44,045 bases of DNA, taken from contig CAJADV010000404.1 in NCBI GenBank assembly GCA_903938575.1, positions 1 to 44,045 on the forward strand. The letters are read 5' to 3'. Position 1 is the first letter of the stretch. Each line of letters begins with the position of its first letter. Below are positions 1-44,045 of the stretch, piece by piece. A model generated the notes under the pieces. It searched no databases and had not been told where the DNA came from. It saw only the letters and a list, made by a program, of their open reading frames with translations. Made by a program: the position numbers and the translations under genes. This stretch comes from an uncultured Gammaproteobacteria bacterium (GTDB taxonomy: Bacteria > Pseudomonadota > Gammaproteobacteria > Pseudomonadales > UBA5518).

Positions 1-239
1 AGGACCTTGCCGGGCGTGGTATTCACACCGCCTGCGTCTGTCCGGGGTTCACCGACACCGAGATGCTGCATGCGCATGTAGGCGCGGACGAGGCGGTTCT
101 CGGGGCGTTGGCGAGCGGCATCACCTTCGGCAGGCTGATCGCCCCCGATGAGGTTGCCGAAACGATCCGCTTCTGCGCGCTGAACCCCATCATCAACGGC
201 TCGGTGATCCATGCCAATCTCGGTCAGGTCGAACGCTGA
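1..239 (+). CDS. Short-chain dehydrogenase/reductase, C-terminal fragment (cut by window edge)
   Basis: The reading frame is already open at the window start and ends at the TGA at 237-239, so only about the last 78 residues are present. They contain the SDR post-catalytic segment CVCPGFTDTEM (the PG turn after the active-site Tyr/Lys helix) and the usual C-terminal strand NPIINGSVIHANLGQ. These fit a classical NAD(P)-dependent SDR. The Rossmann nucleotide-binding motif and catalytic Tyr-x3-Lys lie outside the window, so substrate cannot be judged. Two acyl-CoA dehydrogenases follow on the same strand, which is compatible with a role in acyl-CoA or steroid/lipid catabolism. That role is inference. 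Confidence 0.8.
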   Translation, partial: DLAGRGIHTACVCPGFTDTEMLHAHVGADEAVLGALASGITFGRLIAPDEVAETIRFCALNPIINGSVIHANLGQVER

Positions 240-336
240 GAACTTGGGCCGTCCTGACGATTGTCCGTTGCCCGGGGTCTCGGCTACATTGGCGCCGTTT
301 TGCACCGATCCCCCAAACGCCCACGAGGAAAGCGTG

Positions 337-696
337 ATGAGAAAGACCCTGACGATTGTTGCCGCCCTGGCGTTCCCGTTCTTTGCGGCCACGGCCCATG
401 CCGCCTGCACGCTTGAGGCAGAGCCTGCAATTCCCGATGGCAAGTCGGCCACACTCGACCACATGAAGGCCGCCCAGGCCGCGGTGAAGGCCTATGGCGT
501 CGATTATCGCGCCTGTCTCGATGCCGAGGCCGCTGCCGCCAACGCGGCCGCACCCAAGGACGAGAGCGCGGACGCCAAGAACGTACGTGCCACGGCTACA
601 GCCGCTGCATACAACGGCTCAATCGACAAACAGACCGCGCTGGCGGCGAAGTTCAATGATGCCGTGAAGGCTTACAAGGCCGCGCAAGCCAAGTAA
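337..696 (+). CDS. Small secreted Ala/Lys-rich protein of unknown function
   Basis: A 119-residue protein. The ATG at 337 has a GAGGAA ribosome site about 7 bases upstream; a GTG at 334 is an alternative. Residues 1-22 form a clear Sec signal peptide (basic MRK, hydrophobic core, AHA|A cleavage site). The mature chain of about 97 residues has two cysteines, one just after cleavage and one in YRACLDAE, that could form a disulfide. The rest is Ala-rich and probably helical. The pattern IPDG...MKAAQAAVKAY...C...YN...FNDAVKAYKA resembles small periplasmic proteins common in Proteobacteria that have no assigned role. It sits between the SDR and the acyl-CoA dehydrogenases with about 77 bases on its downstream side. 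I do not assign a function. Confidence 0.75.
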   Translation: MRKTLTIVAALAFPFFAATAHAACTLEAEPAIPDGKSATLDHMKAAQAAVKAYGVDYRACLDAEAAAANAAAPKDESADAKNVRATATAAAYNGSIDKQTALAAKFNDAVKAYKAAQAK

Positions 697-773
697 GCCC
701 TTGCCTGTGGGGCGATTCCGGCAGGGAGCCGGCATCGCCCCTGACGTTTTCGATATGCCGGAGCGTGAATCCC

Positions 774-2003
<1,230 letters not shown>

Positions 2004-2055
2004 CAAGTGGGCGTGGCGCCGCGTGCGCGTGCCCCAGGCAGCAGGTGATTTGACG

Positions 2056-3186
2056 ATGGCAATGCCGGCGAATTTCGGATTTGGCGAAGAAGAGCAAATG
2101 CTCCGCGATGCGGCGCGCAAGTTTTTCGCCGACAACCTCCCTTCAGACCGCCTGCACCGGCTGGTGGCAGCACCCGGAGTTGCCGGCGCCGAGCGCTGGG
2201 ACCCGGGGCTCTGGGAACAGATGGCGGCACTTGGCTGGACGGGCATTGCCGTGCCAGAGCGTTGTGGTGGCGTCGGCATGCCTGTGGTGGCCGCGGTGGC
2301 ACTGGCCGAGGAGGCCGGCCGTGCCGGACTGCCAGCGCCCCTGGTGGGGACCTTGCAGGCCAGTCGGCTGCTGGTGGGCTGTGCCAGTGCGGCGGCGGAT
2401 GCGGCGCTCGGCGATATCGTGGCCGGGCAGGCTGTGGCTCTGGCGATCACGGACGCGCGTGGCGCCTGGCGTGGCGATGCCTGCGAGCTCGTGTGGCAGG
2501 ACGGCACCGTCACGGGCACGGCGCCCTGGGTTCAGGACGCGACCAAGTGCGCGGCCTTCGTGGTCAAGGCGCGTGGCCCAGCCGGGGCTGGGCTCTACCT
2601 CGTGCGCGCGGGAGCTCCCGGCGTGACGATCGTGCCAGATGCCATCGTCGATCTCACCCGCGACCAGGGTTCTCTGGTGCTAGCGGGGGCAGCGGCTATT
2701 GAATTGGTGGCATCGGGCGGCGCCGCTGCCGTAGTTGCCGAGGCCGAGGCTGCGCTGTTCATCTTCGTTGCTGCGGACCTCTGCGGTGCGGCTGAGTGGC
2801 TGCTCCAGACGACCGCCGAGTACGCCCGGGTGCGGCAGCAGTTCGATCGCCCGATCGGTTTTTTCCAGGCCGTCAAGCATCCGCTGGTCGATGTGATGAT
2901 GAGCATCGACCTTGCGCGTTCCCACCTCTACAACGCGGCCTGCGCCATCGACCACGAGCCCGAGCGGGCACTGCGTGCTGCTCATATGGCCAAGGCCGCG
3001 GCAGCGGATGCCGCCCGCTTTGGCGCGAGTCGCGCGGTGCAGCTCCACGGCGGGATCGGCTTTACGTGGGAGTGTTATGTGCAGCTGTACTTCAAGCGCC
3101 AGCTCCACAACGAGGCATTGTTCGGGGATGGTGACTGGCACCGGGCGCGCCTCGGCGCGATGCTGATCGACACGGCTGCTGCCTGA
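2056..3186 (+). CDS. Acyl-CoA dehydrogenase, second of an adjacent pair
   Basis: A 376-residue acyl-CoA dehydrogenase-like protein. The N-terminal helical domain (FGFGEEEQMLRDAARKFF) and the C-terminal helical domain with YARVRQQFDRPIGFFQAVKH and QLHGGIGFTWE are clear. The middle FAD/substrate-binding segment is diverged and lacks the GFSEPGAGSD-type motif of its upstream neighbour. That asymmetry is expected for the partner subunit of an alpha2-beta2 dehydrogenase. The ATG at 2056 is chosen because AGGTGA lies about 7 bases upstream; a GTG at 2023 would add 11 unlikely residues. It is convergent with oxyR across a 30-base gap holding the palindrome TGAGCGCTCA but no T-tract. Confidence 0.88.
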   Translation: MAMPANFGFGEEEQMLRDAARKFFADNLPSDRLHRLVAAPGVAGAERWDPGLWEQMAALGWTGIAVPERCGGVGMPVVAAVALAEEAGRAGLPAPLVGTLQASRLLVGCASAAADAALGDIVAGQAVALAITDARGAWRGDACELVWQDGTVTGTAPWVQDATKCAAFVVKARGPAGAGLYLVRAGAPGVTIVPDAIVDLTRDQGSLVLAGAAAIELVASGGAAAVVAEAEAALFIFVAADLCGAAEWLLQTTAEYARVRQQFDRPIGFFQAVKHPLVDVMMSIDLARSHLYNAACAIDHEPERALRAAHMAKAAAADAARFGASRAVQLHGGIGFTWECYVQLYFKRQLHNEALFGDGDWHRARLGAMLIDTAAA

Positions 3187-3216
3187 GCGCTCAGACAGGC
3201 ATCGACCAGCGGTCAG

Positions 3217-4101
3217 TCAGAGCGCAGCGCGCTGCTCCCTGATCACGTCGGCAAGTGACTCGAAAAAACGTCTCTGTCCAGCGCCGCGGCGCCAGACCAG
3301 TCCGATGCTGCGGTGCGGTACGGGCTCCTTGAAGGGAATGAAGCGCAGGCTGCGCGGCGCATCGTGCGTGGCCATCGCGGGCACCAGCGTGATGCCCAGA
3401 TCCGTGCTTACCATCTGCATCAGCGTGGCCAGGCTGGTGGCGCGGAATTCCCGCGATTCCTCCACGGCGTTAAGTTTGCAGAATTCAAGTGCCTGCTCAC
3501 GCAGGCAGTGGCCTTCGTCCAGTAGCAGCAGCGGATGGGCGTCGAGGTCGGCGCCGCACACGCTGCCGCGGCTGGCAAGTGGGTGATGTTCACTCACGGC
3601 CAGGTGAAAGGGCTCATCGAACAGCGCGCACCATTCGAGATCCTCGCCGATCACAGGCAGTGCGAGCAGCGCGAGATCGAGCTGCCCGCGGCGCAGGCGT
3701 CCGAGCAGCAACTCGGTCTTTTCCTCGACCAGCAGCATGCGCAGGCGCGGATAGGCGGCGTGGATAGCCGGGACGATGCGGGGCAGAAGATACGGTGCGA
3801 GCGTGGGGAATGCGCCCAGCCGGTACTGTCCTGCCGAGGGGTCCTTCAGGCGTTTGGCGGTGAGCTGGAGTTCCTCGTAGTCGCGCAGCAGCACTAGCGC
3901 GCGCTCGACGATCTGCTCGCCCGCGGTGGTGACCATGACGCGCCGTCCCGTGCGCTCGAAGATCTCGACGCCCAGATAATCCTCCAGCTTGCGGATCTGC
4001 ATGCTGAGCGTGGGCTGGCTCACATGGCAGCGCTCGGCTGCCTTTCCGAAGTGCCTGAGCTCCGCGACGGCAACGAGATACTGCAGGTCGCGGAGGTTCA
4101 C
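3217..4101 (-). CDS. oxyR: Hydrogen-peroxide-sensing LysR-type regulator OxyR
   Basis: A 294-residue LysR-family activator starting at GTG 4101, with GAGG 8 bases upstream; the longer frame runs into the neighbouring gene. The N-terminal winged helix-turn-helix (FGKAAERCHVSQPTLSMQIR) is followed by the substrate-binding-like sensor domain. The redox segment GHCLREQALEFC places cysteines at residues 199 and 208 by my count, the same numbering as the peroxide-sensing C199/C208 of E. coli OxyR. It is therefore called OxyR rather than a generic LysR protein. It is the last gene of the rubrerythrin operon, 10 bases after the DUF3501 gene. The operon's upstream region carries a near-consensus OxyR site, so it probably activates its own operon. 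Confidence 0.92.
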   Translation of the reverse strand: MNLRDLQYLVAVAELRHFGKAAERCHVSQPTLSMQIRKLEDYLGVEIFERTGRRVMVTTAGEQIVERALVLLRDYEELQLTAKRLKDPSAGQYRLGAFPTLAPYLLPRIVPAIHAAYPRLRMLLVEEKTELLLGRLRRGQLDLALLALPVIGEDLEWCALFDEPFHLAVSEHHPLASRGSVCGADLDAHPLLLLDEGHCLREQALEFCKLNAVEESREFRATSLATLMQMVSTDLGITLVPAMATHDAPRSLRFIPFKEPVPHRSIGLVWRRGAGQRRFFESLADVIREQRAAL

Positions 4102-4111
4102 GCGGGCCGCC

Positions 4112-4696
4112 TCAGTCGAGATCGCGTAGCAGCGAATCCCGCGCCCCGGCGTCAAGGACTTCGGTTTCGTACCGGTAGCGCGGATGCTCGATGCCGAAGG
4201 CGAGTGCGGCCCCGGCGCGCAGCTCTGCCTTGTCCTGCGCATCCAGCGTAAAGCGCAGGAAATGCACGGCGGAGGTCTTCTCCTCGTCCGAGCGCTCCAT
4301 GTCCTCATCGGCCAGCACGGCAAGGCGTCGCTCGCCGATCCGCGCATACACCGCGTGCTCGACGGACCGCAGGTACTTGAGCTGCACCCGGCGTTCCTCG
4401 GCGTCCGGGAACTCCACCAGCATGGTGGCGCGCCAGTCGCTGCCGGCAGGTATCAGCGGGTTGTAGGCGTCGAGTTCGTCCTGGATGGCGGCGGGGTCTG
4501 CCGTTTTCTCGATCCGCAGCATCTCCAGCACCTGGTAGAGCACGGTGTCACGGTTTTCAAACAGCAGCGTGACGTTCTCGCCAATGCGCACCTGGCGGGA
4601 TTTCTTTGCGGCAATGACCTGTGTGCGGAAGGTGTCGCGGGTCCTTGCGTAGTCCTCGACCGAGGGCAGGTCAGCGAGCGTAAGCGGGGCGTTCAT
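4112..4696 (-). CDS. DUF3501 family protein
   Basis: A 194-residue soluble protein of the DUF3501 family, recognised from the N-terminal segment MNAPLTLADLPSVEDYA and the RIGENVTLLFENRDTVLYQV region. No signal peptide, membrane helix or metal-binding cysteine cluster is visible. In proteobacteria this family commonly sits next to rubrerythrin and an HdrD/GlpC-like Fe-S protein, as here, but its biochemical role is not known to me. It starts 10 bases after the stop of the Fe-S protein gene and ends 10 bases before the oxyR start, so the three are almost certainly one transcript. A role in peroxide reduction or in electron delivery to rubrerythrin is inferred from context only. Confidence 0.85.
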   Translation of the reverse strand: MNAPLTLADLPSVEDYARTRDTFRTQVIAAKKSRQVRIGENVTLLFENRDTVLYQVLEMLRIEKTADPAAIQDELDAYNPLIPAGSDWRATMLVEFPDAEERRVQLKYLRSVEHAVYARIGERRLAVLADEDMERSDEEKTSAVHFLRFTLDAQDKAELRAGAALAFGIEHPRYRYETEVLDAGARDSLLRDLD

Positions 4697-4706
4697 GCGG
4701 ATTCCT

Positions 4707-6038
4707 CTAGATGCCGTAGGCGCGACGGAGCAGGCTCAAGGGGTGAGCCGGCTGCTCTTCCTGTCCCATGGCATGGGCGATATGCGCGCCGGCCATCGGG
4801 CAGTCGCTGGTGAGCGCGTCCGGATCGAACTGCTTTACCTGGTTGACCACCGGCTTCACGATTTTCATCGAGTTGTCGTGGGTTTCCTTGCGGACGGCAT
4901 AGGTGCCGTCGTGCCCCGAGCAGCGCTCGATGGCTTTCACCTCGGTGCCGGGGATAAGCGACAGCACCTCGCGGGTCTTCAGACCTATGTTCTGCACCCG
5001 CTGGTGGCAGGCCACCTGGTAGGCAACCTTCCCCAGTGGCTCGATGAAATCCGTGCGCAGCAGCCCGGCTTTGTGGCGGTGCATCAGGTACTCGAAAGGA
5101 TCGAAGATGTTGGCTTTCACCAACTGCACGTCGGCGTCATCCGGGAACATGAGCGGCAGTTCCTGCTTGAACATCAGCGTGCACGAGGGAATCGGTGCCA
5201 CTATGTCCCAGCCGTCGCGGATGGCCGCCGCGAGGATCGGGATGTTGTGCTCCTTCAGCGCAGCCACCGAGGGCAGGTCGCCCAGTTCGAGCTTGGGCAT
5301 GCCGCAGCACTTCTCGCCCTGCACCAGCGTGGTTGGAATGCCGTTGTGCTCGAAAACCCTGACCAGGTCCTCGCCCATCTGCGGGGTGTTGTAGTTGCCG
5401 TAGCAGGTGCTGAACACAGCAACCTTGCCGCGCGTGGGGCCCGCCTGCGCCGCAGGTGAGGTCAGGACCTGGTGTTTCTTCAGGCGGCGCTTGAGAGTCT
5501 TGCTGTCGTACTGGGGTACCCGCGCCTTGTGGTGTACTCCGATCGCGCCCTCCAGCGCTTTTCTGACTACCGAGTTGCGGTTCAGTGCGTTCACCGTAAC
5601 GTCGAGCAGCGGGATGGTGGCCAACTTGCCGACCGCGGTGGTGGAGGACAGCACCCGGCGGCCGAAGCTCGCACCTTCCTTTTTGAATTGCACGGCCTTG
5701 GCGCGCAACATCAGGTGCGGGTAGTCGATTGCCCACTCGTGCGGCGGCACATAAGGGCACTTGGTCTGGTAGCAGAGGTCGCAGAGGTAGCAGTGCTCCA
5801 CGACGTCGGCATATGAAGATTTATCGGCGCCATCGAGGTCGAAGGTCGGTGACGCGTCGATCATGTCGAACAGGGATGGGAAGGAATCGCAGAGGCTCAC
5901 GCAGCGTCGGCAGCCGTTGCAGAGATCGAACACACGATCCATCTCGGCCGTGAGTAGCTTCTCGTCGTAGAAGGCCTCGTTTTGCCAGTCGAGTGGATGC
6001 CGGGTCGGGGCCTGCAGGCCGCCTTCGCGCAGACTCAT
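4707..6038 (-). CDS. HdrD/GlpC-like (Fe-S)-binding oxidoreductase
   Basis: A 443-residue cytoplasmic protein with two [4Fe-4S] ferredoxin motifs near the N-terminus (CNGCRRCVSLC and CYLCDLCYQTKCP). Two cysteine-rich CCG-type domains follow (FSTCYGNY...GEKCCGMPKLE and VACHQRV...ERCSGHDGTY...SDCPMAGAH). This is the architecture of GlpC, GlcF and HdrD electron-transfer subunits. ATG 6038 is chosen because the longer frame overlaps rubrerythrin on the same strand and lacks family features there. It lies 73 bases downstream of rubrerythrin, across a strong terminator hairpin. The likely role, by context, is supplying electrons to rubrerythrin, which here lacks its own rubredoxin domain. The electron donor is not identifiable. 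Confidence 0.88.
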   Translation of the reverse strand: MSLREGGLQAPTRHPLDWQNEAFYDEKLLTAEMDRVFDLCNGCRRCVSLCDSFPSLFDMIDASPTFDLDGADKSSYADVVEHCYLCDLCYQTKCPYVPPHEWAIDYPHLMLRAKAVQFKKEGASFGRRVLSSTTAVGKLATIPLLDVTVNALNRNSVVRKALEGAIGVHHKARVPQYDSKTLKRRLKKHQVLTSPAAQAGPTRGKVAVFSTCYGNYNTPQMGEDLVRVFEHNGIPTTLVQGEKCCGMPKLELGDLPSVAALKEHNIPILAAAIRDGWDIVAPIPSCTLMFKQELPLMFPDDADVQLVKANIFDPFEYLMHRHKAGLLRTDFIEPLGKVAYQVACHQRVQNIGLKTREVLSLIPGTEVKAIERCSGHDGTYAVRKETHDNSMKIVKPVVNQVKQFDPDALTSDCPMAGAHIAHAMGQEEQPAHPLSLLRRAYGI

Positions 6039-6066
6039 CGCGTTCTCCGTCGTATTCGCAGAATCG

Positions 6067-6102
6067 AAAAAGGGGGGGACGGACGGCTGTTGCCGTCCGT
6101 CC
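6067..6102 (-). terminator. Intra-operon intrinsic terminator after rubrerythrin
   Basis: On the minus strand, directly after the rubrerythrin stop codon, GGACGGACGGC pairs perfectly with GCCGTCCGTCC around a 4-base loop (6077-6102). A C-run and TTTTT follow. This is a textbook rho-independent terminator in the gap before the Fe-S protein gene. It probably makes rubrerythrin more abundant than the three downstream genes, which would be expressed by read-through. Confidence 0.8.
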
Positions 6103-6111
6103 GGTGCCGCA

Positions 6112-6534
6112 TCAGCCGGCCAGGTAGGTATCCAGGGTTTTCTGGAACTTGCCTGCGTGGCTGCGCTCGGCTTTCGCCAGCGTCTCAAACCAGTCGGCGA
6201 TCTCGTCGAAGCCCTCGTCGCGAGCGGTCTTCGCCATGCCCGGGTACATATCGGTGTACTCGTGCGTCTCACCGGCTATCGACGCCCGCAGGTTGTCTGC
6301 GGTGCCGCCGATCGGCTTTCCGGAAGCCGGATCACCCACGGCCTCTAGGTACTCGAGGTGACCGTGTGCGTGGCCCGTCTCGCCTTCTGCGGTCGAGCGG
6401 AACACGGCTGCTACATCGGGTGCGCCCTCTACGTCTGCTTTGGCAGCGAAGTACAGGTAGCGGCGGTTGGCCTGGCTCTCGCCCGCAAAGGCGTCAGCCA
6501 GGTTCTTGGCGGTCTGGGAACCTTTCAGGTCCAT
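6112..6534 (-). CDS. Rubrerythrin-family ferritin-like di-iron protein without a rubredoxin domain
   Basis: A 140-residue four-helix-bundle di-iron protein. Ligands are visible at E19 ([10 protein letters not shown]), E52 and H55 ([10 protein letters not shown]), in AGETHEY, and in AERSHAGKF. Rubrerythrin reduces hydrogen peroxide in the cytoplasm. Canonical members are about 190 residues and end in a Cys4 rubredoxin domain. This protein stops after the bundle and has no cysteines at all, so it must receive electrons from another protein, plausibly the Fe-S protein encoded downstream. A GGAGG ribosome site is 6 bases before the ATG. It is the first gene of an operon ending in oxyR and is probably induced by OxyR through the site at 6630-6666. 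Confidence 0.92.
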
Positions 6535-6602
6535 GTCATGCCTCCATGATGGGGTGGGGTGGGTTCACGCAAGAAACCCCTTAGGGTGATCGAGCGGGGT
6601 TT

Positions 6603-6630
6603 AGGATAACCTCGCATCGATAAGTTTCAA
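6603..6630 (-). promoter_or_regulatory. Candidate sigma-70 promoter of the rubrerythrin operon
   Basis: Minus-strand TTGAAA (6630-6625), a 16-base spacer, then TATCCT (6608-6603). The -35 box abuts, and by one base overlaps, the OxyR site, the arrangement expected for an OxyR-activated promoter. The -10 matches consensus at four of six positions, which fits an activator-dependent promoter. The leader to the rubrerythrin ATG would be about 60 bases and holds an AAACCCC/GGGGTTT inverted repeat (6574-6602). Confidence 0.55.
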
Positions 6631-6666
6631 CAGTAATTCTCTATCCAATGGATAGATAGCAACTAT
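6630..6666. promoter_or_regulatory. OxyR binding site upstream of the rubrerythrin operon
   Basis: The sequence reads ACAG-N7-CTAT-N7-ATAG-N7-CTAT at 6630-6633, 6641-6644, 6652-6655 and 6663-6666. The published E. coli OxyR consensus is ATAG-N7-CTAT-N7-ATAG-N7-CTAT, so 15 of 16 core positions match with exact spacing across four helical turns. A perfect inverted repeat, TCTATCC-AAT-GGATAGA (6640-6656), forms its centre. It lies between the ubiX stop and rubrerythrin, and oxyR itself is the last gene of the downstream operon. Confidence 0.85.
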
Positions 6667-6715
6667 CGAAAGCTGCGAACCCCAGCGCTTGCCGCAGACC
6701 CGGCAGGCTGAACCC

Positions 6716-7285
6716 TCAGCCGGGTTCGCCCCATCGCTTCAGCAAATCGTGTTCGATCCCCAGGCAGTCGAGCGCGCGTCCGACCGTCTGGTCTATGAGA
6801 TCGTCCACGGTGAGCGCGCCGGCGTAGAACGCGGGCACGGGGGGCATGATCTGGGCGCCGTAGTCGGTGGCGCGGAGCATGAGCTCCAGGTGCCCCTTGT
6901 GCAGCGGCGTCTCGCGCACCATCAAGACGAGTCGGCGCCGCTCCTTCAGGCAGACGTCCGCGGCGCGCACCATCAGGGTGTCGGCGTAGCAGTTGGCGAC
7001 CCCGGACAGGGTCTTGATGCTGCAGGGCGCAATGATCATGCCCTCGGTCCGGAAGGATCCGCTGGCGATCGATGCGGCAAGGTTGTCGTTGCGGTGCCAC
7101 ACATCACAGAGTTCGCGCAGTTCCTCGGCCCTGCGGCCCGTCTCGATGGCGAGGGTGCGGTCTGCCACCGCCGAGACGACCAGGTGGACCTCGTGGGTGC
7201 CGAGTTCACGCAAGCGTTCGAGGAGGCGTGCGCCGTAAATGACGCCGCTCGAGCCGCTGATTCCGACGATGATCCTGCGGGGCAT
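6716..7285 (-). CDS. ubiX: Flavin prenyltransferase UbiX
   Basis: A 189-residue protein, the same length as E. coli UbiX. UbiX attaches a dimethylallyl group to FMN to make prenylated FMN, the cofactor of UbiD-type decarboxylases, including the ubiquinone biosynthesis enzyme. The N-terminal IIVGISGSSGVIYGARLL is the FMN-binding glycine/serine loop. The segments MIIAPCSIKTLSGVANCYAD, RETPLHKGHLELM and MPPVPAFYAG are family signatures of the active site. ATG 7285 is chosen from the family start (MPRRIIVGIS); the open frame extends upstream without recognisable sequence. It is divergent from the mechanosensitive channel gene. No ubiD is visible in the window. Confidence 0.95.
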   Translation of the reverse strand: MPRRIIVGISGSSGVIYGARLLERLRELGTHEVHLVVSAVADRTLAIETGRRAEELRELCDVWHRNDNLAASIASGSFRTEGMIIAPCSIKTLSGVANCYADTLMVRAADVCLKERRRLVLMVRETPLHKGHLELMLRATDYGAQIMPPVPAFYAGALTVDDLIDQTVGRALDCLGIEHDLLKRWGEPG

Positions 7286-7384
7286 GGCCGCTCCGGTACT
7301 TGTTCTGCGGGGACCCCGCTGCCCGCGAGGCGGGCGAGCGAGGCAGTGTAGACTTCTGGCCGATCGAGAAAGAATCGGTGGACG

Positions 7385-10300
7385 ATGATGGTACTGCGAC
7401 ACCCCGCGCTTGTCCTGCTCCTGATCCTTGCTGCCGGAGCGCTGCCCTCGCTGGCGTCACCCGGCACGGCGGTCGATGACGCTGCGCTCGCGGTGCCCCC
7501 GTTGGAGTCGATGGAGCGCGCGCTGGATTCGGTGCGCGATGCGCCCGCCGATGATCAGCAGGCGCAGCGGCTGAAAGAGCTGTATTCCGCCACCGTGCAA
7601 AGCCTCCGCGGTGCGGCCGAGAGCCGTCTGGATGCAGCGCGGTTCGAGCGCCTCTACGCCGATGCCCCCGAGCAGACGGCGCGCTTCACCGCCGAGTTGC
7701 AGGATCTCCAGCGCGCCACCCGCCGCATATCCATTTCTCGCGATATATCGGTGGAGCGGCTCGAGCGCCGTCTCGACGAGGCCGAGGCGCGGGTCGCGGC
7801 GCTACGCAACGAGGAAGTGTCGTTGGGCAACACCGTGTCGACCCTGCAGACGCGCGTCGATGCCGCGCGGCAGGAGCTGAAATCCCTCGGCGACGTCTCG
7901 GCTCGCCGCGAGGGTGCTCCGCTGCCCCGCCCGGGGGAGAGCGCTGAGGTCACGAAAGCCCGGATCGACGAGTGGCTCTCGCGTCAGGACTACCGCTCCG
8001 CGCAGCGGCTCAAGCTGGAAATCGAGGTGCGTACGCTGCCGGTGCGGCTGGATGCGCGCAAGGCTGAACTTAAACTGATCGGTGTGCAGCGTGAGGAGGC
8101 GGAGCGCGAGATGACCGCGCTGGCCGGGCAGGAGCATCTGCGCCGCATCGCCGAGGCGTCCCGGCTGCGTGATGAGACCATCCGTCATGTCGCGGAGATG
8201 GGCAGCAGCCTTCCCGAGCTGCGCGCGCTTGCCACCGAGGTCTCCGGGCTGGCCGATGAGTATGTCGCGACGGTCACGCGGTTCGAGTCGGACAGCGCGA
8301 ACCTGGCGCGTGCCGACCGTGCTCTGGAGACGCTGCGAGCCTCCTTCAGCGCCACCCGCCAGCAACTCGACATTGCGGCCCTGAGCGATGCTCTCGGTCC
8401 GGTGCTGGTCGAGCAGTACCAGCGGCTCGATGATTTCGAGCAGCCCGACCGGTATCTGGCGTTACTGTCAGGGCGCTTGTCCGAAACACGCTTGCGTGAG
8501 TTCCGCATCGGGCAGCTGCGCGAGCAGTCGAGTGCGCGTCGCGAGCAGATCGAGGCTGCAGTGCGAGCCAGTGACGCAGAAGACGTGCGCGAGCACGAGT
8601 CGGTCATCGACGAAGCCGAGCAACTTCTCGCTGACCGTGACGAGTTGCTCGATGCGCTTGGTGGCCTGTACGTGCAGGTCACCGGCCACATCATCGAACT
8701 GGATTCCATTTATCAAGAGCAGGCATCGCTCGCCGAGAGTTTTCGTCAGCTCCTTGACCGCAACCTGATCTGGATGAAATCCCATCCGGCGCTCGGCGTC
8801 CGGGACTTCACCGCATTTCCCGCTGTGGTGCTTGGGCTGGCCGCGGGGCAAGACTGGCGCGGCTTTTTTGCCGAGCTCGCGGGCGGGCTGCGCGAGCATC
8901 CGCTCAGCACTGGATTCTCGCTGCTTGTCCTTCTGCTTCTCTGGCGCAATCACGCATGGCTGCGCGCCCGCCTGGGGAGCCTCGGGCTGCGCACGGTGGG
9001 CTTGAAAGACTACCGCTTCCACATGGCGTTGCAGGCGCTCGGGGTGCACCTCCTTCTGGCGATGCCGGTGCCCCTGGTTATGTTGTGGTCCGGCTGGCTT
9101 CTGGAGGGCCTGTCGAGCACGAACCCGTTGGCCCCGGCCATCGGTGAGGCGGCGCGCAGCGTCGGGCTACTGTCCTATGGATACCTGTTCCTGCTGAGTG
9201 CGTTCGGTGCCGATGGATTCGCGCGCCAGCACCTGCGCTGGCGGACGGGGCGGGTCCAGAGCGTGCAGCGGTGGATGCGCTTTGGCGTGCGCTTGCTGCT
9301 GCCGCTCGCGTTGGCATGTCTCACGCTCGGCGAGTTCACCGACAGGCCCGAGGTTGCAGTGGCGCAACGGGTGGCAACGGTCCTGTTCACATTGGCGTTC
9401 TTCCTGCTGTCCGTGGCGCTGGTGCGAGCAGGCACCGGCATGTTCGGCGGAGCGTTCTTTGCGCAGCGCTTCGCCCTCGCGGGACGCGCCGGCCGCACGC
9501 TGGTGATGGCGCTGCTCGTCGCGCAGCCCGTCGCGGTCTTGTTGGACGTCATGGGCTACCACTTCACCGCGAGCGCGCTCGCGGTGCGGGTGTTTCTCAC
9601 GATCGTGGTGCTGCTGATCGCAAAACTGGTGATCGACACCGGTCTGCTGGGGCTCACCATCGCCGGGCAGCGTTCGGCGGCGCTGCGCGAGCAGCAGGCG
9701 CAGGAAGAGCAGACGAGTGTTGATGCGCCTGCAGACGAGGACTTCGCCAAGATGAACGCCAGCGCCGTGGCGCTGCTGCAGGTGTTCGCGCTCGGCCTCA
9801 CCGCTGCCGTGCTGCTCGCGCTGTGGTCACAGTTCTTTACCGCGCTCAGTATTCTTGACGCCGTGGGGCTGTGGCAGCACGAGTCTGTTGTGGACGGCAA
9901 GACGGTGCTGCAGGACGTGTCCTTGTTCGACCTTTTAGGGGCGTTGCTGCTGTTCGGCGTGGCGCTCACCCTGGCGCGCGGCCTGCCGGCCCTGCTGGGC
10001 ATCGTTCTGTATGGCTGGGTTACCCGCAAAGGCGTGTTGTTCACCATCCAGACGATCATTTCCTATGTGGTGGTCTCGCTGGGGTTTTTCTTCAGCCTGC
10101 AGCTTCTTGGCTTCGGCTGGGCCAAGCTGCAGTGGATGGCGGCGGGGTTGTCGGTGGGGCTGGGTTTTGGTCTTCAGGAGATTTTCGCCAACTTTTTTGC
10201 CGGCCTGATCATGCTGTTCGAGCGCCCGGTGCGCATCGGTGATGTGATAACGCTTGGCGAGTACAGCGGCACCATCCAGCGCATCCGCATGCGCGCCACC

Positions 10301-10729
10301 ACCATCACCGATTTCGACAACCGCGAGGTCATCGTGCCGAACAAGATGTTCGTCACCGAGCGGCTGATCAACTGGACGCTCTCGTCTTCAGTGGTGCGGA
10401 TGAGCTTTGATGTGGGCGTGTCCTACAACGCCGATCCGCGGCAGGTCCGCGAGACGCTCATGGAGCTGCTTGAGGCTGATCCGCGGGTGCTGAAGGATCC
10501 GCCGCCGAACGTCGTGTTCCGCGAGTTTGCTGCCAGTGCGCTTAATTTCCGTTGTTTCGGGCACGTCGAGGACATCAGCTTGCGCTTCCAGGTGCAGAAC
10601 GATCTTCATATGCGGATTACCGAAGTCTTCCGCGAGCGCGGCATCGAGATCGCCTACCCGCAGATGGATCTGCACCTGCGCAGCGTCGATCCAGTGGCCG
10701 GCGATCGGCTGTCCGGACCGGGCGCATGA
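7385..10729 (+). CDS. mscK: Large MscS-family mechanosensitive channel (MscK/KefA-like)
   Basis: A 1114-residue inner-membrane protein. A signal peptide (about residues 1-25) is followed by a long charged coiled-coil periplasmic region to about residue 500. Roughly ten membrane helices come next, then the conserved MscS module: the glycine/alanine-rich pore helix with GLSVGLGFGLQEIFANFFAG, the segment FERPVRIGDVITLGEYSG, and the cytoplasmic cage ending ERGIEIAYPQMDLHLRS. Length and layout match MscK/KefA, which opens on membrane tension and releases solutes during hypo-osmotic shock; E. coli MscK also responds to K+. Adjacent ATGs at 7385 and 7388 both follow GGTGGA. The stop overlaps the next start (ATGA), so it is translationally coupled to the SnoaL-like gene. 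K+ gating cannot be judged from sequence. Confidence 0.9.
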   Translation: MMVLRHPALVLLLILAAGALPSLASPGTAVDDAALAVPPLESMERALDSVRDAPADDQQAQRLKELYSATVQSLRGAAESRLDAARFERLYADAPEQTARFTAELQDLQRATRRISISRDISVERLERRLDEAEARVAALRNEEVSLGNTVSTLQTRVDAARQELKSLGDVSARREGAPLPRPGESAEVTKARIDEWLSRQDYRSAQRLKLEIEVRTLPVRLDARKAELKLIGVQREEAEREMTALAGQEHLRRIAEASRLRDETIRHVAEMGSSLPELRALATEVSGLADEYVATVTRFESDSANLARADRALETLRASFSATRQQLDIAALSDALGPVLVEQYQRLDDFEQPDRYLALLSGRLSETRLREFRIGQLREQSSARREQIEAAVRASDAEDVREHESVIDEAEQLLADRDELLDALGGLYVQVTGHIIELDSIYQEQASLAESFRQLLDRNLIWMKSHPALGVRDFTAFPAVVLGLAAGQDWRGFFAELAGGLREHPLSTGFSLLVLLLLWRNHAWLRARLGSLGLRTVGLKDYRFHMALQALGVHLLLAMPVPLVMLWSGWLLEGLSSTNPLAPAIGEAARSVGLLSYGYLFLLSAFGADGFARQHLRWRTGRVQSVQRWMRFGVRLLLPLALACLTLGEFTDRPEVAVAQRVATVLFTLAFFLLSVALVRAGTGMFGGAFFAQRFALAGRAGRTLVMALLVAQPVAVLLDVMGYHFTASALAVRVFLTIVVLLIAKLVIDTGLLGLTIAGQRSAALREQQAQEEQTSVDAPADEDFAKMNASAVALLQVFALGLTAAVLLALWSQFFTALSILDAVGLWQHESVVDGKTVLQDVSLFDLLGALLLFGVALTLARGLPALLGIVLYGWVTRKGVLFTIQTIISYVVVSLGFFFSLQLLGFGWAKLQWMAAGLSVGLGFGLQEIFANFFAGLIMLFERPVRIGDVITLGEYSGTIQRIRMRATTITDFDNREVIVPNKMFVTERLINWTLSSSVVRMSFDVGVSYNADPRQVRETLMELLEADPRVLKDPPPNVVFREFAASALNFRCFGHVEDISLRFQVQNDLHMRITEVFRERGIEIAYPQMDLHLRSVDPVAGDRLSGPGA

Positions 10730-11262
10730 GGGTGGAAGACCTCCAGTCCCTGCTCGATCGCGAGGCTATCCGCCAGCTCGTGCATGCCTATTGCCGCGCT
10801 ATAGACCGGCGCGATTTTGCGCTGCTGCGGACGCTCTATCATCCCGATGCGATGGATGATCACACGCCGTATTTCTGTGGCCGGGCAGCAGAGTTCATCG
10901 ATCAGCTGCCGGCGATCATGGCGGTCAACCGGATCACATCGCACCAGGTCACCAACCTGCTGGTCGCCCTCGACAGCGACTGCGACCGCGCCGAGGGCGA
11001 GGTGGGCATACTTGCCTATCACCTCATGGATACCCCCGAGGGGCCGGTGGATTTTCTCGTGGGTGGACGCTACCTCGACCACTACTTGCGCACCGAGGGG
11101 CGCTGGCAGTTCATGCGCCGCAAGATCGTGCTTGACTGGAGTGATCGCAAGCCCAGTGGTTTCTCCCCCGACATCGCCCGCCAGCATGGTGCGGTGCTCG
11201 GGGCGGCAGGTCCCGATGATCCCTCCTATGGCTGTCTGAGTCTTTTTCCGCGTGGCGTCTGA
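10726..11262 (+). CDS. SnoaL-like (NTF2-fold) protein
   Basis: A 178-residue protein of the SnoaL-like/ring-hydroxylating-dioxygenase small-subunit fold. The start RVEDLQSLLDREAIRQLVHAYCRAIDRRDF and LRTLYHPDA give the typical N-terminal helices. A central VNRITSHQVTNLLVAL and the strand GRYLDHYLRTEGRWQFMRRKIVLDW form the curved sheet. Such proteins include small hydrolases, dehydratases and isomerases, and the usual His/Asp pair (HPDAMDDH) may be catalytic. The substrate cannot be predicted. It begins inside the stop of the channel gene (ATGA) and overlaps the start of rlmM by 11 bases, so it is part of a tightly packed unit. Confidence 0.75.
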   Translation: MRVEDLQSLLDREAIRQLVHAYCRAIDRRDFALLRTLYHPDAMDDHTPYFCGRAAEFIDQLPAIMAVNRITSHQVTNLLVALDSDCDRAEGEVGILAYHLMDTPEGPVDFLVGGRYLDHYLRTEGRWQFMRRKIVLDWSDRKPSGFSPDIARQHGAVLGAAGPDDPSYGCLSLFPRGV

Positions 11263-12304
11263 GCGCGGCGGCTCAAGCGGTGCACCGCCAGCCGACACCA
11301 TCGTGGTTTTGTGCCGGTCGGGTTTCGAAGCGGAGTGCATAGCCGAACTGGGTTCGTCGTCCGCGAGCGGCGCCGTGTCCGGTGGCGGTTTCGTGAGTAT
11401 CCCCGCAGAGCCGCGCTCGGGCGATGAGGCAGCCCTTCGTTTGCCGCGGTTTCGTGGCCTGGCCTTTGCGCGCGACCGGTTTCTGGGGCGTGCTTTCCGG
11501 ATTGCGGACCCTTCTGACCGCATCAGCCCGCTGCTTTCACTCGCAAGGGAGTTCGGCCCGATCGGCACCGTGTGGCTGCAGCACGCAGATACCGAGGACG
11601 GACGCTCGGTGGGGCGTCTGTGCCAGCGGCTGCAGGCCCGCTTCGAGGGCGGATTAGGCAAGGCAGGGTTGCTGCGCGCTGCCTCGCCGAGGCGTCTGCA
11701 TGTCCTGTTTCTGGACGGCACGCACGGGTTCATAGGCGTGTCGGATGCGCGCAATGGGGCGCGCTGGTCGATGGGCATCCCGCGCCTGCGTCTGGCCGGT
11801 GCGCCGAGTCGTTCGGCCTCCAAGCTCGAGGAGGGGCTGCTGTGGTTTCTCGGCGATGACCCCAAGGGGCTGCTCGCGCCGGGGATGAGCGCAGTGGATC
11901 TGGGCGCCGCACCGGGTGGATGGACCTGGGTGCTTGCCCGGCGCGGCTTGCGCGTCTCGGCCGTGGATCATGGCCGCCTGTCGGCGGCGGCGCTGGATGC
12001 CGGGTTGGTCAACTACGTGAGCGCAGACGCCTTCACCTACCGGCCCCAGCGCCCGGTCGACTGGATGGTCTGCGATGTGGTCGACAAGCCAGCGCGCACC
12101 GCCGCGTTGGTGCAGCGGTGGCTGCAGCAGCGGTGGTGCCGCCGCACGGTATTCAATCTGAAACTCCCGATGAAGCAGCGGCACGCCGAACTGCAGCGCA
12201 TCCTCGCACGCTTGTTGCAGGATCTGGGGCCTGGCCTGCGACTGGAGGCGCGCCAGCTCTACCATGACCGCGAGGAAGTCACGGTTTTCGCCACGCTGGG
12301 CTGA
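11252..12304 (+). CDS. rlmM: 23S rRNA 2'-O-ribose methyltransferase RlmM (C2498)
   Basis: A 350-residue SAM-dependent enzyme; E. coli RlmM is 366. It methylates the 2'-hydroxyl of C2498 in 23S rRNA before ribosome assembly. The N-terminal THUMP-like half contains FARDRF and a predicted RNA-binding surface. The C-terminal Rossmann half shows the SAM loop VDLGAAPGGWTWVLARRG, then DWMVCDVVDKP and FNLKLPMKQR. The start used is GTG 11252, overlapping the previous gene by 11 bases; no ATG lies near and the ribosome site is weak, so the exact start is uncertain. Expression is probably coupled to the upstream gene. Confidence 0.92.
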   Translation: MASERGGSSGAPPADTIVVLCRSGFEAECIAELGSSSASGAVSGGGFVSIPAEPRSGDEAALRLPRFRGLAFARDRFLGRAFRIADPSDRISPLLSLAREFGPIGTVWLQHADTEDGRSVGRLCQRLQARFEGGLGKAGLLRAASPRRLHVLFLDGTHGFIGVSDARNGARWSMGIPRLRLAGAPSRSASKLEEGLLWFLGDDPKGLLAPGMSAVDLGAAPGGWTWVLARRGLRVSAVDHGRLSAAALDAGLVNYVSADAFTYRPQRPVDWMVCDVVDKPARTAALVQRWLQQRWCRRTVFNLKLPMKQRHAELQRILARLLQDLGPGLRLEARQLYHDREEVTVFATLG

Positions 12305-12374
12305 TGCGCGTTGCGCCACTGCGCCGGCCTCGGGGATACTGCGGACCCCGAAATTCTCCCTGAGGCAAGCTTCG

Positions 12375-12857
12375 ATGAGCATCGTCCGCGACAGCGTGGT
12401 CCGTTTCCACTACCGCCTGAGCAACGAGGATGGCGTGGAGATCGAGAACTCGCACGAGAACGAGCCAGTTACCTACCTGCACGGCCAGGGGAGCATCCTG
12501 CCGGCGCTCGAGCAACTGCTCGAGGGACGCGGGCCGGGCGACACGTTCTCGGCGCTGCTCTGCGCAGCGGACGCCTATGGTGAGCGTGATGAGACGGCAG
12601 TCATGCGCATCCCGCTGAAAAACCTTGTGCATCGCGGCAAACTCGAGCCGGGGATGATCGCCGGTGTCCAGACCAACCACGGTATGCGCCAGGTGCGCGT
12701 GCTGAAGGTCGGCAAGTTCAACGCCGATGTCGACGCCAACCACCCGCTAGCCGGCCAGGCGCTTGGCTTCGCCATCGAGGTCCTCGATGTGCGCGAGGCC
12801 ACGGAGGAGGAGATCTCCCACGGTCATGTGCACGGCGATGGTGGCCACCACCACTGA
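12375..12857 (+). CDS. slyD: FKBP-type peptidyl-prolyl isomerase, SlyD-like
   Basis: A 160-residue cytoplasmic FKBP. The compact FKBP domain is interrupted by the insert-in-flap chaperone domain characteristic of SlyD (GDTFSALLCAADAYGERDE through LGFAIEVLDVREAT). It accelerates proline isomerisation and binds unfolded chains. The C-terminus is short and His-rich (SHGHVHGDGGHHH) and would bind nickel, as the longer His/Cys tail of E. coli SlyD does. The tail is much shorter than in E. coli, so a role in hydrogenase maturation is not implied. ATG 12375 matches the family start (MSIVRDSVVRFHYRL). It is convergent with the GNAT-C39 gene 27 bases downstream. Confidence 0.9.
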   Translation: MSIVRDSVVRFHYRLSNEDGVEIENSHENEPVTYLHGQGSILPALEQLLEGRGPGDTFSALLCAADAYGERDETAVMRIPLKNLVHRGKLEPGMIAGVQTNHGMRQVRVLKVGKFNADVDANHPLAGQALGFAIEVLDVREATEEEISHGHVHGDGGHHH

Positions 12858-12884
12858 GGGCGCTCCTGCGGGCTTGCCTTCCGA

Positions 12885-14051
12885 TCAGGCGGACGTTCGG
12901 CTCCGCCGCCGTTTCGGCGGCGCTGAGACCAGCAGTGCGGCCCGCATCGCCCATTGCCCGAAGCGCGCCATCCGGGTGAAGGCGTTGCGGTCAATGGGCA
13001 GGTTCTGCTTGTCCGTCTCGGTCTCTTCGCGGTCGCGCTTTATTTCGGGGTCGTGAATGTAGACGAAGTCCTTGTCGATCGCGGCAACCACGACCCAGTG
13101 GGGCGCCTTCTCCTGAGTAAGTTGCCATGAGCTGATCAGCACCACGGGCACCTTTTGCGCGGCGAGCGCGCGCTCCATGGCCGTCACCGTGAGCGGGCGG
13201 TGATCCACGGGTATCCGGGCCGCCTCCACCTGCTGGCGATAGTCTTCGTGGACCACGCCCAGCACCTGCTTTTTGCGCTCGTCACGCACCCCGTCCAGGA
13301 ACAGGACGCCGTCGTCATTAAGAAAAATTTCTACGCCGAATCCGCGGTGGTGGGCCGCGAGTGCAAGGCCCTGCGGGCCGCAGCCGCCATGGCCGGAGGT
13401 CATGTAGATAGTTGTGGCCTCGCGCCAGATTCGCAACTCCTCGCGCTGGTCGGCGGGAAGCGGCCCGCCCACTGCGTTCATCGCCATCATCAGACACGCC
13501 GGGCCGCAGGTGAACGGGGTGGTCTGGCTGTAGTACGGAATGAAGAAATCGGAGCGGCTGCCGGCGTAGAAGCGGATGCGTTTCTCGAGTCGCAGGGCTT
13601 CGGCGCCATCCTCGTAGTAGTCGGGTATGGCATCGAACACCCGGTAGCCGAGGCGTCGGTAAAGCCGGATCGCCGTCTCGTTGTCGCGGCGCACCTCGAG
13701 ACGCACGTAGGCGGAGCCTGCGCTGCGCACGGCACCTTCGCCGGCGCGGATCAACTGCTCGGCAAGACCTCGCCCACGACTCGCCGGGTCGACGCAGATC
13801 GAGTAGATGCGGGCGAGGCGCGTACCCTGGCGCCGCAGCAGAAGGATGTAGCCCAGAACCGCACGGTCTTCGACTACCAACAGATGATCGTTGCTGCCCT
13901 GGAGGAAGCGGCGAAAGCTGCGGCGACTGATGCGGTCGGTCTGGAAGGCCTGCTCTTCCAGGCGGACGAGCGCGTCCAGATCCTGCAGGCCGGCGGCCCG
14001 GATCAGGGTGCTGGCGACGGATCTGCTTTCAAGGCCGTCCGCGGGTTCCAT
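12885..14051 (-). CDS. GNAT acetyltransferase fused to a C39-like cysteine peptidase
   Basis: A 388-residue two-domain protein. Residues about 15-155 are a GNAT N-acetyltransferase with the acetyl-CoA loop PASRGRGLAEQLI and the C-terminal YRRLGYRVFD strand. Residues about 165-375 are a papain-like/C39 peptidase domain with Cys182 in TPFTCGPACLMMAMNA, His318 in APHWVVVAA and Asp334 in YIHDPE, so a complete catalytic triad is visible. No ABC transporter domain or membrane helix is present, unlike bacteriocin exporters. It is divergent from an RLAN/ATP-grasp ligase gene 110 bases away. This pairing is recurrent in proteobacteria and was predicted to synthesise or modify peptides (Aravind group's amidoligase survey, from memory). 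No peptide substrate is evident. Confidence 0.88.
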   Translation of the reverse strand: MEPADGLESRSVASTLIRAAGLQDLDALVRLEEQAFQTDRISRRSFRRFLQGSNDHLLVVEDRAVLGYILLLRRQGTRLARIYSICVDPASRGRGLAEQLIRAGEGAVRSAGSAYVRLEVRRDNETAIRLYRRLGYRVFDAIPDYYEDGAEALRLEKRIRFYAGSRSDFFIPYYSQTTPFTCGPACLMMAMNAVGGPLPADQREELRIWREATTIYMTSGHGGCGPQGLALAAHHRGFGVEIFLNDDGVLFLDGVRDERKKQVLGVVHEDYRQQVEAARIPVDHRPLTVTAMERALAAQKVPVVLISSWQLTQEKAPHWVVVAAIDKDFVYIHDPEIKRDREETETDKQNLPIDRNAFTRMARFGQWAMRAALLVSAPPKRRRSRTSA

Positions 14052-14161
14052 GTCCGGAGTGTAGCCGGGATCACCCGCGGGCGGGTCGGCGCCTGGTGTC
14101 GCGAATCCTTGCCTCTGCTACCATCCGGGTCTCAAACCGTGGCGAGGCGCAGGGCGGTCAG

Positions 14162-15643
14162 GTGCTCAAAATCGTGGTGGATGATCCCTCGGACTGGAGT
14201 CCGTTCTACCCGAGCGAACACGTCATTTCTTTCGCCGATTACCTGACCCTGCCCGAGGACAGCTTCCGCCAGCCCTTGCGGGTGATCAATCTCTGCAAGA
14301 GCGAACGCTACCTGTCCCGGGGTTACTACTGCTCGCTGCTTGCCGAGGCGCGGGGTCACCGGGTTCTCCCTGGCGTGGCGACGCTGAACATCCTGCGCAA
14401 CCGCAAGCTCTTCCTGCTTGAATTCGACGACCTCGAGGAGCGCATTGACGAACTCCTGCGCGAGCACCCGCTGGCCAAAGGCGAGGAGTTCAAGGTCCTG
14501 AGCTACTTCGGGCGTGTGAAGGAACAGGCCCTGTCGCCGCTGGCGCGAGATCTCTTCGAGCGATTCGCCTGCCCGATTCTCGCGATCGAGTTTCGCAAGC
14601 GGGCGCGCTGGGAAATCGGCTCGCTGGAGCCGCTTGCGCCCTCGCAGCTCGATCCCGAGCAGCAGACGGTGTTCGCCGAGGCGCTCGAGCGCTACAGCCG
14701 GGCGGTGTGGCGCCGGCCGCGTGAGCGCACGCGCTACCGGTATGACATGGCGATCCTCGTCGACCCGGAAGACCCGCTGCCGCCCAGCAACCCGCGTGCG
14801 CTCAAGTACTTCATGAAAGCGGGCATGAAGCTCGGTATCGCGGTGAATCTCATCAAGCGCACGGATTTCGGCCGGCTCCAGGAGTACGACGCGCTCTTCA
14901 TCCGCGCGACCACGGCCATCGACCACTTCACTTACCGCTTTGCGCAGAAGGCGGAGTCCGAGGGCATGGTTGTCATCGATGATCCCACCTCGATCCTGCG
15001 CTGCACCAACAAGGTGTTTCTCGCCGACCTGCTCAAAAGGCGCAAAGTGCCGCAGCCCGACACGCGTATTCTGATCCGTCAGCCGCAGGAAAAGCTGATG
15101 GCCTCCCTCGCCGGACTCGGCTTTCCGCTCGTCCTGAAAATCCCCGACGGCTCGTTTTCCAAGGGCGTGGTGAAGGTCTCCACCGAGGACGAGCTGATCG
15201 AGACCCTGCGGGATCTGTTCCGCAAGTCCGCGCTGGTGCTGGCGCAGGAATATCTCTACACGGATTACGACTGGCGCATCGGGGTGCTGAATAACCGGGC
15301 GATCTATGCCTGCAAGTACTTCATGGTGCGTGACCACTGGCAGATCTACCGCTACGGCGGATCGGGCGGGGTGGATAGCGGGCACTTCCAGACGATGCCG
15401 ACGCACGAGGCGCCCCGGGCGGTGATCGAGGCGGCACTGCGCGCGACTCGCACCATCGGCAACGGCCTTTACGGGGTCGATATAAAACAAAGTGGCGAGC
15501 GGGTCGCGGTGATCGAGGTTAACGATAACCCCAGCATCGAGGCCGGCGTGGAGGATGAATACCTCGGCGTTGACCTCTACTACCTGATCATGGAGGATTT
15601 CTTGCGCCGGCTCGACGAGCAGCGCGCCAACCGCCCGCGTTGA
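14162..15643 (+). CDS. RimK-type ATP-grasp ligase with N-terminal RLAN domain
   Basis: A 493-residue protein. The first roughly 170 residues (KIVVDDPSDWSPFYPSEHV, NLCKSERYLSRGYYCSLLAE) are the RLAN domain found ahead of RimK-like ligases. Residues about 190-490 form an ATP-grasp fold with FPLVLKIPDGSFSKGVVKV (phosphate loop), LAQEYLYTDYDWRIGVL and the Mg-binding end VIEVNDNPSIEAG. ATP-grasp ligases join a carboxylate to an amine through an acyl-phosphate, and RimK itself adds glutamates to ribosomal protein S6. The start chosen is GTG 14162 (LKIVVDDPSDW); GTG 14096 is an unlikely alternative. It is divergent from the GNAT-C39 gene. Substrate is unknown. An imperfect hairpin (15656-15674) without a T-tract follows the stop. 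Confidence 0.9.
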   Translation: MLKIVVDDPSDWSPFYPSEHVISFADYLTLPEDSFRQPLRVINLCKSERYLSRGYYCSLLAEARGHRVLPGVATLNILRNRKLFLLEFDDLEERIDELLREHPLAKGEEFKVLSYFGRVKEQALSPLARDLFERFACPILAIEFRKRARWEIGSLEPLAPSQLDPEQQTVFAEALERYSRAVWRRPRERTRYRYDMAILVDPEDPLPPSNPRALKYFMKAGMKLGIAVNLIKRTDFGRLQEYDALFIRATTAIDHFTYRFAQKAESEGMVVIDDPTSILRCTNKVFLADLLKRRKVPQPDTRILIRQPQEKLMASLAGLGFPLVLKIPDGSFSKGVVKVSTEDELIETLRDLFRKSALVLAQEYLYTDYDWRIGVLNNRAIYACKYFMVRDHWQIYRYGGSGGVDSGHFQTMPTHEAPRAVIEAALRATRTIGNGLYGVDIKQSGERVAVIEVNDNPSIEAGVEDEYLGVDLYYLIMEDFLRRLDEQRANRPR

Positions 15644-15705
15644 TGTCTTCGAAGTGTGCTCCGCGTGGGAGCACGCCCCCAATAATTAATTTCAGGAGCT
15701 CGATC

Positions 15706-17820
15706 ATGCATACGTGGCAGTTTTCTCTCGCTGGTGGTTTCTCGCAGGTGACGCTGGATCGCGGCGTCGATTTTGCCGCGCTGGCCGGTCTTGATCAGAA
15801 GCTCTGGGTCGCTCTGGCCTGCCCGGTTGAGGGGGTGGAGTTCGACCCGCACACACTCGCCCTTCTCGATGGCGATGGCGACGGGCGTATCCGCGCCCCG
15901 GAATTGCTGGCGGCGATCGAGTGGACACTCGCGCGCCTCAGCTCGCCGGACGAGCTTCTGGCGGGCTCTCCGGCGCTGCCGCTCGCTGCGATAGACACCA
16001 CACAGCCGGCCGGGGCAACGCTGGAGGCGGCGGCACGTCGCGTACTGCGGGAGATGGGCCGAGAGGGCGATTCGGCTCTTGACCTCGACAGTGCTCTAGG
16101 CGCGGCCGAGCTGCTTGCCGGCAAGCCCTTGAATGGTGACGGCGTCGTCATGCCGGCCTCGACCGGGGATGTGGCGTTGCAAGCGCTCATCGAAACCGCG
16201 ATCGCCGCTGGCTTCGGCACGATTGATCGCAGCGGTGAGCCGGGTCTGGCTGCCGACGGACTCGGCGCCTTCCAGACCGCCGCCGAGGCCGTGTTGGCGT
16301 GGCGTGCTGCGGCCACTCCCGAGCCTGCCGCCAGCGCTGCTGCTGTGGCTGCGGTCGATGCAGTGGGAGCCAGGGTCGACGATTTTTTTGCGCGTTGCGC
16401 ACTGGCGCGGTTCGATGCCCGCGCCGAGGCTGCACTCAACCGGGAAGAGGGCGCATGGCTCGCGCTCGCGGCGCGTGACCTCAGCATCGATACCGACGAG
16501 ATCCGCAGCTTCCCGCTGGCACGGGTCACAGCTGGCGGCGATCTGCCGCTCACGGGCTCGCTGAACCCCGCCTGGGCAGGCGCCGTCGCCACCCTCGCCA
16601 GCGACGCGATAACGCCGCTCCTGGGCGCTCGTGCGAGTCTTGCCGAAGCCGACTGGCGCAGCCTTCTCGCACAACTGGAGGCCTACCGTACATGGTCCGC
16701 GGGCAACCCCTACCCGGCGCTCGACGGGGCGAGCGATGCCGATCTGCAGTCCGCGGTGACTGCTTCGCAGCGGGCGGCGATGGACCTGCTCATCGCGGCG
16801 GATCTCGAACTTGCGCCTGCTTACGATGCCCTCACGGATCTGGTACGACTGATCCGGTTGCGCCGCGATCTGGCGGGCTTCTGCCGCAATTTCGTCAATT
16901 TCCAGGATTTCTACGGCGCTGAGACGGCGGCCAGTTTCCAGTGCGGAACACTTTTCATCGACCAGCGCAGTTGCAGCCTGTGCCTGCGCGTGGCGGATGC
17001 CGGCAAGCATGTGGCGCTGGCGGGCCTTGCCGGCGCCTACCTCGCTTACTGCAACCTCAGCCGTCCCGGAGGCGAGAGCATGCAGATCGTGGCAGCCGTC
17101 ACCGACGGCGATGCCGAGAACCTGCTGGTCGGTCGCAACGGGATTTTCTATGACCGCGCCGGACGCGATTGGGATGCCACCATCACGCGTATCGTCGACA
17201 ACCCCATCAGCGTGCGTCAGGCCTTCTGGAATCCCTACAGGAAGGTCGCCCGCTTCATCGAGGAGCAGGTGGCCAAGCGTGCGGCCTCTGCCGACTCTGC
17301 AGCGGCCGACAAGTTGCAAACCACCGTGGTGACGCTGCCTGCCGAGGCAGCGGCGCCGCCGGCAGTCGGTGCTCCACCGCCACCAGCGCGTCGCATCGAT
17401 GTCGGCACCGTTGCGGCTCTCGGCGTTGCGCTGGGGTCGATTGGTACAGCCTTCGGTTACTTTCTGAAAACCATCGCCGACATCAAGGCCTGGCAGTTCC
17501 CGCTTGCGATTGCCGGCATCCTGCTCGCGATCTCGGGACCGGCGATGATCCTGGCATGGTTGAAGCTGCGCCGGCGCAATATCGCGCCGCTGCTGGATGC
17601 CAGCGGCTGGGCCGTGAACGGGCGGGCTCTGGTGAACGTGCCCTTTGGCGCGACCTTGACGACGCTGGCCACGCTGCCCGTGGGTGCCAGCCTTGGTGGG
17701 GACAAATACGCGGTAAAGGGATCGTCTTCGGGACGACTTGCAGTGCTGATTTTTATCGTCTGGTGGGGGTATGCCTTCCTGAGCGATCAGGGTTATCTGC
17801 AGGCCTTGCTCGCGCGCTGA
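15706..17820 (+). CDS. EF-hand membrane protein of unknown function
   Basis: A 704-residue protein starting at ATG 15706 with AGGAG 7 bases upstream. Residues 55-66 (DGDGDGRIRAPE) are a canonical Ca2+-binding EF-hand loop with Asp at positions 1, 3 and 5, Gly 6, Ile 8 and Glu 12. There is no signal peptide. A long, mostly helical Ala-rich region follows, then a segment with several cysteines (FQCGTLFIDQRSCSLCLRV), a Pro-rich linker at about 565-585, and three hydrophobic helices in the last 120 residues (around GVALGSIGTAFGYFL, LAIAGILLAISGPAMIL and VLIFIVWWGYAFL). The large N-terminal part is probably cytoplasmic. I do not recognise the family. It follows the ATP-grasp gene by 62 bases and could be co-transcribed with it. 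Confidence 0.8.
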   Translation: MHTWQFSLAGGFSQVTLDRGVDFAALAGLDQKLWVALACPVEGVEFDPHTLALLDGDGDGRIRAPELLAAIEWTLARLSSPDELLAGSPALPLAAIDTTQPAGATLEAAARRVLREMGREGDSALDLDSALGAAELLAGKPLNGDGVVMPASTGDVALQALIETAIAAGFGTIDRSGEPGLAADGLGAFQTAAEAVLAWRAAATPEPAASAAAVAAVDAVGARVDDFFARCALARFDARAEAALNREEGAWLALAARDLSIDTDEIRSFPLARVTAGGDLPLTGSLNPAWAGAVATLASDAITPLLGARASLAEADWRSLLAQLEAYRTWSAGNPYPALDGASDADLQSAVTASQRAAMDLLIAADLELAPAYDALTDLVRLIRLRRDLAGFCRNFVNFQDFYGAETAASFQCGTLFIDQRSCSLCLRVADAGKHVALAGLAGAYLAYCNLSRPGGESMQIVAAVTDGDAENLLVGRNGIFYDRAGRDWDATITRIVDNPISVRQAFWNPYRKVARFIEEQVAKRAASADSAAADKLQTTVVTLPAEAAAPPAVGAPPPPARRIDVGTVAALGVALGSIGTAFGYFLKTIADIKAWQFPLAIAGILLAISGPAMILAWLKLRRRNIAPLLDASGWAVNGRALVNVPFGATLTTLATLPVGASLGGDKYAVKGSSSGRLAVLIFIVWWGYAFLSDQGYLQALLAR

Positions 17821-17870
17821 ATGCCACCCGCGCCTTGTCTGGTGAGCGTCAGTATTCTCGGGTTGCGGCT

Positions 17871-18797
17871 ATGAGGGAGCAGAAGGTGTTTCGACAATGC
17901 GTCTGCGGTGTAGCCGTCTTGCTGCCGCTTTGCGTCGCGCCGGGCCTTGCCCGGGCGAGCGTGTTCGCGGATCTCGATGTGCAGGCAAGCCGCGATGACA
18001 ACGTAGGCCGTGCCGCAAAAAGCGGCGATGTGCGCAATGACGCGTCCGTGCAGGTGGCGGGGCGGGTGGGCGGCGCGGTGGAGCTGGCTACGGGAACCGC
18101 TTTTTCTGTGGCGGTGCTCGCGCGCGCCGTCGAGTTCCAGCGCTTCTCCGATTTGAGCGAAACGGCAGCCGGCTTGTCGGCATCACTGAGGCACAAATTC
18201 GGCCTGGGCCCCGAAGCACCATGGATGAGCCTCGTGATCGATGGCGAGCGCATCGATTCGGACAGTTATATCCGTGACGGCTCACGCTACGGCGTCACGC
18301 TCCGCGCCGGAAAACGGATCGGGGAGCGCTGGAGCCTCTCGGCGGCGCTGCGTGAGGATCTGCGGGAGGGTGATGAGGACGATCAGAATCTTCCGCCCAA
18401 CCGCCCCACGTTCCCCGGTGTTGTGGGCAGCCGCCGGGGCGATGTCTTCGATTTCGAGGGCACAGAACTCGAGCTGTCAGCCGACTATCTGCTGGACAAT
18501 GGCTTACTGATGCTCGGTTCGTACCGGCTGCGTGACGGCGATGTCGTGTCTTCAGGACGTCCCAATGCCGATATCGTGGGTGCTGCGAAAGCCATCACGG
18601 CGGACGCGGCATTCGGGCCGGGTCGGTCTGCCTACCGCCTCGATGCGCTCACTCACACGGTGGTTCTCGGTCTCAATTATCCGCTGGCTGACACCACTGC
18701 TCTCGAGCTTGACTGGGAGTACCAGCTGAGCGATGCCGATGGCGGCATACGCTACGACAAGAACGTGCTGCGGCTGCGCTTCATGTGGAGTTATTGA
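17871..18797 (+). CDS. Predicted outer-membrane beta-barrel protein
   Basis: A 308-residue protein with a signal peptide (about residues 1-29, hydrophobic VAVLLPLCVAPGLARAS). The body consists of alternating amphipathic strands such as AFSVAVLARAVEFQRF, WSLSAALREDL, GLLMLGSYRLRDGD and TALELDWEYQL, and ends in LRLRFMWSY. The terminal aromatic residue is the signal recognised by the BAM assembly machinery. These features indicate an outer-membrane barrel of about 10-14 strands. Acidic loops (EGDEDDQN) face outward or into the periplasm. The substrate or ligand is unknown. The next gene, a cupredoxin, starts 5 bases after its stop, so the two products are probably functionally linked in the envelope. 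Confidence 0.75.
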   Translation: MREQKVFRQCVCGVAVLLPLCVAPGLARASVFADLDVQASRDDNVGRAAKSGDVRNDASVQVAGRVGGAVELATGTAFSVAVLARAVEFQRFSDLSETAAGLSASLRHKFGLGPEAPWMSLVIDGERIDSDSYIRDGSRYGVTLRAGKRIGERWSLSAALREDLREGDEDDQNLPPNRPTFPGVVGSRRGDVFDFEGTELELSADYLLDNGLLMLGSYRLRDGDVVSSGRPNADIVGAAKAITADAAFGPGRSAYRLDALTHTVVLGLNYPLADTTALELDWEYQLSDADGGIRYDKNVLRLRFMWSY

Positions 18798-18802
18798 TCG
18801 CC

Positions 18803-19480
18803 ATGACAGGCCTGCCGCCGGTGAGGGCTTGGGTTGCATCGCTGTGTGTTCTGGCAGTGCTGCAAGGGCAGTCCACTGATGTGCACGCTGCGTCATTGTC
18901 AGTGTTGGCGAGCGATCCTGCGGGCAAGCCGGTCGAGGGGGCGGTGGTGTTTCTGGAGGCCACAGGCGACCAGGCCACGCCGGCGTTGCCACAGTCAAAG
19001 TTGGTGATGGACCAGATCGACAAACGCTTCGTGCCACGGGTTCTGGTGGTCCCCGTTGGTGCTCTGGTGAGTTTTCCGAACAGCGACAATATCCGTCATC
19101 ACGTCTACTCCTTTTCGGATGCCTTGCGTTTCGAACTGCCGCTTTATGCGGGCACGCCCGCGGAACCGGTGCGGTTTCCCCAGGCTGGCGTGGTGACGCT
19201 TGGCTGCAACATCCACGACTGGATGCGCGGTTATCTTGTGGTAGTGCCCACGGCGTTGTTCGCGCTTACGGGCGCCGATGGCATCGCACGCATCGAGGCG
19301 GTGCCGGCGGGCCCTTGGCGCGTGATGGGGTGGCACCCCGATGTCGCAGACCAGAGCCCCGCAATGGGGCCCGAGCTCATATCCGCGGATGCGGCTATGA
19401 CCGCCGCAGTGACCCTCGAACTCAAGCGCAAGCTGCAAATCCGCCGCGCGCCTGCCGCGCGCGCTGCCGACCGGTACTGA
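18803..19480 (+). CDS. Periplasmic cupredoxin-like (methylamine-utilisation-type) protein
   Basis: A 225-residue exported protein. The signal peptide ends near VHAAS (about residue 30). A beta-sandwich follows with the type-1 copper ligand pattern: a His in NIRHHVYSFS (99 or 100), Cys135, His138 and Met141 in LGCNIHDWM. A carboxypeptidase-regulatory-like strand set follows (IEAVPAGPWRVMGWHPD). Proteins of this kind are often annotated methylamine utilisation protein, but no mau gene is present here, so that name should not be taken as function. ATG 18803 is chosen 5 bases after the previous stop, with GGAG 12 bases upstream; GTG 18785 is an alternative. Likely roles are copper or redox sensing, or electron transfer, in the periplasm. 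Confidence 0.82.
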   Translation: MTGLPPVRAWVASLCVLAVLQGQSTDVHAASLSVLASDPAGKPVEGAVVFLEATGDQATPALPQSKLVMDQIDKRFVPRVLVVPVGALVSFPNSDNIRHHVYSFSDALRFELPLYAGTPAEPVRFPQAGVVTLGCNIHDWMRGYLVVVPTALFALTGADGIARIEAVPAGPWRVMGWHPDVADQSPAMGPELISADAAMTAAVTLELKRKLQIRRAPAARAADRY

Positions 19481-19521
19481 GCCTGAAACCCTCGCGTGGT
19501 TTTCGGAGTTTCCGCAACCGC

Positions 19522-21387
19522 ATGCTCGTGCTGGTCATCGGCCTCGTGCTCGTTACGCAGGCAGTGGCATTCCTGCTGGTCAGCGTCGCCACCACACGCA
19601 ATGCCACCCGGCAGATTGCTGCCAGCCTTGATGCGGGTGCTGGCGTTTTCCGCCGCCTCATCGACGAGCGCAGCGCCGGCCTTGTCGGCAATGCGCGCCT
19701 GTTATCCGGTGATTTCGCCTTCAAGCAGGCCTTCGCCAGCGATGATCACGGCACCATTCTCTCGGCCATGGAGAACCATCTCCAGCGGATCGATGCCGAC
19801 ACCATGATCCTGGTTGACCCGGACGGACGGGTTATCGCGAGCACGGTTTCGGTCGGGCCCCAGGGCAGCCGCGCGCCATGGGACGGGCTGCTTGCGCGCG
19901 CCAGTGCGGATGACTACGGCGAGGGCAGCGGTATCGTTGAAATCGGCGGCGTACTGCAGCAAGTGACAGTGGTGCCGCTCTTCACGCCGGAGCCCAGCGC
20001 CTGGATCCTCTTCGGTTTCGCGATCGACGATGCATTCGCCCGAGCGCTTGGCAAGATTTCCGAGGTGAGCGTGCTGTCGCGCCGCAGCGACGGCAGCTGG
20101 GATGCCGTTGCCTCGACCATGGCGCCGGCGACGCGTGACGCGCTGGTGAAGGCCTTGGGTCACGCGCCCGCGGGTACCGGTGTGCGCACCGAGAGTCTGG
20201 CTGGCGAGGACTACGTCCTGCTGCCCGCGACGCTCGATCCCCGTGCCGAGATGGATGCGGTCGCCGTGCTCGCCCGCTCGCTGCACGCCGAATTGGCACC
20301 CTACCGCAGGCTGATGGCGTCACTGGCTGCGCTGCTCGGTGCCGGTGTTGCGGTGGCGGTAGTGGCCGCCGTGCTGATTGCCCGCAGCGTGACAGGTCCG
20401 GTCCTCGAGCTGGCGCGTGGCGTGCGGCGGATCGCCGGGGGTGACTACGCGGGGCGGATGGATATTCCCGGGCGTGACGAGATCAGCGAGCTCTCACAGT
20501 CGTTCAACCAGATGGCCGGTGGACTTGAGGATCGTGAGCGGGTGCGGGCCTTGCTGGGGAGGGTTGTCTCGCCCGCCATCGCCGAGGAGTTGCTGCGACG
20601 CCCCATCCAGCTCGGTGGCGAGGAGCGCGAGGTCACCGTGCTGTTTGTCGATATCCGCGGTTTCACGGCGCGCTGTGAAGGCACATCGCCTGCGGAGGTG
20701 CTCGCCTTGTTGAACCGTTATCTCACCCGTGTCACCGAGGCGATCGAGGCCGAGGGCGGCGTGGTGGACAAATACATCGGCGATGCGGTGATGGCGCTGT
20801 ATGGCGCGCCACTCGCCAATCCCGATCACGCTGCGCGTGCGGTGCGTGGCGCGCTCGGCATCCTGAGCGCGGTTGCGCTACTGAACACCGAGCTTGCCGC
20901 CGAGAGCGAGGCGCCGCTCGCCGTTGGCGTGGGCATCAATACTGCCGCCGTCGTTGCGGGCAATATGGGCAGCGCCTCGCGCATGAACTACACCGTGATC
21001 GGCGACGGCGTGAACATCGCCTCGCGGGTGGAGGGGCTGTGCCCTTTCTACGGCGCCGGGATCCTGGTGAGCGACGCCACCCGCGTGGCCTCACCTGGCA
21101 TGCCGTTTCGTGAGATCGATCGCGTGCGCGTGAAGGGCCGAATTGAGCCAGTGGTGATACACGAACCCATGGGGGCCGGAGCACGGACAGATCTCGTGGC
21201 TTATGCGGCCGCGCTCGCGCTGTATCAGAGTGGCGATTTTGCGCGGGCAGGGCAGGCGTTTGCCTCATTGCTTGAGGCCGATCCCGAAGACGCCGTTTGC
21301 GCCTTCCATGTGCGGCGTTGCGCGCAGATGCTGCGCGAAGGGCCGCTGCCCGGGTGGAACGGCGTGCATGAACACCGTAGCAAGTGA
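19522..21387 (+). CDS. Membrane class III adenylate cyclase with periplasmic sensor and HAMP domain
   Basis: A protein of about 621 residues. One membrane helix at the N-terminus (MLVLVIGLVLVTQAVAFLLV), a periplasmic CACHE-like sensor to about residue 275, a second helix (LLGAGVAVAVVAAVLIARS), a HAMP linker (SVTGPVLELARGVRRIAGGDY) and a class III cyclase domain. Metal-binding Asp residues are in LFVDIRGF and YIGDAVMALYG, and the adenine-specifying Lys is in VDKYIGDAV. Thr replaces the usual second Asp in NYTVIGDGVN, a feature of bicarbonate-responsive class IIIb enzymes. A TPR-like tail ends the protein. The start is uncertain: ATG 19522 is used, but basic residues just upstream (SRGFRSFRNR) suggest a non-ATG start near 19477-19483. 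It follows the cupredoxin gene directly. Confidence 0.88.
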   Translation: MLVLVIGLVLVTQAVAFLLVSVATTRNATRQIAASLDAGAGVFRRLIDERSAGLVGNARLLSGDFAFKQAFASDDHGTILSAMENHLQRIDADTMILVDPDGRVIASTVSVGPQGSRAPWDGLLARASADDYGEGSGIVEIGGVLQQVTVVPLFTPEPSAWILFGFAIDDAFARALGKISEVSVLSRRSDGSWDAVASTMAPATRDALVKALGHAPAGTGVRTESLAGEDYVLLPATLDPRAEMDAVAVLARSLHAELAPYRRLMASLAALLGAGVAVAVVAAVLIARSVTGPVLELARGVRRIAGGDYAGRMDIPGRDEISELSQSFNQMAGGLEDRERVRALLGRVVSPAIAEELLRRPIQLGGEEREVTVLFVDIRGFTARCEGTSPAEVLALLNRYLTRVTEAIEAEGGVVDKYIGDAVMALYGAPLANPDHAARAVRGALGILSAVALLNTELAAESEAPLAVGVGINTAAVVAGNMGSASRMNYTVIGDGVNIASRVEGLCPFYGAGILVSDATRVASPGMPFREIDRVRVKGRIEPVVIHEPMGAGARTDLVAYAAALALYQSGDFARAGQAFASLLEADPEDAVCAFHVRRCAQMLREGPLPGWNGVHEHRSK

Positions 21388-22651
21388 GCCTCGCGTCGGC
21401 GCCCTTGTCGGGCGCTTGCGCGAGATCGGCGTGCAGTTGCGCGACACGCGCTCCTTCTGGCAACCCAACGCCTTTCGCAGCCCACGTCTTGCGTGGGAGG
21501 AGACGCTTCCTGATTTGTCAGCGGCACTGCGCGCCCTCGATCCCGCTGCAATCGCAAGGCTCCAGGGTGATCCGCTTGCCCATGACCAGTTCCTCGCGCC
21601 CTGGTTTCCGGTGGCACACTGGCGCGAACTCGAGCAGGTGGCCACGGCGGTGCAGCGTCCACTCGCGCCCTGGCCGCGTGACGGCAACCGCGACGTGCCG
21701 GGGCGCAAGTGGTCCCAGGTGGTGTCTTTCGCAGCTGCCGTCGAGCCCGTGCAGCGTCTGCGCTGCGTGGACTGGTGCGCCGGCAAGGCCCATCTGGCAC
21801 GCGCGCTTGCCGTCCAGTGGGGCAACCCGGGCTTCGTTGCGTTGGAGCGTGATCGTGCACTCGTTGAGGCGGGTGCATCGCTAGCCGGTCGCGCTGGCCT
21901 CGACGTGCGCACGGTTGGCTGTGATGTGATGGGAGAGGGGGTGCGGAGGTGGGTTGAGGACTCCGCGCATCTGGTCGCGCTCCATGCCTGCGGGCCGCTG
22001 CATCGACGCCTGCTCGATCTGGCGCTTGTTGCCGCAGCCCCGGCTCTCAGTCTCGCTCCCTGCTGTTATCACCTGGGCACGGACGGGCATCTGCCGCGCT
22101 CAGGGGCGGGTCGTGAGTGCTCGCCGGGGCTTCAGGCGGATGATCTGCGCACGGCCGTACAGGAGTCCGTCACGGCCGGTGGTCATGCGCGTCGGCGCCG
22201 CGAAAAACTGCAGGCTTGGCAGCTTGGCGTCGATGCTCTGCTGCGCGACAACAATCCGGGGTCGCAGTACCTGCCGCTGCCGTCGGTTCCGGCCGTCGTG
22301 CTCGCCGGGGATTTTGCGGGGTTTTGCGCTTTCGTTGCCGAGCGCAAGGGGCTGCGTCTGCCGCAGGAGCTGCGCCATGCGCACTGGGAGGCGAGAGGGC
22401 ATCAGCGGTTCTGGGAGGTGAGTGCACTCGATCTGGTGCGTCAGCGCTTCCGCCGGCTGATCGAACTCTGGGTTGTGCTCGATCTGGCGGTTGCACTGGA
22501 AGAGGGAGGCTACCGGGTACGGCTCGAAACCTTCTGCGAGCGGTCGGTCAGCCCGCGGAACCTGCTGCTGCAGGCTCGCCTCGAGTCGCTCTCGTCGTGT
22601 TCAGCGGGTCCATTGACGCCTCAGGCCAGCGCGGAGCAGCACCACGCCTAG
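21368..22651 (+). CDS. SAM-dependent methyltransferase-fold protein (Methyltransf_32-like)
   Basis: A 427-residue protein starting at ATG 21368, overlapping the cyclase stop by 20 bases. The SAM-binding loop VDWCAGKAHLARALA is followed by an acidic strand end (LVALERDRALVEAG) and then HACGPLHRRLLDLAL and LSLAPCCYHL. The PCC segment after the sheet resembles the Methyltransf_32 family, some of whose eukaryotic relatives act on proteins or RNA. The substrate is unknown. The tail overlaps the 3' end of nhaA on the opposite strand by 51 bases. It may be co-transcribed with the cyclase, but nothing in its sequence ties it to signalling. Confidence 0.78.
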   Translation: MNTVASEPRVGALVGRLREIGVQLRDTRSFWQPNAFRSPRLAWEETLPDLSAALRALDPAAIARLQGDPLAHDQFLAPWFPVAHWRELEQVATAVQRPLAPWPRDGNRDVPGRKWSQVVSFAAAVEPVQRLRCVDWCAGKAHLARALAVQWGNPGFVALERDRALVEAGASLAGRAGLDVRTVGCDVMGEGVRRWVEDSAHLVALHACGPLHRRLLDLALVAAAPALSLAPCCYHLGTDGHLPRSGAGRECSPGLQADDLRTAVQESVTAGGHARRRREKLQAWQLGVDALLRDNNPGSQYLPLPSVPAVVLAGDFAGFCAFVAERKGLRLPQELRHAHWEARGHQRFWEVSALDLVRQRFRRLIELWVVLDLAVALEEGGYRVRLETFCERSVSPRNLLLQARLESLSSCSAGPLTPQASAEQHHA

Positions 22652-23770
22652 CAGCGCAGATCCCGCGGAGCCGAGCAGGATGCCCACGCGTTCGTCCACG
22701 CCCTCACCCAGGCTGCCCGGCTCGAACGCGAGCGAGCCTATGAACAGGCTCATCGTGAAGCCGATGCCGGTCAGGCAGGCCACACCCAGGAACATCAACA
22801 GATTGCTGCGCTCGGGCAGGCGTGCGAGGCCCAGTGCGATCGCCGCACCGCTGCACAGGAGCACGCCCACCGGTTTGCCGAGCAGCAGCCCCAGTGTCAC
22901 GCCCAGAGGGACCGGGTGGGTGAGTACATCAGCGCCCAGGCCGAACAACGAGACGCCGCAGTTGGCCAGCGCGAACAGCGGGAGAATCACGTACGACACG
23001 GTGCCACGAAGCCCATGCTCCAGATCCTTGAGCATCGAGGCGCCATCGGGTGTGCGGTTCGGGATGAACATCGCGAGCACCACGCCCGCAAGTGTCGCGT
23101 GAACACCGGATTTGAGCACCGAGAGCCACATCACCATGCCGAGCAGAAGGTACGGAGCGGCGCTGCGCACGCCATAGCGGTTGAGGCAAAACAGCGCGGC
23201 GCAGCAACCACCCGCGATCGCAAGCGAGAGTGGTGCGATATCGGCCGTGTAGAACAGCGCGATGATCACGATCGCGCCGATGTCATCGACGATCGCGAGC
23301 GTGACGAGGAAGAGTTTGAGCGACGAGGGAACCGAGCGCCCCACCAGCGTCAGCACCCCGAGCGCGAAGGCGATGTCAGTGGCGGTGGGAATCGCCCAGC
23401 CGCGCATGGCCAGGGCGTTGCCGTGGTTCAGTGCCACGTAGACCAGTGCCGGCACCACCATGCCGCCGAGTGCGGCGAAAGCGGGCAGGGCGATCTTGCG
23501 AGCGCTCGAGAGCTCTCCCTCCAGCACTTCGCGTTTCAGCTCCAGCCCTATCGTGAAGAAAAAAATCGCCATCAGGCAGTCGTTAATCCACAGCAGCAGG
23601 GGTTTCTCGATGTTCAGTTCATGCACCCTCACCTGCAGGTCGAGGCTGAAAAACGCGAGGTAGGCGTCGTGCAGAGGGGAGTTCGCCAGCACCAGGGCAA
23701 CGGCACCCGCCATCATCATCAGGATGCCCGCGCCGGATTCGGAGGCAAGCATTTCGCGCAGTGCTTTCAT
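22601..23770 (-). CDS. nhaA: Na+/H+ antiporter NhaA
   Basis: A 389-residue inner-membrane antiporter, the usual NhaA length, with about 12 membrane helices. The paired aspartates that bind and translocate Na+/H+ are in VTLAIVDDIGAIVIIALF. Other family signatures are AIPTATDIAFALGVL, FFFTIGLELKRE and LTGIGFTMSLFIGSLAF. NhaA expels sodium in exchange for protons at alkaline pH. ATG 23770 is chosen because GGTGGA lies 8 bases upstream and MKALREMLASESGAGI is a typical family start. It lies 52 bases downstream of the HATPase gene on the same strand and could receive read-through from that operon. Its 3' end overlaps the methyltransferase gene. Confidence 0.96.
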   Translation of the reverse strand: MKALREMLASESGAGILMMMAGAVALVLANSPLHDAYLAFFSLDLQVRVHELNIEKPLLLWINDCLMAIFFFTIGLELKREVLEGELSSARKIALPAFAALGGMVVPALVYVALNHGNALAMRGWAIPTATDIAFALGVLTLVGRSVPSSLKLFLVTLAIVDDIGAIVIIALFYTADIAPLSLAIAGGCCAALFCLNRYGVRSAAPYLLLGMVMWLSVLKSGVHATLAGVVLAMFIPNRTPDGASMLKDLEHGLRGTVSYVILPLFALANCGVSLFGLGADVLTHPVPLGVTLGLLLGKPVGVLLCSGAAIALGLARLPERSNLLMFLGVACLTGIGFTMSLFIGSLAFEPGSLGEGVDERVGILLGSAGSALLGVVLLRAGLRRQWTR

Positions 23771-23822
23771 GTACCAGTTCCACCAGGATGATCGGGCAGT
23801 GTAGGGGTCGCGTGTCACCGCG

Positions 23823-24470
23823 TCACGCGCTGCGCAGTGGTGCGAGCAGCACACTCACGGTGGTTCCCCAGCCCGGTTCCGAGGCAATGCGTATGTGTCC
23901 GCCATGGGCTGCGGCGATGCGGCTCGCCGTGGCCAGCCCGAGCCCCATGCGCTGCGCCGGGTGGCGCTCCCGATGCGGCGGCGCGATGCTGCGGAAGGGC
24001 AGGCAGACTGTGCTGCCCTGTGCGGGGTCTATGCCGCATCCGTTGTCACGCAGGTACAGACTGCATCCCGGACGAGACCCGAGTTCCAGGCGTATCTCGG
24101 CGCGGTGCATGGCGTGGCGTATCGCGTTGTCGATCAATTCATGCAGGAGAATCTGCAGCATGGCCGCGTCTGCATGAATCACGCAGTGATCAGGATGTTC
24201 CACAACCACGGCGGGCGTGGCTGGTCGTAGCAGAGCGACGTTCTCGATGAACATGGCGATGAGGTCCAGCGGCTCCGGTGCGGGCGTCGTCGCTGCCTCG
24301 ACGTAGTGACAGAGCGAGCGCAGCAGAGGATCCCGGATGGTGCGTGTTTCTCGTCGCGGATACTCCTCGGCCCACTGCCGGAGCAGCTGCTCGAGGCGAT
24401 CGGCTCCGATCAGCTCCTGCGCCTGACTGCGCTCCGCGGCGTTCAGTGGGCAGAAATCCGCAGCCATCAC
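23823..24470 (-). CDS. Stand-alone histidine-kinase-type ATPase domain (no phosphoacceptor domain)
   Basis: A 215-residue protein made almost entirely of a GHKL/HATPase_c domain: N box HELIDNAIRHA, G1 box LRDNGCGID and G2 box MGLGLATASRIAAAHGGHI are intact, ending in a kinase-like GWGTTVSVLL. The first roughly 75 residues hold no recognisable H-box with phosphoacceptor His, no membrane helix and no sensor domain. No response regulator is encoded nearby. It could work with a separate phosphotransfer protein, act as an anti-sigma-type ATPase, or be a remnant of a full kinase. It starts 12 bases after the SRPBCC-SDR gene stop and is probably the last gene of the photo-oxidative operon. Adjacent ATGs at 24470 and 24467 are both usable. 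Confidence 0.82.
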   Translation of the reverse strand: MMAADFCPLNAAERSQAQELIGADRLEQLLRQWAEEYPRRETRTIRDPLLRSLCHYVEAATTPAPEPLDLIAMFIENVALLRPATPAVVVEHPDHCVIHADAAMLQILLHELIDNAIRHAMHRAEIRLELGSRPGCSLYLRDNGCGIDPAQGSTVCLPFRSIAPPHRERHPAQRMGLGLATASRIAAAHGGHIRIASEPGWGTTVSVLLAPLRSA

Positions 24471-24482
24471 GCCTTAGCCACC

Positions 24483-25913
24483 TCAGGACTTGCGCGGCGC
24501 GCGCCGTTTCGGGGTGGTCCCGGTCATCAGGTCTGCGAGGGCCTGGAGCAGGGCGGCGCGATCCTCGGGTGTCTCGCGTGTGGATGCGAACAGGTGGCTC
24601 GGGTGTGGTTCGCGATCGAGCCAGAAGGCACCGCTTTGCTGCGCCGCCTCGGTAGCCGCCGCGAGCCACACCACGGTGTCCGCGCCCTGTTCGGGCGTGC
24701 GCAGCAGCGGACGGGTCAGGCGCCGAAATGCGGGGAGCGCGGATGCCACACCCGGTGTGTCGGCCCAGCCCGGATGCATCGCGTTTACCACGATGTTTTC
24801 CTCACGCCAGCGTTTGGCCCACTCTTCGGTGAGGATCATCAGTCCGCGCTTCGCGCGCGCATAGGCTACCGATCCGGAATAGGTGCCGCGTTCGCTCTGC
24901 AGGTCGCGCACGCGAATGCGCTGGGAAAGCATGCCTCCCGATAGCACGTTCACCACGCGTGAACGTTGGGCCGCTGCAAGCAGGGGGTGCAAGCGCTCGG
25001 TGAGGATGAAAGGACCCAGCAACAGCAGGGCAAAGCTTTTTTCGAGATTTTCAGCGGTGGTCTGGCGAGGGTTGAAGAGGGCGCCGGCGTTGTTGATAAG
25101 CGCGTCAATGGGATGGCCCGCGCGCAGTAATCGCTTGGCCAGCGCATGCACGTCTGCCATCAGGCTGAGATCGGCGGTCTCGGTGCCGATGCGTGCGTTG
25201 CCTGTTGCGGCGCGGAGCGTGGCCGCCACGGACTTCAGCTTGGCCGACTCGCGGCCGACCAGCGTGAGCTTCGCGCCCATCGAGGCGAGTGATCTGGACG
25301 CAGCGAGACCTATACCCGAGGTAGCGCCCGTCAGCACGATATGCCGGTCACCGAGCCACGCCGAGACGGGCTTCCAGCGTCGTCGCGCTCGCTGGTAACC
25401 GAAGCGGGTGAAGCCCAGCATCCCCGGGAGGATCAGCCGGTCAGCCAGGGCGTGGCGCTCCGCATCCGCGGGTGCGGTATAGGCGTCTTCCAGCGCACGG
25501 CGCAGCCCCTGCATGGCGCTCTTGCCGACGCCCTGCATGACGCCGGGAAAGCGTCTGGAAAGCGCGGCAAGCGAGGCCGGGAAACTGAAGCGTGCGATGT
25601 AACGGATGCGGGTGCCGTCAGGCGTGGCCTCGAAGAGGATTTCCTCGCGGGCCGAGAAAAAACGGGATTCAACCTGCATCAGCATCTGCGCGAGGGGCCT
25701 GAACTCGATCACGGTGTAGTGCAGGGAGAAGCCCGCTTTCATGTCGACGCGATATTCGCTGCCCACCCCCGGAGGCCCGGCCGAGAGTGTGGTGGCGCTG
25801 CGCACGCCGGGATCCCATTGCTCGATACGGGAGAAATCCGCAACGTAGGCGAATGTCTCCTGCAGTGCGCGCGGGACCTCGATGGATTCGTCCAGAACGA
25901 TCTCATGGCTCAT
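24483..25913 (-). CDS. SRPBCC (START-like) domain fused to short-chain dehydrogenase
   Basis: A 476-residue cytoplasmic protein. Residues 1-150 are a polyketide-cyclase/START-like lipid-binding domain (IEVPRALQETFAYVADFSRIEQWDPG, YTVIEFRPLAQMLMQVES). After a linker, residues about 185-450 are a classical SDR: TGATSGIGLAASR (NAD(P) loop), INNAGALF, catalytic Ser in VLSGG and YARAKRG (Tyr-x3-Lys), then PGWADTPGV. The dehydrogenase half resembles retinol-dehydrogenase/DHRS12-like enzymes acting on hydrophobic substrates. The fusion suggests that the START-like domain presents a lipid to the active site. It overlaps the upstream secreted-protein gene by 4 bases (ATGA), placing it in the RpoE-linked operon with cyclopropane synthase. 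Confidence 0.88.
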   Translation of the reverse strand: MSHEIVLDESIEVPRALQETFAYVADFSRIEQWDPGVRSATTLSAGPPGVGSEYRVDMKAGFSLHYTVIEFRPLAQMLMQVESRFFSAREEILFEATPDGTRIRYIARFSFPASLAALSRRFPGVMQGVGKSAMQGLRRALEDAYTAPADAERHALADRLILPGMLGFTRFGYQRARRRWKPVSAWLGDRHIVLTGATSGIGLAASRSLASMGAKLTLVGRESAKLKSVAATLRAATGNARIGTETADLSLMADVHALAKRLLRAGHPIDALINNAGALFNPRQTTAENLEKSFALLLLGPFILTERLHPLLAAAQRSRVVNVLSGGMLSQRIRVRDLQSERGTYSGSVAYARAKRGLMILTEEWAKRWREENIVVNAMHPGWADTPGVASALPAFRRLTRPLLRTPEQGADTVVWLAAATEAAQQSGAFWLDREPHPSHLFASTRETPEDRAALLQALADLMTGTTPKRRAPRKS

Positions 25914-26683
25914 GTGTTTTGCCGCGGACAGGTAGATGACGAGTTCACGAGAACGGTTGCCGGCGCTGTTTCAGCCGGTTTTCCCGCCTCCGAGTCCAGT
26001 GTGTGTCGGTGGTAGCGGATTTCGACGTCGAGGTCACCGCCCTCGCCGTCGCTGATGTTGGAGGGGCCGCGATAGAGCAGCAATTCCCCGCTCTCGCTGT
26101 AGCCAAGCAGGATTCCCGAGGTGAAAAGTCTGAAGAGCCCCTGCACGGGTTCGACGCGGAACCAGTCAGCGATTCCGCTTTCCGCGATCGCGTTTTCCTC
26201 GCGCCGTATGCGCATGTCGATAGTGGACAGCCTTGCCGGAAGGGCGAACTCGAAGCCTATGGTGTCGCCGGCCAGCAAACTGTCCCGGTGTTTGCGGACG
26301 AAGCGGTCAAAGCCCGAGCTTGCGACCAGCGTGCCCTCGGGCCGTATGGCGGTCTCACGTCCATCCTTCACCAGCATGTAATCCTCGCCTGCCCAATACC
26401 CTCCCACCACCTTGCCGCTGCGAAGGTCGTGCTGCTCCCATGCCGGGGCGCTGTCGCTGCAGGTGTAGTCGAGTTGCTTTTTGGCAAGTAGCACGCCATT
26501 CAGGTCGCTGTAGCTGATGCGGTGATGTAATGCGGAGATCTCGTGGGTTTCGTGATAGATCTCGGTGCGCTCGGGAAGCCGCAGCGCGATGCCCTCTACG
26601 ACCTCGGTGCCGGCCAGAGCGATGGTGCTTGCGGTGATCATCAAGACAACCGCGGCCAGTGAAGCGCAAAGCCGGTGTTTCAT
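25910..26683 (-). CDS. Secreted protein of unknown function in the photo-oxidative operon
   Basis: A 257-residue protein with a Sec signal peptide (MKHRLCASLAAVVLMITASTIALAG, cleavage after ALA at about residue 24). The mature part is predicted to be mostly beta strands (HHRISYSDLNGVLLAKKQLDY, RFVRKHRDSLLAGDTIGFEF, DLDVEIRYHRHTL). It has two cysteines, one in YTCSD and one near the C-terminus. I do not recognise the family. It overlaps the upstream DUF2878 gene and the downstream SRPBCC-SDR gene by 4 bases each, so it is translated as part of the block. A periplasmic role in lipid handling would fit the neighbours but is inference only. Confidence 0.75.
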   Translation of the reverse strand: MKHRLCASLAAVVLMITASTIALAGTEVVEGIALRLPERTEIYHETHEISALHHRISYSDLNGVLLAKKQLDYTCSDSAPAWEQHDLRSGKVVGGYWAGEDYMLVKDGRETAIRPEGTLVASSGFDRFVRKHRDSLLAGDTIGFEFALPARLSTIDMRIRREENAIAESGIADWFRVEPVQGLFRLFTSGILLGYSESGELLLYRGPSNISDGEGGDLDVEIRYHRHTLDSEAGKPAETAPATVLVNSSSTCPRQNT

Positions 26684-27192
26684 GAGGAGACGCCTTCTGC
26701 GTTGCTACCACGCGCCAGACGTGCAAGCAGCGGCAGCAGCACAGCCCAAGCAGGCGCCATCGCGAGGGCGACGATGCTGTCCGGGTGCGTCGTTTCCGCG
26801 GCACCCAGGCGCATACCGGCGATGTAGCTGAGCGGCCCGCTGAGTGCCCCCAGAGCAGCTGCCAGCAACAGCCTGTCCTGCAGGAAGGCAAGCGAGCGGA
26901 ACAGGGTTCCCGCGAACATCAGCCACAGCACCACCAGCCAGCCGGGCGTGGTCCAGACAAGCTGTCCCTTGAAGGTCAGCACACCCAGAAGCTGCCAGCC
27001 GAGATCCATCGCAAGCCCGATCGCCGCGCAAAGCAGGATCATTCGCCACTCGCGGGTCGAACGCCGACCGGGCCAGGTCACCTGCAGCGGCACCAGAATC
27101 ACGGCAGCGAGCAGGGCACCCCGATTGCCACCGGCGACGCAACAGAGCCATCCCAATTGGAACACGATTCCATCGCGCAGCGCCGGGTTCAT
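26680..27192 (-). CDS. DUF2878 integral membrane protein
   Basis: A 170-residue inner-membrane protein with four to five hydrophobic helices (FQLGWLCCVAGG, LLAAVILVPLQV, MILLCAAIGLAMDLGWQLLG, LVVLWLMFAGTLFRSLAFL, VALAMAPAWAVLLPLLARL). The GWLCCVAGG start and AIGLAMDLGWQLLGVL pattern fit DUF2878, a family of unknown function often located beside cyclopropane synthase, DUF1365 and photolyase genes. ATG 27192 is set by the ATGA overlap with the photolyase stop. It overlaps the secreted-protein gene downstream by 4 bases as well. A link to membrane lipid modification is inferred from neighbours. Confidence 0.82.
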   Translation of the reverse strand: MNPALRDGIVFQLGWLCCVAGGNRGALLAAVILVPLQVTWPGRRSTREWRMILLCAAIGLAMDLGWQLLGVLTFKGQLVWTTPGWLVVLWLMFAGTLFRSLAFLQDRLLLAAALGALSGPLSYIAGMRLGAAETTHPDSIVALAMAPAWAVLLPLLARLARGSNAEGVSS

Positions 27193-28616
27193 CCGCGGGC
27201 GTCCTCGGCGGCTTCGATGCCCGCGTTGCGGAACGCGCTCATCACGCGTTCGCGGGCTGCACGGGTGTCGAGCATGGGCGCCGGATAGCCGGCGGCCAGG
27301 AGCTCCGGGTGGCCTGGCTTCAACAGCGCCTTGCGGCTGCAGTTGGCGATCTCCGGCAGGTATTCCCTCACGAATACGCCCTCCGAATCGAAGCGTACCG
27401 CCTGGCGTTCCGGACTCAGGATCCGGAAGTAGGGCGCCGCGTCGGTACCCGTCGATGCCGACCACTGCCAGCCGCCGTTGTTCGCGGCCAGCTCGCCGTC
27501 CACCAGCTCTTCCATGAAACAGCGCTCGCCGCGACGCCAGTCGATCAGCAGATGTTTTGACAGGAACATGCCTGCCAGCATTCGCAGCCGGTTGTGCATC
27601 CATCCCGTTGCAGACAGTTGACGCATGGCGGCGTCCACCAGCGGAAATCCGGTAAGGCCGTCGCGCCAGCGGTTGAAGTCAGCCTCGTCCTGTCGCCAGG
27701 AGATCCGGTCGGTGTCAGGGCGGAACGGGCGATTCCGGCTCACGGCCGGAAAGGCTTGCAGGATGTGCGAGTAGAACTCGCGCCAGATCAGTTCGTTGAT
27801 CCAGATCTGTGCCCCCTGGCTGCCGCTGTCCCACTCGCCGTGATTCGCCGCCAACGCAGCCTGCAGGCAGCGCCGTACCGAAAGTACGCCGACCGCGAGA
27901 TAGGGAGACAGGCGGGAGGTGCCATCCAGCGCGGGGATGTCGCGATCAACGTTGTAGCGATGAATCCTGTCGGTGCAGAAATCCGCCAGACGGTCGTGCG
28001 CGGCCTCCTCGCCAACGGGCCACCAAACAGGGTCAAGTGTTGCATCCGGCGGCTCCCATGCGGGAAGCGGCGGTGGTTCCACGGGCGGGCCAGCCTCCGG
28101 CGCCGACATGCAGCTCGGGCTGTCGACGCGCACCAATTCGAGCCAGGCGCGACGGAACGGCGAATAGACCTTGAAGGCCGCGCCTTCGCGGGTGCGCACA
28201 CTCCCCGGCGGCAGCAGGCAATAATCCTGCAGCAGCCGCCATCCGATACCGGCTCCCGCGAGTGCCGCTGCAACGCGCACATCACGCTCGGTCTCGTCTG
28301 CGCCGTACTCGGCGCTGGCGATGACACAGGAGCCGTGACGCTCGCGCGCGAAGTCGAGCAGTGCTTGCCCGGCATCACTGAAACGCGGTGCGCGCAGCAC
28401 CCAGAGCTCGATACCGCGCCGCGCCAGCGCCGCGCGCAGCGCGAGCACATGGCGCCAGACGAACTGCTGCTTGCGCGCCCCCCAGTCGTGGCGCTGCCAC
28501 TGTGCATCGGCGAGCAGAAACAGCCCGATCACGCGCTCGCCGGTGGCACAGGCCGCTGACAGTGCCGCGTTGTCATCGCAGCGCAGATCCGAACGGAACC
28601 AGACGATGGTGCTCAT
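27189..28616 (-). CDS. phrB: Deoxyribodipyrimidine photolyase (CPD class I)
   Basis: A 475-residue flavoprotein that uses blue light to split cyclobutane pyrimidine dimers. The N-terminal alpha/beta antenna-binding domain begins TIVWFRSDLRCDDNAAL. The helical FAD domain contains RLSPYLAVGVLSVR, INELIWREFY, GWMHNRLRMLAGMFLSKHLLIDWR and NNGGWQWSASTGTDAAPYFRI. The last segment carries the conserved Asn and Trp near the flavin, and tryptophans for the electron-transfer chain are present in the expected motifs. It overlaps the cyclopropane-synthase gene upstream and the DUF2878 gene downstream by 4 bases each. The operon has an ECF-type promoter divergent from rpoE-chrR, so light/singlet-oxygen control is likely. 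Confidence 0.95.
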   Translation of the reverse strand: MSTIVWFRSDLRCDDNAALSAACATGERVIGLFLLADAQWQRHDWGARKQQFVWRHVLALRAALARRGIELWVLRAPRFSDAGQALLDFARERHGSCVIASAEYGADETERDVRVAAALAGAGIGWRLLQDYCLLPPGSVRTREGAAFKVYSPFRRAWLELVRVDSPSCMSAPEAGPPVEPPPLPAWEPPDATLDPVWWPVGEEAAHDRLADFCTDRIHRYNVDRDIPALDGTSRLSPYLAVGVLSVRRCLQAALAANHGEWDSGSQGAQIWINELIWREFYSHILQAFPAVSRNRPFRPDTDRISWRQDEADFNRWRDGLTGFPLVDAAMRQLSATGWMHNRLRMLAGMFLSKHLLIDWRRGERCFMEELVDGELAANNGGWQWSASTGTDAAPYFRILSPERQAVRFDSEGVFVREYLPEIANCSRKALLKPGHPELLAAGYPAPMLDTRAARERVMSAFRNAGIEAAEDARG

Positions 28617-29878
28617 GGGCTGGCCGACGGACGCCAGTCTGGCTTGGCGAACAGGAACTGCGCCGTGCTGATCGCCCGCTCACGGAAGCCGCCCTCGCAG
28701 TACGCGAAGTAGTAATCCCAGAGACGCACGAAGTCCTCGCTGTAGCCGAGACTGCGGATTTTTTGAACGCCGGCGCTGAAACGCTGGCGCCACGCCTCGA
28801 GGGTGCGCGCGTAGTCCTGCGTGATATCGCGGAGATCCAGCAGTTGCATGTCGCTGCGCTGTGCGACTTGCTTCAGGATTTCGGCGGTGCAGGGCAGAAA
28901 GCCACCGGGAAAGATGTAACGCTGGATGAAGTCCACGTTACCCAGGGCGCGACTGTAGCGCTGGTCTGGAATGAGGATCGACTGCAGCACCATCAATCCT
29001 TCGGGCTTCAGCAGCTTGCTGCAGGTCTCGAAGTAGGCGGGTAGGTAGCTGTGGCCGACAGCCTCGATCATCTCGATGGAAACCAGCTTGTCGAACTGCC
29101 CCTCGAGGTCACGGTAGTCTTTGAGTAGTACTGTCACGCGGTCCGCGAGCCCGGCGGCCGCGATGCGCTTCAGGGCATATTCCTGCTGTTCGCGCGAGAT
29201 GGTGGTCGTGGTCACGCGGCAGCCGTAGCGGCTCGCGGCATGCAGTGCCATGCCACCCCAGCCGGTGCCGATTTCCACCAGGTGGTCGCTCGTTTTCAGT
29301 TCGAGTTTCTGGCAAATGCGGTCCAGCTTGGCGAGCGAGGCTTCCTCTAGTGAGGCGCGGTCGTGCGGGAACAGCGCCGAGGAATACATCATGGTCGGAT
29401 CGAGGAACTGCTCGAACATCTCGTTGCCGAGGTCGTAGTGAGCCTCGATGTTGCGCCGTGAACCATCGCGGCTGTTGCGCTTAAGTGTGTGCAGGATGCG
29501 CAGCGCCATGCGATCGAAAAAAGACGATGCATCATCCAGTCGATTCAGTACCTCGACGTTTGCGGCCATGAGCCGGGTCAGCTGCACGAGATCGGGGCTG
29601 CTCCATTGGCCTCGGACCCAGGACTCTGCCGCTCCCACGCTGCCACTGGCCGCAAGCGCTTGGTAGAAGCCTTCATGGTGCACGCGGATATGGGCGTCCA
29701 GTTCGGGACGTGCTTGTCCGGAGCCGGCTACGTGGCTGCCATCGGCATCCTCTATGACCAGGCGTCCCGCAGGCAGTGCAGCGATACGTTTGAGCATGCG
29801 ATCCCGTGTGATGCGGGCTGCCCAGCCCGGCTTGGCAACGCCGACATCTTGTTGGAATTCGCGGGCTGCAGAGTTCAT
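28613..29878 (-). CDS. cfa: Cyclopropane-fatty-acyl-phospholipid synthase family methyltransferase
   Basis: A 421-residue SAM-dependent enzyme that adds a methylene (or methyl) group across cis double bonds of membrane phospholipid acyl chains. Signatures seen are HYDLGNEMFEQFLDPTMMYS, the SAM loop VEIGTGWGGMALHAASRYG, IEMIEAVGHSYLP and the C-terminal YCEGGFRER segment equivalent to the conserved Cys region of E. coli Cfa. Within the broader family, relatives make methylated or furan fatty acids in alphaproteobacteria under RpoE control, so the exact product is open. Its ATG shares one base with the DUF1365 stop (TGATG), and its stop overlaps the photolyase start, indicating translational coupling. 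Confidence 0.92.
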   Translation of the reverse strand: MNSAAREFQQDVGVAKPGWAARITRDRMLKRIAALPAGRLVIEDADGSHVAGSGQARPELDAHIRVHHEGFYQALAASGSVGAAESWVRGQWSSPDLVQLTRLMAANVEVLNRLDDASSFFDRMALRILHTLKRNSRDGSRRNIEAHYDLGNEMFEQFLDPTMMYSSALFPHDRASLEEASLAKLDRICQKLELKTSDHLVEIGTGWGGMALHAASRYGCRVTTTTISREQQEYALKRIAAAGLADRVTVLLKDYRDLEGQFDKLVSIEMIEAVGHSYLPAYFETCSKLLKPEGLMVLQSILIPDQRYSRALGNVDFIQRYIFPGGFLPCTAEILKQVAQRSDMQLLDLRDITQDYARTLEAWRQRFSAGVQKIRSLGYSEDFVRLWDYYFAYCEGGFRERAISTAQFLFAKPDWRPSASP

Positions 29879-30651
29879 CAGAGGGTCTCCTTGTCAGTCG
29901 TCAGCGGTGCGCTTGGGTGAGCATGGAAAGGAACGCGTTTAAGGAAAAGCCGGAGCGCCTCCCAGTAGATCGCGCCGGCGATTTTAAGGCTGATCAGCGG
30001 GAATCGAAGCAGCAGCAGCCTCGCCAAGGCCGCGCGGTTGATGGGCTCACGACGCAGGCTCAGAGTGGCATCGAAAACCCGGCTGCCATTCATATGGTTC
30101 TCGAGGTGAATGCCGAGATGTTCCTGCGGCGCGCGGCTGGTCCATCGGTAGCGCATGGTCATCGGGTTGAAGGGTGATACGTGCATCTGCTTGTCGAAGC
30201 TCGCATGGAGCAGGCTGGAGCCTTGCTGCGCGGGCAACACGTAGGCGTGATGCTCGCCCCAGGGGGTGTTGGTGACCTCGGCCACCACGGCTGCCAGTGT
30301 CGTGCCATCGGCTTCGTAGCAGTAGTAGCAGGCGATCGGGTTCATCAGCACGCCGAAGTAGCGCAGGTTTGCGAGCAGCATCACGGGGCCTGTGGGCTGC
30401 TCGCCGGTACGCTGGGCCACGAGTTCGCGCACGCAGTCGGCCAGGGGGCGGGCCGGGTCACCCAGGAAATCGCGCCTGCGGAACCAGCCCGGCGCCGGTT
30501 TTTTCGATGACCACAGCCAGGATCCACGGAACAGGGTGTCGAGTTTTTCGAGATCGAGAAAAAGCATGCAGAGTTGGTAACGGAACGCGTGGCCTGTGGG
30601 CGTGAATCGCCGGTGCCGTACCTGTCCGGTGTAGATCGCCGGGGCAATCAC
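29878..30651 (-). CDS. DUF1365 family protein
   Basis: A protein of about 257 residues. Family features are YTGQVRHRRFTPTGHAFRY near the N-terminus, then LRYFGVLMNPIACYYCY, VAEVTNTPWGEHHAYVL, DKQMHVSPFNPMTMRYRW and ISLKIAGAIYWEALRLFLKR at the end. DUF1365 proteins are nearly always encoded between a flavin amine oxidase and a Cfa-like methyltransferase, exactly as here, and are thought to act in fatty-acid modification; no activity is established to my knowledge. The start used is GTG 30651, which gives a 4-base GTGA overlap with the amine-oxidase stop; GTG 30654 is equally possible. Confidence 0.88.
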   Translation of the reverse strand: MIAPAIYTGQVRHRRFTPTGHAFRYQLCMLFLDLEKLDTLFRGSWLWSSKKPAPGWFRRRDFLGDPARPLADCVRELVAQRTGEQPTGPVMLLANLRYFGVLMNPIACYYCYEADGTTLAAVVAEVTNTPWGEHHAYVLPAQQGSSLLHASFDKQMHVSPFNPMTMRYRWTSRAPQEHLGIHLENHMNGSRVFDATLSLRREPINRAALARLLLLRFPLISLKIAGAIYWEALRLFLKRVPFHAHPSAPLTTDKETL

Positions 30652-31898
30652 CACTGCACTCCGAGTTCCTGCGCGACGCGAACGGCACTGCTCACGCCGT
30701 CCTCGTGGAAGCCGTTGCCCCACCAGGCCCCGCAATACCAGGTCCTGTCGGTGCCGTTTATCTCGCGCCAGCGCTGCTGGGCGCTGACTGCCTCGACGCT
30801 GTACACAGGGTGGCTATAGCGGAAGCGTCCCAGAATTTTCGAAGAATCGATGTTTACGCTGTCGTTCAGCGTTACACAGAAGGTGTGCGGCGACTCGATG
30901 CGCTGCAGGATGTTCATGTCGTAGCTGAGAACGGGCAGTTCATCGGCGCCGTCGCGTATGCGGTAGTTCCAGCTCGACCAAGCAAGCCGGCGCCGCGGCA
31001 GCACGGAGGTGTCGTTGTGCAGGATCACGTCATTGGCTCGATACGCAATGGCCCCAAGCACACCCTGTTCCGCGGCGGAAGGTGTCTCCAGCAAGGATAA
31101 CGATTGGTCGCTGTGGCAGGCCAGCACCAGCTGGTCAAAGCGGCCTGCCTCGCCTGCCCGGGTCTGCACGTCCACGCCATCCTGGTCGCGCCGGATGCGC
31201 GTCACGGGATCCGCAGTGCGCATGGAGCCGGCGAAGGCGCGGGTGATCGGTTCGAGATAGCTCCTCGATCCACCGACCAGCGTGCGCCACTGGGGCCGGT
31301 TGGTGACGGCCAGCAGACCGTGGTTGCGGAAGAAGCGAATGAAGAACTCCACCGGGAAAGCATCCATGGCGCGCGTTCCGGATGACCAGATGGCCGCCCC
31401 CATGGGCACCAGGTACCAGTCGCGAAATTCGGACGAATACCCCCCGGCCCGCAGGTAGTCACCGAGTTGCATGCCGGGGCTGAGGCGATTTTCATCCAGA
31501 TCCTGTTGTGATTCCCGGTTGAACCGGAGGATATCCCGCAGCATCCGCCAGTAGCCGGGACGCAGGAGGTTGGCGCGCTGGGCAAACAGGGTGTTGAGGT
31601 TCGAGCCCGCATACTCCAGGCCAGCCGTGTCATGGCTGACGCTGAACGTCATGTCGGTGGGCTGTGAGTTAACGCCAAGCTCCGCCAAGAGGCGAATGAA
31701 GTTGGGGTAGGTGCGATCGTTATACACAATGAACCCGGTGTCGATGGCGTAATCCCGACCATCCAGACGTACGTCCACGGTGGCGGTATGGCCTCCGATT
31801 CTGGACTCGGACTCAAACACCACGACCTCATGGCGGCGGGCGAGCAGCCATGCTGCAGTCAGCCCGGCGATGCCCGAGCCGACGATGGCGATTCTCAT
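30648..31898 (-). CDS. FAD-dependent amine-oxidase-family protein
   Basis: A 416-residue flavoprotein. It begins with the FAD dinucleotide-binding motif IAIVGSGIAGLTAAWLLA and continues ESRIGGHTATVDV and DTGFIVYNDRTYPNF. The body fits the flavin-containing amine oxidoreductase/NAD(P)-binding family. It is the first gene of the eight-gene operon divergent from rpoE-chrR, with a candidate ECF promoter 41-70 bases upstream of its ATG. In the alphaproteobacterial pathway for methylated and furan fatty acids, a flavin enzyme of this general type desaturates methylated acyl chains. An acyl-chain desaturase role is therefore plausible but unproven. It is not likely to act on amines. Confidence 0.88.
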   Translation of the reverse strand: MRIAIVGSGIAGLTAAWLLARRHEVVVFESESRIGGHTATVDVRLDGRDYAIDTGFIVYNDRTYPNFIRLLAELGVNSQPTDMTFSVSHDTAGLEYAGSNLNTLFAQRANLLRPGYWRMLRDILRFNRESQQDLDENRLSPGMQLGDYLRAGGYSSEFRDWYLVPMGAAIWSSGTRAMDAFPVEFFIRFFRNHGLLAVTNRPQWRTLVGGSRSYLEPITRAFAGSMRTADPVTRIRRDQDGVDVQTRAGEAGRFDQLVLACHSDQSLSLLETPSAAEQGVLGAIAYRANDVILHNDTSVLPRRRLAWSSWNYRIRDGADELPVLSYDMNILQRIESPHTFCVTLNDSVNIDSSKILGRFRYSHPVYSVEAVSAQQRWREINGTDRTWYCGAWWGNGFHEDGVSSAVRVAQELGVQW

Positions 31899-31938
31899 GG
31901 CTTTCCCTTGGTTTTCGGTCTTATGTACGGCCCGGCGG

Positions 31939-31968
31939 GTGTACGGAGTTTGCGGGTGTGCGGATCAA
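31939..31968 (-). promoter_or_regulatory. ECF-sigma (RpoE/ChrR-type) promoter for the amine oxidase-photolyase operon
   Basis: Minus strand: TTGATCC (31968-31962), 16-base spacer, CGTACAC (31945-31939). The -35 core TGATCC matches the one published for Rhodobacter RpoE targets. The same two elements recur on the plus strand ahead of the sigma gene. The ATG of the first operon gene is about 40 bases downstream. Confidence 0.7.
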
Positions 31969-32037
31969 CCTCCCGAAACAGGACTGTTGCCCGGCGGAGC
32001 CTGCTCCGCAAGGCTTTCGAAGCAATTCGGGGTGGTG

Positions 32038-32068
32038 TTGATCCAGAGAGGGGCGTTGCATCGTACAC
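32038..32068 (+). promoter_or_regulatory. ECF-sigma (RpoE/ChrR-type) autoregulatory promoter of rpoE-chrR
   Basis: Plus strand: TTGATCC (32038-32044), 17-base spacer, CGTACAC (32062-32068). Both heptamers are identical to those on the opposite strand at 31968-31939. Placement upstream of the sigma-factor gene, with a leader of about 100 bases, points to autoregulation by the encoded sigma factor. Confidence 0.7.
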
Positions 32069-32175
32069 AGGCCAGATACATAGGAAGCACCGGAATGCGT
32101 GGCAAGAGCAGCGTACTGCGATTTCCTCCTCGCCCGGGTTTACAGCCCGGTGCTACCCGTCCATCATTGACCGGG

Positions 32176-32754
32176 ATGAATCAAGTTGTTGCCTTTGAGC
32201 GTGAGCTGGACCCTTGGACCCTTCGACTCCAAGCGGTTGCTCGCGATCGTGACCGTCAAGCCTATGGCGAACTTTTCCGCCACTTCGCGCCACTTTTAAA
32301 GTCCTTCGCGCTCTCCACCTCCGGCATGTCCTCCAACGCGCTCGCCGAGGAGCTTGTGCAAGAGGTAATGCTGAAGATCTGGAACCGCGCCGCGACCTTT
32401 GATGCGGCCAAGGCCAGTGCCACCACCTGGATCTACACACTGGCGCGCAACTGCCGGATTGACCTGTTGCGGCGCAAGTTCCGCGTGCAGGAAGAGGTCG
32501 ACGTCGACGAGTTGTGGGACTTCGGAACGAATCCCGATGAGCTTCACGACGAGCTCTACCAGAAACGTATCGAAGTCGAGATTCGCGACTCGCTTCGAGC
32601 GCTGCCTATCGAGCAGCGTCAGATCATCGCGAAAGTCTACATGGAGGGAAAATCGCACAGCGAGGTCGCGGAGGAGCTCAGTCTTCCCCTAGGCACCGTG
32701 AAGTCGCGTATCCGTCTTGCCATGAGTAAACTCAAGGTGATGCTGCAACGATGA
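32176..32754 (+). CDS. rpoE: ECF sigma factor, RpoE of the ChrR-linked group
   Basis: A 192-residue ECF sigma factor with only regions 2 and 4. Region 2 is seen in YGELFRHFAPLLKSFA and EELVQEVMLKIWNRAATFD through TWIYTLARNCRIDLLRRK. Region 4 is LRALPIEQRQIIAKVYMEG followed by the helix-turn-helix SHSEVAEELSLPLGTVKSRI. It directs RNA polymerase to stress promoters once freed from its anti-sigma partner. ATG 32176 is chosen because the frame upstream has no sigma-like sequence. The stop overlaps the chrR start (ATGA). The ChrR-type partner identifies it as the singlet-oxygen-responsive type studied in Rhodobacter sphaeroides. Its probable promoters lie on both strands of the upstream gap. Confidence 0.93.
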   Translation: MNQVVAFERELDPWTLRLQAVARDRDRQAYGELFRHFAPLLKSFALSTSGMSSNALAEELVQEVMLKIWNRAATFDAAKASATTWIYTLARNCRIDLLRRKFRVQEEVDVDELWDFGTNPDELHDELYQKRIEVEIRDSLRALPIEQRQIIAKVYMEGKSHSEVAEELSLPLGTVKSRIRLAMSKLKVMLQR

Positions 32755-33416
32755 ATCCAAAGTCTACCCCGCAATTCCATCCCGATCAGTTCATGCTGGC
32801 TGACTATGCGGCGGGCACTTTGCCCGGTGCAGTGGCGTTGCCTTTGGTGGTGCATCTCGAGCACTGCGGGCAATGTCGCTCCGAGACGCAGCAGCTGGAG
32901 GAAGTCGGCGCCCGGTTGTTCGAGGGCCTCGATCCCGTGCCCGTGAATGAGGATGCACTGGAGCAATTGATTCTTCGTCTCGAAGACGACAGTGTGCAAC
33001 CGGCGCTCGGTGCCATTCCTGTGCGTTCCGGACTTCCCCGCGTTCTGCAGGGGTTGGTGCCCGATGGACTCGATGCCTTGGCGTGGAAGCGGATTGGTTC
33101 GCTCCGGTCGTCCCGTTTGCATTTCGGTGATCCTCGCCGGGAGGTCGCGCTCCAGCACATTTCCGCTGGTGGCAAGGTGCCGCAACACGGTCACCGGGGT
33201 ACCGAGATCACCGTGGTGATTCACGGTAGTTTCTCTGACCAGGACGGCTGCTACCGGCCTGGTGATTTCCTGATGCGAGGTCCTGATGACGCACACCGCC
33301 CGGTTGCAGCACAGGATGGCGATTGCCTGTGCCTAGCCGTGCTTGACGCGCCACTCAGGTTCCAGGGGCTGCTGGGTCGTATCGTCAACCCGTTCCTGAA
33401 AATCCGTCCCCGCTGA
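32751..33416 (+). CDS. chrR: Zinc-binding anti-sigma factor ChrR
   Basis: A 221-residue two-domain protein. The N-terminal anti-sigma domain carries His10 and the HxxxCxxC set His35, Cys39, Cys42 that binds zinc in ChrR. The C-terminal cupin domain keeps a second metal set, seen in VPQHGHRGTEIT (two His and a Glu) and DDAHRP (His). In R. sphaeroides the cupin domain is needed for release of RpoE on singlet-oxygen exposure. All ligands are visible here, so the sensor should be functional. It overlaps rpoE by 4 bases, giving stoichiometric expression. It is convergent with imuB across 29 bases. Confidence 0.93.
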   Translation: MNPKSTPQFHPDQFMLADYAAGTLPGAVALPLVVHLEHCGQCRSETQQLEEVGARLFEGLDPVPVNEDALEQLILRLEDDSVQPALGAIPVRSGLPRVLQGLVPDGLDALAWKRIGSLRSSRLHFGDPRREVALQHISAGGKVPQHGHRGTEITVVIHGSFSDQDGCYRPGDFLMRGPDDAHRPVAAQDGDCLCLAVLDAPLRFQGLLGRIVNPFLKIRPR

Positions 33417-33445
33417 CAACGTTGTGAAAATGCGGGCAGGGTGAC

Positions 33446-34900
33446 TCAGCCGAAGAGCCCCTGGGCGAACCACTCGCCACTTGCTCTTTCGCGGAACACC
33501 CATAGCAGTGTGCCGCTGCCATGTCTGCCGATGAAATAGTCGCGTCGCTGCGGCTCACCCCACCAATTGCTGTCGATGCGCTCTGGCCCCGAGATCAGGT
33601 CTATCGGGCCATTCCAATCCGGTTGTGCCTCGGTTCCCCCGAGTCTTGTGGGTTGCCGTAACAGCCAGCAGGGCCGTTGCATCCAGGTGCTGGTGCCTGC
33701 ATGCGCGGCGGGTTCGTGTACGCCGTTCCAGGCTTGCTCGGGCAGGGTTGCATCCGCGAGGTACAGACCGTGTACCCGGTCCATGCCGAGCCGCAGTCGC
33801 AGGCGATCCAGCAGTAACCGTTCGGCCTCGCCACCGTCGCTCGACTCCTCTGCAAAGAGGCTGTTGATCTTTCCCTCCAGCGCTGCTGTTTCCAGGCAGG
33901 CAAGTCCGAGGGATTCCGTGGCCTCTGCAAGGCGCAGTCCCTCCAGCGCGAGTCGCGTGAGGTCCAGTAACGCATCGGTGCGATGCTGCTGTAGCGAGCA
34001 CGCCACAGGCAGTATCCGAAGTTCGCCGTGTGCCACACCCAATCGCCACTCGAGCCGCTGGCAGTAGAGCTGGCGGCGCTCCAGAAAACGCCCCATGTCG
34101 GCGAGAAGCCGCCGGGCCGGGAACAACAGCATGTTGGCGTTGCAGACCGGCTCAAGGAAGTGGAGGGTGCTTTCGAAGCGATCGCGTGGGCGGTGCGTGC
34201 AACGCGGGTCATGGCTATGGCCTGCGAGCCGCTGGAGGTAATCCGGGAATGCCTTCCCGAAGCGTCGGCCCAGTGCCGCCCGCGGCAGCGCGAGCAACTC
34301 GCCTATCCGTGTGAAGCCCATGCGCTGCATCGTGAGTTGCTGCTTTTCGGGCGCAGCGAGCAGTTCTACAGGCAGTTTCCCCAGCATTTTCTGGAAGGCA
34401 TCGGGCTCGTTTTGGAGTTGCCATGGCGGTAATGCCACGGCGTTGCAGGGCAGGGCACGAGCCATCAACTCTGCTCCTGATGGCGTGGGTCCCAGTCCGC
34501 AGCACACCTTGTGCCGGCGTGCCGCCAGATCTGCCTCCATCACGCCGAGCAGCGCAGCCTCACCGTGGAACAGCCGCAGGCTTGCGCCTATTTCGAGCAG
34601 CAGGCGATCGGGAGGTGAGACGCAGACCTGCGAGCTGAAGTTGCAGGCCCAGTCGGCGAGCGCGATCAGTGTGGCGGCTTCGTGTGCAGGTTCGCGCTCG
34701 CGCAGCCTGAGCGAGCCTGAGAGCGCCTGTGCCGTGCTCGCCGACATGCCTGGACGAATGCCGAGCGCTGCAGCGGAGTCGTTTGCTGCGCAGACGCGGT
34801 GCCGTTCCGTCACGGCAAGCGGTGGATCCGTGTCGGGTGGCCCTGCAAGGCTGAACACCTCCAGCGGCAACTGCGTGAAATGCAGGCACAACCAGAGCAT
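33446..34900 (-). CDS. imuB: ImuB, catalytically inactive Y-family polymerase homologue
   Basis: A 484-residue protein of the DNA polymerase Y family. The N-terminal palm starts LWLCLHFTQLPLEVF, where true Y-family polymerases have a metal-binding Asp, so the catalytic site is lost as in other ImuB proteins. Fingers/thumb-like segments (IRPGMSASTAQALSG, MQRMGFTRIGELLALPRAALGRRFG) and a little-finger region (RRLLADMGRFLERRQLYCQRLEW) follow. ImuB bridges the beta clamp, ImuA and the error-prone polymerase DnaE2 during SOS mutagenesis. It starts 5 bases after imuA stops. No dnaE2 follows, since the next gene is the convergent chrR, so the polymerase must be encoded elsewhere or be absent. Confidence 0.9.
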   Translation of the reverse strand: MLWLCLHFTQLPLEVFSLAGPPDTDPPLAVTERHRVCAANDSAAALGIRPGMSASTAQALSGSLRLREREPAHEAATLIALADWACNFSSQVCVSPPDRLLLEIGASLRLFHGEAALLGVMEADLAARRHKVCCGLGPTPSGAELMARALPCNAVALPPWQLQNEPDAFQKMLGKLPVELLAAPEKQQLTMQRMGFTRIGELLALPRAALGRRFGKAFPDYLQRLAGHSHDPRCTHRPRDRFESTLHFLEPVCNANMLLFPARRLLADMGRFLERRQLYCQRLEWRLGVAHGELRILPVACSLQQHRTDALLDLTRLALEGLRLAEATESLGLACLETAALEGKINSLFAEESSDGGEAERLLLDRLRLRLGMDRVHGLYLADATLPEQAWNGVHEPAAHAGTSTWMQRPCWLLRQPTRLGGTEAQPDWNGPIDLISGPERIDSNWWGEPQRRDYFIGRHGSGTLLWVFRERASGEWFAQGLFG

Positions 34901-34905
34901 GGCGG

Positions 34906-35688
34906 TCAGTGCAGGGCTGGCTGCTGCGGCCCGGATGCGGGCGGCGGGTTGTGTGTGTCCATGGGCAGCTCCGCTTCATCATCACGCTTGACGGTGTTCC
35001 CGCGTACGATCACCGGCATCAGTGCCGGCATTACCCGGTGTGCCAACAGCTGGGAGGGGCGACCGAGCAGAATGCGCTGTCCGGCGCGCCCACCGCGCTG
35101 TTTGAGAATCTCGAGGGTCAGTCCCGCGGTTTCGTGCTGGAGCTGGATCCGCAAGGCTGCCGGCGATACCAGGCTTGCGCCGGCGCAATCCCGGAACAGG
35201 AAAACCGGCCCACGCGCATGACGCGCGGCAATCTGCAGGCGGCGCAGGGCGGTGTAACCCGCGGCGCCGCGACCATCAGGCAACCAGCCGAGCAGGCACC
35301 CGCAGGCGCCAGAGCGCAGTATCTGCTCCATACTCCAGAACAGCTCCCCGGGTTGTTCCGGCGTGAGCACCACCAGTCGTTCCAGCCTGAGGCCTAGCGC
35401 ATGCAGGGCGGGTGCGTAGGGGATGTGGGGCGGTGCTACAAAAAAGATCCGCTGAACCCCGTGTGAGAGGTGTGCAAGCGCGGGTGCGATCAGCTGCATC
35501 TCGCCAATACCACAGCTCGTTGCCAGCAGTTCGGTCAAGGCAGCGCGGGGCCAGCCACCCTGATGCAGCGCCGCATCGAGCGCCGGGTGCCCGCTTGGCA
35601 GGCAGTGGTGTGGCTCGTTGGCGGGCGCATGGCGTCCGGATTGCCAGATGTCGGGGCGGGCGAGGATGCTGAGCAGGGAATCGGACAT
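34906..35688 (-). CDS. imuA: ImuA, RecA-like accessory protein of SOS translesion synthesis
   Basis: A 260-residue RecA/SulA-related protein. Family features are LARPDIWQSGRH, LPSGHPALDAALHQGGWPRAALTELLA and the Walker-B-like strand GCLLGWLPDG. ImuA works with ImuB and DnaE2 in damage-induced mutagenesis. ATG 35688 (MSDSLLSI) or ATG 35694 is the start. A perfect LexA box ends only 3-9 bases upstream, so the transcript has little or no leader and no clear ribosome site. The gene may be translated from a nearly leaderless mRNA. It is divergent from the dUTPase gene, and imuB follows after 5 bases. Confidence 0.9.
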   Translation of the reverse strand: MSDSLLSILARPDIWQSGRHAPANEPHHCLPSGHPALDAALHQGGWPRAALTELLATSCGIGEMQLIAPALAHLSHGVQRIFFVAPPHIPYAPALHALGLRLERLVVLTPEQPGELFWSMEQILRSGACGCLLGWLPDGRGAAGYTALRRLQIAARHARGPVFLFRDCAGASLVSPAALRIQLQHETAGLTLEILKQRGGRAGQRILLGRPSQLLAHRVMPALMPVIVRGNTVKRDDEAELPMDTHNPPPASGPQQPALH

Positions 35689-35697
35689 ACGCATTGA

Positions 35698-35717
35698 TAC
35701 TGTAAATACATACAGTA
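35698..35717. promoter_or_regulatory. LexA (SOS) box controlling imuA-imuB
   Basis: TACTGTAAATACATACAGTA: a perfect CTGT-N8-ACAG core with the flanking TA/TA of the gammaproteobacterial LexA consensus, palindromic except in the central bases. It lies immediately upstream of the imuA start, where bound LexA would block the promoter. The divergent dUTPase start is 112 bases away and may or may not be affected. Confidence 0.93.
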
Positions 35718-35828
35718 GTTTCTTGCCATTGCCTCTGCTTGTAAAGGAGCTTGTTCCTGGCTGTGTCCAGGCCTTCTGCAACCTACAATGGGCTTCGTCG
35801 CCAATTTCCCCTGCCGAGGACGCTACCC

Positions 35829-36455
35829 ATGCGCCAGCAATTCATCACGATGCTCGAAATGCAGGAGCGGATGAACCGCAAGGTCCACCCCGACTGGATC
35901 AAGCAGAATTTTGCCTGGCACCGGGCGCTGTGGATCGAGTGTGGCGAGTTGATCGAGCACCATGGCTACAAGTGGTGGAAAAAGCAGGAGCCGGCCTGGG
36001 GGCATGTTCGTCTCGAGCTGGTCGACATCTGGCACTTCGGCATGAGCATGTGCTTCGACGGCAGCAACACCCCCGGCCAGATTGCAGACCAGATGCTTGA
36101 TCAGCTTGCGCTTGAGCGCCCTGCCGGTGTTCCCCTGCTGGAGGCGGTTGAGGCTCTCGCCACCGACGTTCTCGTCCGGCGCTGTTTTTCCGTGGTCCGT
36201 TTCTGGACCGCCATGGAGGCTGCAGGTCTTGACAGCGACAGTCTGTTTACGGCCTATGTGGGCAAAAACGTGCTCAATTTTTTCCGTCAGGATCATGGCT
36301 ACAAGGATGGTAGTTACCACAAGCAGTGGGACGGTCGGGAGGACAACGAGCACTTGAGTGAGTTGCTCGAACAGCTTGACAGACATGATTCGGCGTTCCC
36401 GGAGCGGCTTTATGCGGCACTCGAAGAGCGCTACCGGCAAGTCGCTGTCACTTGA
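35829..36455 (+). CDS. Dimeric (all-alpha) dUTP diphosphatase
   Basis: A 208-residue all-helical NTP pyrophosphohydrolase of the dimeric dUTPase family, distinct from the trimeric Dut fold. The Mg-binding motifs are WIECGELIEHHGYKWWKK (Glu-x2-Glu) and LELVDIWHFGMSM (Glu-x2-Asp); the C-terminal KNVLNFFRQDHGYKDG and WDGREDNEHLSE complete the active site. It hydrolyses dUTP to dUMP and pyrophosphate, keeping uracil out of DNA and supplying dTMP synthesis. ATG 35829 follows GAGGA by 8 bases. Its position opposite the SOS-controlled imuAB operon is suggestive, but I see no separate LexA box for it. Confidence 0.9.
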   Translation: MRQQFITMLEMQERMNRKVHPDWIKQNFAWHRALWIECGELIEHHGYKWWKKQEPAWGHVRLELVDIWHFGMSMCFDGSNTPGQIADQMLDQLALERPAGVPLLEAVEALATDVLVRRCFSVVRFWTAMEAAGLDSDSLFTAYVGKNVLNFFRQDHGYKDGSYHKQWDGREDNEHLSELLEQLDRHDSAFPERLYAALEERYRQVAVT

Positions 36456-36659
36456 CCCGCTCATGCTGGTTATGCACACCTCAGTTGCTACTGGGGAGAA
36501 GCGTGTAAAAACGAAACAATTTTGTCATGTTGATTCATTTTGACTTTAAGATGATGCTGTAACAAATTGATTAAAAAGGATAATATGGGAATTGTACATT
36601 TTGTGACCAATCCGTCTCAGGGCCAGCAGGAGCACGGACCCGGGCAGCATACTCAGATC
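36456..36659. other. AT-rich intergenic segment
   Basis: Between the dUTPase stop and the winged-helix/nuclease gene, base composition drops visibly, especially at about 36505-36610 (runs such as CAAATTGATTAAAAAGG). A TAATAT at 36581-36586 could serve as a -10 box, but no good -35 partner is seen. The segment leads directly into a cluster of DnaA-box-like motifs. No tRNA or terminator was recognised. Confidence 0.6.
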
Positions 36660-36719
36660 TTATCCTCATACTTATCCACAGAAATTGTGGACAACTCCCT
36701 GGCGTTTCGGGATGCCTGA
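36585..36719 (+). CDS. Possible 44-residue small ORF coupled to the winged-helix nuclease gene
   Basis: ATG 36585 opens a 44-codon frame (begins MGIVHFVTNPSQGQQEHG, ends DNSLAFRDA) preceded by AAGGA 4 bases upstream in an AT-rich leader. Its TGA (36717-36719) lies just past the ATG of the next gene (36712), an 8-base overlap typical of translational coupling. No domain is recognised. The DnaA-box-like motifs lie inside it, so either the ORF or the motifs may be fortuitous. Confidence 0.35.
   Translation: MGIVHFVTNPSQGQQEHGPGQHTQILSSYLSTEIVDNSLAFRDA
36660..36694. promoter_or_regulatory. Cluster of three DnaA-box-like 9-mers
   Basis: TTATCCTCA (36660-36668, one mismatch), TTATCCACA (36672-36680, perfect consensus DnaA box) and, inverted, TGTGGACAA (36686-36694, one mismatch as TTGTCCACA). 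The last two form a near-perfect inverted repeat around 5 bases. The cluster sits next to an AT-rich segment. It may be a DnaA-regulated promoter or titration site; no replication genes are nearby to support an origin. Confidence 0.5.
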
Positions 36720-37617
36720 AACGGAGATCTTTGTGTCTGGGACCTCCCTGGCCCGACGCCTGAACATGCCTACCCGGGAGCTGTTTCGGCTGCTCTCAGA
36801 ACACGGTTGGATACAGCGTCAGGGTGAGCAGTGGCGGTTGACTGGCAAGGGTGAATTCGAAGGCGGGCGCTACCGCCACAGCGAACGCTTCGGCCAGTAC
36901 ATCGCCTGGCCAGAGACGCTGCTCCAGCACCGTATTTTCAACGCGGGCCAAGAGCACGGCCTGCTCGGCTCGGCAATGCTTGGCGAGCGCTTCGGGCTTT
37001 CTGCCCGTCAGGTCAATCTGCTCCTGCACGAACTCGGTTGGATACGACGGGCCCTCAGGGGCTGGGAGATCACGCCGCGGGGAAAGGTCCTGGGAGGCAT
37101 TCAGGAGGAGTATCCGGATACCGGCGTGCCCCATGTCCGCTGGCCTGCAGCCATCCAGTCGCATCCCGTGCTGGAGCAGAATTTACGCGTGATGCACGCC
37201 TACGAGCACCTTGGCGAGGCAGAGGGCGTGGATCTGTTCGCCGACCCGGAGGCAGATATCTGCGTCGAGCTTGCCGGTGACAAGGCGCTGCGCGCACTCG
37301 ACGGACATGTCCTGCAGAGCAAGGCGCACCTCATGATCTGCCATTGGCTGTATATGTCGGGGATCGTGCATGCGGCAGGCAGGCGCTTGCCTGTCGAGGG
37401 CGATTACAGGTCCGACTTCTACCTGCCTTCCCTGCAGTTGTATCTCGAGTATTGGGGCGACGAGAACGCACCCGGGCAACTCTCGGCCAAGCTTGCCAAG
37501 CGCGCCGTCTACGAGCGGCATGGCCTCAGTCTGCTGGAACTGGATGCGGAGGATCTGCCCCGGCTCGATGAGGTGCTGCCGCGCAAGCTCCTCAAGCATG
37601 GACTCGCTGTTTATTGA
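36712..37617 (+). CDS. Duplicated winged-helix protein with PD-(D/E)XK-like nuclease end
   Basis: A 301-residue protein. Residues about 10-70 and 86-148 are an internal duplication: SLARRLNMPTRELFRLLSEH-GWIQR...WRLTGKG...GG aligns with MLGERFGLSARQVNLLLHEL-GWIRR...WEITPRG...GG. Each half looks like a winged helix-turn-helix of the phage-antirepressor KilAC type. The C-terminal third has YRSDFYLPSLQLYLEYWGDE followed by helix AKLAKRAVYERHGLSLLELD. This resembles the Asp...Glu-x-(K/W) core of DUF559/Vsr-like PD-(D/E)XK nucleases, with Trp in place of the usual Lys. The probable role is site-directed DNA binding with possible cleavage. ATG 36712 is used; the ribosome site is weak, and the small upstream ORF may couple translation. 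No partner gene is evident. Confidence 0.72.
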   Translation: MPETEIFVSGTSLARRLNMPTRELFRLLSEHGWIQRQGEQWRLTGKGEFEGGRYRHSERFGQYIAWPETLLQHRIFNAGQEHGLLGSAMLGERFGLSARQVNLLLHELGWIRRALRGWEITPRGKVLGGIQEEYPDTGVPHVRWPAAIQSHPVLEQNLRVMHAYEHLGEAEGVDLFADPEADICVELAGDKALRALDGHVLQSKAHLMICHWLYMSGIVHAAGRRLPVEGDYRSDFYLPSLQLYLEYWGDENAPGQLSAKLAKRAVYERHGLSLLELDAEDLPRLDEVLPRKLLKHGLAVY

Positions 37618-37916
37618 GCTCTGCCGACGTCCGCGGCGAAGGCACTCATTGCCTCTGCCAACAGCATGTCCAGCTCCGTTACGCCACCGACGTCGTGTGT
37701 GTTCAGTTGCACACGCACCCTGTTGTAGACGTTGAACCAGTCGGGGTGATGATCCAGCTGCTCTGCCCGCATGGCCGAGCGGGTCATGAAGGCAAACGCG
37801 GACGAGAAATCCTTGAACCTGAATTCACGTACCAGCCGGTCGTCGCGATGCTCCCACCCTGGCAGGGACGCGAGCCGTGAGGCCACATCGGTGTCGGGAA
37901 GCCGGGTCGGTCTCAT
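37611..37916 (-). CDS. phhB: Pterin-4-alpha-carbinolamine dehydratase
   Basis: A 101-residue enzyme that dehydrates 4a-hydroxytetrahydrobiopterin, recycling the cofactor of aromatic amino-acid hydroxylases. The signature LDHHPDWFNVYNRVRVQLNT followed by HDVGGVTELD contains the catalytic His pair and the conserved Trp/Asp. ATG 37916 fits the family length. It is the last gene of the tus-ybiB-trmA operon, 5 bases after trmA, and its 3' end overlaps the winged-helix nuclease gene by 7 bases. No phenylalanine hydroxylase gene is in the window, although a tyrosine-catabolism gene (hpd) lies about 5 kb away. A second possible role, as a pterin-independent transcription coactivator, is not supported here. 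Confidence 0.92.
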   Translation of the reverse strand: MRPTRLPDTDVASRLASLPGWEHRDDRLVREFRFKDFSSAFAFMTRSAMRAEQLDHHPDWFNVYNRVRVQLNTHDVGGVTELDMLLAEAMSAFAADVGRAQ

Positions 37917-37921
37917 GGTTG

Positions 37922-39031
37922 TTAGTCTCCTGATGCCTGTTTTTCCAACAGCACGCCGCACTCCATGTGGGGTGTGTAGGGGAATTGGTCGAACAATGCC
38001 GTTCGCGTGATCCTGAAATCAGGGCCCAGCGCTTGCAAGTCCCGGCACAGCGATTGCGGATTGCACGATACGTAGACAATGCGCGGGAAATTTGCGGCCA
38101 GCGCAAGCGTATCGGGATCAAGGCCTGCGCGCGGAGGATCCACCAGCAGTGTCTGTGGATGGAATCCATCGAGATCGAAATCCTTCAGGCGGCGGAATGG
38201 CCGTTCACGGGCCATCGCCGAGGCGGCCTCAGCGCTCGAGAGCCTGGCGACGACGGTGTTTTCGATGCCGTTAGCAGCCAGGTTGTGGCGGGCGGCAGAG
38301 ATCGCGGCAGCCCCTATTTCAGTGGCCAGCACCTGACGGAAGCACCCGGCCACCGCAACCGTGAAGTTGCCGATGCCGCAGTAGAGCTCGAGCAGATCAC
38401 CGCCGCCTGAGTCGGCGCAGGCGCGTGTCGCCCAGCCGAGCATTGCCTGATTCACCGCTGCATTTGGCTGGGTAAAACTGCCTTCGGGCTGCCGGTAGCT
38501 CAGTCGGCGCCCCTCGACCTCGAGACTCTCCAACACCCAATCCCGCTCCAGCACCACGCGCTGTCCGCGCGAGCGACCAACGATCATCGCGCCGAGTTCG
38601 CGAGCGGCCTGCCGGGCGGCCAGCTCCCATTCCTCATCGAGTCGGCGGTGGTAGACCAGCGTGACCAGACTGTCCCCGGCCAGCGTATCGAGGAATTCGA
38701 CTTGCCAGAGTTTTCGCTTGAGCACGGGTAACGTGGCCAGCACCTGCAGCAGTTGCGTCATCAGCGCGTTGATCCGGAGCGATGCGGTGGGAAACTCCCG
38801 CAGACGCACTTGCTCGCGTGAGTCAGGGCCGCCGAACATCAGGTAAAAGGTCTCTTCTCCTTCGTGCCAGACGCGGAACTCCGCCCGCTGCCGGAAGTTA
38901 ATGGGTGCCGAGGCATGCACCTCGGGTTCGGGTGCGCCCAGCGGCGCGAGCAAACCGATCAGATGCTCCCGTTTGCGCTGCAGTTGTGCCGCTGCTGCGA
39001 CCTCGCTGTATTCCTCGGGCAGGGGATTCAT
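37922..39031 (-). CDS. trmA: tRNA (uracil-5-)-methyltransferase TrmA
   Basis: A 369-residue enzyme (E. coli TrmA is 366) that methylates U54 of tRNAs to ribothymidine using SAM. Motifs seen are SFTQPNAAVNQAM, the SAM loop LLELYCGIGNFTVAVAG, VDPPRAGLD, the catalytic-Cys segment YVSCNPQSLCRDL and the C-terminal base Glu in TPHMECGVLLEK. There is no N-terminal TRAM domain or Fe-S cysteine cluster, which separates it from RlmC and RlmD. ATG 39031 overlaps the ybiB stop by 4 bases (ATGA); GTG/ATG codons further upstream would deepen that overlap. The phhB-type gene follows after 5 bases. Confidence 0.95.
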   Translation of the reverse strand: MNPLPEEYSEVAAAAQLQRKREHLIGLLAPLGAPEPEVHASAPINFRQRAEFRVWHEGEETFYLMFGGPDSREQVRLREFPTASLRINALMTQLLQVLATLPVLKRKLWQVEFLDTLAGDSLVTLVYHRRLDEEWELAARQAARELGAMIVGRSRGQRVVLERDWVLESLEVEGRRLSYRQPEGSFTQPNAAVNQAMLGWATRACADSGGGDLLELYCGIGNFTVAVAGCFRQVLATEIGAAAISAARHNLAANGIENTVVARLSSAEAASAMARERPFRRLKDFDLDGFHPQTLLVDPPRAGLDPDTLALAANFPRIVYVSCNPQSLCRDLQALGPDFRITRTALFDQFPYTPHMECGVLLEKQASGD

Positions 39032-40053
39032 GTTGTGCCGCCTGGCCATTGACCGCGTTGTTTCCAGAGCTCGTTTGCCGCCTCGCGTGCTGCGACGGGT
39101 TCGCCGGCCGCCCCCGCGCAAAGTAGCGCTACCGCTGCGGTTTGCAACACGGCTTCCAGCCCATAACCGTTTGGTGCGACGTCATCCCACAGGGTGCGCA
39201 GCGGAGCGGTTCGGGCAACATCAGGTTTGAGGGCGCGCTGAGCCAGCCGCCGCGAGAGGTTCAGGGTTTGCTGGCCGGCACCGGAGGCCAGCGAAACTAC
39301 GGTGTCGGCATCCGGACGAATTTCACACTCGCCGCCCTCGCCACGGAATACCCCCACGGCTGACTGATCGAGCGCCACCGCCGTCTCCGCATGCAGACGC
39401 GCGTAGGCGGGATGGTGCAGGCTGCGCAGCCCGGTTCTGGCGTGGCCAGGATCAATGTGACGGATGATCGTGTTCACGGGCGAGCGAAGCCCGAACTCAG
39501 CCCGCTTGTCCATCAGCTGCTGCAGTGCAGGGGAGATGATGCGAAGTGGCAGATAGGCGAAACTGCCCTTAGCGAGATGTGCGATGGCTTCTGGCCATGA
39601 ACACGCGGGTGCGATACCCAGCTCCGTCAGTGCTTGCTCTGCGAATAGCCGGTCGTTGGCGTGTGGACCACAGCCGTGCATAAGCACCCGAAGGCCAGAA
39701 CCGGCGAGCAACAATGCCGACAGGAGATACCAGGGATGGTGCTGCCGTTTGCCGGCGTAGCTCGGCCAATCGAGATCAATCGGGATGCCGTGAGGAGGCG
39801 CGGTGATGTGGCTGCGTGCTGCGCGCACCATGCCTGCCATCTCTGCTACGGTTTCTTCCTTGAAGCGGAGCAACATGAGGAACGCGCCCGTCTGGGCATC
39901 TGTGGCCTGTCCATCCAGGATCATCCCGAACGCTTGCTCGGCTTCGTGCTCGTCTAGCGCGCGCCCTGCAGTTTTGCCGCGCCCGAGTGCCCTGACGAAC
40001 GGCGCAAATGGATGCACCACCACGCGCGGTGCTGCGGCAGAGTTATCTGTCAC
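39028..40053 (-). CDS. ybiB: YbiB-like TrpD2-family nucleic-acid-binding protein
   Basis: A 341-residue protein with the fold of anthranilate phosphoribosyltransferase: the N-terminal helical part LDEHEAEQAFGMILDGQATDAQTGAFLMLLRFK, then MHGCGPHANDRLFAEQALTELG where TrpD has its diphosphate-binding glycine loop, and later SPVNTIIRHIDPGHA. The TrpD catalytic GTGGD motif is not conserved. YbiB (TrpD2) proteins bind nucleic acids rather than anthranilate, and E. coli ybiB is under SOS control. It overlaps tusE and trmA by 4 bases each, so it is embedded in a tRNA-modification operon. A role in tRNA or DNA handling is inference. No LexA box was seen here. Confidence 0.88.
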   Translation of the reverse strand: MTDNSAAAPRVVVHPFAPFVRALGRGKTAGRALDEHEAEQAFGMILDGQATDAQTGAFLMLLRFKEETVAEMAGMVRAARSHITAPPHGIPIDLDWPSYAGKRQHHPWYLLSALLLAGSGLRVLMHGCGPHANDRLFAEQALTELGIAPACSWPEAIAHLAKGSFAYLPLRIISPALQQLMDKRAEFGLRSPVNTIIRHIDPGHARTGLRSLHHPAYARLHAETAVALDQSAVGVFRGEGGECEIRPDADTVVSLASGAGQQTLNLSRRLAQRALKPDVARTAPLRTLWDDVAPNGYGLEAVLQTAAVALLCAGAAGEPVAAREAANELWKQRGQWPGGTT

Positions 40054-40373
40054 AGGCAGTGCTCGGGGCGGGGCAGCCCCGCGATACGTGCAGCCACTCG
40101 CGCGGGACTTTCCGGGAACAGCTGCAGTAAATAGACGCTGCGGCCCTTGTCTGCGCCGAGTTCGCGGCGCACCACGCTCACCATGGCACGCATGGCAGGC
40201 GAGTGACCGTGCTTGCGGAAATATTCGCGCAGCACCAGCACGACTTCGAGTCGGCAGCTGTCGAGCTCCAGTCCCGCAGTGCTCGCAAGGCTGGCAGCCA
40301 CATCTTCGTTCCAGGTGCTCCAGTCCGCAAGGAATCCATCGGTATCGAGCAAGGGCAGAATGGCAGGCTCCAT
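40050..40373 (-). CDS. tusE: Sulfur-relay protein TusE (DsrC family)
   Basis: A 107-residue DsrC-family protein. The conserved segments are LDTDGFLADWSTWNEDVAASLA, VVLVLREYFRKHGHSPAMR and the flexible C-terminal arm ending GLPRPEHCL with the penultimate Cys106 that carries the persulfide. The second Cys found ten to eleven residues earlier in true DsrC is absent, so this is the tRNA-thiolation protein TusE and not the dissimilatory sulfite-reductase partner. It passes sulfur from TusBCD to MnmA for 2-thiouridine at the tRNA wobble position. ATG 40373 is chosen from the family start. The stop overlaps ybiB (ATGA). Confidence 0.92.
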   Translation of the reverse strand: MEPAILPLLDTDGFLADWSTWNEDVAASLASTAGLELDSCRLEVVLVLREYFRKHGHSPAMRAMVSVVRRELGADKGRSVYLLQLFPESPARVAARIAGLPRPEHCL

Positions 40374-40389
40374 GTGCACGGGTTCCTGC

Positions 40390-40689
40390 TCAGAACCAGC
40401 TGACGGAGCGGGCATGCTCGCAGGCAAGCGACACGAAACCCGGGTAGTCGAGTGCATGCGCGAATGGGGCACGCGCATGAATGGCGCGGATCGCGCAGTC
40501 TTCTTCGATGGCATAGATCGTGATCGCGTCGGGCAATGCCGCGAGGCGCTCTGCAGCTTGACTGTCACGCAGTGCCGCATACACACCATCGCCCAGCAGC
40601 AGCACTGCATCGGCTGGCCGCAGCGCGGCGCAGCATGCGTCGAACACGTCGGTGTTCGCGGGCGAGGTGGAAAGGATGTGCAGTGTCAT
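40390..40689 (-). CDS. tusB: Sulfur-relay subunit TusB (DsrH family)
   Basis: A 99-residue DsrH/TusB-family protein, matching the family's usual length of about 95-100. It begins TLHILSTSPANTDVF with the small alpha/beta fold, followed by DAVLLLGDGVYAAL and IYAIEEDCAIRAI. TusB joins TusC and TusD in a hexamer that accepts persulfide from TusA. It lies 6 bases after tusC and 16 bases before tusE. The conserved active-site Cys found in TusD is not expected in this subunit. Confidence 0.88.
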   Translation of the reverse strand: MTLHILSTSPANTDVFDACCAALRPADAVLLLGDGVYAALRDSQAAERLAALPDAITIYAIEEDCAIRAIHARAPFAHALDYPGFVSLACEHARSVSWF

Positions 40690-40695
40690 CGCGTA

Positions 40696-41055
40696 TCAGG
40701 TCATAAGCACGATGTCGTGCGTATCGTGGAGTTCGGCGATCGCGCGCTCGTCAAGAATGCGGCAACCGGGAACCAGTGTCGTGCTAGCGATGCCACGTGC
40801 TGCCAAAGCGTCAGCATCGGCCAGCAGCGGGGTTATGCCGTAGTCGGGAAGTGCACCCAGCAGGCGCTCAATGCTGCGCACGCCGTCCTCTGATTGTCCG
40901 GGCATGAGGTTCAGCACACCATCTCCGGCGAAGAGCAGCGAGACCTGCTGATCGAAGGCGCCGAAAGCGAGGGCGAGATCCACCGCCTCGCGCGCACGCG
41001 GGCCACCGGCAGCGGATGCGCGGCATATCACGAGTACGCGTGTGGTCTGATTCAC
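40696..41055 (-). CDS. tusC: Sulfur-relay subunit TusC (DsrF family)
   Basis: A 119-residue DsrE/F-fold protein: VLVICRASAAGGPRAREAVDLALAFGAFDQQVSLLFAGDGV is the Rossmann-like first half, and LLGALPDYGITPLLADADAL and ILDERAIAELHDTHDIVLMT complete it. It forms the TusBCD complex, with TusD as the persulfide carrier. It lies 7 bases after tusD and 6 before tusB, keeping the tusD-C-B order of E. coli. Confidence 0.9.
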   Translation of the reverse strand: MNQTTRVLVICRASAAGGPRAREAVDLALAFGAFDQQVSLLFAGDGVLNLMPGQSEDGVRSIERLLGALPDYGITPLLADADALAARGIASTTLVPGCRILDERAIAELHDTHDIVLMT

Positions 41056-41062
41056 GGGAACA

Positions 41063-41455
41063 TCAGCCGCCGAAACTGATCAGGCGCTCGCCGCGCAGCG
41101 TGGCGTCGACGAGTTGTCCGAGTCCCGCGAGTTCGAACCCCTCGCGCATGCTTGCGCCTGGCAGGTTGTGGCGTGCCGCTTCACGCCCATCGACCACGCC
41201 GTGTCTCAGGGCGGAGCCGATACAAGCCATCAGTTCGATGCTGTGCTCCGCGGCGAGCGCTTGCCACAGGTGGGGCAGATCCGCGGCGCCCGCGGGCGGC
41301 ACGAGAAAGGCGCTGGCATGCGCTGCTCCCGCACCGTAGAAAAACACCCGCGCTATCGAGTGTCCTCCCGCGAGAACGGCCTCGGCAAAGCGATAGGCTG
41401 CGAGGCTGGATGCCACGCCTGTCGGACTGCCCTGCACGAGAATCGCGAAAATCAT
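41063..41455 (-). CDS. tusD: Sulfur-relay subunit TusD (DsrE family), persulfide carrier
   Basis: A 130-residue DsrE/TusD protein starting MIFAILVQGSPTG at ATG 41455; the open frame extends upstream through the terminator hairpin and is not used. The segment IELMACIGSALRHGVV places Cys78, the same position as the catalytic Cys78 of E. coli TusD that accepts sulfur from TusA and hands it to TusE. It is the first gene of a seven-gene unit tusDCBE-ybiB-trmA-phhB with gaps of 16 bases or less, or 4-base overlaps. The upstream terminator separates it from yccA. No clear promoter is visible in the 58-base gap. Confidence 0.92.
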   Translation of the reverse strand: MIFAILVQGSPTGVASSLAAYRFAEAVLAGGHSIARVFFYGAGAAHASAFLVPPAGAADLPHLWQALAAEHSIELMACIGSALRHGVVDGREAARHNLPGASMREGFELAGLGQLVDATLRGERLISFGG

Positions 41456-41462
41456 GACTGCG

Positions 41463-41492
41463 CAAACGACACGGCCCCTCGAGGGGGCCGTG
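41463..41492 (-). terminator. Hairpin terminator after yccA
   Basis: CACGGCCCC (41470-41478) pairs perfectly with GGGGCCGTG (41484-41492) around a 5-base loop. On the minus strand it is followed by TCGTTTG, a weak T-tract. It lies 21 bases past the yccA stop and just before tusD, so it likely ends yccA transcription, perhaps incompletely. Confidence 0.6.
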
Positions 41493-41513
41493 CGGTGACC
41501 CCGGGATGGGGCA

Positions 41514-42170
41514 TCAGTCGTCACCGCCTACGCCGATCAGGTGGAGCAGGGTGGTGAAGAGGTTATAGATCATCACGTAGAGCGTCACGGTAGCCGAGAT
41601 GTAGTTGCGCTCGCCGCCATGGATGATCTGGCTGGTCTGCCACAGGATCATCCCCGAGGAGAGGAACAGGAACATCCCGGTCACGAGCATCGACAGCGCC
41701 TGGATATGCAAGAAGGCATTGGCGAGCGCCGCCACAAACGCTACGAGCATGCCGGTGACCAGAAAGCCGGTGGCAAAACTGAAGTCCCTGCGAGTGATCA
41801 ACACGTATGCGGAGAGTCCGCCGAAGATCACTGCCGTTCCGCCAAGTGCCATGAGGATGGGCTCGAAACCGGACAGCCCCACGTAGTGGTTCAAAACGGG
41901 TCCGAGGCTGAAGCCGAGCCAGCCGGTGAGGGCGAACACCCAGCCGATCCCGGCTGCAGAGTTTTTTGTCTTCTCGACCATGTACAGAAGGCCGAAATAC
42001 GGCAGCAGCATGAAGAGACCGAGATAAGGCACGCGCAATGCCATCGAGATCCCGGCCGTCAGTGCACTGAAAAGGAGTGTTAGCGAGAGCAGCGCATAGG
42101 TATTGCGCAGAACCCGTGTCGCGCTTTCATCAATCGTTGTGCTGCGAGTGGTCTGAATGCTTCCGGCCAT
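41514..42170 (-). CDS. yccA: Bax-inhibitor-1 family inner-membrane protein YccA
   Basis: A 218-residue protein with seven hydrophobic helices (among them LSLTLLFSALTAGISMAL, YLGLFMLLPYFGLLYMV, AAGIGWVFALTGWLGFSLG and MLVTGMFLFLSSGMILWQT), ending in the acidic tail GVGGDD. The fold and NYISATVTLYVMIYNLFTTLLHL end identify the BI-1/YccA family. In E. coli YccA is a substrate and modulator of the membrane protease FtsH. ATG 42170 follows AGGAA by 7 bases; an upstream frame extension lacks support. Its proximity to tusE-containing genes matches the yccA-tusE adjacency of E. coli. A terminator hairpin follows the stop. Confidence 0.92.
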   Translation of the reverse strand: MAGSIQTTRSTTIDESATRVLRNTYALLSLTLLFSALTAGISMALRVPYLGLFMLLPYFGLLYMVEKTKNSAAGIGWVFALTGWLGFSLGPVLNHYVGLSGFEPILMALGGTAVIFGGLSAYVLITRRDFSFATGFLVTGMLVAFVAALANAFLHIQALSMLVTGMFLFLSSGMILWQTSQIIHGGERNYISATVTLYVMIYNLFTTLLHLIGVGGDD

Positions 42171-42236
42171 GGCCAGTTCCTTGGGTGATGTGGGGCGGCT
42201 CAAGTCTAGCCCTACGTCGGGCCGAAGTGAAATGAC

Positions 42237-42728
42237 TCAGTCGAGCGGCAAGCTGCGGCTGCACTTGAACTCGCGAAGGCTGAAGCTCGATTCGACATTG
42301 CTCACGCCGGGGTAGCGGAGCACGTGCTCCATGCACAGCTCCGAGAAGTGCTCAATGGTGCGTGCGACGACCTTCAGAAGATAGTCATAGCCGCCACTCA
42401 TCGCGTGACACTCCACGATGTGGGGCTCCTCGGCGACCTTGGCAAGGAATCGTGATGGATCCGCGTGTTTCTGCTTGTCGAGGGTCACCTGTACGAACGC
42501 GGTTACCTCCAGTCCCAGGCGGCGTCGGTCCAGCACGGCGGCGTAGCCTGCGATTACGCCGGACTCCTCGAGTTGCCGGACGCGGCGGAAACAGGGAGAT
42601 TCGGACAACCCGACCTGTTTCGCCAGCTCCACATTGCTCAGCCGACCATCGAGCTGTAACGCGCGCAGGATCTCGCGTTCATTGCGACTCAGGGCGATCG
42701 GCAAGATCTGCCGCTTATCGGCTCTCAT
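42237..42728 (-). CDS. Lrp/AsnC-family transcriptional regulator divergent from hpd
   Basis: A 163-residue regulator. The N-terminal helix-turn-helix LSRNEREILRALQLDGRLSNVELAKQVGLSESPCFRRVRQLE is followed by the RAM ligand-binding domain (VTAFVQVTLDKQ, VECHAMSGGYDYLLKVVA, VLRYPGVSNVESSFSL). Such proteins sense amino acids and form octamers. ATG 42728 follows AAGGAG by 9 bases. It is divergent from 4-hydroxyphenylpyruvate dioxygenase across 130 bases containing a palindrome. It is therefore probably the local regulator of tyrosine catabolism, as in several proteobacteria (HpdR-type). The effector, tyrosine or a catabolite, is inferred. Confidence 0.92.
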   Translation of the reverse strand: MRADKRQILPIALSRNEREILRALQLDGRLSNVELAKQVGLSESPCFRRVRQLEESGVIAGYAAVLDRRRLGLEVTAFVQVTLDKQKHADPSRFLAKVAEEPHIVECHAMSGGYDYLLKVVARTIEHFSELCMEHVLRYPGVSNVESSFSLREFKCSRSLPLD

Positions 42729-42790
42729 TGGGCGGACTCCTTCGATAATGACGTCTGGGATAGAGCAAAACGGCAATTATCACCGTAGAT

Positions 42791-42806
42791 CAGATCATAT
42801 GATGTG
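42791..42806. promoter_or_regulatory. Palindromic candidate operator between the Lrp-type regulator and hpd
   Basis: CAGATCATATGATGTG: a 16-base palindrome with one mismatched pair around the perfect core ATCATATGAT. It contains TATGAT, a 5/6 match to a -10 box for hpd, so protein bound here could control hpd directly. The surrounding gap is AT-richer than the genes. Confidence 0.45.
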
Positions 42807-42858
42807 AGAAGAAAGTGGCTTTTTTATCGCCGCGCTCAACCCCTGCTACCGAGGAGCA

Positions 42859-43938
42859 ATGTCAGTGAACAATCTTGGCGACAACCCCATGGGGCTCGAT
42901 GGTTTCGAGTTCATCGAGTTCGCAGCCTGCGAAAAGGGTGTCATCGAACCCGTCTTCGAAGTGCTGGGATTCTCTAAAGTAGCCGTGCATCGATCCAAGG
43001 ATGTAGCCCTCTGGCGCCAGGGCAACATCAATTTCATCCTGAACCATGAAGCCCGCAGTCCTGCCGCCTACTACAGCGAGGAGCACGGCCCTTCTGCCTG
43101 TGGTATGGCTTTTCGGGTACGTGATGCCCACAAGGCCTATCACCGAGCCATCGAACTCGGCGCCCAGCCCATCGACGTGCCCTGTGGGCCCATGGAGCTC
43201 AAGCTCCCCGCAATCCGGGGTATTGGCGGTGCGATCCTGTACCTGATCGATCGTTACGAGGATGGTGTCTCCATTTACGACATCGACTTCCGCTTCCTGG
43301 CAGACGTCCCGCGACGGCCATCCGGCCATGGCCTGCTCGAGATCGATCATCTCACGCACAACGTCTACCGCGGTCGCATGGGCTACTGGGCTGCCTATTA
43401 CGAAAAGCTGTTCAACTTTCGCGAGATCCGGTACTTCGACATCAAGGGCGAACACACTGGTCTGCAGTCGCGCGCCATGAGCGCCCCGGACGGCAAGATC
43501 CGCATTCCGTTGAACGAGGAACGCAGCGGAAACGGACAGATCGAGGAGTACCTCATGGCCTACAACGGTGAAGGTATCCAGCACATCGCATTTTCCTGCG
43601 AGAACCTCCTCGACACCTGGGACCGGCTTGCAAGCGCGGGGCTGCAGTTCATGACAGCGCCTCCGGCAACGTATTACGAGATGCTGGACGAGAGACTCCC
43701 CGGTCACGGTGAGCCGGTCGAGGAACTACGGCGGCGGGGAATCCTGCTCGATGGCTCCACAACGGGGGGTGACTCGCGCCTGTTGCTGCAGATCTTCTCG
43801 CAGAACATGGTTGGGCCGATCTTTTTCGAGTTCATCCAGCGCAAGCGTGATGAGGGCTTCGGCGAGGGGAATTTCCGAGCGCTGTTCGAGTCGATAGAGC
43901 GTGATCAGGTGCGGCGAGGTGTGCTGAAGCCTGCGTAA
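42859..43938 (+). CDS. hpd: 4-hydroxyphenylpyruvate dioxygenase
   Basis: A 359-residue non-haem Fe(II) dioxygenase converting 4-hydroxyphenylpyruvate to homogentisate in tyrosine catabolism. The N-terminal [14 protein letters not shown] and the iron ligands His164 (EIDHLTHNV), His242 (GIQHIAF) and Glu324 ([10 protein letters not shown]) are all present. The length matches bacterial enzymes. ATG 42859 lies only 2 bases after GAGGAG, so the in-frame GTG 42865, 8 bases after that site, may be the real start. The other homogentisate-pathway genes are not in the window. It is divergent from an Lrp/AsnC regulator with a palindrome between them. Confidence 0.95.
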
Positions 43939-44045
43939 CGTCAATGGCCTCTGCTCTTCCTTTTTTTTAAAACAACTCGCCTGACAAGAGTTTTCCTATC
44001 GTCACCTCATCTTTTATATTCCAGAAATTTCTCAATCTCGGATAT
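43939..44045. other. AT-rich tail of the window after hpd
   Basis: After the hpd stop the sequence becomes AT-rich with a T8 run (about 43961-43968) and a weak AACTC/GAGTT inverted repeat downstream of it. The run is not preceded by a G+C-rich hairpin, so I do not call a terminator. No gene is visible before the window ends. Confidence 0.5.

Follow-up and report, generated by a model that had tools for sequence, protein, structure and literature searches.

A divergent pair of probable ECF11 sigmaE-type promoters between rpoE-chrR and a predicted furan-fatty-acid and photolyase operon in an uncultured gammaproteobacterium

The core sigmaE regulon, known from the sigmaE-ChrR (ECF11) system of Rhodobacter sphaeroides and its relatives, includes a photolyase, a cfa-type methyltransferase and homologues of RSP1090/1091, and is linked to furan fatty acids (PMC6852236, PMC7380195). 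UfaD, UfaO and UfaM are furan-fatty-acid enzymes (PMC7380195), and ChrR turnover in R. sphaeroides requires furan fatty acids (PMC6852236). In this species, ufaD and ufaO belong to an operon with adjacent numbering (RSP1091-1087), and the GTP cyclohydrolase FolE2 is part of the RpoE regulon, as it is in R. capsulatus (PMC7074977). TGATCC-N16-CGTA is the already published ECF11 consensus, supported by induction data, in Pseudomonas syringae (PMC5507510), in which PSPTO_1043/1042 are rpoE-chrR and the targets include phrB, cfa, DUF1365 and amine-oxidase genes. Promoters of the same form, with mapped transcription starts, are known in Shewanella (PMC4336711), in which the RpoE2-ChrR system of S. 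oneidensis targets a periplasmic glutathione peroxidase gene and a phr-cfa operon.

The window analysed here, a stretch of 44,045 nucleotides from an uncultured gammaproteobacterium, carries a system that, judged by its protein families, zinc ligands and promoter, is ECF11 sigmaE-ChrR. As in R. sphaeroides, the sigma and anti-sigma factors belong to the ECF11 and ChrR families, eight zinc ligands are present and the promoter core is TGATCC. RpoE features Sigma70_r2 and r4_2 domains, and its best PDB match is the R. sphaeroides RpoE (2q1z_A, E 5e-35), followed by an entry at 2e-16. ChrR, with a zinc anti-sigma domain and a cupin domain, matches the solved R. sphaeroides complex (2z2s). The alignment keeps each of the eight zinc ligands given in PMC6852236, with H6, H31, C35, C38 / H141, H143, E147, H177 of 2z2s aligned to H, H, C, C / H, H, E, H. 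The features of the locus are reported in Table 1. Convergent to chrR are imuA-imuB-like error-prone repair genes (33446-35781, named by eye), which also adjoin chrR in genomes G001, G004 and G005.

Table 1. Features of the rpoE-chrR locus and of the divergent operon (window positions).
Feature	Position	Strand	Basis
Final gene of the proposed operon of eight, encoding a histidine-kinase-like (HATPase_c) protein	23823..24470	minus	Pfam
Polyketide-cyclase-like (SRPBCC) domain and short-chain dehydrogenase fusion	24483..25913	minus	Pfam
Family-less gene, N-terminus signal-peptide-like	25910..26683	minus	conserved in G003, G004, G005
DUF2878 protein	26680..27192	minus	Pfam; order kept in G003, G004, G005
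phr, class I DNA photolyase, close to E. coli 1dnp	27189..28616	minus	family and structure match
ufaM / cyclopropane-fatty-acid-synthase-family methyltransferase (CMAS)	28613..29878	minus	PF02353, E 5e-86
ufaO-like DUF1365 protein	29878..30657	minus	PF07103, E 3e-79; DUF1365 is the UfaO family (PMC7380195)
ufaD-like FAD-dependent oxidoreductase (Amino_oxidase family), first operon gene	30648..31898	minus	Pfam; gene order as in PMC7380195
Predicted ECF11 sigmaE-type promoter of the divergent ufa/phr operon	31939..31968	minus	-35 TGATCC 31967-31962, N16, -10 CGTA 31945-31942
Predicted ECF11 sigmaE-type autoregulatory promoter of rpoE-chrR	32038..32068	plus	-35 TGATCC 32039-32044, N17, -10 CGTA 32062-32065
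Likely ribosome-binding site (AGGAAG) for the long form of rpoE (ATG 32095)	32082..32087	plus	sequence; Shine-Dalgarno-like sequence at the same ATG in four relatives
rpoE, ECF11 sigma factor, long form with 27-residue N-terminal extension	32095..32754	plus	Pfam Sigma70_r2/r4; third-codon-position bias in extension
TTTACA-N17-CATCAT, candidate sigma70-type promoter internal to the rpoE extension	32139..32167	plus	8 nt before in-frame ATG 32176
chrR, zinc-binding anti-sigma factor, start overlapping the rpoE stop	32751..33416	plus	TIGR02451 above cut-off; PDB 2z2s, E 9e-31

The gap between rpoE and ufaD is 196 bp long and hosts the two promoters, the -35 boxes of which are back to back, 71 bp apart. 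As reported in a preliminary description of this DNA, the heptamers TTGATCC and CGTACAC occur both on the minus strand (31968-31962 and 31945-31939, spacer N16) and on the plus strand (32038-32044 and 32062-32068, spacer N17), and the -35 core shared by the two promoters equals the TGATCC of Rhodobacter RpoE targets. The hexamers of the rpoE promoter are perfect, but the spacer is N17 rather than the prevailing N16. The window has two copies of the pattern TTGATCC-N14-20-CGTAC versus 0.01 expected from shuffles, and two copies occurred in 0/100 shuffles. The earlier claim that the window has no further copies extends to the entire genome, as a pattern search of all 4.36 Mb for TTGATCC-N15-18-CGTAC found none beyond the pair. 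Each of the four other genus members having the rpoE locus carries both promoters in the equivalent position, with spacer sequences that have diverged, which argues that the pair is more than a chance occurrence. In these four members the spacer is N16 on the ufaD side, as in the window, and also on the rpoE side, at which the window has N17.

The eight leftward genes are tightly packed. The Pfam domains and the order of the first three genes correspond to those of PMC7380195, and the unit is better described as a predicted furan-fatty-acid (UfaD-UfaO-UfaM) and photolyase operon. The ufaM-like protein falls below the NCBIfam cut-offs for cyclopropane synthases, a result compatible with both UfaM and an ordinary cyclopropane synthase. 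No Pfam or NCBIfam match was obtained for the sixth gene. G004 and G005 retain all eight genes in this order. Seven were recovered in G003, all but the eighth (HATPase_c). The preliminary description assigned the operon to the singlet-oxygen regulon. Its membership of the predicted RpoE regulon is supported: the known core-regulon genes ufaD-ufaO-ufaM-phr lie under a predicted N16 ECF11 promoter. The three furan-fatty-acid genes have the same order as RPA2571-2569 (ufaD-ufaO-ufaM) of Rhodopseudomonas palustris; in contrast to that cluster, they are followed by the photolyase gene and four more genes, and their enzymatic roles are predicted from sequence. Unlike in R. sphaeroides, ufaM and phr are within the same divergent operon. 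Moreover, whereas the P. syringae phrB-cfa locus lies away from rpoE and the Shewanella phr-cfa operon does not adjoin rpoE2, the corresponding pair in the window is a divergent neighbour of rpoE.

The locus very likely encodes a ChrR-controlled, autoregulated ECF11 switch, in which a divergent sigmaE promoter pair forms a two-way promoter region. ChrR would keep RpoE inactive until an oxidant, either singlet oxygen or an organic hydroperoxide in studied relatives, causes RpoE release. RNA polymerase carrying RpoE would then read TGATCC-N16/17-CGTA on both strands of the gap, producing more RpoE and ChrR rightward (autoregulation) and, leftward, the UfaD-UfaO-UfaM enzymes and the photolyase. 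Given the need for furan fatty acids in ChrR turnover in R. sphaeroides, the left arm would also act back on ChrR and RpoE through these lipids. At least two further promoters, serving folE and a periplasmic glutathione peroxidase gene, would complete a small regulon. The natural inducer may be another oxidant (organic hydroperoxide, peroxide or superoxide) and not mainly singlet oxygen. This alternative takes the promoter pair as real, is compatible with the sigmaE-ChrR switch and differs from it in the input alone. Related systems answer to, or protect from, organic hydroperoxides, H2O2 or superoxide (PMC5507510, PMC4336711, PMC11832516), but a regulon that includes photolyase and furan-fatty-acid genes is consistent with light and singlet oxygen, and we assign the alternative an appreciable probability that falls short of even.

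The preliminary description took the two heptamers as the likely sigma recognition motif. The sites do correspond to ECF11 sigmaE-type promoters, but the heptamers are overfitted to two sites, as became evident from the comparison of 110 rpoE loci (30 from the order and 80 from named genomes), many of which come from related genomes, so that the counts are not independent. chrR follows rpoE in 109 of the 110 loci, and ufaD is divergent from rpoE in 49, 28 of which feature both promoters. On the rpoE side, exact TGATCC/CGTA promoters (n = 61) have spacers of N16 (57), N17 (3) or N15 (1); on the divergent side, spacers are N16 (38) or N15 (2). The base preceding TGATCC and the bases following CGTA vary. 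From the predominance of N16 and the variable flanking bases, the recognition core read from these loci is TGATCC-N16-CGTA, shorter than TTGATCC/CGTACAC, with N17 apparently tolerated. In two-promoter loci with a divergent ufaD, the back-to-back -35 boxes are spaced by 1 to 71 bp. At L026, L113 and L139, no more than 1-2 bp separate the two divergent sigmaE -35 boxes, and the promoters should compete for polymerase.

A genome scan with the strict TTGATCC/CGTAC pattern, proposed earlier, retrieves both promoters of the pair but misses the likely targets folE and the periplasmic glutathione peroxidase gene. An N16 promoter precedes folE (GTP cyclohydrolase I) in 5/5 genus genomes having the system, and no such site was found upstream of folE in the examined genomes lacking ECF11. 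The site (TGATCC-N16-CGTA, L079:3963-3988, minus strand) is located between a WS/DGAT acyltransferase-like gene and folE, and the TGA of its TGATCC is supplied by the stop codon of the former. In contrast to the FolE2 of R. sphaeroides, the enzyme is of the PF01227 type. TGATCC-N17-CGTA is found upstream of the probable periplasmic glutathione peroxidase gene (L047 / G000:C464:2879-2905), the product of which begins with a signal-peptide-like sequence. This promoter is also present in 5/5 genus genomes having the system, with N17 in four; the spacer is N17 in G001, G004 and G005, and N16 in G003, G006 and G051. The N17 form distinguishes the genus from S. oneidensis. The genome thus likely has at least four RpoE promoters (rpoE-chrR, ufa-phr, folE and glutathione peroxidase), a minimum number, as the enumeration took only exact, and not variant, -35 elements.

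A further TGATCC-N16-CGTA site at the bioA start (G000:C319:8038; L079:8038-8063, plus strand), present in four genus genomes, points antisense into tesA and overlaps the conserved bioA start and ribosome-site sequence, and is probably a coding coincidence. The G000:C11 and C543 sites were rejected, being inside long ORFs. No counterpart was seen in the genus for the C22 site, before a response-regulator ORF, or the C443 site, before a ybgC-like ORF. G001 and G005 (L083, L084) have in common a TGATCC-N16-CGTA upstream of a cob(I)alamin adenosyltransferase-like gene (identified by eye); no copy of this site (G001:C155, G005:C87) was detected in the genome of the window.

The N17 spacer at rpoE, which also sets the window apart from R. 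sphaeroides, may be either a single-base change particular to this species or an error of the assembly, the species being represented here by one assembly. The promoter may be weak, since N17 is rare at rpoE. One alternative is that the leftward N16 promoter is the sole working RpoE promoter, the N17 promoter having decayed, with rpoE-chrR transcribed from the internal sigma70-like promoter and autoregulation lost in this species. It draws on the rarity of N17 (3/61 exact rpoE-side promoters) and on the conservation in the genus of a sigma70-like promoter within the leader. It is nevertheless improbable: the promoter retains two perfect hexamers, a Marinomonas and a Pseudidiomarina likewise have N17 at rpoE, and four species keep N17 at the glutathione peroxidase gene. 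The last observation weakens the notion that N17 denotes a dead promoter and suggests that N17 is tolerated and need not inactivate the rpoE promoter.

The looser pattern TGATCC-N15-18-CGTA occurs 21 times in the genome, mostly within ORFs. Genome-wide, the ratio of N16 to N17 exact copies is 212:128 in genomes with the system versus 84:78, a weak enrichment; as N16 is only modestly above N17, most exact matches elsewhere are due to chance. A reversed-pattern control was unsuitable, as the reversed pattern includes the rare word CCTAGT. Despite these 21 mostly intragenic copies, it is exceedingly unlikely that the heptamers are chance resemblances or a repeated site for another regulator, a view already contradicted by conservation, since position, orientation and spacing are kept upstream of rpoE and ufaD in dozens of genomes and the sites match promoters whose starts were mapped.

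The promoter pair is mostly ordinary and the switch type well known; the noteworthy part is the architecture of the rpoE start. In the window's genus, an ATG preceded by a Shine-Dalgarno-like sequence lies about 27 residues ahead of the conserved RpoE core. The extension is probably translated, as differences between sister pairs fall mostly at third codon positions (18/31, p = 0.004). The candidate sigma70-type promoter inside it is the sole sigma70-like match in 31850-32260. Its TTTACA-N17-CATCAT elements are invariant in four genomes (12/12 positions vs 28/66 outside, p = 0.0001; third codon positions 4/4 vs 6/22, p = 0.014), although these p-values are optimistic, the elements having been picked after the alignment was viewed. 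A fifth genome, G003, keeps TTTACA-N17 but has GATCAT. Because the predicted promoter ends so close to the in-frame ATG, transcripts starting from it would be leaderless; it is a possible basal promoter.

Alpha- and Betaproteobacteria show a different arrangement. Among their loci with a recognisable promoter (within L125-L168, outside Gammaproteobacteria), an in-frame ATG is found 8-9 nt past CGTA in 22/28, versus 0.4 expected from the background rate, whereas the divergent ufaD mostly starts 24-70 nt past CGTA. This points to leaderless rpoE mRNAs encoding an N-terminal extension. R. sphaeroides differs from the window, in which the rpoE message is predicted to have a normal leader, with a candidate internal promoter. 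Tentatively, and with less confidence than we would place in its negation, we propose that selection acts on the way in which the ECF11 rpoE mRNA begins. The rpoE messages made from the sigmaE promoter of Alpha- and Betaproteobacteria would be leaderless, begin at the ATG 8-9 nt past CGTA and encode a 30-60-residue N-terminal extension, with a normal leader for the divergent ufaD. In the window's genus, the sigmaE promoter would direct a leadered message for long RpoE, and the internal sigma70-type promoter a leaderless message for short RpoE, so that the form of the sigma factor would differ between stressed and unstressed cells. The pattern appears to be unreported, as a literature search, the coverage of which excluded most subscription journals, returned no relevant paper joining 'leaderless' with chrR.

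With this locus, the sigmaE-ChrR family gains a further gammaproteobacterial lineage, the regulon of which is open to gene-by-gene verification. The corrected search motif, TGATCC-N16/17-CGTA, recovers two targets that the strict pattern misses. If leaderless rpoE proves true, an autoregulated stress sigma factor would be translated by a route other than that of its regulon.
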